This document shows positions 1 to 64,000 of a DNA stretch of 64,000 bases, piece by piece. Position 1 is the stretch's first letter, and every line of letters begins with the position of its first letter. The position numbers and the translations under genes were made by a program. The notes under the pieces are model-generated. The model ran no database searches and was not told the origin of the DNA. It was given only the letters and a program-made list of their open reading frames with translations. The DNA is from Urechis unicinctus. Lineage: Eukaryota; Annelida; Polychaeta; Xenopneusta; Urechidae. The stretch lies in contig CM067357.1 in the NCBI GenBank assembly GCA_034190875.2, forward strand, positions 24,597,878 to 24,661,877, written 5' to 3'.

Positions 1-2735
1 CAGGAAGCTAGCAAATGTGGTCATTCACATGTACACCTCTAGTTGATATACTTACATGCGAGAGATTTGTTTGCGAACGAGTCATAGAAAATTAAGGTGT
101 GTTAAGCATGTGCGTTCACATGGCGATAGTCTTTCTTGCCCATGCAACTACGTATTGACTGATATTGTGCCTTTCATTGCCATTGTAGAATGTTCCTTGA
201 TATCCAGACAGACCCGTAGCGAATAAGTGGTGGTTAAGCACATGTAATGTTGACCCACGATACCGTGGTATAAATATGCGATGCCATTTGGTAAAAGTAA
301 ATCTTGCTGTACTCGGACGACTATGCTAAGCTACGTTGAGTGTTACCGTACACGGCCCAGCGGCTAAACGGTGATAGATATCTGCTCAAGTTGCCAATCG
401 GTTTGATGCAAGCTAAGCGATGGCACATAAGTGGTTCTGTCTCAGCTTCACAATCATCTGCATCCAGCAATATCGTGATGTCCCCCGCAGATTTGTCCTT
501 GATGTTTAAACTCTCTTTTACTCATTCTTTCCTTTCTATCCTAATTGCAAAATCCAACACGCGCGCTAAACGTAGTTCCCTAGAGTACACTAAGACAATA
601 ATTGCATATTCGTAAGCAAGTCGATTTAATATATGTGAATGCATTATAGTTTCGTTCTCCAAATCTGGCTTTTCATCTAAACCAAGTATTCCGTATTCAT
701 GATAGTTTGCAATCTAACTTGTACTTATGATCACATTAACAATGGTGCAAAATTCTGCGTTTGCACTAATAAGCAATATAACATTAGGTGATAGAGATCA
801 GTTATTAATGAAGCTTAACGAATCCCATAAGAAATCGGTTTGACATGATAAGCAATCGCACCACCGTCGTTATCAATATGGCCTTACAAACTCCACGAGA
901 AATTGATGCCTGCGTAGACGCACCTTTATCAGCATTGTTGTGAATACCATTTGCCAAGTATTTACTTACAACCTTTTAGCGTTACCATTGTCAGAACTGC
1001 AAAATAATTGGGCAACTTCAATGCAGACTAACTTCTCTCCCAAACCACGATCCTTCACTTGACTAGATCACCCGCCCCCCTATTTCACATCCATATAAAC
1101 CAAATGTAAATATACCTGAGTTTATGTTATTACCGCTAATAACGGTTCTGTGAAACTACGTTTTACTGGCCATTTGCCAAGTTTTCTTTTCATCGCAATA
1201 AATGTTTTCATCGCTTTGAAGACTATGCAAATCAATGCCATGAAAAGATATTGTGGTCAAGCAAGCATTCACGTTGTTAAAAATAATTCATGGGTCAAGC
1301 ATACATTGGACATGCAGCAACGCTAGGCACAATGTGTTGTGGAATAATAGGCGTTTAGCGAGAACATTGGTTGCGATGAGAAGAGGGATGTCCTTTTGGA
1401 TATGACGACGCTTCCTGTTGATGTAAAGAGGAAGATCACAAGTTGTCATCAAATGTGCAAGACGGCCTGGCAGATATATTTCCAGCATATTCTGCCAGCA
1501 CCGACGGAAGGGATTTCAGAATTAGTGTTGCCGTGAATTTTGATAACACGATTTGCACTAAAGGGCCATAATGCTCACTAGCTCTGTACCGCTTTTAATT
1601 TCAAAAGGCTTGATAATATAGTATAAGCAGAAATCGATTCAGACGAACAGTATTATGTGCATTGCTGACAAAGGACCAAATTTTAGCAATGCTTTATTAC
1701 TTGCGGTGTCGCTGTGCGGGTGTAATGGATTAGGTTCGGGTTTCTCGACAAATCATTTCATCCTATAAAATCCGTGCAGGGCCCATGTAGAGCCAGTGTG
1801 CCTAACAGAATGAAATGTTCCATTGATGTGTGTGGCGTAACACATCAACATTTCGTATGCAATGATTTTGGTCATTATATATATATGCATGCTAAGAGAT
1901 GATTTTTACAATGGTTAGCATTTGACAAAAAGGAGAAGCACTCTGTTAGATACAACCACAATAAGAGGTTGCAGACAGCAGTTGTGAAAGACGGTGCTCA
2001 TTGACCCAGTATGTTTTTGTATTTATATGGCCGAATAAAACAATATAGACCGGCTGAAATCTTGGACATACATGTGAACATTATTAAGTGCTGGCATAGA
2101 AGGCAACAACGTTATATATCGCTCCTATTTATAAATGTTATTGATTGATCTCATCAACAAACCCATGCAGACTAGGCAAACAAGCACGACATTGCGATGT
2201 GATGGCCGATTTTACTCTAGCACAACCGTCATATATTTTTTGGTTTTGCTTCCTTCATCAGATGCAATACTTTGCTTAGTTATTATCTATTGGTTGCACT
2301 TTCATAACTGAAGAATGCTGCTGGCTTTTGCAGACTTCTTATCGCAGATGTTAACACGCGATTTATAGCACTAACTGTATCGTCACGTTACATATTTTGT
2401 GCATTACAAATGCAACATAGTCCGTGTTCTGCCATTATCACAGCAGAATCTATTTGATATGCTGTGTTTGACACTGAATGTGATTATGGTTTTATGATGT
2501 ATATAAAACGCGCAACATATTTACCATTTGTGCTGGCTTAGATTTTTGACTTCAACTCTATGTAACTAGTTTATATCATGCGTTACTGCAATGTGATGTT
2601 TTGCTGTGAGACTTTTTCCATTGTGGTACAGCGTCGGAAAATCGATATATATATTCTCGTACATCAGGTATTGTACCATTGGCACCCCACACTATTTACA
2701 CAGGTGAGCTCGTTGAGTTTATGGTGACATATCAG
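1..2735. other. Gene-empty AT-rich stretch
   Basis: I see no coding exon, RNA gene or tandem array here. The open frames (340-615 plus and 1288-1488 minus are the longest) have no recognisable motifs and are of chance length. A short TA run near 1876-1888 is the only low-complexity patch. Confidence 0.6.
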
Positions 2736-3060
2736 GACATATAATGCATTTATATAGCGCCTGTTTCCAGGAAATAATCCTGCTAAAAGGCGCTTAAGCA
2801 GGCTGTTAAATGTTATAGCGCTGACTAAAAGTAAATATCTTGAGGTTTGATTAAGATCAATCAACCGTAATTCGACCGACAAACTGCGATAGGAAGTGCG
2901 TTCCACAAACGTGGTGCTTCATTAATAAACGCTCTAGCACCGTATGAAGACATATTTGGAGATGTTGGGACTTGAAGCAGATACTTGTTTATAGATCGAA
3001 GATCCCTTGCAGGTTGGTATTTATTCTATGGGATGTTGAGAAATATCTGCTTTCAGTTCA
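2736..3060. repeat. Possible decayed interspersed repeat (tatagcgcc type)
   Basis: The stretch opens with gcatttatatagcgcctgtt, has an internal aaaggcgcttaagcagg, then gcgttccacaaacgtggtgc and ctctagcaccgtatgaag. From memory this order of phrases (a tatagcgcc start, an aggcgctt block, a g-ttccac-cgtgg block, then an agcaccgta block) occurs in a repeat family spread through marine invertebrate genomes. I cannot search to confirm this. The copy is clearly diverged. The minus strand is open for 80 codons (2664-2906), but I read no protein family in it. It could instead be unique DNA with a chance resemblance. Confidence 0.3.
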
Positions 3061-6000
3061 GAAACTGTAGATAAATACACAAAAAATCCTTTTATTTGTC
3101 GTTTTCATGCGCAAACCGCGCACCTGCCTCAATTCACGGATCACTTATAGACAAAATGATCCAAAAATGAGAAGGAATAACTTTCGCCATTGTGCCACAA
3201 CTATCAAAAACAATCCAGCCAAATGATACGTGGGCTGCCAGTTAAGGCATGCAACCTTCAATTGTTCTCGGAAAAACATCTTTGATGTATATAGCAGTTA
3301 ACTACTGCAATAAGTGCCATCTGTCACTCCGTTTGCCTCAAACAATTGATTTACGTTTGGGGTCGGCTTAATCCCCTGAGCGTTGTGTTTGCATAGGGAT
3401 AAATTGGTCCATTATCCCTGTAAATTGAGCAAAGCTGATGCAGCTGATGCAATTTAACACTATATGTTGCATACATACTTTTTGAACCATTGCCATTGCC
3501 CAGCCGTCTTCAAAACAGATCCAAAAGCTTATGCTAATAATTCGTCATACCGTGTATTGTCAAGCTTTTCTACATTGTTAGCAAATGGCTCATTTAATCA
3601 CACCTCTACACATGCGTCTTCTTTTTATTTATTGATGCGTAAGGCAATGTAGTCCACTTCCGACAAAACAAATGAATGATTTTTTGCTAAGCTCTGGGGC
3701 TACACGGATGTGATTGTGTGTTGCGACGACTCCCTTCACGAGGGGTTTCTCTTAGCTAGCCCGGATGGTGGGTGCCGGTGACACTCTTCTTGGAATCAAT
3801 ACTTCCAAAGACTTGTAGCAGCATAGGTGTTTCATTACAATGTCACGGTGATGAGTTGGGTAAGCTGATCTTTGACATAACTATCATCTGCAAGGTGTTT
3901 CAACATAGTATAGGTATACTGAGCAAGTGTCGGTGGGGATTATCTTTGGAATAGGTCGTAGGCTTTTGCTACTTTTAACAAAGACTGGCATTTAACCACA
4001 CGCGTCAAGCTTCAGAAAACTTACGATTTCTTTAAAGTTAGCTTTTTAGAAATACTTAGGAAATATGACTAACTGCTTAAGCCCGTATAACCTATTTGGC
4101 TTTTTAAATTCCTTCAAGTGTAGAGAATACGTTGTCTATGCAACGTCAATCTGAAAACACCACATTGAACATTGCATAAGTTATGATTGTCAAATATTAT
4201 CGAAATTTAGTTGCAATGTGGATATTAGCAGGTTCACATCAACATGTGTGATCCACATTCTACAGGAAAATAAAGCTACACTTACTATGCTTCTTCCGTG
4301 GCTGCTAGTGTTTTCGCAGTTATAGGGATACAGAAATACTGTTTATGTAGACCACCAGCACTTACATCGCTCTTAGGTTCATTATCACGCGCCTCACGGA
4401 ACTGCAGGAAGTATAAAGGATCGCCTTAATGGCTAGGTAATGACGGCAACAGTTTTAACACAATAGCAGCGACAGTGGTAATTGTCCCAAAGGAGCTCGT
4501 TAGATCTTACCGCTCTGAGTAATGTGACGTATGACATTTACTGCTGGCGAATCCTTGTCGGAAGGGGTTCTCTGTTCAACTGAGAGCTAAGTGCCAAGGC
4601 CAATGTCTTAAACGCTCCGGCAAATGGATATCCTCGTCTGCGCAACAGGCTATTGGATAATGTAGTTACCTGCAGCCTTTAAGATGCTACTGCCATCCGG
4701 ATCGGGCATTATTTTAAGCTAGTGCCCTAAAGCACTGACAAAGGAAAATAAACTATAGTTGTTCTGACAAATCCGAAACTTCAATCGTAAAGTGTCTCAC
4801 ATCTAAGGTTCTTAAGAGTATTCGATGTAAATAGCATTTCATAGATCACAAGGATTTTCATTTTTTATGCGCCATATCTACGACAAGCAACTTTTCGCCA
4901 ATGCTATTATATTAAGCCGGAACTTATAGCATTAAGATTTCGTAAATTGACTGACATTTATCGATCTCCATATAATTCACATTTACTGCGTCATTTGCAT
5001 TTTTCACATTTTATGTCCAATTAGTCACTGAACAAGTGTCCTTATCATAAAACATTTGATTAAGTTACCCAAACGCTCTGTGTTACTAAAAATGGGTGTT
5101 CCTTGCGTAGTATCCAATGTAGCAGACTGCAATCTGCTCAAAAAATTATTTGCCAGGCCGGCTTATGATATGGTAATCAAAGAATGTTGACCATCGATTG
5201 ATTGTTAGATTGCTGATGTTAGTCGAACTGTTTGCATCGCTCAATACAAGAAACGGCATCCATTCTTCGGCAGCGCGTTAACTGCTGGAGTTTACAAAAT
5301 AATACTCTCTATGCCAACAAATGTATATGACGTGATTTCTCTCGTTCATTGTGGCATAAGACCACGAACTACCTGCTTTGATTGCTATCATAAGACCAAT
5401 GATCATTAAAAGCCAACATTAAAAGCTATTCTTGGTTAACACCTGCCAATGGGGGGTGGGGGACATGCTAACGATTTGAATGTTTGCGTATATTTGTATG
5501 CATGACATTAGTTATAGCATAGAACAATAGTTAAGTTTGCAATGTGTTCAACTTTCTAATAAAACGACAGTGAAATAGGTGGTAGACATGATAGCATGCA
5601 ATGTCTGAGCAGTGACGTATTCATGCGGATATATTCATTACCAACATCTTATGTAATTCAATATTTTGTTCAGTTCCGTACGGTACTGGTATTTGCAATA
5701 TCAACATTCATCCGTGATGCCTGTCTCAAAAAAAGGTATGTGTATTTCTTATTTCTTTGCTCACCCCGAACATTAATGGGTTACCACACCCACTTAATAT
5801 TTCCTCGATAAATGTTTTAATAGTTGATTGTTCTATCATGACTGATATTCATTAAGAACGAAACCGGCCAGTATGTTTTAATATTTGCGCATATGTATAT
5901 AGCAGGTTGCAAGTAGAACATATTATATTTGTCAAGCACACAAACGTTGATAACCAGTCTTTATATGTTCTATATTTATCTAAGTATCTTTAGCAGGGCT

Positions 6001-9000
6001 TTTTAAAGAATGGTCGCCGTTAATTGATATGCCGCTAATCAGTTAAACAATCGCCTCTTAGACAATTTGCTAGGCTCACAATATCGTTGAAAAGTAGTGA
6101 AAATATTGATTAATCACATAATTGTCTACATAATATTGCCATTAGGTGGTATACTCTTTGCGAGGCAAATCATCTGCAAAATTTGATCCCAAGTTATGTT
6201 GTAGAAAACCCCAACAATAATTACTAATGCATTATATCCACCAGACAATCTTTGGCTACTGTAGCGCACCACTAGCAGGGACATATTCCATTGAGTTCCA
6301 AGTAGATTCCACTTCGGAGTTGTTCTACTTGGTGCAGCAATAACAACGTTTGACAGAAACATGATCATCTAAATGGTTTATATGGCTGGCGTTGATTCCC
6401 CGCGGATGTTAAGCCTTTGTGAAACTGCCCAGCAAATCGGCTTATTTTGCACCAGCATAACATATGGATCAGAAAGCCAGGTATCGCTTCATAAATAGCT
6501 TGCGTCATTTCTCAAAATCCGTTTAATGTCCTGTTTATATAATACGCATATTGATGACGAGGCAGTATCAACATTTGATCAATACAAGCAAGTCATGCAG
6601 GCAATAGGGCGCATTATGCTGGTATGATTCTCAACCAAAAGTAGACTGTATGCTCATATGTTGATGTTAAAACTAACTGCTGTGCCTTGGAGTGAATTTC
6701 AAATAAACATTTAGCCGATGATAATATACTAGAAGAAGGCTTGCCTAATTTATAATGGTGCACAGATTACATATTGGTGCTGCTGGTTAAGTCTCAAATG
6801 TACCACCATTTTCATCATAAAATTTCGCTGTAATGAATCCAATTGCATTCAATGAAAGGCAGAGCTGTAAATAATATTTCATGGCTGATTCATGGAAAAG
6901 ACCTTGCCTAACGTACGTCAGTAAGTGTCGCTGTGATAATTGCAGAACAATGTTTATAGCCTTTCCAATACTTAATGTGATGTATTTGTATGGTTTGCTG
7001 GTTATTTATTCCTGAACGCAGCTTCAAGACTATGATAACAGTACGCCTTAACGATATAAGTACATGCAAGGATAGCGGCATTTATCTAGTCACTTACTGA
7101 GATATAGCACATGTCTTTGTCACCAACTGTGAGTTGGATGAGTTAGTGTTTACATCAAGTAACGTATGTCCTTACCTATACTAACAGAGACTGTCAAGTT
7201 GTAAGATTTATTCTTGATTGCCTCATGGCTAACCTTAACGAGATTGATCCGGTGTTTGACGAGCGGATACGAAAAGACTCAAATTACGTTGCAAAAGCAC
7301 GCAGCTTAGACGTTTCAGCCATTGTTACCTTATGAATGGATGATTGCCATGGATTAAGTCTTGATTCACGAGAGGGTTATTTTTTAACCAAATCATCAAA
7401 TACACAAGCAAGAACCTCTCATAAAACATATATTCAGTAATGACAGGAATAGTCAGTACTAAGTTCACGCTAAGGGCGAGTACCCGTCCCTGTGTAATCC
7501 GAACAGCTAAAATATAGTTTTGCACCGTATTCTCACTACATGAAGACCAGCCTTGTAGTAACTTGCAGAGGCTTTACAAAGTCAAAATATTGGGTGATAT
7601 TTGTTTTCAAAATTGCCAGAACATGACCAAATATGCAATTACAGCGTGGTTGCGCTGGGTATGGTCAACAATTTTGACACCCTGTTGTAGACCAAACTAG
7701 AACTACAGCATGATTAATAAGGAACCACTCCAAGCAGCATACTCCTTCGGCTGCGTGCAAGGACCTAAATAATTCTTGTGGACCTTTAAAAGTGATTTGA
7801 GATTCACGGTTGTTCACACACCATAGAATATGCAAGCAATTGTGGAAAACTTTTTCTGATCAGCATATATAATATTTGAATTTCGTTTTGTTCAAAAGGC
7901 CCTATATTTTGGAGGCGGCTTAATATCTGAGGAAATACAACGATAGTAGAATCAATAATAGTTTTAATGACATCAACAACGGACAGAACGGCGTATTCAT
8001 ACAAAACTATATGTATCGATTGCACTTGGGTAATCGGGCCACAACACGACATAGCGTCTTGTTAGTCAAGATAAAAGGAATAGGGTGATATAATGAAAAC
8101 GTTAGAAAACGACGCCAGTGCGATATATAAGATGATAACACGACTGACAGAAATATGATCCATTGTTATCAGGTAGACTAATCTTCAAGAATATTGACAG
8201 CAGTAATGTAAGCACGTGGACGGCAAAAATATCGAATGTCAAATTACCTTTTGTGTAGTCGTGTCTTATATTTTTATAAAGGTGCTAAATCTGCCATCTG
8301 GAAATAACTTTGGATTATGTTAGGGACTAGTTGATACGCCAAGCAAACGAATACCTCACGAATGCCTCAATATTAGCCCAAGTAAGTCGATTCTTGAAAA
8401 ATACCAAGCTGACAATAACACGATGTTGATATTACTCAATACTTTGATGATAAGCTGATAACAAAAACCTGTGATATAACAATTGTTTGTTTATTTATCT
8501 ATCGTAATTAACTGCGGATAAATTAAACTATATCAATTGATCCGATACATGCTTGCTATGCTATCTTAAAACTTTGGCTCCAAAACCGCCAGATATTATT
8601 GCATCAATATAGCACTTGTATTAAAGCGACTGCTAAGCATTTCAAAGGAGGATGTCACATTTGACTATTTTGCATTTGCGTACTTAACTTAAGAACGGCT
8701 TTGAAGCAGGCAATATGACCATATTGCTTCTATATGGGGACTTATAAAAAGCTAAGCAATGCTTGCGACAGGGGAGTGGTGGTAGTTTCTTAAGAAGCTC
8801 TTGAGCCAAAATTCTACAAATAACCCCAATTGCCGCCCAGTTGCTAGTGACCAATTCGACGGTATTTAATATTACACTTTAATCAGATCCTTAGTGCATT
8901 TGGTGAATAACCTCCTTGCACCATTTAAGCTCTTCAATAAGAATATGCGAAGACACATGGCATAGGTAGGATGTGCAATGGTCATATTGCGTGGTTATTT

Positions 9001-12000
9001 GCAATGATATGCACCTTTTCCTAAGCCATACAGTTAACAAGTTTTTAGGAAATAGATAATTGAACATTACTCACCAGAGCAGTTAGTTTTATACGAACTA
9101 TGAACTGACTTATTCAAGTGAAAACAGAGCAATAGTAGAATGAAGCCGTTGGTCTTTTTTATTACAAATTATCAGATTATTATTATATGTTGTAACACGA
9201 CACAGCATTGAAAGCGGTAACAAACTATCGGATAAAGTGCAACTAACGCTTAGCTCAGACAGCATCTTAGAAGGGAGAATGCCAATGCAGGGCGAGACAA
9301 GGATGCCGAGTATTGATGCTTGAATTAATTGTTATACGTTCATTTCTTTGTTATACGTCCAAATCCCAACGATCGTCTGTTATTGTGCTTTCTTTTATGG
9401 AATTAGTTGATAACGGGTAAATTCAACAATATCGCTACAGATGTGCTACATATTGGAAGCCTAAACATCAAAGCAGATCAAACGGCGAGTTAAAACCAAA
9501 GGCGAAATGAATAATTCAAAACGCACACATAATTAACTAATGAAAATCAATGACCTAAATGTTTCATATGAAATCTGTTCATATTTTTATCTTAGTTTCT
9601 GACGCGCAAATACGTTACTATTCGATATAAACTTCAGAATACTCGTTGTTGATTGCTTAGTGATTTGCTGGTTTTCAAGTAGCTTTGCATACACAAACTC
9701 GGAAGCTCAACCTATTACCTTTCAAAGGTTTGTCGGTAATGCAGCGTCGCCCTGTCCGAAAACATGTACGTGGAATAAGCAGCAAATGAGTTTTAAGAAA
9801 GTTATTTGACTCTTCTAGACGAATTTATCTATCGCGAATTCCGCAAGAAAAGATAACATTATATTTTTTTCAGCAAAGCTCATGTTATATTGATAGAAAC
9901 ATTGCCGATGTCCTTTAAGTAACAAGTATCGGCACCGACAAAGTTGTTTGTCTCGTTTTGTAACCATTCATGCATCTACTGAACGCCTTTGTTTCTAACT
10001 TCGAGCCTCGTTCGTACAGATGTGTTCTTTTGTAATACTATACATCCATGATCTGAAACGCACACAACCTCTGATGACAATGTAAATACCATTTGACTAC
10101 ACTCGTGCCGGTTGCAAAAAACACAGTTGTTTAGTGCCGGCATGAACTGCTCCCAACTTAAATATAACCGCGTATCTAAATTATTTCATATATTACAATG
10201 AATCAATGATTGCTCTTACTTCTGCTTGGTTCGAGAACCAGATAATTCATACATATCGGCCACATATTACGGATCCTATTCAAATGTATATGAAATCGAT
10301 AGCATACCTGATCATTGCTTTATGATGGTTACTACAGATTCTGTCATGGCACAACTGGGCTGGTGTTCATGCTGAGAATTTTCCTCCTCATTGAAAACCC
10401 TTTCATTACGCAATCATTGTCTTAGCTTCTTAGCATTCAGTTGTCATTACAAATAGCTAAGGCTACCGTCCGAAGCCCTTCCATGGCTTTAGTAAATGCG
10501 GGGAATGTTTGCTCCTTGTTGTTGGTTTGCTTCTTTTCTGTAAATTACTTTTTCCCTTACATCCTGAGCAGATGTGTTTGTAGAGGTATCGATGAGTTGA
10601 TGTCAATGTGTTGCACACTGTACAACTGAACATTAACTTAACCTCATTTATATTGTGTTTAATGACACTAATACGGACGGGGAAGAGTCTGATACCTGAA
10701 ACCCAAATGAATGTCATTAATGTTCTGGATTTAGCCGTCTAGACAAGCAACATTACCGGGTAGACCTCAAGATGGAATTGTCCGTCTAGCAAAATACATT
10801 TCCGGCTGTTGGCATTGCCAAATCGGAACTTATAAATATACTTATTGAGCTTCTTGTCACAAACCGGCCACATCAGCTCTTGTTGAAAATCAACCGATGG
10901 TTTCAACGTTTATTTTCTCCTTTTGTGGCAAGACAAATTCAGAATCTGGTAAAGACTACATAATCATCTCATTCAAACCTAACAACTGACAAGGTGACAC
11001 GAAGGCAGTAAAACAGAAAAAGTCACAGATCTTATCCATTCTCTCAAGTTGTGTGTGACATTTCATCCATTTTTCAAAGAGCACATTTCCTGCTAATTTC
11101 CGTAGTTTGCTTTTGGAAGAAGCTTGATTGCGGATATTTCTGTGTGGCCTACTGAATATTACTAAAGCTAAATTAGCTAGGACATTGCTCAATATGATCG
11201 TAGGCTAAGTTTGCCTGACATATTTTACATTTTGTTTTTGTATCAGAGAGCATGGATAAATACCGCGAAGTATACAAGCAAAGTCAGAAACTTGGTTTTC
11301 AGACATTGCTGCTTAAACATAGGTTCGCAAGCGTCGTACGTAGAATAATTTAAGGTCTTATGGAATAATCATTCGACCACGCACACATGCTTTTTGTCTT
11401 CTGTCAATACCCTAAGTACTTTTTATAAATGGTGTTTTTGAAATCGCTGTTTAATTGCTAACCAAATATTTTCCAATATATATTATACATTTGCGTTCAA
11501 TGCTGCCAAACATTCAGCAAAGCAGTGTCTGAGGTATGCACACGGACAATAATATCCTAGCACCAAGATTCACCGTTTACACCTTGGTGCACGTTGACAA
11601 TGTTTTCAGCAGGACATCTGATGATCATCCGAGGTTTGTCAAGTGAATATCCCCAGTGGACGATGCTTTTAATTGCATTGTATAATCACTATGTTCCGGT
11701 TGACGTTCGACTTTTGAATTGCAATGAAGTTATGCCGATGTATCATATTTCACGTATTCCCAAGATTGCAGGATATGATGAGTAATACCAGCACTTCGAT
11801 TTCTAGTTTGCTGACGCAGGGCAATAAATGGCACTCTCAAGAAGTAAACAATATCCCATTTTTTAGGAATATATATGTCCCGAAGATTTTATCCATTTCT
11901 GTGGAACAATGCACATGTGCATTTTGTCTTTTGATTGAGTATATGCTGATGGTTATTTTGCAAGCACAACAAAACCTTAAATGGCATCTTAATGTTACAA

Positions 12001-15000
12001 TATTGGTTCTTGTGTAGGATTAGTTATTGCCAGAAGAAAACAAAAATCTCAACGTTGCTGCACAACGCAACATTATACCCAATTGCAAAGCGGTTTGAGT
12101 GGCAAGCAGTCGTCGGATTAGAGTGTTTTCTTTATGATCTGTGGGATCATTCCGCAGATAGTGATGCAGTTACTATTATTGTAGCTGCAAGACCACAGCA
12201 AGAGATGCATGAGTCTCCAACAAAACCGACCCCCCCCCCCCCTCACACCCCATCCCCCGGACACATACGGGATCACATTGTCAAGAGCTGATTGTAGGTT
12301 TTTACACCTTAAAATTCGCCATTAACAATAAATGTGTCCCTACAAATTTAACAACTGACATTATATTACGATACGGACACCGGAGCTGATGTCATAACTA
12401 GAAAACAACGTCAGCCTGCTATTTTCGGCCGGCTGGTCAATAGCGGGAAGTTCACATATGGGTTTTTTTTAGCATCAACACGGTGGAAAAAGAAGATTAC
12501 ATTTATGGTTGTCATGGCACTATAACCTGATAGCAAGTATGTTGATTAGTCGGGATCAAAGAAATAAAAGGCTCAGCGTAATTACTGCACCACGTCGCCT
12601 GCTCGTTTCACCCATGCGGTTATGACCGCTAGGATCATTACTAGGATTAAAAGCAAATAGCGGATGGAAATCAAAATATGCTCGGACGAGCAGCTACGTC
12701 TCGCATTTCAATTAACACCTGCATACATTGCTAAGCTGTTTTGGCACAGCTGCCTTTGTCGACTTAAAAAAGGCTGTAGACCAATGAGGAGAGCGCACCC
12801 TTAAAGAAAGCATAGCATGAACCCTATATGAAAGCGCAGGCAGCATAACGCATTGTAATTATGATACATATTGTCGTCGGATTCATTATACCTAACCGGT
12901 CAACGAATTTGTCTACAATCAATCTGTCAACACATACAGAGTCATAAGAGAAATATAAGACCATAGCAGAAATGTTTTGAGGCAAAATGCCAAAACTGTT
13001 GTTATGATAATGGGTAAAGGAAATATGCGACCAAACCATGGCGATAGCGTCAAATGTATGTGGTACGATAGAATACATCTGCATGATTTATTTATTAAAT
13101 ATTATGTACAAAATATTCGAAAATAGCAATTTGGAGGTTCCTCCGGAAATACAGCTCGATGAACAGTCTTTGCAGCTTCTGCCACAAAAATCATTCTATC
13201 GGATGACAATGTTATTCCGTCCATTAATATATCCGGTTATGACCGTACATGATGATCATATTGCAGAGTTTTCGGATTGGGTCTGATTCCTGACTCTAAT
13301 CGCATGCATATGAATGCACACAGATGGTTGATGGAAGAATCTTATTTAAACGCGGCTTAGTTCTCAATTTCATATGGCTCACTTTTATCAAATATTTCGT
13401 ATAAGAATATGTATAGAAACGTATGCTTGAGAACATATCTCATATCTTTAAGTTGAGAGTTGATATGTTGTGGGTAATGAATGATACCAGTGACACTACA
13501 ACGGAAAGAAACAAAACGACTTTAAGGATATACAGCACCAGAAAGTTTCCTTAGTAAGGCCCAATTTAGCCGGTTGAACATGTGCACATAGAGTTTAACG
13601 GCGATGCGAAACGTGACAACATGTGACAAAGCAATCCTATCCTGTAGTATAGCAATTGGCGATGGTTCGATGTCATTGTGAGGCTGAGGTTGAGGCTGCA
13701 TCACTTACGCATTATGTGATCTCTTAGAGCTTAGAAGATGGAGTAACCTCACGTCGCAGTTGATGACCTTGACGGCGTCTCTCATAGCACAGTATGAGAC
13801 TTATGGTGTGTTGATTCGTTTCGAATCGAGGGTGCTAGTTCGGCGAGCAAATAGTTTCAGTTAATCTGTAGACATTGATAAACGGTCTCTTTTGTGGGAT
13901 TATTCCAAACGATGATATGTAGCATGATGCGGTAACAGAGACATATCTAAATCAATGTAGATGCTCTGTCACATCAAATACGCATTGCTATTGTATTCAG
14001 CTATGTTGATCATACGAATTGTACTTATGTTTAAAACTATTTTGAAAAGCTGATCTTTACTGATGTTAACATAAACAGCACATTAACTTTGCGCTAATGC
14101 CTGATTTAAGGTTACTCATTAGGGCTTTGTTCCCAACTTTGCGGCCATTTATATCAGACGGATGCAGACAATACGGCATAAGCAGATTTTGGATGAAAAG
14201 CTTGTTGGAACAACCGCTACTGCAATTTTATTGTCTGAAGGTTGGCGATAAGTTTCAAGGTGTAGCAAAATATGATTTGTTACAGTTGAAACTAACTTCG
14301 GCATTGTATGTTTCTGTGCTTGAACACCAGCTACATTGAGGGTAATGTTTAATGGCAAAACGTTGGCAGAGTATCTTTACGGCACTGCAAAAATCCATTT
14401 TAATGCATGGGCCATGTGTTTTGTGTAATGCTGCAGGACCGCAGTCAGCGTCGCTGCGCTTTTGACAGTCGATCAAAGGGCACGTGCCCGGCTATTCGTT
14501 TTTAGTGTTGCTATTCATCCCATCTGAAGAAAATAGTTAAGAAAATATTAGGCTAATTTGTTACAGAAGGTGCGCCTTACAAAGTTGATAATCAAATTCG
14601 TGCTCAAACGCTTAAGTGTAGCTTAAGTATATTCCCGCATGTCAACAATTCATCAATGCATCAAACTAACAAGCATTGCCAGTAAACATATTATCGTAAT
14701 GCACAAACGATGGCCTCCAAGCGATGTCGCATTCGCTTTGCGCTGTACTGCTACAGTCTTGTGATAGAGTTGACTCATGAATAGCTCGATACGTTAGGAG
14801 GTCAGTCGTGAATACAATAAATGCTTTTACCAGTTATCTACCCATCTGCAGTGATCCGGTAATTTGGATGTCAAATAGCTATGTGATTCCATTGAACAAT
14901 GTGTATGGATATCTATCTGTTACATAGTCACCGCTGCGTGATATTGAGGATCTCAATAAGGATGTCAATATTTGCAACGGTGCGTCATATATCCTATCCA

Positions 15001-16102
15001 TGGTATAGCAAGCAATATTGTTTGATATACATAATACCTTGTTATCTTTACGCCGCTATCAATGAATATATATGGCAGTGGCAACTCGTTCAATTAACCC
15101 CAAAAAGCAATATCATTGCTTGCTTAGAACGCACGACTAACTCCAGAATATAGACCCTATTGGTAAGGGTAGCTTCCGTTCGACTGGTATCCACTTAACC
15201 ATGGGTGTAAGCGCAAGGACACGTCAGGGTTTAAATTGATATCTAAACCTCGACGCACCCCTGCGAATTCTTATTACGAAGATACCAGTAATTCAAGGAC
15301 CCTTGAGTTTCGCACCTTTATTTACAGCTTTACATCCTTTACACTTTGAAACACGACTGATCCGGCTTTTGTTGCGACTGGGTTTGACTCGAGTACAATT
15401 TATTTTCTTGTCAAATTAGGTTTCCAATCCCAAAAACATCGGCTACATATTTGGCCACATCATGGTAATTGTAATCGTTTGCTGAGCGTTCCTTAGATTC
15501 GAGTTGCAGACAAAGAGGCCTTTTGAGCTATTAACATGTTAATATATATTCCTGGAGTCGAGTAAACTAGCTTGATAAATGTCCTGCAATTAGACAACCG
15601 GGTGTATATGATAACTCATATTTTAAAATGACATCCTCTAAACGTATATCTGCATGACTAGCAATGAGGTGGGACGCAAAATAATTTATTGGATAGCAGT
15701 TTATAATGTAATCTTGTCACATTTAGAACCAAAAGAAAGAGGACAATTGTTATGTTAGAAACTCGAAAAAAATAGGTGGTGTCACTTGAAGACATGTGAA
15801 GACTATGTCTTAATTCACGTTAAAGAAGTGTTCACAGCCAAGGCAAAGAAAATTAAGAAAGTGTAGAGTATTCTGGTGTATATGAATCGATTTCTCTCTA
15901 TACCGACCGCTACATCCTTTACCAAAAAAAATTCTCTTGAAGTATGCATAATCTTGCAAAGGAATTGGCAGAAAAGTGCACACAAAAATAACGGTGGTAA
16001 TTTAATATTGACTAACAAAGTGACGTGCAAGGTCCACTTAACGTCAGAGGTACATAATGACGAGGTTTTTGAATCTTCAATATACGATCGATTTGCAAAC
16101 CA
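3061..16102. other. Long stretch with no supported gene
   Basis: Thirteen kilobases with no exon that I can defend and no long tandem array. The longest open frames (11992-12291 plus, 11724-12017 plus, 15876-16244 plus) lack family motifs and convincing splice borders. The 15876-16244 frame runs across the left edge of the large duplication and differs in copy 2, which argues against coding. Simple sequence is limited to a G-rich patch at about 5451-5462 and a C13 run at 12230-12242. Confidence 0.55.
12230..12242 (+). repeat. Poly(C) run, 13 bases
   Basis: Thirteen consecutive C residues followed by a C-rich tail (ctcacaccccatcccccgg). It is a simple mononucleotide run in otherwise AT-rich DNA. 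Confidence 0.9.
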
Positions 16103-17399
16103 TATTCAAGAATCGGGTAGATATACTTCGCCGACAATGGTATACGATGAACAGTTCGATATTGTGTCGGTTAACCCGGATTTATGCATTAAAATATACA
16201 GACAAGAACGTTCGGATTCATCGGCATCGAAATGTCATTTATAAAACATAATTCTCAGTTTGCGAATGCAATGTACCCTCCTAAATAGGATTGAGTTTGA
16301 AAACCGTGCGAATAGCTTATTTCAACTATCATTGTCTCATTAACCTCCTAAATTCAAGTTGCTCGTCTCATTCACGTTAATGGCCAACTCCTTATTACAT
16401 GCAGATAGAGTATATGTGAAATAAATAGCAAATATTGTGTCCTAATTATGCAGAATGATAATAATTAGATGGCATACAGCTGTGGGATATTGACAAAAGA
16501 GCTACACCAATGAACTCAATAAGCTACGCATATGGCACATTTTAGTCACATAATATGCTGCATACACCAGCTGATCGTTCATAGTGGCAGGCTTTCTACC
16601 ATGGGTGTTGTCGCTGCTGCCTATGAGGTTCGCAAAAATGCTATCAAACGGCAGTAGTTTTATCACCACCAACAAATCTTCAGACATAGACTCACAGTAT
16701 GACAAGCTAGGATATTGATATATTGGGCGATTTGAAAGGGTGTTTAACAGAAGATCTGAAAGGAGGTCTTGAAGAGGCGGCTTGATGGTATATGGTTACC
16801 AAAAACGCTTTCGTCTGCAGAACCTCTCCTTAAGAGTCAATGAACTGTAAGTCTATGTGCATTACAATGAAGTGTAGCAGTTTAGACACACACCTGACAC
16901 AGTACACATTTAATTCAAGGGCATCAGCTAGTTACTGTATACTGCAACGTCTGCAGCAGATTTACGTCGGGTTGACAGGCTTTCGTTGAGTTAAGGCCCG
17001 GCATCGGGAATCGGAAAATCAGTAACTGAGTTTGGCTGATTATCATTGCATCGTTAGTTCGCATTGACACATTTGCCAGCGAAGCCGAGTTTTAGTGCAC
17101 AATTACCATAGGTTAATCGTGCCGCATCTTACCACAAAGCATCTTTGCAATCCATGCTATATTCTCATGCCATTTTATATCTTATTTACGTTAACCTTCG
17201 GTTGTATCCGCAGAAAAAACATATATGCTTTCGGAGTAAACCGCTATATCATCATGTCAGCTTAATGCATCAACCAAACGGAGTATTAGCCCCGATTAAG
17301 CATAATCATCTATCCCAATTCATGCATGCTTTCGATTAAAACGATTGTGCAACCAGTTCTGAATAATGGAATGGCACTAGATAGCTAAATAATATGATG

Positions 17400-18740
17400 G
17401 GAGTATGCGTATTGTGGAACACATAACTTCGAGCCTCTTTAAGTAGCTTGCTTAAGAGCTTGCCAATCCATAAGATTTCGTTGTGGATGACATTGCTTTC
17501 GCTTGTCAATTGAATGGCCTACGTCTCTCAACGGAATATGTGAAGAAGGATGATTTAATCAGTAATATAATTATAATAACATTTATTTCGTACGCATGGT
17601 ACAGATATTCTAGGTCGATCAAGTCCAAGTGCTATAATTGTACAAAGAGTAATGTGCAAATAAAGTTAGAGTAGAACATTGATATCTTCCCGCTGCAAAC
17701 TGTTAATATCATCACATTCACAGGCTGCACAAAGCTCATTTCGCGCGCATGACAATTAAAAATCAACTAATTGCTTTTTGATGCGTTGAATATAACATTA
17801 TGTTCTTCACCAAACTTTTCTCATGTTTTAAGCATGGACTTAGCAGCAGTCAAAGAAGAAGCAATGAGAGTGGCGTTGTCAGCATAGTTCATTGCGCCAG
17901 CATAACGGTGACTAACATGGCACCCGATTATCCTTTTAGAGAGCCGTGACAATAGTGCGTCGTTATATAGACCTATTAAAATTGTCAGAGAAGCTATTGT
18001 TCCACTTAACTCTTAACGTTTGCTGCGTATACATGTTTGGTAGGAGTTTAGCAATAATAGCACATATACCATGCTCTTGTAATAAACTAAACAATTTCAT
18101 AAAACTTGATCAAATGCTTTGGAAGAGTCCAATAATATGACATAACAGGGCGAGCTGTGACAAACATAACCATCTATGATTTCCTGTAATACAAAAGTGC
18201 ACTGTGTTTTGGAGTGGGACGTTTTAAATACAAAGTATATACAACTCAATTTCATTACATCACTTCGATAATCAATAATCACAATATCTAACGGTTTCAC
18301 TATTACACTACTTAGTGCTGTTGATCGATAATTATCACTATTGTTCATCTGTTCGTAGGAATAGGCGCAAGCGTAGATGTTAGCATACCACGTGGTGTAT
18401 GTGCATGATGTCTTTGAGAAAGCCAGTGGTGGGACACCCATTCTTCGACCAGAGTCGACACAAAAATATTGATTTTGCTTACAGCTGATTGACCTGTTCT
18501 CTCCAGCCCGGTGTTTACGTTTCCTATTCTAAGGATTACACTGCACAGCCTCTCTGACACACGCATTAATGATGTCATTATAGTGATGGTCTTAGCAATT
18601 AATCTTCCCATATAATTGCATCCTTAGAGACATTCAGATCAAGTAACAACTTTCTCAATTTACGTGTATAACTATCAATATTCACTTTCATTCCATTGGG
18701 GTCTGTTTGTCTATTAATAACTCATTGTTCACCATTTGAC
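17400..18740 (-). mobile_element. Decayed LINE reverse transcriptase, copy 1
   Basis: Broken non-LTR retrotransposon read on the minus strand. In order it shows an endonuclease-RT linker with TPGWREQVNQL then LWSKNGCPTTGF (about 18400-18540), a frame change into MLTSTLAPIPTNR, then NNSDNYRSTALSS (about 18325). RT finger and palm pieces with QCTFVLQEIIDGY and LLDSSKAFDQVL follow (18097-18260), then MYTQQTLRVKWNNSFSDNF (about 18000). The catalytic box reads YADN instead of YADD near 17880, and about 28 bases covering the usual GxLSPxLF box are missing relative to copy 2. Stops and frameshifts mean it cannot make protein. The 5' endonuclease part and the true 3' end are not recognisable. The clade is not assigned. 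Similar proteins are common in molluscs, cnidarians and lancelets. Confidence 0.85.
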
Positions 18741-19999
18741 GTTCATCTGTAGAATAAAAGTGACATTAGGCCATGTGTGTTATTTCATGCCATTTCGTTT
18801 TTAGTATCTGCCTAGCAATTGAATAATACATGCATAGTGTTGGCACGTGTGCTGACTCGCTGCGCTCGTTAGTAAACATTTATGACGATATCCAAGTAGC
18901 GTAACATGTCTTTGCTGAGGAAGAGAGCAAATGTCATGAATGTTATAACCACCGTCATTAAAATCCATTCCTCGCTAAACGCTTGACCATTTAGGCTGAC
19001 CTGTGCATTGCGTTAATTTGTAAAACATAAGACATTTTTGTTAGCTCCGACCAAAAGGGGAATTTCTCTACGAATGGAAGCATAACCAAAAAGAATTAAC
19101 GACTTCTGAATGTTTGTCAATGCACGTTCCGACGAGATACAAGCAACTTTAATAGACACCAATTGACATTAATTCAAGTGAGGTAACAATGTTAGCAGCA
19201 TTGGACCGATTACAAATCATACATATCAGCTAGAGCCCATAATATGTTGTACACCTGCCAAGTAAAAGAGTTAAATGCACGCGAGTAAATAACCTTGACA
19301 AGGTAATGTTGCGTAGCCTAATGCCTTAAGGCGGAGCGGCTGGTTATCAAGGTGCCATATCAGGTACAAATCCCACGATTCGTTATCCATTGTAGCTGTT
19401 AGCTGACACTATTTGCTGTCTATAGTAAAACTGTGTATGAAATGTAGTTAAGCAGACCGTCAAACAGCGTAACACGAATAACTAATGGTTTCCCTAATAA
19501 ATCGAGTTATCATACATTTATTAACAGAAGCTTTCAAAATAATAGATATTGGTATGTCACCATACCAGGAGATGGGATATGCTTCCGAGGCATGCCACTG
19601 CATCGCTGATGATAACCAGCCTCACAAGACGAAGGCGTACATGCTAAACACCTGGATTCTGACATAGCGAAACGAATTTGTAGCGGGTGCTTGATGTATT
19701 CCGAGGCAATCAACATAAAATCAACCTGGATGCTTTGGAAAGCATTTTGCTACTATTTCTTACTTTTCTGGTTAATGGGCACTTCGAAATATTTCATTGA
19801 CACTTTTTAATCCTCGTTCATCCATCTATCTCGTTACGCATACATATATATTAACTTTAACAATCAAGGACGCAGCCTGCTAACCCCGTTTCATGGCAGC
19901 ATTTCCTAACTCCTTATTCTTTTACTTCGACACAACCCAATTCTATATTTATGCGCATACAAAACATTAACAGGACGTAAATATAATCTTATAAATGTT
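18741..19999. other. Duplicated segment, no supported gene
   Basis: This lies upstream of the LINE remnant on the minus strand, where an endonuclease domain would be expected. I could not recognise endonuclease motifs in any frame. Short frames at 19485-19667 (plus) and 19534-19716 (minus) persist in copy 2, but the copies are too similar for that to be evidence of coding. Confidence 0.5.
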
Positions 20000-20740
20000 G
20001 TCATAAATCGACTTGAATGCACAGAGTTAAGCAGAGTAATTTACAATACTATTACTTTTGGATCAGAATGGTGCAAGCTCGGATTCTAAAAGAGTGGGTG
20101 AAAATCTTGTCATGGGACAATTTTGTCATAATTCGACGTGAATGTACAGAGTTCAGCAATTTTCAAAAATGATTGAGGGCAACCCGATTCACTGTCGGAC
20201 CCCCAATATTCTGATCGGAATGGTGCAAGCCCGGATTGTAAAAGACTGATGATTTAAATCCGAGAGATAAAATTAGCATACGACCTTTTAGACCCATGCC
20301 ACGTAACGACCAATAAGACACGTTCCCCCTTACCAAGTCATATTTTATGTAGCTTTCGAGGTAGATCCAATTATCCGTCGTGCGTCGCCATCGCAGGAAA
20401 ACGCTCTGGTATTTGGCAATTAGATTGTTGTTCTCGAGAAACCATAAACCTATGTTTTTGCAGGGTGTGGGCAATCTGATTCACTGTCGGACTTCCATAT
20501 TCTGATCAGAATTATCAGACAAAGTGGTGCAAGCCCGGATTCTAAAAGACTGATTGATTTAAATCTGAGAGATAAAATTAGCATGCGACCTTTTCGGCCC
20601 ATGCCACGTAATTCCAGTGACCCATAAGATCGACGCTCTCGAAGCGATATCTTATGTAGCTTTCAGGGCAGATCCAATTATCCGTCGTGGCATTCGGCAA
20701 TTAGATTGTGGTTTTCTATGGTTTTTGCAAACTTAAGCTA
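20000..20740. repeat. Nested internal repeats, about 290-bp units (copy 1)
   Basis: Two units of about 290 bp start at gggcaa..gattcactgtcggac (about 20177 and 20469). Each contains ggtgcaagcccggatt, taaaagactga, gagataaaattagcat and cccatgccacgtaa. A shorter upstream relative has the ggtgcaagctcggatt phrase at about 20070. A tcgacttgaatgcacagagt / tcgacgtgaatgtacagagt pair is spaced 125 bp apart (20008 and 20133). The minus strand is open for 103 codons across the first unit, reading TTDNWIYLESYIKYDLVRG; I do not recognise a family. It may be a fragment of a repeated element. Confidence 0.7.
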
Positions 20741-20932
20741 ATCGCCACAGCTTTGAGTGGAGTACCAAGATAGCAGGATTAGTTTCCCCTCTAACGGCTG
20801 TTCCGTCTCTAGATGTTTTATTATAAATAGCATATCTTCTGAATGTCATTTGATTAGTATCCTATTGGAACTGTGGTTTTGGCCACCTTCGTTAGTTTGA
20901 CGCTGTCGATTGGACACATGTAGTCTCGTTGA

Positions 20933-21137
20933 ATGTCGACTGATACAGTGGCCTTTCTGACAGCACATGCTTTCACGATTCTTCTTGATTCAGAGCTAGC
21001 TAAAGAAACACGTGAACTTATCTATGCCATCTACCCAGCATTTACTCGATCGTACATCAAAGAAAAGGAAATGCACGAAATCGTTAAAGCGTGCCCAGCG
21101 CTGTCAAAAAGACCACTGTATCAGTCGGTCAAAGAAA
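20933..21137 (+). CDS. Candidate first exon, unknown protein (intact copy)
   Basis: An ATG-started frame of 68 codons plus one base runs into AAA|GTAAGT, a near-consensus 5' splice donor at 21138. An in-frame TGA lies just before the ATG, so the ATG would be the true start if this is coding. The peptide is helical and charged: it starts MSTDTVAFLTAHAFTILLDS and later has ELIYAIYPAFTRSYIKEKE and MHEIVKACPALSKRPLYQ. I do not recognise the family, and I could not identify a second exon downstream within the copy. In copy 2 the same exon has an 8-bp deletion and a destroyed donor. It could be an exon of a host gene caught in the duplication, or a piece of an unrecognised element. Confidence 0.45.
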
Positions 21138-21163
21138 GTAAGTGCATGTGTTTCTTAAGCTAG

Positions 21164-23638
21164 CTATAAAATCTTTGACATGCACGATCCTAGGCGTATC
21201 GCTAATATGCGTCGTTGGTAGGCTTGTCATTTTGTATACTTCCAGAGGCCTTCTTTATCTACTACCCTTGTCCGTCTCAGTCACGATGCCGAAATAAAAC
21301 TAACGTTAGGTTTTATGTGACTCATAAACCTCAATACCGTTATCTTAAGTATGATGTTTGATTTGCGATCAGACATCCTTCACCGGGGGATTGCGCATAA
21401 TTTTATCACCTTGATATGAGACGCAGCGCATTATAAGAGATGCAGTAACGTCATGTTGTAGTTGAGAACTTTGATTACACATTTCAGCGCCTTCCATATT
21501 TCAAAAGTATCGGGATAATTGCGAGTTAGATTCTTGACGAGCCCAAGAAATCGGTTTGGCTTGTTCATATTGCAAAACATCTTATCCGATCAATATGAAT
21601 GTGTGGCCCAATTTAATGGCAACATACTAGTTTCTAAAACGTTGGTACAGCATGCTATCACCCACAGCATTGTAGAAGGCGCATTAACATGACACATAGA
21701 TATTTGAGATCTTCCTACACATACATTTATAATGATGGCATAAGACCGCTATAGATCACAGATTTGAATCGCCAAAATGTGAATGGTGTGGGATATTTCT
21801 ACTTGAATTGCGGTGTCTTGTCAGTAAATGAAACAAGCAGGGACGTTTTATTTTTTAGAGCTCTCAACCAAATAATTACGGGTATAACTGTAAAGCATAT
21901 TGCTGCCCCGTTTCATTGACTACACGAGGCCATATACGCATGTACGTTGTATGATAATGGCTTGATAAAGTCACACTGCATGATCCCTGCAGTAAATAGC
22001 AGCAGCAAGCTATGCTTCAGTATTCACATCACATTCTTTGATTAGATAGTTTGATCGGCAGGAAATGAATGCCGATTACCATGCAAATTAATAGATAGAG
22101 TATCTTTGTTATTATGGGCGTAAGCTTATGAATGATTTTATCGTCATTTACAGCTCTTAAATCAAATGTTGGACTTTATTTGCAAAACCGTTGTCTGCAC
22201 TTCGACTTTCTAACATGAATGCGTCACGTCGTAAATTGCTTATCAATATTATAATAATAGATAGAGTCTGTTGATATAAGAACATTCGTCGATATAGAAA
22301 ATATGCGTCGCGCAATATTGTAAAGATACACTTGAGCATAATAGGACATCAGAAAATCTCACCGACCTAACGGAATGTTTACATAATGCTACGAACAGCT
22401 TAGAACATCTCGCGTCGATCATTATGTCGTGGTAAATGTCTTGCTAAAGCTTGTTACATCATACTGCTCTGAATTATGTATCGTATGCCGTTACCTGCAG
22501 GTAAATGCTCACTGTATTGGCGTCTCTTGGCAATACGTTGCGGAATGCTTAAGATAGCCTAACGTACCGGTGCGATATTGCAGCTGCTTGTAGTCAATCT
22601 CAACACCATGTCCGATCAAGATTACTGAAATATCAAATATTCCGAAGCTCCAATAAATGCAATGTTGCTGATAATTGTCCTGACACATAAGATACAGCTG
22701 ATGCCTAACAGCTTAAACGAAACAGCGGCACTCTACATTGATTAACGAAATGGACATGTGCCTTTTTGTGATGGCTAATGGGCGTGTTAACTGTAACCAG
22801 AACACATTCTGGTTTCACAACACTAATCAGAATGTCACACATACGCTAGGCAATATTTGGTAAACTTGCTCGGCCTAACCTGTCCGTTTTTTGCGTTCAA
22901 CAGCCAATTTCGGCTCAACCTTGAATCACATGCCGACATCAACGCATCTCAGGCACGCATATACGGTGCTCGTGTAAAAGAATGATGGAACCACAAATGT
23001 GAGTTCTACACTTAACGATCATTTAAACTAGTATTTAAGTAGAGTACTGCACGTAGGTGTAAGTAAGTTGGGCGAAAGACATCAAATGAATGATGCAAAA
23101 CGTGTATGTTGGGCTATTGCGCAATAGCACATCACAAATAGTCCATTCCACACGTTTAGCCTTAGATTATGAAGAGGCTATATTATCAGCCCAACCTGAG
23201 GGCCTAAGTGCGAGCAGGGCGTGGTCAAATATACCCTGCGCATCAACACACCTTTTTGTGTGCCTGTAAATACTAGTTTATCTAGATCGAATTCAACAAG
23301 AGGATATTGGAGATGCACAAATGAGGCTTTGCGTTGAATGAGAAGTAGACACAAGATTATCATCAATTATTGCAACGAAACACAATGCATCGTGTGGACG
23401 TAAGCGCTCGTGGATAAACGCTCTATGGCCCGCAAAAACTCCACATTCGTCCACGTATTAATGTACATATCACAATTAGCGTCCGATGGACCATATTGTT
23501 ACGTAACACAAAATATCATCGAAACATTGCATATTGCTAGGAGCTCTCTAAAACATATCTAAAGATTAGATTTGCCCGCAGTCAGCTGATAGGTTGTTAA
23601 AGCGGTGGCAAAACATCACTTTACCAGCGCCTGATCAA
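21164..23638. other. Right part of duplication copy 1, no supported gene
   Basis: No exon could be matched to the donor at 21138. A minus-strand frame at 23178-23366 is present almost unchanged in copy 2 (31286-31474), but that follows from the high identity of the copies. It has no motif that I know. Confidence 0.5.
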
Positions 23639-24044
23639 ATCTCGTGTGTCGTTTAATACATCGCCGCCACGATTTCAAAATATGTTTCCTAACAATTTCC
23701 GTATTTGCATTCAAACTAGCTCGATTGTGACTTATGCATACACCAGACCTGCCAAGTATCTAATTAGACGGAGAGTTTGACACCGCAATTGGTTACATTA
23801 GGGCATTTAAACAAACGTACACTGAGGAACACAGTGCTCCGGGCTCTACAACAAAATTGTCGTTGCGCTAGTAGCTTGCTTGTTTACAATGGTATCCGAG
23901 AAATGAAGTCTTATATAATTTGCATTTTAACCCCATTTTAGTACTTATTTGCCGTTACAGTACGCTTCAAATCCTACTCTTAATCTGTTCTGGGGTATGT
24001 CATTAGGAGAGAAGAATGTTCGTCCAGGGCAATGTCTTGGCACC
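23639..24044. other. 406-bp spacer between duplication copies
   Basis: Unique sequence between the end of copy 1 and the start of copy 2. I found no similarity to the DNA following copy 2 and no terminal repeats. In a simple tandem duplication the spacer would be part of the unit (7942-bp period) and copy 2 would have lost its last 406 bases. Confidence 0.7.
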
Positions 24045-24189
24045 TATTCAAGAATCGGGTAGATATACTTCGCCGACAGTGGTATACGATGAACAGTTCG
24101 ATATTGTGTCGGTTAACCCGGGTGGATTTATGCATTAAAATATACAGACAAGAACAAGTATCTTCGGATTCATGACGGCAATCGAAATG

Positions 24190-24320
24190 AGTGCTTGACT
24201 CAAACACATAACGCTGTGCTGTCGAAAACATGATACTTAACACACTATGGGTTATTTACGGGGATTTGGCAACGAAGTCGAAATAACTCGGTAGATAAAC
24301 GTGCGGACCTCGCACGACTG
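24190..24320. other. 131-bp insertion or deletion between the copies
   Basis: Copy 2 reads cgaaatg, then about 131 extra bases starting agtgcttgactc and ending cgcacgactg, then tcatttataaaac. Copy 1 joins cgaaatg directly to tcattt. A TG dinucleotide borders both sides. No inverted termini are visible. It may be an insertion in copy 2 or a deletion in copy 1. Confidence 0.75.
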
Positions 24321-25479
24321 TCATTTATAAAACTTTAATTCTCAGTTTGTAATGCAATATACCCTCCTAAATAGGCTTGAATTTGATAATAGCTTATTTC
24401 AACTATCATTGTGTCATTAACCTGTTCAAGTTGCTCGTTCACGTTAATGGCCAACTCATTATTACATGCAGATAGAGTATATGTGAAATAAATAGCAAAT
24501 AATGTGTCCTAATTATGCAGAATGATAATAATTAGATGGCATACAGCTGTAAGATATTGACAAAAGAGCTACACCAATGAACTCAATAAGCTACGCATAT
24601 GGCACATTTTAGTCACATAATATGCTGCATACACCAGCTGATCGTTCATAGTGGCTGGCTTTCTACCATGGGTGTTGTCGCCGCTGCCTATGAGGTTCGC
24701 AAAAATGCTATCAAACGGCAGCAGTTTTATCACCACCAACAAATCTTCAGACATAGACTCACATTATGACAAGCTAGTATATTGATATATTGGGTGATTT
24801 GAAAGGGTGTTTAACAAAAGATCTGAAAGGAGGTCTTGAAGAGGCGGCTTGATGGTATATGGTTACCAAAAACCCTTTCGTCTGCAGCACCTCTCTTTAA
24901 GAGTCAATGAACTTTAAGTCTATGTGCATTACAATGAAGTGTAGCAGTTTAGACACACACCATAGCACAGTACACATTTAATTCAGTGGAATCAGCTAGT
25001 TACTGTATACTGCAACGTCTGCAACAGATTTACGTCGGGTTGACAGGCTTTCGTTGAGTTAAGGCCCGTTATCGGGAATCGGAAAATCAGTAATTGAGTT
25101 TGGCTGATTATCATTTCATCGTTTGTTCGCATTGACACATCTGCCAGCGCGGCCGAGTTTTAGTGCACAACAACCATAGGTTAATCGTGCCGCACCTTAC
25201 CACAAAGCATCATTGCAATACATGCTATATTCTTATGCCATTGTATACGAGAATAACCTTATTTACGTTTACCTTCGTTTGCATCCGGAGAAAAAACATA
25301 TATGCTTTCGGAGTAATCGTCCACCAAACCGCCATATCATCATGTCAGCTTAATGCATCAACCAAACGGAGTATTAGCCCCGATTAAGCATAATCAACTA
25401 TCCCAATTCATGCATGCTTTCGATTAAAACGATTTTGCAACCAGTTCTGAATAATGGAATGGCACTAGATGGCTAAATA

Positions 25480-26880
25480 ATATGATGGGAGTATGCGTAT
25501 TGTGGAACACATAACTTCGAGCCTCTTTAAGTAGGTTGCTAAAGAGCTTGCCAATTCATACATGATTTCCTCCACAAGATTGCGTCGTGGATGACATTGC
25601 TTTCGCTTGTCAGTTGAATGGCCTACGTCTCTCAACGGAATATGTGAAGAAGGATGATATAATCAGTAATATAATCATAATAGCATTTATTTCGTACGCA
25701 TGGTACAGATATTCTAGGTCGATCAAGTCCAAGCGCTATAATTTTACATAGAGTAATGTGCAAATAAAGTAAAGTAGAACATTGATATCTTCCCGCTGCA
25801 AACTGAAAATATCATCACATTCACAGGCTGCACAAAGCTCATTTCGAGCGAATGACAATTAAAAATAAACTTATTGCTTTTTGATGCGTTGAATATAACA
25901 TTATCTTCTTCACCAAACTTTTCTCATGTTTTATGCATGGACTTAGCAGCAGTCAAAGAAGAAGCAATGAGAGCGACGTCGTCAGCATAGCTCATTGCGC
26001 CAGCATAACGGTGACCAACATGGCTCCCGATTCTCATTTTAGAGAGTCGTGACAATAGTGCGTCGTTATATACTCCTTATAAAATGGGAGACAGCCCCTT
26101 GTACGATTAAAATTGTCAGAGAAGCTATTGTTCCACTTAACTCTTAACGTTTGCTGCGTATACATGTTTGGTAGGAGTTTAGCAATAATAGAACATATAC
26201 CACGCTCTTGTAATAAACCAAACAATTTCATAAAACTCGATCAAATGCTTTGGAAGATACCAATAATATGATAAAACAGGGCGAGCCGTGACAAACATAA
26301 CAATCTATGATTTCCTGTAATACAAAAGTGCACGGTGTTGTGGAGGGGGACGTTTTAAATCCAACTCAATTTCATTACATCACTTTGATGATCAATAATC
26401 ACAATATCTAACAGTTTCACTCTGTTATACTACTAAGAGCTGTTGATCGATAATTATCACTATTGTTCTTTCTGTTCTTAGGAATAGGCGCAAGCGTAGA
26501 TGTTAGCATACCACGTGGTGTATGTGCATGACGTCTTTGAGAAAGCCAGTGGTAGGACACCCATCCTTCGACCAGAGTCGACACAAAAATATTGATTTTG
26601 CTTACAGCTGATTGACCTGTTCTCTCCAGCCCGGTGTTTACGTTTCCTATTCTAAGGATTACACTGCACGGCCTCTCTGACACACGCATTAATGATGTCA
26701 TTATTGTAATGGTCTTAGCAATTAATCTTCTTTCATGTAATTGCATCCTTAGAGACATTCAGATCAAGTAACAACTTTCTCAATTTACGTGTATAACTAT
26801 CAATATTCACTTTCATTCCATTGGGGTCTGTTTGTCTATTAATAACTCATTGTTCACCATTTGACGTTCATCTGTAGAAT
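25480..26880 (-). mobile_element. Decayed LINE reverse transcriptase, copy 2
   Basis: Same element as in copy 1 but better preserved. Read on the minus strand it has the endonuclease-RT linker with the PGW box, MLTSTLAPIPKNRKNN then SDNYRSTALSS (about 26460), and YTQQTLRVKWNNSFSDNF (about 26150). The B-box remnant GLSPIL follows (about 26090), interrupted by one stop. Then come VYNDALLSRLSKMRIGSHV and HRYAGAMSYADDVALIASS (25955-26060), with the catalytic YADD intact. After a stop in place of a cysteine codon, EKFGEEDNVIFNASKSNKF follows (about 25870). Reverse transcriptase would copy element RNA at the target site, but the stops and frameshifts make this copy dead. Confidence 0.88.
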
Positions 26881-28119
26881 AAAAGTGACATTAGGCCATG
26901 TGTGTTATTTCATGCCACATCGTTTTTAGTATCTGCCTAGCAATGGAATAATACATGCATAGTGTTGGCACGTGTGCTGACTCGCTGCGCTCGTTAGTAA
27001 ACATTTATAACGACATCCAAGTAGCGTAACATGTCTTTGCTGAGGAAGAGAGCAAATGTCATGAATGTTATAACCACCGTCATTAGAATCCATTCCTCGC
27101 TAATCGCTTGACCATTTAGGCTGACCTGTGCATTGCGTTAATTTGTAAAACATAAGACATTTTTCTTAGCTCCGACCAAAAGGGGAATTTCTCTACGAAT
27201 GGAAGCATAACCAAAAAGTATTAACGACTTCTGAATGTTTGTCAATGCACGTTCCGACGAGATACAAGCAACTTTAATAGACACTAATTGACATTAATTC
27301 AAGTGAGGTAACAATTTTAGCAGCATTGAACCGATTACAAATCATACATATCAGCTAGAGCCCATAATATGTTGTACACCTGCCAAGTAAAAGAGTTGAA
27401 TGCACGCGAGTAAATAACCTTGACAAGGTAATTTTGCGTAGTCTAATGCCTTAAGGCGGAGCGGGTGGTTATCAAGGTGCCATATCAGGTACAAATCCCA
27501 CGATACGTTATCCATTGTAGCTGTTAGCTGACACTATTTGCTGTCTATAGTAAAACTGTGTATGTAATGTAGTTAAGCAGGCCGTCAAACAGCGTAACAC
27601 GATTAACTAATGGTTTCCCTAAAAAATCAAGTTATCATACATTTATTAACAGAATTTTTCACATTAATAGATGTTGGTATGCCACCATACCAGGAGATGG
27701 GATATGCTTCCGAGGCATGCCACTGCATCGCTGATGATAACCAGCCTCACAAGACGAAGGCGTACATGCTAAACACCTGGATTCTGACATAGCGAAACGA
27801 ATTTGTAGCGGGTGCTTGATGTATTCCCAGGCAATCAACATAAAATCAACCTGGATCCTTTGGAAAGCATTTTTCTACTATTTCTTACTTTCCTGGTTAA
27901 TTGGCACTTCGAAATATTTGATTGACTCTTTTTAATCCTCGTACATCCATCTATCTCGTTACGCATACATATATATTAACTTTAACAATCAAGGACGCAG
28001 CCTGCTAACCCCGTATCATGGCAGCCTTTCCTAACTCCTTATTCTTTTACTTCGAATCAACCCAATTCTATATTTATGCGCATAAAAAAACATTAACAGG
28101 ACGTAAGTATAATCTTATA

Positions 28120-28853
28120 AATGTTGTCATAAATCGACTTGAATGCACAGAGTTAAGCAGAGTAATTTACAATACTATTACTTTTGGATCAGAATGGTGC
28201 AAGCTCGGATTCTAAAAGATAGGATGAAAATCTTGTCATGGGACAATTTTGTCATAGTTCGACGTGAATGTACAGAGTTAAGCAATTTTCAAAAATGTTT
28301 GAGGGCAACCCGATTCACTATCGGACCTACATATTCTGATCGGAATGGTGCAAGCCCGGATTGTAAAAGACTGATGATTTAAATCCGAGAGATAAAATTA
28401 GCATACGACCTTTTAGACCCATGCCACGTAACGACCAATAAGACACGTTCCCCCTTACCAAGTCATATTTTATGTAGCTTTCGAGGTAGATCCAATCATC
28501 CGTCGTGCGGCGCCATCGCAGGAAAATGCTCTTGCATTTGGCAATTAGATTTTTGTTCTCGAGAAACCATAAACCTATGTTTTTGCAGGGTGTGGACAAT
28601 CCGATTCTCTGTCGGACTTCCATATTCTGATCAGAATTATCAGACAAAGTGGTGCAGGCCCGGATTCTAAAAGACTGATGATTTAAATCTGAGAGATAAA
28701 ATTAGCATGCGACCTTTTCGGCCCATGCCACGTAATTCCAGTGACCAATAAGACCGACGCTCTCGAAGCGATATCTTATGTAGCTTTCAGGGCAGATCCA
28801 ATTATCCGTCGTGGCATTAGGCAATTAGATTGTGGTTTTCTATGGTTTTTGCA
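28120..28853. repeat. Nested internal repeats, about 290-bp units (copy 2)
   Basis: Counterpart of the array in copy 1. Units start at about 28303 and 28594 and carry the same ggtgcaagcccggatt and gagataaaattagcat phrases. The minus strand is open for 106 codons (28327-28647) and spans parts of two units, so the HHSDQNM peptide occurs twice. The frame is kept in both copies, but no family is recognised. Confidence 0.7.
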
Positions 28854-29056
28854 GACTTAAGCTAATCGCCGCAGCTCCGAGTGGAGTACCAAGATAGCAG
28901 GATTAGTTTTCCCTCTAACGGCTGTTCCGTCTCTAGATGTTTTATTATATATAGCATATCTTCTGAATGTCATTTGATTAGTATCCTATTGGAACTGTGG
29001 TTTTGGCTACCTTCATTAGTTTGACGCTGTCGATTGGCCACATGTAGTCTCGTTGA

Positions 29057-29253
29057 ATGACGACTAATACAGTGGCCTCTCTGACAGCACATGCTTTCAC
29101 GATTCTTCTTGATTCAGAGCTAGCTAAAGAAACTTATCTCTGCCATCTACCCAGCATTCACTCGATTGTAGATCGAAGAAAAGGAAATTCACGGAATCGT
29201 TAAAGCGTGCCCAGCGCTGTCAAAAAGACCACTGTATCAGTCGACCAAAGAAA
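29057..29253 (+). pseudogene. Broken copy of the 20933-21137 exon
   Basis: It is aligned with the exon-like ORF of copy 1. An 8-bp deletion (acgtgaac in copy 1) after the gctaaagaaac phrase shifts the frame. The TCGTACATC of copy 1 has become TTGTAGATC. One base is lost at the junction, so the donor AAAGTAAGT is now AAATAAGT. Whatever the exon encoded, this copy cannot be spliced or translated the same way. Confidence 0.6.
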
Positions 29254-31740
29254 TAAGTGCATGTGTTTCTCAAGCTAGCTATAAAACCTTTGACATGCAC
29301 GATCCTAGGCGTATCGCTAATACGAGTCGATGGTAGGCTGATCATTTTGTATACTTCCAGAAGTCTTCTTTATCTACTACGCTTGTCCGTCTCAGTCACG
29401 ATGCCGAAATAAAACTAACGTTAGGTTATATGTGACTCATAAACCTCAATACCGTTATCTTAATTATGGTGTTTGATTTGCAATCAGACATCCTTCAGCT
29501 GGGGATTCGGCATAATTTTATCACCTTGATATGAGACGCGGCGCATTATAAGAGATGCAGTAGGGTCACGTTGTAGTTGAGAACTTTGATTACACATTTC
29601 AGCGCCATCCATATTTCAAAAGTATCGGGATAATGGCGAGTTAGATTCTTGACGAGCCCAAAGAAATCGGTTTGGCTTGTTCATATTGCAAAACATCTTA
29701 TCCGATCAATATGAATGTGTGGCCCAATTTGTGTAACAACCTAAATGGCAACATTCTAGTTTCTAAAACGTTGGTACAGCATGTTATCACCCACAGCATT
29801 GTAGAAGGAACATTAACATGACACAGATATTTGAGATTTTCCTACAAATGCATTTATAATGATGGCATAAGACCGCAGATATGAATCGCCAAAATGTGGA
29901 TGGTGTGTGATATTTCTATTTGAACTGCGGTGTCTTGTCAGTAAATGAAACAAGCAGGGACGTTTGTTTTATGGTTAGAACTCTCAACCAAATAATTACG
30001 GGATAACTGTAAAGCATATTGCTGCCCCGTTTCAATGACTACACGAGTCCATATACGCATGTACGTTGGTATGATAATGGCTTGGATAAAGTCACGCTGC
30101 ATGATCCCTGCAGTAAATAGCAGCAGCAAGCTATGCTTCAGTATTCACATCACATTCTTTGATTAGATAGTTTGATCGGCAGGAAATGAATGCCGATTAC
30201 CATGCAAATTAATAGATAGAGTATCTTTGTTATTATGGGCGTAAGCTTATGAATGATTTTATCGTCATTTACAGCCCTTGAATCAAATGTTGGACTTTAT
30301 TTGCAAAACCGTTGTCTGCAACTTTCTAACATGAATGCGTCACGTCGTAAATTGCTTACCAATATTATAATAATAGATAGAGTCTGTTGATATAAGAACA
30401 TTCGTTGATATAGAAATATGCGTCGCGCAATATTGTAAAGATACACTTGAGCATAATAGGACATCAGAACATATCACCTACCTAACGGAATGTTTACATA
30501 ATGCTACTAACAGCTTAGAACATCACGCGGCGATCATTATGTCGTGGTAAATGTCTTGACAAAGCTTGTTACATCATACTGCTCTGAATTATGTATCGTA
30601 TGACGTTACCTGCAGGTAAATTCTCACTGTATTGGCGTCTCTTGGCAATACGTTGCGGAACGCTTAAGATAGCCTAACGTACCGGTGCGATATTGCAGCT
30701 GCTTGTAGTCAATTTCAACACCATGTCCGGTCAAGATTACTGAATATCAAATATTCCGAAGCTCCAATAAATGCAATGTCGATGATAATTGTCCTGACAT
30801 ATAAGATACAGCTGATGCCTAGCAGCTTAAACGAAACAGCGGCACTCTACATTGATTAACGCAATGGACATGTGCCTTTTTGTGATGGCTAATGGGCGTG
30901 TTAACTGTAACCAGAACACATGCTGGTTTCACGACACTAATCAAAATGTCACACATACGCTAGGGAATATTTGGTAAGCTTGTTCGGCCTGACCTGTCCG
31001 TTTTTTGCGTTCAACAGCCAATTTCGGCTCAACCTTGAATCACATGCCGACATCAACGCATCTCAGGCACGCATATACGTTGCTCGTGTAAAAGAATGAG
31101 GGAACCAAAAGTTCTACACTTAACGATCATTTAAACTAGTATATAAGTAGAGTACTGCACGTAGGTGTAAGTAAGTTGGGCGAAAGACATCAAATGAATG
31201 ATGCAAAACGTGTATGTTGGGCTATTGTGCAATAGCACATCACAAATAGTCCATTCCACACGTTTAGCGTTAAATTATGAAGAGGCTATATTATCAGCCC
31301 AACCTGAGGGCCTAAGTGCGAACAGGGCGTGGTCAAATATACCCTGCGCATCAACACACCTTTTTGTGTGCCTGTAAATACTAGTTTATCTAGATCGAAT
31401 TCAACAAGAGGATATTGGAGATGCATAAATGAGGCTTTGCGTTGAATGAGAAGTAGACACAAGATTATCATCAATTATTGCAACGAAACACAATGCATCG
31501 TGTGGACGTAAGAGCTCGTGGATAAACGCTCTATCGCCCGCAAAAACTCCACATTCGTCCACGTATTAATGTACATATCACAATAAGCGTCCGGTGGACC
31601 ATATTGTTACGTAAATATCATCGAAACATTGCATATTGCTAGGAGCTCTCAAAACATATCTAAAGATTAGATTTTCCCGCCAGTCAGCTGATAGGTTGTT
31701 ATAGCGGTGGCAAAACATCACTTTACCAGCGCCTGATCAA

Positions 31741-39213
<7,473 letters not shown>

Positions 39214-40113
39214 ATATCCCAAGACCAATTGTTGTGTCAACAGTATATCCCTGTGTTTGAAGCAACTTTGCAATCATATTGGTTTGATGAAGCTTATGAT
39301 ATGTCCGAATAGAACAGGTCTGATATATTTCATAGAGCCATGTGATTATTTATTTCAAATGATTACTTCTCACTGACTTTGAGTTGATGTCCACTTTCGA
39401 CATCTAATGTTGCGAGTGACATATGCACCATATATAGCCGTCTTCAAGCAGCGTGTTCTGATTCAATTTTGTCATTTGACGGCTAATCCGTCTTGCTTAT
39501 TGTAATATCTGACATGTAATTCCCTTTGATAGCCGTGTTAGCACAAAGCAGAGAATTATAAAAAGCTACGTTTGCCGCAAGTGCGTAGCTTGTTGTTAAA
39601 TGTTATGCACTATTTCAAAGACTCGGCCCAGATAATAAAGCCCTTATATATGTTCTGTGAATTATTCATTTGAGTGAACTGTTCTACGTTCTGACCGTCT
39701 CATGTTTCCTTTATCTGGATCGTCCCTGACCAAAACGCAGCTGGTAAAAAATAAATGAGATTACCAAGCCGTAGTGCCCTTGATATTTTGTTCGCGCTTC
39801 AGTCTTTTACATATTGTAACCGTGGCCTCCAATAGCCACTGATTTGCAACATTTCAGATGGGACATTAGGGGTGCTTAATAAAGCCCAAAGTACTGACTT
39901 GTGTAACTATTATACCGATTCATAATTGCGATATGAATTATCAGCCCTTCCGGTGATAAATCAGAACTTAGCAGTAATGTTATATGCGTTATATGCCGTC
40001 ATCATTGAGCCATTGCGTACAGCAAATATCGGCTAGTACCTAGCGAAGTTATAATATCTTACAATTTATAGCAGTCGACGGTTTGTTTTATTCAACATTG
40101 ATTATATGTCGTC
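39214..40113. other. No supported gene between AT arrays
   Basis: Ordinary AT-rich sequence. I see no ORF, repeat or site to report. Confidence 0.5.
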
Positions 40114-40155
40114 AATATATATATATATACATATATTTAGATATATATATATATT

Positions 40156-40226
<71 letters not shown>

Positions 40227-40480
40227 CTATCATATATATATATGTATATATATATGTATATATATATGTATATATATATTTACATATATATATATATTTA
40301 TATATAGATATATACATATGTATATATATATATGCATAAAATGTACTTATATATCTGTATTCATATATGTACATACATATTTTCATATATATATATACAC
40401 ATATGTAAATACATATATATGTACATATAAATATATATAATTATAGCTATATATATGTATGCATATATATATGTATTTAC
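40114..40480. repeat. Imperfect TA-rich repeat
   Basis: About 365 bases of degenerate tatata sequence interrupted by gtatat, catatat and aaatat variants with a loose 10-14-bp rhythm. It looks like an older, decayed (AT)n array compared with its purer neighbours. Confidence 0.93.
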
Positions 40481-42597
<2,117 letters not shown>

Positions 42598-42696
42598 TAT
42601 GATCTTGATGACGATGATGATGATCATGATCTTGATGACGATGATGATGATGATGATCTAGATGACGATGTTGATGATGCCGATGGTGATGATGAT
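42598..42696 (+). repeat. (GAT)n-type repeat with longer unit
   Basis: GATGATGACGATG sequence organised as repeats of about 27-30 bases (gatcttgatgacgatgatga then tgatcat), at least two full units plus degenerate continuation. This is a compound trinucleotide microsatellite. Confidence 0.93.
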
Positions 42697-45600
42697 TCCA
42701 GTAAGATTATCACTGGTAATGCTCGACGGTTTTCAATACAACTCAAGCGCACGTTGACCAAAAGTTATTATTTATAAGAAAATCAATAACCTCATTTAAA
42801 TGTCGACATATCCTTGTAAAATAGCATACCATGGCAGCACGTAACTATAACAATAACTTAAAAGACATCTGCATTGTCACTTGTTTAAGTACAAATGTCA
42901 TATGTAAACCAAAATGTCCAAATAGATATTTGGTGTAAGCTTTCTTCTCCGTCACTTAAATGGTTGATAAATAATAAATTATTAGGGCGATTTGTTGGAT
43001 TAAAATACTAAGCTAGTGGCATGTAGTTTTGCTTATCTACAAGCCTCTTATCGTGCCTAATATCCTCCGTCCAAAATGCGCATGGTTCTGTTGCAGCACT
43101 GAGTATTAACAATAGACTACAGCAGTTTGGAGATTTTCTAGTGAAAAGAAATGGTCTTAATTTGGTCAGTGCCTACAAAGAAGGTTTTGTTCCACCAAAA
43201 CAGCTGTTTGCCTTTAGCATGGGGCCATAAAAACTGAACTGGCACTTAAGCGGCTAACCCACATTTATCCAAACACATAGTAAGGGTAAACTTATGCGGG
43301 ATGCAAAATGTCAACAATAATTATATTCTGGGTACCATGCCGAGTGAGTTGGCTTCTAGTAACAAAAAAAGATCCATATTGCAATTGAACAATTCGCGGT
43401 TCGGGAGGAGGGTGGTGGCCACTGCTTTTGCCACTGTTGTATTATCCAAGTGCTCAATCGCAACATTTCCATGTTGTAGTAAGAACAAAATGCGTTCGCC
43501 CATGAATTACTGATTTGACACATTAGCAATTGTCTTTTCACAAACTCAATCATTGCGTTTACTGTCGATATGTCCGTACTTGTTGATATACAGCATTATA
43601 TTTGTTAACCCATAGCAAGATGCAATATTATTTCGGTAAAAACGTTTATATGTTTGCATTCATATTTGTGTCACGGCACACTTTTTAACTTTAATCAACA
43701 AGAGCACCGATATTTCTCTTCATTTGAATGTAAAAATCAACTGAGTTTTTCAAAATAAACCACCAGCGTTATGCACCATGTAAAGACACAACAGCGTTAC
43801 CTTGCTTGCAAAAGCAAGTTAGAATTAGTGGCTGTGTAATATTGCTTCGAACCACATACGCGCGTATGATATGCACCCGTGCAAGTCGAATTGGTGCTAG
43901 ATGTCCTCTTAATGCCCCTGTATAACGACAATGTAAGAACATCACGTGTTATAATGTTTGAGTAGTTGTCGCTCTGGCAGTAATGATCCATTTGATTGTG
44001 CTGGTAAATCTCTCCTCGCCGTAACCAAATGCGTTACAAACCAATTGGTGACATCATGTCAAGTGACCATATAGTAAGGCTTACCATAAAACCATAAATA
44101 CAAAGCATCGATTATATTGGAACAACGTTTTTAGCATATATAATGTGATAAATAATGCGCAAATATCAGCTTTGTGAGTAAGTGAGCGTTTGTCCTTGAA
44201 TTACATACAATTTGAAGGATTACAAGGGAAAACAATTATATTTAAAGGCAAAATCTGTAAAATATAGACACTCCTGATACAGACATTTATGTGCACATAA
44301 TGAATCTGACATATACCCGTGTACTTCACCACGGGTTTTCTTTAAAATAGACCATCAAATGACATCGTGCAAAGTAACAAAAAAAAACGCCTTAAAACCA
44401 CATAAATAGCTGTCAATTTGCTATGACACAAAATAACGAGCGTTCCTGTCGAATTAAATCTCAATTTACTCCTATAAACGATACTTTGAAAGTCGCAGGG
44501 TCATCAAAATTGCATATCCCACTGTTCATAGCATGCATTGAAGTTAACTTTCCACACTTCACGCAATCTGGTAATGTTATATACTATTTATAGGTCATTC
44601 CTAGTAGTTTTCCAAGATATCCATATCTTAAGTCCATGTTTATCTTGTAGCCGTTCATGACTTGCCATATTTTTTATACATTTATAATGTTTGTGTGATG
44701 GTAAACGTTGACTCGCCATATATACCCGACGTGCTAGGGCCGTCGTGCCAGGGACGGACACACCATTACAATCTAGCAAAATCCAGAATCTAATAATTAT
44801 ATCTATTGCCCGTAGACGTCTAATTGCCTCTCTATCCTAGTGCAACTACTTTCAATATTAAAGCTCATATTGGACACCCACTAAGCAATAAAGTATATAT
44901 ATTTCTAAAGTATAGTCCCATTGTTCCACGTGGTACCCCTTAAATTACATTAAATCAACAACGTGCATCCATTCAGTGATGTTTCCATAGCAACTCTGAT
45001 GTAAACCAGGAGCGGTATGCCACGTACCATGTGAAGCACCTGTAAGTCACAGACTCGACTCGATGGGCAATGAGTGTTGACAATCAGGATTAGAATGGAA
45101 TATAAGAGCAATTTCAAACAAGACATAAAATGATTACATGGCGTGATAATCCGAATTGTTGGCGACTTTTTTGGCCAAAGGGAAGATTTAATATAGCACA
45201 GGTACCGATGTTCCTATTACGAAGATTTATGAAATCGATTCTCCCTTTGGCTGCACCAGTAGCTACCTCTAGGGGATGGCGTAGAGCCATATCAACTGAC
45301 TATCTATAATAATATCCCTTGAACGGTGAAAATTATTGTTCGCATATTCGCGATACGGAGACCAAAGATAAGTATGACGTAGCTGATGTATTAAAAGCAT
45401 GGAATTACTTCAGACTATATTTACTAAATCCCCTGAAAGTAGTTACAGAAACCGAGACATACCTTTTTTAAATTTAATTCATTATAAATCAATGAGACAT
45501 GTGTCAATCAATATGGTCATGAATAAAATCGACGTAATGGTATCAGGAACGTCAATTTTAATCGTCTCGACACTCTAACTAATAAAGCTAACACCTGTTG

Positions 45601-46449
45601 AATTGCGTACATTCTTAAACCCATGTGACAGTCTAAGTCTCGTTGGTATCACATTGAGAGGATTAATTGCGGAAGCAGCTAAATTATCAAACCATGTGTC
45701 CAAGCATACTTCAGTCAGTCACGGGGCTTGAGAGCAGTCTGCACACCTATACTAAAGTAATATTATACATTTTATTCAGCAGGAATCAGACTGAATCAGT
45801 CATGCTGGTCTTTTAGCAGAATCTTTCCACTGAAAGAACATATGTTTGATCGTATTAAATTTAACTTAATTCGTATACAAGAGTAAGCAAATGAGAAATA
45901 GTTTAATTTTGTTGTTAAAGATAAGCATTTTGAGAGCACAAATGGCAAGGTTCAACCGAATTTGGTTATCTTCATGTAGATGCAGGAATCCATAAGTGGC
46001 GATATCAACAATTGCTATAAAGATAATTTGTACAATTTAGTTTATGCCATAGTTGGAAAAAGGTCAGTCATGATAATTAAATTTTTGGTATACAGTGGTT
46101 TAATTCATGTGAAACTGAACTACTTGAATCACATTGTTCACAAACAACCAATTAAGCATGTTTATCGTTGCAACTGCTAAATCCATTTACTGTGTAGTAA
46201 TGATTATGTAGTCATTAAAGATCTCACGAACAGGTTGCAATGGATCATAAAATGTCACCAACAAGGAAGCAAGCACATTCGTTAACAAGCGTTATATACA
46301 TCAATTTGTTATGACAATTGGATTGTTACTGAAAGATTGATCATTCACAAATTATAAATGTATTTGTGTTTTGAAGAACGAATATGATAGTATCATCCTC
46401 ATTGTGATCCATATCATTTTAATGATTATCATCAGGATGATAACCATCC
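42697..46449. other. No supported gene
   Basis: Scattered frames of about 60-70 codons without motifs (for example 43301-43513, 45980-46180 plus and 44588-44779 minus). No arrays or elements recognised. Confidence 0.5.
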
Positions 46450-46630
46450 CAACATCATTCTTCGTCATCATCATCATCTTCTTCATCATTATCATCACCA
46501 TAATCATCATCATCATCCTAATCGTAATCATCGTCGTCCTCACAATCATCATCGTCATCATCATCATCGTCATCATCATCATCGTCATCATCATCAGCAT
46601 TATCATCACCATCATCGTCATCATCATTAA
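46450..46630 (+). repeat. (ATC)n trinucleotide repeat
   Basis: Imperfect CATCAT repeat with CGTCAT and TTCATC variants over about 180 bases. The Ile-rich (plus) and Met-rich (minus) frames of about 95 codons are artefacts of the repeat. Confidence 0.96.
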
Positions 46631-49600
46631 TATCAATTTGGAGCAGTTAATTAGATGACTTAGTTTTACATCGCATAATCCAAGAAATTATTTACAAATT
46701 GGCCAGAAGATCTCTGCCGTGCGTATGGAAAATAAATAGAAAATAAATCATAAAGATGTATTTGTTTATCCTGACTCTCTTTGTGATAGATCCGCCTTGT
46801 ATTGTACAAGTCACATCAGAGAAAAATAAGCATAATTTCAGCTAGAGTGCGAAACAAACGAAGCGCCCTAAAATGACGTCACACGTCAATATGACGTAAA
46901 CAAATACTCTACGCGCTGCATTCTGTGAGTATATGCGTGCAAGGAATATAGTTAAATAATGAGTTTGCTGGCGCTTTGTTCTTAGGCTGAGTCAATACTA
47001 TGCATACTAGGGTAGTGGCACGTTAAGATAATCGCGGACAATTATTTATTCCTTTAACTGGTAAATTTGTCTATATATATCAAACAGTTCTTTGGAAGTA
47101 AAAGATATTGAAAAAAACACCATTTAAGTATACTTTTATATCTCCTATATGCTATCTTAAATATTGGCCTTGAGGGGGTTCATTTTACCTCAGGGTTTGC
47201 CTCTCTCTCTTTTACAACAGGAACTGACGAGAATACAATTGATGTTATCATAAAATCAGATAATCAAACAGTGACGCAATATGATATTCCTTCGGTGTCC
47301 GTCGTGGTGATAAACAACATTCATTCCAAAAAGTGGGGCCAAAACACAATGGCCGTATACTGGGACCGCAGATTGTTGCAAGATGTTCAATATCCTGCTT
47401 AATAACATAACGCGTGCCTCTGCCGTATTTCCGTGAACTCGTTTGCAAGCAAATGAGCTGAGGCTGTTGAGATGCACGCACAGATGCAAGGAACTAGACA
47501 AGCTTTGCACGTCACGATTAAAACACAACATATCATTTGTCCAATCGTCATAAATAATCAACCATAAATAACTTGTTGTCACATTTTTTGCTTTTTTGAA
47601 ATATTTCAATGTTGATGTAGGCCGTTTTATCTAGCAAATGTTTATATATTACATCTGAAAAATAACAACTAATACAAACTCTTGTAGGTTTACATTAACT
47701 AATTATATCTTGTTTGCATGATATAATGGGCTGCTGCTAACACACCAGTATGTGTGAAATATTTAATGCTATCTGACATATTGGGGCATTTGGCTGAAAA
47801 CGTAGAAACAACCAACATAATGCGACATGCGTCTGCATGTTGTTAGTATGATTCTAAAGCTATATGAGTATGTATATATAAAACTCTTTGATTGCCACCG
47901 ACTGAATACACCATGAGTACTATGTTAAGGAATGTCTGGATGATCACATTTTCCATCTATTTGCTACATGTGTAAAATACTTGCAGCTGTCGTACTAGCT
48001 ACCTCTAATATGGCTACCAGCTTAAAAACGCAGGCTTGGAATTACTTTGAGGGATATCGAATGGGATGAAATACGTAGCAGGATGCATGGCATTTTGCAT
48101 AAGCACGCTTTGATGACAAAAGCTGCTTTCATGGTTGACTCATGGTTGGTGATTTACTTTCATGATTATCATCAGCATTGATACAAGCAGCAGCCCAGCC
48201 TCAAAAGAAATGATTTGATCGAAAAATATTTCGTATCGTGCGCTTGTATAACTTAAGTATGCAAACAGAACAAATTGAAACAGATTATTCATTTCACCTG
48301 CCATTACACTGGTAGATTTATAGACCCAAATAACGATATCTATTGCTGCCCAACATGCGATTGTTAAATGCTATACGACCATGACAGAATTATTTAGAAA
48401 GGTATGGAAATATTTACAGCTGGTTATCGTTTAAGGGGTGGTGGTGGCATATAATAAGAGGCTAAGGTAGGCACTTTGTAAGCAAGGCGTTTGCATCATA
48501 ACATATCTTCACGTATTGTCAGCCAACCCTTAAATGTGCCAATAAGGTGGTCATTGTTTGCGACACGACTTCTCTTGGTTTACATGTATCTCAAATAAAC
48601 TCAGTCATCAGTGGACTATTTAATATGTAGGACTTAGACGACTACGCAAAATATATGCACATTGGTGTCGTAAACCTGTACATAAAGGTGACTAAGGTCG
48701 TCGCTACATACAGAGTGGTTTAGAATATGACTTGGTAACGGCTTCTCTTGCATTTATGATAATGGACTACAGAACATTAACTTCGTTACCTCATCTCGTT
48801 TCTACTCAATTTGTCGTTTTGAAATATTTGTTTCACAATCAGCCCCAATTTTGCCTATTGAATTGCGTAGTTGTTTTACATATCTTCATGTATGTATACA
48901 GGAACAGTTTCGCGCGACACTGATTTAAACATGAATAGCAATATGGCAGCGGAATATTTCACCTCATTTCGTTCCAATATGGATTGAGTTAATAGATCAC
49001 CATATTACATAAATCATTTGTGTTTTTAATTCTGCCAATTCTTTATTTTAAATATTCCCGCTTTGTATCATCGTCACGTTCTGTTGTTATGTCTAAAGAC
49101 GTACTCAGAACGGAAAGGCTATTTATTGTACGGAAAACGAACCCCCTAGATTGACACAAACTGACCATAGTATATAAACGACATTGAACAAATCGCGCTT
49201 ACTGTTCCGATGCGATTCATAGAAAAAATATATCGACACAATTACAAATATTATAATCAAACTTTGCCTCTGTCTATTTCAAACTATGCAGTAGTATTGA
49301 AGCATCAGTTTCAAAGTATAGAATTGGATGACATTGGTGTCACTAGACAAAATAATTGGTTAAGTGTAATATCAAATGATTATTATTTTAGTGTAATGTT
49401 GAGCGCCGATGTTATATGCAACGCAGATCATTTCATAACAAGATCGCAATAATGGTTGGGCACACTAATGTATAATCAACCATTCCATTTATATACCATT
49501 TCATTTTTTGGCTTATATTGCAAATTCGATAGCAATGGGTTTGTATACAACATAAAATTACATATGAAATCTCACTGGTCCAGACGATCGTATCACCGAG

Positions 49601-49829
49601 CTCACAAGTTATTGGACTACATGGTGCAGTCATTTGTCGGCAGTCTGGAAAACATGTAAGTTTATATTTAAATAGATAACACAAGGGCTAGTTTCACATT
49701 ACAGAACCTTCGCGAAGAGTTACGACAGGGTATATCAATTCACATTTAATCCCAATTTGCTGAAGCAACTAAAACAGTGGCTCTATAACATTTTCTACAT
49801 AAAAGGATTTTATATAAGTCAGCGCAATA
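46631..49829. other. No supported gene
   Basis: Two overlapping minus-strand frames at 47248-47609 (117 and 77 codons) were examined. Neither matched a family I know or had convincing splice borders. The remainder is ordinary AT-rich DNA. Confidence 0.5.
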
Positions 49830-50447
49830 TGGGACAGCGAAAGGGACAACGAAATCATATCACGCATCGGTAAAACCAGTGCCAACTTTGGACGTCTACA
49901 GCATAACTATGGTCGGATCGTGGCATCTACCGTGCTGCTGTGCTATCCTTGCTGCGAGTCGTAGACGTGGTACCGGCAGCACGCAGGGAAGTTGGGCCAA
50001 TTCCACCTTCGATGCCTAAGAAAGATCCGTGGCATCTCGTGGAAGGACCATGTACCGGACACATAGGTACTGGAGAGGTGTAGCATCACTGGTATTGAGG
50101 CCCTCCTTATGAAAAATCAGCTCCGCTGGTCATGTCATGTGGTCTGTGGCTACGTCGAGCCGGAGGATGGCCGCCGCCTCCTGGGCGTCAAGTACAAGAG
50201 GTACAGAGACGTCCTAAACATCGGCAATGTTACCTGGAAGCAACATGCCAGGCACAGAGCTTTGTGGCGAATGATCTGGCACGACGGCCTGGCGTACTTT
50301 GAGCAACACCGCACTGACCGGAAGAAAGAACGGCGGCGAGCACTACACGCAGACGACGACTTTGCCTGCCCTGACTTTCAGAGAAGATATCGGTCCAGGA
50401 ACGGCCTCGACATTCATTGCATGCATATTCGTCCTTATCATTACTAG
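49830..50447 (+). mobile_element. 3' end of a second LINE, decayed
   Basis: C-terminal part of a non-LTR retrotransposon ORF2, of a different family from the duplicated one. In order the plus strand reads IGKTSANFGRL (about 49868), then KLGQFHLRCLRKIRGISWKD (about 49990), then TGIEALLMKNQLRWSCHVV (from about 50090). KYKRYRDVLNIGN follows, then TWKQHARHRALWRMIWHDG and YFEQHRTDRKKERRRA. A degenerate C2H2 finger (FACPDFQRRYRSRNGLDIHC) comes just before the stop at 50447. In-frame stops replace residues near 49960 and 50064, so it is inactive. No RT palm is seen upstream, consistent with 5' truncation. It is noticeably richer in G+C than its flanks. Confidence 0.88.
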
Positions 50448-53400
50448 GAGGCAGCAAATAAGGGATCCGTTGAACCTAAAGGCTCAGTCCATCACCGTCA
50501 TCAGATCCGATAATTTGCTCATTTTATTGAATGCCGAATCCCAATTACAAGCGCAGATGCCGTATTATGAAAGGATTAGAATAAGCTAGTAAATTAGATC
50601 ATCATCTGCACTAAAATGAATAAGGGCTCGTGTTAATCAGAACCTTATATTGGATTGTGCATATTAATACCAATGCTCTGTGTGCTGATTGTCTGTTTGC
50701 TTGCTATATCAAAAAGACACGGTACTCATTGGCCATAAATGCCGAGATTCCTGACTTGGTGTTCATGCGTCCGTTCTTTGTTTTCAAGTGTGTTTGCCTA
50801 AAGAGCGCAGTTATTCACGCATCGTTTTGCCTTGAATAAGTTTTGCGATGCTGTTATATCTTTCTTCCCTATCATACAATTTAAACCTTATAATGCGATT
50901 AGTAGTACGCACGCGTCTAGTTAATTATTGCGAATATTCGTCAGTTAACCACATACATATTGATAGTGAAGGCCTAATTATTCCTAGGAAACAATTTCTT
51001 TTCTACAATTAATAAACAAGTATCATGAATTGTCTAGCAAAATAGAATGTGATTGATAGTGAGTCGCTACAAAAGTTAGTTTCATGCCAGCACTACAAAA
51101 AAGAAATATCAACAGCAGTTACGGTTAATGGCTTAAAAAAGTCTTTTAAAAACCTCTCGAGAGCTTTCACATCTGCCCTACTAGGGAAATGTTTAACATG
51201 CTCTGAAAGGAAACAAACTTTAATCTTGTACTGCTCAAACCTAGTTGAATACACCAACATAGATAATAGCTTTATATACCATCATATCAACCATAGCGAG
51301 GAATAACATAAGATCATAAACATGGCAGTCGATGTACTCGGCTGGAAAATGACCGAAAATCACCACAAATCAGGTGATTATTCTACAATTTCAATTGATA
51401 AAACCTATTATCAGCAATATAGCGATTAAAGGGAATCGGTATTATCGTTCATTGATTGAGAAAATTATTAATCTTACTTAGGTATCGATCAATTAAGTCA
51501 AAGCCTGCTTCTTGGCATTAATTATAGTTGAGAAGAGTTTCCATGCACTTGAGTATCACACTGCTCTGTAGTGCATAATATATTGTGCTGCTTATTGGTA
51601 CAACTCAAAATTGCATGGAACCATGAGCATAGAAATGTTATATTGATGCTATATTTAATGTTTGTTAGCAAATATAACAAACGTCTACTTTAATGTGACA
51701 TATTTAAAGATTAGGAAACAAAAATATTGATTGACACGCATATTTCTATCTTAATTTTCTATGCACATACACTCGTTCAATGTGTATCAGGTAATTATTG
51801 TAGGCTTAAATTCTAGCATTCAACGTAGAGTTATGCATTTCATTGATGTGTGAATGAATATATACCAATATATGAAAAATCGGCGTACATTCAGAAAATA
51901 TCTATGTTCAGCAGTAAATGGCTTTTCAACTGATAGAAAGTATCAAAACGAAAAAGCCGCAATAGCTAAACGAAGAATTCATATTTATCAAATAGGTGGC
52001 AAGACCTTGTTAAGCCTAATGCCGTACATGTCCTCTTGAAGCTATTAACGGCATAGATAAGAACAAACGACACCCACAAGAAATGTCCGTTTGGCAGCTT
52101 ATCTCTAATGAGTGAGTGTGGTGCTAGATACGTAGGGTAAAGGGTTATATGAATCCTCTCAATTTCAGTTGCATGGCAAAACTATACTAGGTTCCAGTAA
52201 CCAGAGGGAATAACAAAACGCCGTTGCAATTTTTCCCTTTGTGGGTCATGTACCATCATTTAGTCTTGGTAAATCGAAATCCGATAGCGCTCGATTACGT
52301 TACATGCAAATTATCATGTGGTAAGACTGTTTCATACTCTACTGGAGCGTCTCCCTAAATGCAATTGATCGGCTGCTGTACTTTTTAAGAGATCGCTTAT
52401 TCAGCAGAGCTAACCGACGTATAGATGGTAACAAAATAAACTACTCACAATACTGATATTATAAGCGACAGTTGTGCGTTAGTATCAACAATGTGTTTAC
52501 ATTTGTTTAATTTATTAAAGCACTGTCAATACCATATACGATATCTAAGTCAATAAGCATTCTTTATGGTTGATTGAATAGCGGAATCGTCTTGTGTCAG
52601 GAAATATATTACTCTGTCACATGTCAAAAGATTGAAAATATCAATGAGATGCTTCATTTGTGATGAACTTGGATCCGCTATTGACCGTAGCGTTCAATGT
52701 TTATACACATTTGATGTTTTGTTATTTCGTCGCAAAGTACAAAGCAAGCCATCAAGCTGTATGTTCTGCAGCCAATATGACCAGACTAATGAGAGATGTA
52801 ATGATGCCGCGAATTTTGGCTGCTGCTATCATTGCTTATTGCGTACATATAGCTGTTATTACCACGTGTAAGAGGTTGTGCGCATAGTAGCACGCATAGT
52901 ACGCTTGAAGTAACAATCAAAATAATCAATCAAAAGTTTTGATCGTAAGGCAACTCGTTGGCGATAATCATTGCCCTATCACACTACGCAGTTTGCGTTG
53001 TCGCCCATTAGTTGTCGATGCCCAATCAAAATACAATTGTATTCAAGAATATTGCTTTATTTGAGTTGTATTTTTGCGGCTACAATCCATTCAGTTTGCT
53101 TAATCGTCGATTAGTTGTCGACTGCAGGCCTCAGCAAAATATGCTGTTGACAATACAATACGTTAGTTAAAACATTTAATAGCAATACGTAACGGAGATA
53201 AGATCGTACAAAGAATACAATATATGCCGAATAATTGCACCATGTGGCAGAATTATATCGGAGTTTGATGATAAGATCGTCTGGGTGTACAAGATTTAAT
53301 AAATACAATGCTATCATCGCATCTCAGCAGAACTCATAACGTTTGAAATCGAACATAAGGCAATGAAGGGATAGTTTGGTTATGGAATCGAGTGTCCAAC

Positions 53401-53578
53401 TATGATTTCAAGGCCATAGCCCCTATATCTGTTTGTATCCAAAATAATTTCGTCCGCTAGAAAGTACCCCGTAAAATATGATCTAAGGAAGTTGATACGT
53501 CATTAATTTTATAAAATGGTCATGTCCAGTATGACCGTGATATATATATGCTTCAATGTTTGTACAATAGACTTGTCA
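50448..53578. other. No supported gene
   Basis: Frames at 50630-50839, 51049-51306 and 52632-52871 (plus) were read. The last is cysteine-rich but overlaps an equally long frame in another phase. No motif supports a call. I could not recognise a poly(A) or short tandem tail for the LINE end. Confidence 0.5.
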
Positions 53579-53962
53579 TTAAGGTAGTAGCATATTGCAC
53601 AAAATATACTTCCATTGGTTTGCGCCTTTGCCGCTCGTCATGACAAGACAAGCTGCCGGCGATTGGTTTGTTGACACCGCATTTAATTTAACATTATGAG
53701 TGCGGACATTGTGAGCAACAAAGAGCCGCAGCATAGGTTTGGAAGGATGGTAGAGCAAGACCCATAGACACAGTGTGCGTGATGAAAGAAAAAAGTTTGC
53801 CTTCTGTGAACAATTGACTGTGCCGTAAACAGAGTGACAAAAAGATACATATTTGGACAGAGCTCGACGGTAAACAGCTTGAGAGGCAGGTGCGAGGCCC
53901 TTAGCTATAAACTTGCCTATGGATATTTGAGTTGCGGACAGAATAAATAATAATACCAGCAT
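53579..53962 (-). pseudogene. Tyrosine-recombinase core-binding-domain fragment
   Basis: A 127-codon frame that fits the N-terminal SAM-like core-binding domain of eukaryotic tyrosine recombinases. It has KGLAPASQAVYRRALSKYVS then FC near the start, LRLFVAHNVRTHNVKLNAVS in the middle, and GANQWKYILCNM at the end, where the family usually has a YVLRGI-like helix. The catalytic domain should follow on the minus strand but is absent, so this is a fragment. About 18 residues between the FCHSVYGTVN and LRLFVAH parts look inserted. It could derive from a DIRS-like retroelement, a Crypton or a recombinase-derived gene. The call rests on remembered family patterns. Confidence 0.45.
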
Positions 53963-54300
53963 TACCCAAGTTATCTCAAATCTTCCTCAATTCCGGCGAC
54001 TTGGTTTAAATTTCCTCCAGAGGTAATATATCTTAAAAACACAAAATCCCGCGACTTGCATTTATACTATTTCCATTTAAAATATGCAGATATTTTTTGC
54101 CTTCGATACATTATTTTTCGGTTCATACCTCGAAAATAATGTATTGTGTGCATTTCAATAGTTAGTTATTCTGTGCTGGTCAAGATAATCAACTCTGCTC
54201 TGTCCGCGTTGTCATGAAATAATGCGATATACATTTGTAAATATCTACACATAATGATTAACCTCGGATAAAACAGCCGTGTCAAATACCTTATCATCAA

Positions 54301-54301
<1 letters not shown>
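53963..54301. other. No supported feature
   Basis: AT-rich stretch between the recombinase fragment and the AT array. Nothing recognised. Confidence 0.5.

Positions 54302-54376
<75 letters not shown>
54302..54376. repeat. (AT)n microsatellite
   Basis: About 75 bases of uninterrupted TA dinucleotide. Tyr-Ile frames on both strands come from it. Confidence 0.98.
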
Positions 54377-54378
<2 letters not shown>

Positions 54379-54499
54379 CTTATTTTGCATTTGCGGGCTC
54401 AAATTATGTGATATCGCGGATGCCAAATTTTAACATCTGCCTTGTATGGCTTTATTTAGTTATCTTCATTCAAAACTTATTTCCGACGATTTTAAATTT

Positions 54500-54675
54500 T
54501 TTGATCCAAAATGGTTGTACCAAAAAGGTCATGACGGTTTTGTCATGCAAAAAAAAAACCATTTTGGCTTTTTTTATATAATCGACCATTTTGGCCTTTT
54601 TTATAATCGACCATATTATAAAACCAACCATTTTGGCCATTTTATATAATCAACCATTTTGACCATATTGTAAAA
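54500..54675 (+). repeat. CCATTTTGGC minisatellite (degenerate)
   Basis: Five imperfect units built on ataatcgaccattttggcct, at about 54556, 54584, 54606, 54624 and 54650. Two opening phrases (ccaaaatggttgtacc, aaaggtcatgac) resemble the inverted motif. Unit spacing varies from 18 to 28 bp. Confidence 0.75.
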
Positions 54676-54684
54676 CCAACACAT

Positions 54685-54826
54685 ACCCCGTCGTACAAGG
54701 TATTATGCGAATGTATAACCCGTCGTACAGATTGAAGCTGAAAAACATACCCCGTCGTACAAGTATGAGGCCCAAAAACCCGTCGTAAAAAGTCGAGAGG
54801 CCGAAAGAGCATAACCCGTCGCGCGG
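54685..54826 (+). repeat. CCCGTCGTAC minisatellite, about 32 bp
   Basis: Five cccgtcgtac-type boxes at 54687, 54719, 54751, 54779 and 54815, spaced 32, 32, 28 and 36 bp. The GC-rich box is conserved (cccgtcgtaa and cccgtcgcgc in the last two) while the spacer DNA between boxes is not. Confidence 0.8.
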
Positions 54827-54857
54827 CACATATATACTACCTCTATACACTTAGGTG

Positions 54858-54872
54858 CCCCCCCCCCCCCCC
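54858..54872 (+). repeat. Poly(C) run, 15 bases
   Basis: Fifteen consecutive C residues closing the run of arrays that starts with the AT block at 54302. Confidence 0.95.
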
Positions 54873-55386
54873 GGCGATTAAGTATGCAACGAGTTAGATA
54901 CAATTTGTATCATCCTTATTGAAAAGAACCCAAAAGAGAAGTCCAATTGATTGAGTAAAGCAGTGACTGTCATAACGCATGCAGATTGCTGGGCACACTG
55001 CTCATTAGGCAAAGGAACTTCGCCTCCCATGGTGGTTTTTTATAACATAAGCATACCAATATTGATGGTATTATCATAAGACCAGATTGGTTGGAAATAC
55101 AAATTATATAACAGATCATTTTGGTGTGCCTATTAGAAAATTGTGATATATTTACATAAAAATACCCTTTTAATGAGAAAATTCTGCCGGTTCTCAACCA
55201 ATCACGACAATGTTTAACATGATTACCGTTGCGATTTATATTGAGCTGTAATTATTTCTCACTTTTGCACCTAATGGTTGTTTATAAAACCCCCACCTGA
55301 TTAAATCGTTTTGTGTTAACAAAGATTACGTAATCGATAGGTTATCAAGCAAAGTAACTTCAATTAAAACAAAGAATGAATATGAG
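54873..55386. other. No supported gene; 3' flank of recombinase gene
   Basis: No exon recognised on either strand. It lies downstream of the minus-strand recombinase-like gene. Confidence 0.5.
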
Positions 55387-55406
55387 AAAAAAAAACATGC
55401 TTTAAT
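55387..55406 (-). terminator. Possible poly(A) signal of the recombinase-like gene
   Basis: On the minus strand an ATTAAA hexamer (55401-55406) lies about 120 bases after the stop codon at 55524. It is closely followed by a run of nine T residues (about 55387-55395), as expected for a cleavage signal with a U-rich downstream element. There is no transcript evidence. Confidence 0.35.
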
Positions 55407-55414
55407 CAACAACC

Positions 55415-55538
55415 ATTTCATGCTTGATAATCATTTAAAGTTAACATTTTATGCTTGATAATCATTTAAAGTTAACATTTCATGCTTGATAATCATTTAA
55501 AGTTAACATTTCATGCTTGATAATCATTCAAAGTTAAG
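55415..55538 (-). repeat. 31-bp minisatellite, four units
   Basis: Four units of 31 bp, each atttcatgcttgataatcat followed by ttaaagttaac, with anchor tgcttgataatc at 55421, 55452, 55483 and 55514. The last unit on the plus strand (first on the minus strand) contains the final codons and the TGA stop of the recombinase-like gene. The remaining units form its 3' UTR. Confidence 0.95.
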
Positions 55539-57750
55539 GGATTTCCTTGTCATTGACTGGGCTTTCCGCTGCTCGTTCATTATTTTGGTAGGAACTTTGT
55601 TGTACGGATAGGTTATGCCGTTCTCTTGGATGATGCGCATAATCTCTTGTTTTCCTGGGGGACAGAGTTTAAAAACACCCGACATTAATCAACATGTCCG
55701 CTTGATAATACAGTTAACATTAAACCAAAAATTCACGCATTAACAGCTTTCAGTCATATAACTGTTACCAGGCAGTTTGCGTTGGGGACTTGGAAGCTTG
55801 ATATACTGTCCAAAAGCCTTGTGGATGATGCTTGTCTGGGCAGAATCCCATTTGCAGCGCTTTTCCATTGGGCCCTCATCACAACTGTTATCTTCATAAG
55901 GTGCAACTAGAGCTGATTCTGCAAAAACATTTCCTACCAATTACTTAAATATATTCTAAACCCAAACTTGAAACACCAATCAATAGCTCACATATATGAT
56001 AGCATAAAAAAAAATTGTCACTGACCATTCAATTGGAAATTGGCAGGATCATAAACTTCAAGTGAATCTGGCCATACCACACAAAGGAAACACATATATA
56101 TAATTTATCCTGCCGCCCGACACTTGAATTATGCATTGGCATCCATACAACGCCATATATTCAAGTATTATTTTTTTTTAGTTCTACCACCAGTCACAAC
56201 AAAGCATTATCTATATAAACAGAGCACAGAAAGACTAATTGCACTCTGAGAAGTGCCATTCATCGTCTCAATCAAGACAGAATATTCACCAGTTTTGCCG
56301 ACCATTTGTGCCGTCGTGTCCAAGTTGTTGAGGAACGCGCCAACTCGAGACACAGCAAGAGCGGGCAGCGGCCTCTGGTAGGTACCGCGGTTGACCTCGG
56401 ACGAATGCCCCATGTGTTTGTAAAACAACTCGCGATCTTGTTGGGAGAAGTCCTGTTGAGCGTATAATGTAGAGATGCGAGCTCTTTGGTTGGTAGCATT
56501 TACCAGACTGCAGTCAATGCCTGCTTTTTTCATCACTGCTTCCGTGGCGCTCCATCCAGCCACATGCCGTGAGGATCCAATATTGGGGAAAATGAATGTG
56601 TTTTCCTCCAATATATTTGCGCCACTTCTCCTTTCATTGTCGGCAAGTAAATCCATTGCATTGAAGCAATCTTTTGGGATGATGATGCTTACCAAGTGAT
56701 TACCCTTACCCGTACAGTAGGTTACGTCCAATTCAGAGGAATGGTAATCGTCATCGGTTTGCCATTTTCTTCGTTCAGTCCATTGTTTGATGGTCATTCT
56801 ACAAGGCTCCCCACCTCGCCTTGCATTGAAAAGTGTGAGCCTACTACAAGTCAGATTCCTTAGCTCAACAAATTCGGAAGTGGCAAATTCATCGATAGTG
56901 ATTCCTGAAAGGTATGTGATGCGATCCACTGTGTGGTTTCTGAGTTTCACCATAACTTCTTCCGGGGGAGTCCTCTCGGGCAGCCTTAAGCGTTCTTGTC
57001 TTGATTTGTTAATCAGATATTTACAATCACTGAACATCAGGTTCTGGTGGTGCTTGAGCAGGCTTTTAAAATGCCCAAGCTCCTCTACCTGTTCCCTTCC
57101 CTGTTCCCCAGAAAGCATAAGGGCCTCTCCCTGTATTATTTCAGCTGATCGCATCAGTAGATAATATAATGAATTCTTCAATCCATATTTGAGTGTTTTG
57201 TCATCTGATGTGAGGCTAGTGATTGCTTCTCTAAGCGTTGTCCAGTTGCCGCGGTGGAACATGTCTCCAGCATCCTTCATTTCAGAGTCATCTTGCTTTT
57301 GAACTTCTAAGTACAGACTTGCAAGCATGCGCATATCAGCCATAACTGATTTGCGTACTTCTTCTTGTTTATCCACTTTGGATCGATCCTTTGCCCAAAG
57401 ATGCTTGCCTATCATTTTTATTGTGCTGTCTGTTCTGCAACAGTCTCCAACGGCATTGCTGTGGAAGCTACTTAAAATCTCTTTAAAGTCATTGCCTTCC
57501 TTTGAGTTGATGACCATTGCCGAAATTGGTTTTGGCCTCATCTCCTCCTTGCATTGGCGCCTGTGCCGATAGAAGTATAGCTTGCTGTACGCCCCTTTGC
57601 ACGATGAGCAATGGACAGTTTCGGCCTTAGTGGAACTCCGTTTGATGCGTTCAAAACAAGTCGGTGTCTTCGTCTTGTTTTGTTCAACAATTCCAGCATT
57701 GCGCAATTTTGCGAATGCCCTCCGTTCATCTATTTTGGATAACTCAGCCC
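55524..57750 (-). CDS. Zinc-finger tyrosine-recombinase-like protein, 5' incomplete
   Basis: Proposed exons are 57750-56290, 55918-55769 and 55654-55524. The junctions are phase 1 with GT/AG borders (CTG|GTGAAT, gcag|AAT, CCTG|GTAACA, cccag|GAA), and together they give about 580 residues. The first exon opens at ctgag|GGG, so an upstream exon is missing. Numbering from the TTG codon at 57706, a C2HC zinc finger spans Cys33, Cys36, His48 and Cys52, followed by a charged helical region. A tyrosine-recombinase domain then shows Arg297 (ARRGGEP), Lys334 (CTGKGNH), Arg408 (TNQRARIST), His434 and Tyr443 (HMGHSSEVNRGTYQRP). The spacing is canonical (His to Tyr 9), but Thr405 sits where the HxxR box has His. 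Exons 2-3 form a Myb/SANT-like tail (EKRCKWDSAQTSIIHKAFG, then PGKQEIMRIIQENG). Such enzymes cut and rejoin DNA through the tyrosine. Here it may be a Crypton-like element or a domesticated host gene. Confidence 0.8.
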
Positions 57751-58841
57751 CTCAGATTTTAATGTGTAATTATGTCCACATTTAACTATAACATGCAAAT
57801 GTAAAGCTTTAACTTGGTTATTTGTGGCCTCCTTGTAGAAATTGTATGCTAAGAAATCCTCATTTAAAGTGATTATCTGTGATACAGATGGTCAAAATGT
57901 TGACTTTGTGCTCTGGACTTTTTCATAACCCCTCTAAATGCTTCTATTGGGAAATTGCCACTCACTAATAGCCATTGATATCACAAAACCACCAGCAGTG
58001 TTATTTTGCTATTCCCCACTCATAGCCGCTCTCGCGCTCTGAGTGTCACGAGCGCGTATGCGCCCATCTAGTCCGTTAAGACCTCCAAACTATTCAGATA
58101 CCCCCGTGACCCAGTTAACTGTAGCGCCTTAAGTTCCCAAACCTCTTCCGCATCCTACTCCAACGCAAGAATGCTCTTCTGTCTTTACCCACCAGGCGAC
58201 CATCATCCTGCACGGTGGTAACTGTCCCGAGAAATCTTTATTGCATTCTTTTCCCTTAAAAGGTTTTAATTGTCAGTTTCTTGTCCGGTAGTGACAAAAC
58301 CAACTGTCATGGAAAAGTCTGACAAAACTTTCATGGTTAGAAAACCCCAACAGGATATGCATTATGTCATGTTGCGGTTTGTCAGGTTGGAAGTAGCATA
58401 ATTTGGTGGAGGATCGTTTTGAACTGGTTGTGTCATGTGGAAAGATAAATGTTCTATTCCCCAGATAGATTCCTATCGTTTACGTAGTACGAATATCTCC
58501 TCGAATAACACCCGTTTTGTCGCATTCTGAGTATCATAACAGAGTTCTACCGCATTTGTTAAAAGATACGGGATGGAGAGAAGAGATGAGTTTCCCAACC
58601 AATGCAGGTCAAATAGTTTATTGGGATGTTCCAATAAGCAGGGTTGATAGATTCAACGGTATGACATAAATTATTATTTAAAAAGTAATTTAAGCATGCC
58701 AACAGTTTCACTCACACACGCCAAATGGCTGTGAATCGTACAAGTGACTGAAACAGTCCAACTGATTTTGTAAATCAGATAAATTCCATATCGACGAACT
58801 TAAAATACGTGACTTGCCAACCTTTGACAAAGTCGCAATAT
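57751..58841. other. Probable upstream intron, no exon identified
   Basis: The acceptor at 57751 implies at least one further 5' exon on the minus strand. I could not identify it. A 40-codon minus-strand frame (58115-58240) reads TVQDDGRLVGKDRRAFLRWS and looks protein-like, but it has a stop after GNLRRYS and no clear donor in phase. CpG is locally more frequent around 58030-58070. Confidence 0.4.
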
Positions 58842-58904
58842 GAAATCTCCCAAGGACGCGGACCGTTGCCATGGCGCCGAAGCTATATGGCGTTGGGAGA
58901 TTTC
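58842..58904. repeat. 12-bp perfect inverted repeat
   Basis: gaaatctcccaa (58842-58853) and its exact reverse complement ttgggagatttc (58893-58904), separated by 39 bases. This gives a potential hairpin or small foldback. Confidence 0.85.
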
Positions 58905-59017
58905 TCAATGAAAATAAGCAGAATACATGGTGTCTTTAAATTGACCGTACCGCTTTATTCTTGGTTCTACAGAAGAGATAATCATACGGATGTGCTGAGG
59001 AGAGTCTCCTTTGTGTG

Positions 59018-59133
59018 GATCCGAGTGATAATCGTAAAGTTATTTGAGTTTCGGTGAATTATCCGGTTTTGAAGCGGCAAAATCGCGATTTAAAACATTT
59101 AACTCGAAAATCTGATCGATTATCACTCGGATC
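59018..59133. repeat. Foldback with 17-bp perfect arms
   Basis: gatccgagtgataatcg (59018-59034) is the exact reverse complement of cgattatcactcggatc (59117-59133). On the same axis tatttgagtt (59041-59050) pairs 8 of 10 with aactcgaaaa (59101-59110). The whole 116-bp unit is therefore an imperfect palindrome, possibly a small MITE remnant. No flanking duplication was found. Confidence 0.85.
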
Positions 59134-59510
59134 GACATATCACTTTCATTCTTCTACATTTTGGTATAATTTATATAGCAATCGTATGGAGAATATATAG
59201 GTACGGCCCTTTTTCCTTAGGTACATAAATCACGACACAACTTTTATGGCCCCGAAAAAATACCACTTTTCGTCATTTTCGTCGGCGATTAGCACCACAT
59301 TAAATACCAGCAAGAAAAACGAAAATTGTACCAAATGAAAAGCTATTCTTCATTAATAATATATTAAAAGAACAAAATGTATCATTGCGTCATTTGTTGT
59401 CAATGGTCATTTACATGAGACTACCAAACGGCCTAAAAACGGCCTTGTCCAAACGAGATCGGCGCCGCGTTTGTCCGCCCTACTAATGTTGCAGCACGGA
59501 CGATTCCATG
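59134..59510. other. No supported gene
   Basis: Sequence downstream (minus strand) of the cysteine-rich candidate exon. It would be 3' UTR if that exon is real. No AATAAA was found on the minus strand close to the stop. Confidence 0.4.
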
Positions 59511-59815
59511 TCAAAAATGCTTGTAGGGCACGTATTTATTCTCTGATTCGTGGATAATCAAATTACCATCATTTATGTTATTGCTGTAACTATTATACAT
59601 ATCGATTGCCTTGGGCAGCTTCATGTTATTTAACCACTCTGGACACTGTAATCTGTCTGTCAACGATGTTGGACAACAATCCTCGTCCCTTGAATCGGGA
59701 GAGTCCAAACAGCTGTCATTAGTAATCGCCGTGTGACACAGCGACAATCTTGCGGCCCTGTCGGGTTGACAGGCTTCTGTGAAGTTCTGAGCGGCTATAT
59801 TTACGCAGCATGAAC
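59511..59815 (-). CDS. Candidate 3'-terminal exon, cysteine-rich
   Basis: A good acceptor (cctccacctctacag| on the minus strand) opens a phase-1 frame of about 101 codons to a TGA at 59511. It carries eight cysteines, including two CC pairs: SCCVNIAAQNFTEAC, then LC, SC, DCC and QC. A hydrophilic tail (NNMKLPKAIDMYN, ending VPYKHF) follows. The cysteine pattern suggests a secreted or extracellular domain, but I do not recognise the family. No partner exon upstream was identified. The polypyrimidine tract and open frame are what support it. Confidence 0.4.
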
Positions 59816-60262
59816 CTGTAGAGGTGGAGGCAGCATCACGGAGCGTTAAGAATCCAGTCTTCGCTCTTATATTATACGTTTTTAATGATTTATTTTCGTA
59901 TGGTTAAATATTAACGGGAATCATGCAAACCAGCCGTATAGTTTCAGGTCGAACAGTAATGTCTTGTAGGGCAGTAGGGCTAGGCAACAGGGCACTTATC
60001 AAAGTATGTTCCTGTCATATTATGTCGTGTCCAAATGCATATATTCCTGCATATATTCACAATATGCTTCATCCAGCGTCACACTGACCTCAAACTGATT
60101 CATTTTATATTCTTTATTACATGTTTTATACCTTTATTGGACATTGAATTAACTTTGTGAATTTCCCTGAATCTCATTTCTCTATGTGAATGATATAAAT
60201 CCCCTCAGGACACTTTGAATAAAACATGGATTAAACAATCTTTAAGTTTTAAATATATTGCC
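59816..60262. other. No supported gene; AATAAA on both strands
   Basis: AATAAA occurs on the plus strand at 60218-60223, while the minus strand has one at 60263-60268. Cleavage sites would fall within a few tens of bases of each other. I see no plus-strand ORF that could end here. Confidence 0.4.
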
Positions 60263-60769
60263 TTTATTCAGTTAGCTACATAATTACAAGTAGTTATAAA
60301 ATAAAATAAATACATCTGCATCTGCAGGCAATGTGCTGAAGGATCTGTCAAGGTCAGGAATAGGTAGACAATGAATTTGTTTTGCTGATGATTAAACTTT
60401 GATTGTAGTTCATTTGCTTATCTAGGGTCACCTAAACTCTACCAGACATGTATCCACAATATAAGCATTCAGAGATGATTTAGCAAAAGAAATGGACCTC
60501 AATTGACTGAATGTATTGACCTCATAAGGATCAGTGATCAGGAAATCAAGCAAATAATTGAGGGCATTAGAACAGATAAATTTGAAAATGATCAGCAAGA
60601 AATACCACATCAGCATCTTATGTTGCACTAGCAGTAATATACTTTTAAGAGTCTTGGAGGGTTTCCATCTGGACACAATTAGTGAGTCCACAACAGCTTG
60701 CCTGTACGATTCAGCAAAAGATGATTCTCCTGCTGTGCACCAGCTATAGTTGCACATTCTGTTACACAC
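60263..60769 (-). CDS. Candidate 3'-terminal exon with AATAAA
   Basis: The minus strand shows an acceptor-like ttttatgtgtgtaacag| at about 60770. A 113-codon frame follows, with CNYSWCTAGESSFAESYRQ at its start and a hydrophobic LMWYFLLIIFKFICSNAL segment in the middle that could be a membrane helix. The stop is at 60428, and AATAAA lies about 160 bases after it at 60263-60268. The arrangement fits a last exon with a short 3' UTR. I do not recognise the protein and found no upstream exon; a chance ORF remains possible. Confidence 0.3.
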
Positions 60770-61029
60770 ATAAAATTAACTTGTCAAACTGTCTATCAGT
60801 CTTATATCATAAGAAATAAAGGAAGTCTATGTAATACATTACACAACATTAATTCTTGCCAACCTGATTAGGTTGATCATCAATACACATGTCACATGGA
60901 TCAATCTCTTGTTATTAAGTACAGGAAGTAAAAACTAATACTCTCTCATGTTGATTCTGTGACAAAACATTCACCAGATGTTCAGATTAAGTCTACAGTT
61001 CAGTCTTCAGCAACAGGGCTGGAAATTAA
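60770..61029. other. No supported feature
   Basis: Short unique stretch before the hairpin. Nothing recognised. Confidence 0.5.
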
Positions 61030-61080
61030 CTAAAATGGCCACCCGTCCTGACCTGTCCCGATGACGGGTGGCCATTTTAG
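61030..61080. repeat. Hairpin with 18-bp perfect arms, TTAA flanks
   Basis: ctaaaatggccacccgtc (61030-61047) is exactly complementary to gacgggtggccattttag (61063-61080) across a 15-base loop. TTAA lies just outside on both sides (61026-61029 and 61084-61087). An RNA from either strand would form a very stable stem. It may be a minimal foldback element or a structured RNA or terminator-like site. Confidence 0.92.
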
Positions 61081-61159
61081 ATGTTAACCGGCCTCAAGAA
61101 ACTTTACCCCTTCAAACAAAAAAGATGCCATGTTAGGCGAACCCTAGTTTGGTTACATA

Positions 61160-61390
61160 CTTGGATGGTGATAAGAACCCCAAGTCAGTGTCACGATTAG
61201 TTGTTGATAAGAACCCTAGGTCAGTGACATACTGGGATGGTGATAAGAACCCCAGGTCAGTGTCACGATGAGTTGGTGATAAGTACCCCAGGTCAGTGAC
61301 ATACTGGGCTGGTGATAAGAACCCCAGGTCAGTGTCACGATGGACTGGTAATAAAGAGAAACCCAGGTCAGTGTCATGCTGGGCTGGTGA
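61160..61390. repeat. 36-bp minisatellite with alternating units
   Basis: Six units start at about 61169, 61205, 61241, 61277, 61313 and 61349. All carry tgataagaaccccaggtcag. The second half alternates between tgtcacgatgagttgg and tgacatactgggatgg, giving a 72-bp higher-order period. The last unit is slightly longer. The minus-strand frame (MSLTWG-type repeat) is a by-product. Confidence 0.93.
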
Positions 61391-61739
61391 TGAAGAGTTG
61401 ATATGAATTGCAGATAAATACAGAGCAGATTAGTGTACATCAATTTGACACTGTACACAGGTGCATACATCATAACTGCAGGACCATCAATTAGGACCAG
61501 GTGGAGCTTAACAGTCTTCCTGGGTAAACAGAACCTCTGATAAAAATTCTTCTACTTAAACCGACTGATGACCCAAACTCACACACAACCAATACAGATA
61601 ATACTCATTGTTTCGGTCATTTTTGTCATTCTGATGGTTTTATGACAATTAGACATAACATGTCTTTTTAAGCCCCAGTGATTGATATATCTCAACAGGA
61701 TATAATAAAAAGAGAAGCCAAAAACATTTGTAAACAGTA
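61391..61739. other. Unique spacer between two satellite arrays
   Basis: About 350 bases with no repeat unit and no convincing ORF, separating the 36-bp array from the 17-bp array. Confidence 0.6.
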
Positions 61740-64000
61740 GTGAAACCAAAACATTAATGAAGCCACAACATTGATGAAGCCACAGCATTGACGAAGCCAC
61801 AACACTGGTGAAGCCACAAAATTGGTGAAGTCACAATATTAGTGAAGTCACAACACTGTTGCAGCCACAACATTGGTAAAGCCAAAATATTGATGAAGCC
61901 ACAACAGTGGTGAAGCCACAATATTGGTGAAGCCACAACATTGGTGAAGCCACAGTTTTGATGAAGCCACAGTATTGGTGAAGCCACAATAATGGTAAAG
62001 CCACAACACTTGTGAAGCCACAACATTGGTGATGCCACAGTGTTTGTGAAGCCACAATATTGGTGAAGTCACAATATTGATGAAGCCACAATATCATTGA
62101 ATCCACAACACTGGTGAAGCTGCAACGTTGGTGAAGCCACAACAATGTGGAAGCCCATTACACTGATGAAGCCACAACACAGGTGAAGCCACAACATTGG
62201 TGAAGCCACAGTATTGGTGAAGCCACATATTGATGAAGCCACAATATTGGTGAAGCCACAATATTGGTGAAGCCACAACATTGGCGAAGCCACAGTATTG
62301 GTGAAGCCGGAATATTGGTGAAGTCATAATATTGATAAAGCCACAATATAATTCAATCCACAACTTTGGTGAAGCGGCAACAATGTTGAAGCCACAACAC
62401 TGGTGAAGCCACAACATTGGTGAAGCCAAATTATTGCTGAAGCCATTACACTGATGAAGCCACAACACTGGTGAAGCCACAACATTGGTGAAGCCACAGT
62501 ATTGGAGAAGCCACAGTATTGGTGAAGTCATAATATTGATAAAGCCACAATATAATTCAATCCACAACTTTGGTGAAGCGGCAACAATGTTGAAGCCACA
62601 ACACTGGTGAAGCCACAACATTGGTGAAGCCAAATTATTGCTGAAGCCATTACACTGATGAAGCCATAACACTGGTGAAGCCACAACAATGATGAAGCCA
62701 AAATATTGATGAAGAAGCCACAGTATTGGTGAAGCCACAGTATTGGTGAAGCCACAACATTGGTGAAGCCACAGTATTGGTGAAGCCAGAATATTGGTGA
62801 AGTCATAATATTGATGAAGCCACAATATATTGGTGAATCCACAAATTTGGTGAAGCGGCAACAATGTTGAAGGCACAACACTGGTGAAGCCACAACATTG
62901 TGAAGCCAAATTATTGCTGAAGCCATTACATTGATGAAGCCACAACATTGGTGAAGCCACAGTATTGATGAAGCCACTTCATATTGATGAAGCACAATAT
63001 TGGTGAAGCCACAGTATTGGTGAAGCCAAAATTGGTGAAGCCACAGTATTGGTGAAGCCACAATATTGGTGAAGCCACAATATTGATGAAGCCCAACAAT
63101 TGGTGAATCCACAACATTGGTTGTGAGCCCAAAATATTGGTGAAGCCACAGTATTGGTGAAGCTACAACATAGGTGAAAACACAACACTGGTGAAGATAC
63201 CACAGTATTGGTGAAGCCCAAAAATTGGTAAAGCCAAAACATTGATGAAGCCACAACATTAGTGTAGCCACAGTATTGGTGAAGCTACAGTATTGGTGAA
63301 ACCGCAACATTGGTGAAGCAACAGTCTTGTTGAAGCCACAATATTGGTGAAGTCATAATATTGATGAAGCCACAATTAAATTCAATCCAAAGCACAGGTG
63401 AAGCCGCAACAATGTTGAAGCCACAACACTGGTGAACCACAACAATGTTGAATCCAAAATATTGATGAAGCAACAGTATTAATGAAGCCATAGTATTGGT
63501 GAAGCCACAACACTGGTGAAACCACCACAATGTAGAAGCCAAAATATTGTGAGCCACAATATTGATGAAGCCACAGTATTGGTGAAGCTACAACATTGGT
63601 GAAACCACCACAATGTAGAAGCCAAAATATTGATGAAGCCACAGTATTAGTGAAGCTACAACATTGGTGAAAGCACAACACTGGTGAAGCCACAAAATTG
63701 GTGAAGCCACAATCTTGGTGATGCCAAAATATTGGTAAAGCCGGAACACTGGTGAAGCCACAACACTGGTGAAGCCACAACAATGATGAAGCCAAAATAT
63801 TGATGAAGCCACAGTATTGGTGAAGCTACGACATTGGTGAAAACACAACACTGGTGAAGCCACTTCATTGTTGATACCACAGTATTGGCGAAGCCAAAAA
63901 AATGGTAAAGCCACAACACTGTTGAAGCCGCAACATTGGTGAAGCCAAAATATTGATGAAGCCACAACACTGGGGAAGTCACAACATTTGGTGAAGCCAA
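61740..64000. repeat. 17-bp minisatellite array, continues past window
   Basis: More than 2.2 kb of imperfect gaagccacaacattggt units (about 130), with variants such as cagtatt and caatatt in the variable core. Because 17 is not a multiple of 3, 51 bases give a 17-residue protein period, seen on the minus strand as CGFTNVVASPILWLHQY. All three minus frames are stop-poor and give ORFs up to 288 codons. These are artefacts, with frame slips wherever a unit has an indel. A 204-bp higher-order repeat (12 units) is visible from the caactttggtgaagcggcaa block at 62361 and 62565. The array is cut by the window end. Confidence 0.97.

Follow-up and report, generated by a model that had tools for sequence, protein, structure and literature searches.

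A probable (TA)n-inserting DNA transposon family with its own tyrosine recombinase in the Urechis unicinctus genome

Some CryptonV families are described as inserting specifically into microsatellites (PMC8869645, citing Kapitonov and Jurka 2012). For CryptonA and CryptonI, the passages of PMC3212892 that treat these groups describe proteins with no C-terminal domain and elements in which terminal repeats were not found, and inverted termini are undescribed there for animal Cryptons. In the same text, Kojima and Jurka give two inverted repeats of 11-13 bp flanking a segment of 6-8 bp as the typical arrangement for tyrosine recombinases (YRs), and report the proposal that Cryptons move as circles (PMC3212892). 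Outside the Cryptons, the YRs of nimaviruses associated with telomere repeats keep five of seven key residues, according to the section of PMC10871703 on these viruses. Here we describe a YR gene in a 64,000-nucleotide stretch of the U. unicinctus genome (hereafter the window), and our data suggest that it belongs to a family of DNA transposons with many close copies, which is probably mobilised by this recombinase and inserts into (TA)n.

A stop-to-stop frame of 514 amino acids on the minus strand (window 57751-56207) is open throughout, and three further exons follow it (Table 1). The donor of the main exon lies at 56290 (G/GTGAAT), all introns are GT/AG and all junctions are in phase 1, in agreement with the spliced gene proposed in the preliminary description. 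Allowing up to four mismatches, the six junction contexts are present in 26-30 of the 30 loci L001-L030 (window locus counted), a few of which carry an altered splice site, for example one TT instead of GT at donor 1. In other subfamilies of the gene, represented by loci L069-L072, the homologues of exons 3 and 4 are split at the identical LPG/K point, and a counterpart of the micro-exon was not recognised. The acceptor near 57752 is weak-looking, neither tblastn nor a scan for the finger pattern found a 5′ exon upstream of the gene, and the upstream open frame given in Table 1 had zero matches in Pfam. The C2HC finger that had been noticed from the sequence is unchanged in three subfamilies. 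The C-terminal tail, first labelled Myb/SANT-like, is likewise conserved over the three subfamilies; Pfam lends the label no support, returning BESS alone (E 1.2) and no Myb/SANT model. The gene end overlaps, at the stop codon, a 31-bp tandem repeat of four copies (window 55414-55537) that is retained in many other copies.

Table 1. Positions in the window of the element, its gene and the adjoining microsatellite
Feature	Position	Strand	Remarks
Mobile element copy, part within the window	54377-64000	-	Extends 3.57 kb beyond the window, to about L035:3568; total length about 13.2 kb
(TA)36.5 microsatellite	54304-54376	.	Next to the gene-3′ (low-coordinate) end and presumably the target; other copies likewise have (TA)n at this edge
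Low-coordinate end	54377-54680	.	Cluster of ACCATTTTGG-like motifs; outermost ~57 bp of other copies missing
17/34-bp minisatellite	61733-64000	.	Within the element, extends to L035:216; length varies between copies
Main exon	56290-57751	-	C2HC finger (C48 C51 H63 C67) and tyrosine-recombinase domain (R312 K349 T420xxR423 H449 Y458)
42-nt micro-exon	56026-56067	-	Phase 1, GT/AG; junctions retained in most of 30 loci
Third exon	55769-55918	-	First half of the conserved C-terminal domain; L069-L072 homologues 42-48% identical
Last exon, with stop	55524-55654	-	Second half of the C-terminal domain; L069-L072 homologues 44-55% identical
130-aa open frame	59511-59903	-	Upstream of the gene; retained in L031-L034 (121-130 aa); a candidate for an upstream exon

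The catalytic residues first read as R297, K334, T405, R408, H434 and Y443 (each 15 below the numbering of Table 1) do fall in canonical order and at canonical spacing, and the set is invariant in three subfamilies. Its sole replacement is that of the HxxR His by Thr420. This Thr is common to subfamilies at 53-58% identity and is therefore not a decay of the window copy but a family-wide substitution. We compared a profile made from three subfamily members of the element's protein with one of 40 XerD-type recombinases (41 long matches picked from 80 loci, plus XerD, giving 42, minus two with stops), which served as the reference because XerD, Cre and lambda Int aligned poorly. The profile-profile alignment (hhalign) scored 38.5 (P 1.7e-4, HH probability 49.5%), a value that none of 100 column shuffles reached (best 25.1), with reversed columns at 16.8. 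The expected match to Xer-type profiles is thus borne out for the aligned region, the stretch with ARRGGE and TGKGNH that runs from the box-I Arg to the Lys, but not for the C-terminal part alone, which scored 21.3 against 25.2 for the best shuffle (not significant); because this part does not rise above the shuffles, TxxR, His and Tyr are assigned by motif and spacing. The window protein is therefore like the XerD/Cre-type enzymes in its box-I Arg and Lys regions, which align by profile, and in the order and spacing of R, H and Y. It is unlike them in the Thr that replaces the HxxR His and in having no PF00589 match, a model against which XerD scores 202 bits and Cre 114 bits; its YR domain was also unrecognised in PHROGs and PDB sequence searches. 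It differs as well from the CryptonA-type YRs in giving no match to PF12012 (DUF3504) at E<=10, and a genome search with that model returned four matches, all lying outside the listed places of the element. By profile homology and residue pattern the window gene probably encodes a tyrosine recombinase; the Thr at the HxxR position, the HH probability and the failure of Pfam, PHROGs and PDB sequence searches to recognise the domain count against this reading.

In order to find related copies, we searched the animal's own genome (1.19 Gb, 926 contigs) with the protein. Scoring the best 84 of 805 first-look candidates gave at least 91 matches at no fewer than 83 distinct places, 77 of them of the window subfamily and 6 of subfamilies at 54-58% identity. 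Among the matches listed, five, the window copy included, extend from residue 1 to at least 511 at 99-100% identity and are stop-free, and the main exons of eight loci are 98.7-99.9% identical in pairwise comparison. Of 13 loci aligned, 7 carry a frame-breaking deletion of 25 bp close to residue 121; on recounting, it was present in 9 of 9 copies placed in the deletion class and in 0 of the 13 remaining loci. L008 carries an extra 4 bp that restores the frame, and L009 a 3-bp loss unrelated to the deletion. Many of the listed matches begin at residue 122, as the deletion predicts, so that copies with the broken frame have themselves multiplied, presumably with the recombinase supplied in trans. 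An alternative N-terminus for the "122-514" class was considered and rejected, the deletion being the cause. The more distant loci L069/L070 (57-58% amino acid identity to the window protein) and L071/L072 (53%) have the identical catalytic set, Thr included, together with additional finger-like motifs towards the N-terminus; for L071 a single zf-C2H2 match was obtained (E 6.8e-5), at 23.5 bits where the cut-off is 25.2.

The number of copies also bears on the suggestion that the gene is a domesticated host recombinase. The open main exon and the conserved splice sites agree with it, as does a dN/dS below 1 in the sister pairs L069/L070 (0.0054/0.0298, about 0.18) and L071/L072 (0.0036/0.0083, about 0.44), both based on few changes. 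However, the gene is not single-copy, some copies have lost catalytic residues (R312Q in L003, H449R in L009), and change among the 12 full-frame copies is neutral, the nonsynonymous fraction being 0.75 (63 of 84 changes) against 0.757 expected; in nine deletion copies it is 0.70 (21 of 30) against the same expectation. Together with a 13-kb unit that has ends and empty sites, described below, this makes domestication extremely improbable. It had been argued that a mobile element would lose its clean frame and splice phase, an argument that fails, since young transposon copies keep both clean frames and splice sites. Between subfamilies dN is 0.35-0.47 and dS is not computable, which we read as saturation. 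Overall, selection operates on the lineage, and none is seen on single copies of the window subfamily.

The homology between copies stops at window 54377 and at about L035:3568, delimiting the unit given in Table 1. We searched for both ends in the genome, scoring the best 40 of 878 gene-5′ candidates and the best 40 of 702 gene-3′ candidates. Of the 25 gene-3′ ends examined, 23 could be anchored (L045 and L058 could not, and L058 starts with masked letters) and 16 have a complete terminus, with TA-alternating sequence before all 16. In 13 of these 16, at least 70% of the dinucleotides in the adjacent 40 bp are TA/AT, versus 1.15% of the 40-bp stretches of the 64-kb window. TA was absent beside L043 and L052, two of the seven anchored gene-3′ ends without a complete terminus. 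At the other side, 12 gene-5′ ends were examined, 9 were anchored and 6 have a complete terminus, (TA)n following in 6 of 6; the gene-5′ end of L036 is truncated and adjoins (TA)n. A listed gene lies within 25 kb of 22 of the best 40 5′ ends, and for 10 a same-strand 3′ end is also listed, at a distance of 8.4-14.2 kb, 7 of these 10 spanning 12.4-13.9 kb; since each list contains the best 40 ends, absence from it means little. The 24-bp ends are imperfect inverted repeats (17/24, in a register picked by eye), a value matched in 5 of 200000 shuffles. Allowing up to one mismatch on either strand, we counted motifs like ACCATTTTGG 6 times in 54377-54900, 3 times in the last 0.76 kb and once in the three inner stretches covered. 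The window copy is without about 57 bp at its gene-3′ end and about 25 bp at its gene-5′ end, and with both outer termini missing it is probably immobile. It and L067 share one breakpoint close to the 5′ end (GGTGAATTGT; L035:3568 in the former), with no (TA)n beyond.

Two copies inserted into duplicated surroundings allowed a comparison with empty sites. Copy c02 (C2:68094456) sits within a host repeat, and in three of five other copies of this repeat (L159, L161 and L163) both flanks could be matched, the matched parts being separated by a TA tract and some C-rich flanking sequence; the right flank was not found in the other two (L160 and L162). Copy c19 (C8:10434438) sits within a local duplication, whose empty counterpart (L164) matches the left flank at 98.2% and the right flank at 97.0%, with (TA)n joining them; the gene-3′ end of c19 is truncated yet still abuts (TA)n. 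The many similar copies, defined ends, (TA)n target and empty sites thus favour the other suggestion of the preliminary description, a recently active Crypton-like element.

In the compared parts of the window copy and of L031-L034, L036 and L074, we did not find any frame longer than 130 amino acids outside the gene and the minisatellite. The YR gene is the only one recognised as an enzyme in the element, and a second enzyme was not seen. This bears on whether the gene could come from a YR retrotransposon (DIRS, Ngaro or PAT) or a fragment of one. Such elements carry YRs, and a genome search with PF00589 found at least 79 places (best 150 of 213 candidates scored). However, none of these, by eye, overlaps the listed places of the gene, which number at least 83, and the compared parts leave no room for an intact reverse transcriptase, so that this origin is very unlikely. 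We regard as equally unlikely that the unit is the reduced remnant of a large endogenous DNA virus with a microsatellite-specific YR, comparable to the crustacean nimaviruses. The sections of PMC10871703 on nimavirus YRs do offer parallels, since those at telomere repeats typically have a C2H2 domain and target (TAACC)n, and multi-exon YR genes are predicted in 28S-rDNA-specific relatives. Against a viral piece, the YR gene is the only long frame in the 13-kb unit and the ends of the unit are fixed. A scan of viral contigs matched two stretches, neither of them a relative.

Several other observations concern the surroundings and the genome at large. Just outside the element, a 135-aa frame on the minus strand (window 53579-53986) resembles, by eye, the SAM-like N-terminal region of a further tyrosine recombinase (LAPASQAVYRRALSKYVSFC); it is without a match in Pfam, and one frame across 52400-53990 is riddled with stops. 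Window 18097-18528 (minus strand) resembles, by eye, a LINE reverse transcriptase fragment, with RVT_1 at E 0.049, below the cut-off, and 50067-50447 (plus strand) a LINE 3′ end, without a match in Pfam. Also, a strong PF00589 match at G000:C143:1236-1722 (E 1.6e-21) is perhaps on a bacterial contaminant contig.

The main rival mechanism is a transposon with terminal inverted repeats that is mobilised by an unseen DDE transposase acting in trans (Ginger2-like or mariner-like, for instance), in which the YR would be a passenger or a resolvase. The imperfect inverted ends and the subterminal repeats are as such a transposon would have them, and nimaviruses of sesarmid crabs enter (AT/TA)n by means of a Ginger2-like enzyme, according to the part of PMC10871703 dealing with them. 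A TA duplication made by a DDE enzyme and a YR insertion within (TA)n cannot be told apart. However, outside the gene and the minisatellite the compared parts have no frame beyond 130 amino acids for such an enzyme, which may nevertheless have a source in trans, the YR is conserved across three subfamilies, and the ends match a YR core layout. Moreover, TA tracts lie downstream in three of four loci of the other subfamilies (L070-L072), the 6.5 kb read at L069 being free of TA arrays. We therefore consider movement by a DDE transposase unlikely.

Under mobilisation by the element's own recombinase, the C2HC finger and the C-terminal domain would bind the arms of the ends as well as the ACCATTTTGG-type repeats next to them, and the YR would join both element ends into a circle whose junction, arm-(TA)n-arm, would have the classic YR core layout. 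The circle could then recombine with a genomic (TA)n, the microsatellite serving as a genome-wide attachment site, and recombination within (TA)n would leave no distinct target duplication. We infer both steps because the joined ends would form inverted arms around TA, as in YR sites. The window copy could at most act in trans, because its outer ends are missing despite the open main exon. Head-to-tail clusters occur on C15, with three 5′ ends 2.75 kb apart, and on C7, with two same-strand 5′ ends 8.9 kb apart; they fit the circle model, and could be ordinary tandem duplications too. At L073 (C15:41882832-41888832) head-to-tail units of 2.75 kb are found, two whole and a third cut by the locus end, with (TA)n between them, each made of 2.0 kb of the gene-5′ end of the element and a tail of about 0.53 kb unmatched in other loci, that is, a gene-less derivative.

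By its mode of working, the element, a mobile DNA element with a YR as its sole recognised enzyme, may be filed as a variant of the Crypton kind. In how it works it may be likened to the microsatellite-specific CryptonV, also a YR DNA transposon, with (TA)n found here both beside complete ends and within empty sites, and microsatellites there; the likeness is drawn from description. The report of Kapitonov and Jurka (2012) concerns cnidarians. With CryptonA and CryptonI, as presented in PMC3212892, it shares the coding of a YR by an animal DNA transposon and the presence of non-autonomous derivatives, and it differs from that presentation in the conserved C-terminal domain, the inverted ends (17/24) and the 13-kb length. 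The YRs of telomere-repeat nimaviruses, as described in the relevant section of PMC10871703, are similar in their zinc finger, their insertion into microsatellites and their incomplete key residues; unlike the present one, they lie in large viral genomes and target (TAACC)n, by description. It is conceivable, if doubtful, that we are dealing with an undescribed lineage of YR DNA transposons unseen by Pfam, in which the protein has the layout (C2H2)-C2HC-YR-C-terminal domain, the 13-kb body includes a minisatellite, Thr replaces the HxxR His throughout and inverted arms surround a TA core.

Eukaryotic YR DNA transposons are little studied, and the ends and targets of the animal ones are often unclear. 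The many young copies in this genome provide exact ends, a simple-repeat target, empty sites and several subfamilies, and the circle-and-recombine model is therefore directly testable. They also constitute a multicopy recombinase family that is invisible to standard domain profiles and, if the lineage is indeed an undescribed one, every (TA)n microsatellite of the genome would be a potential attachment site.
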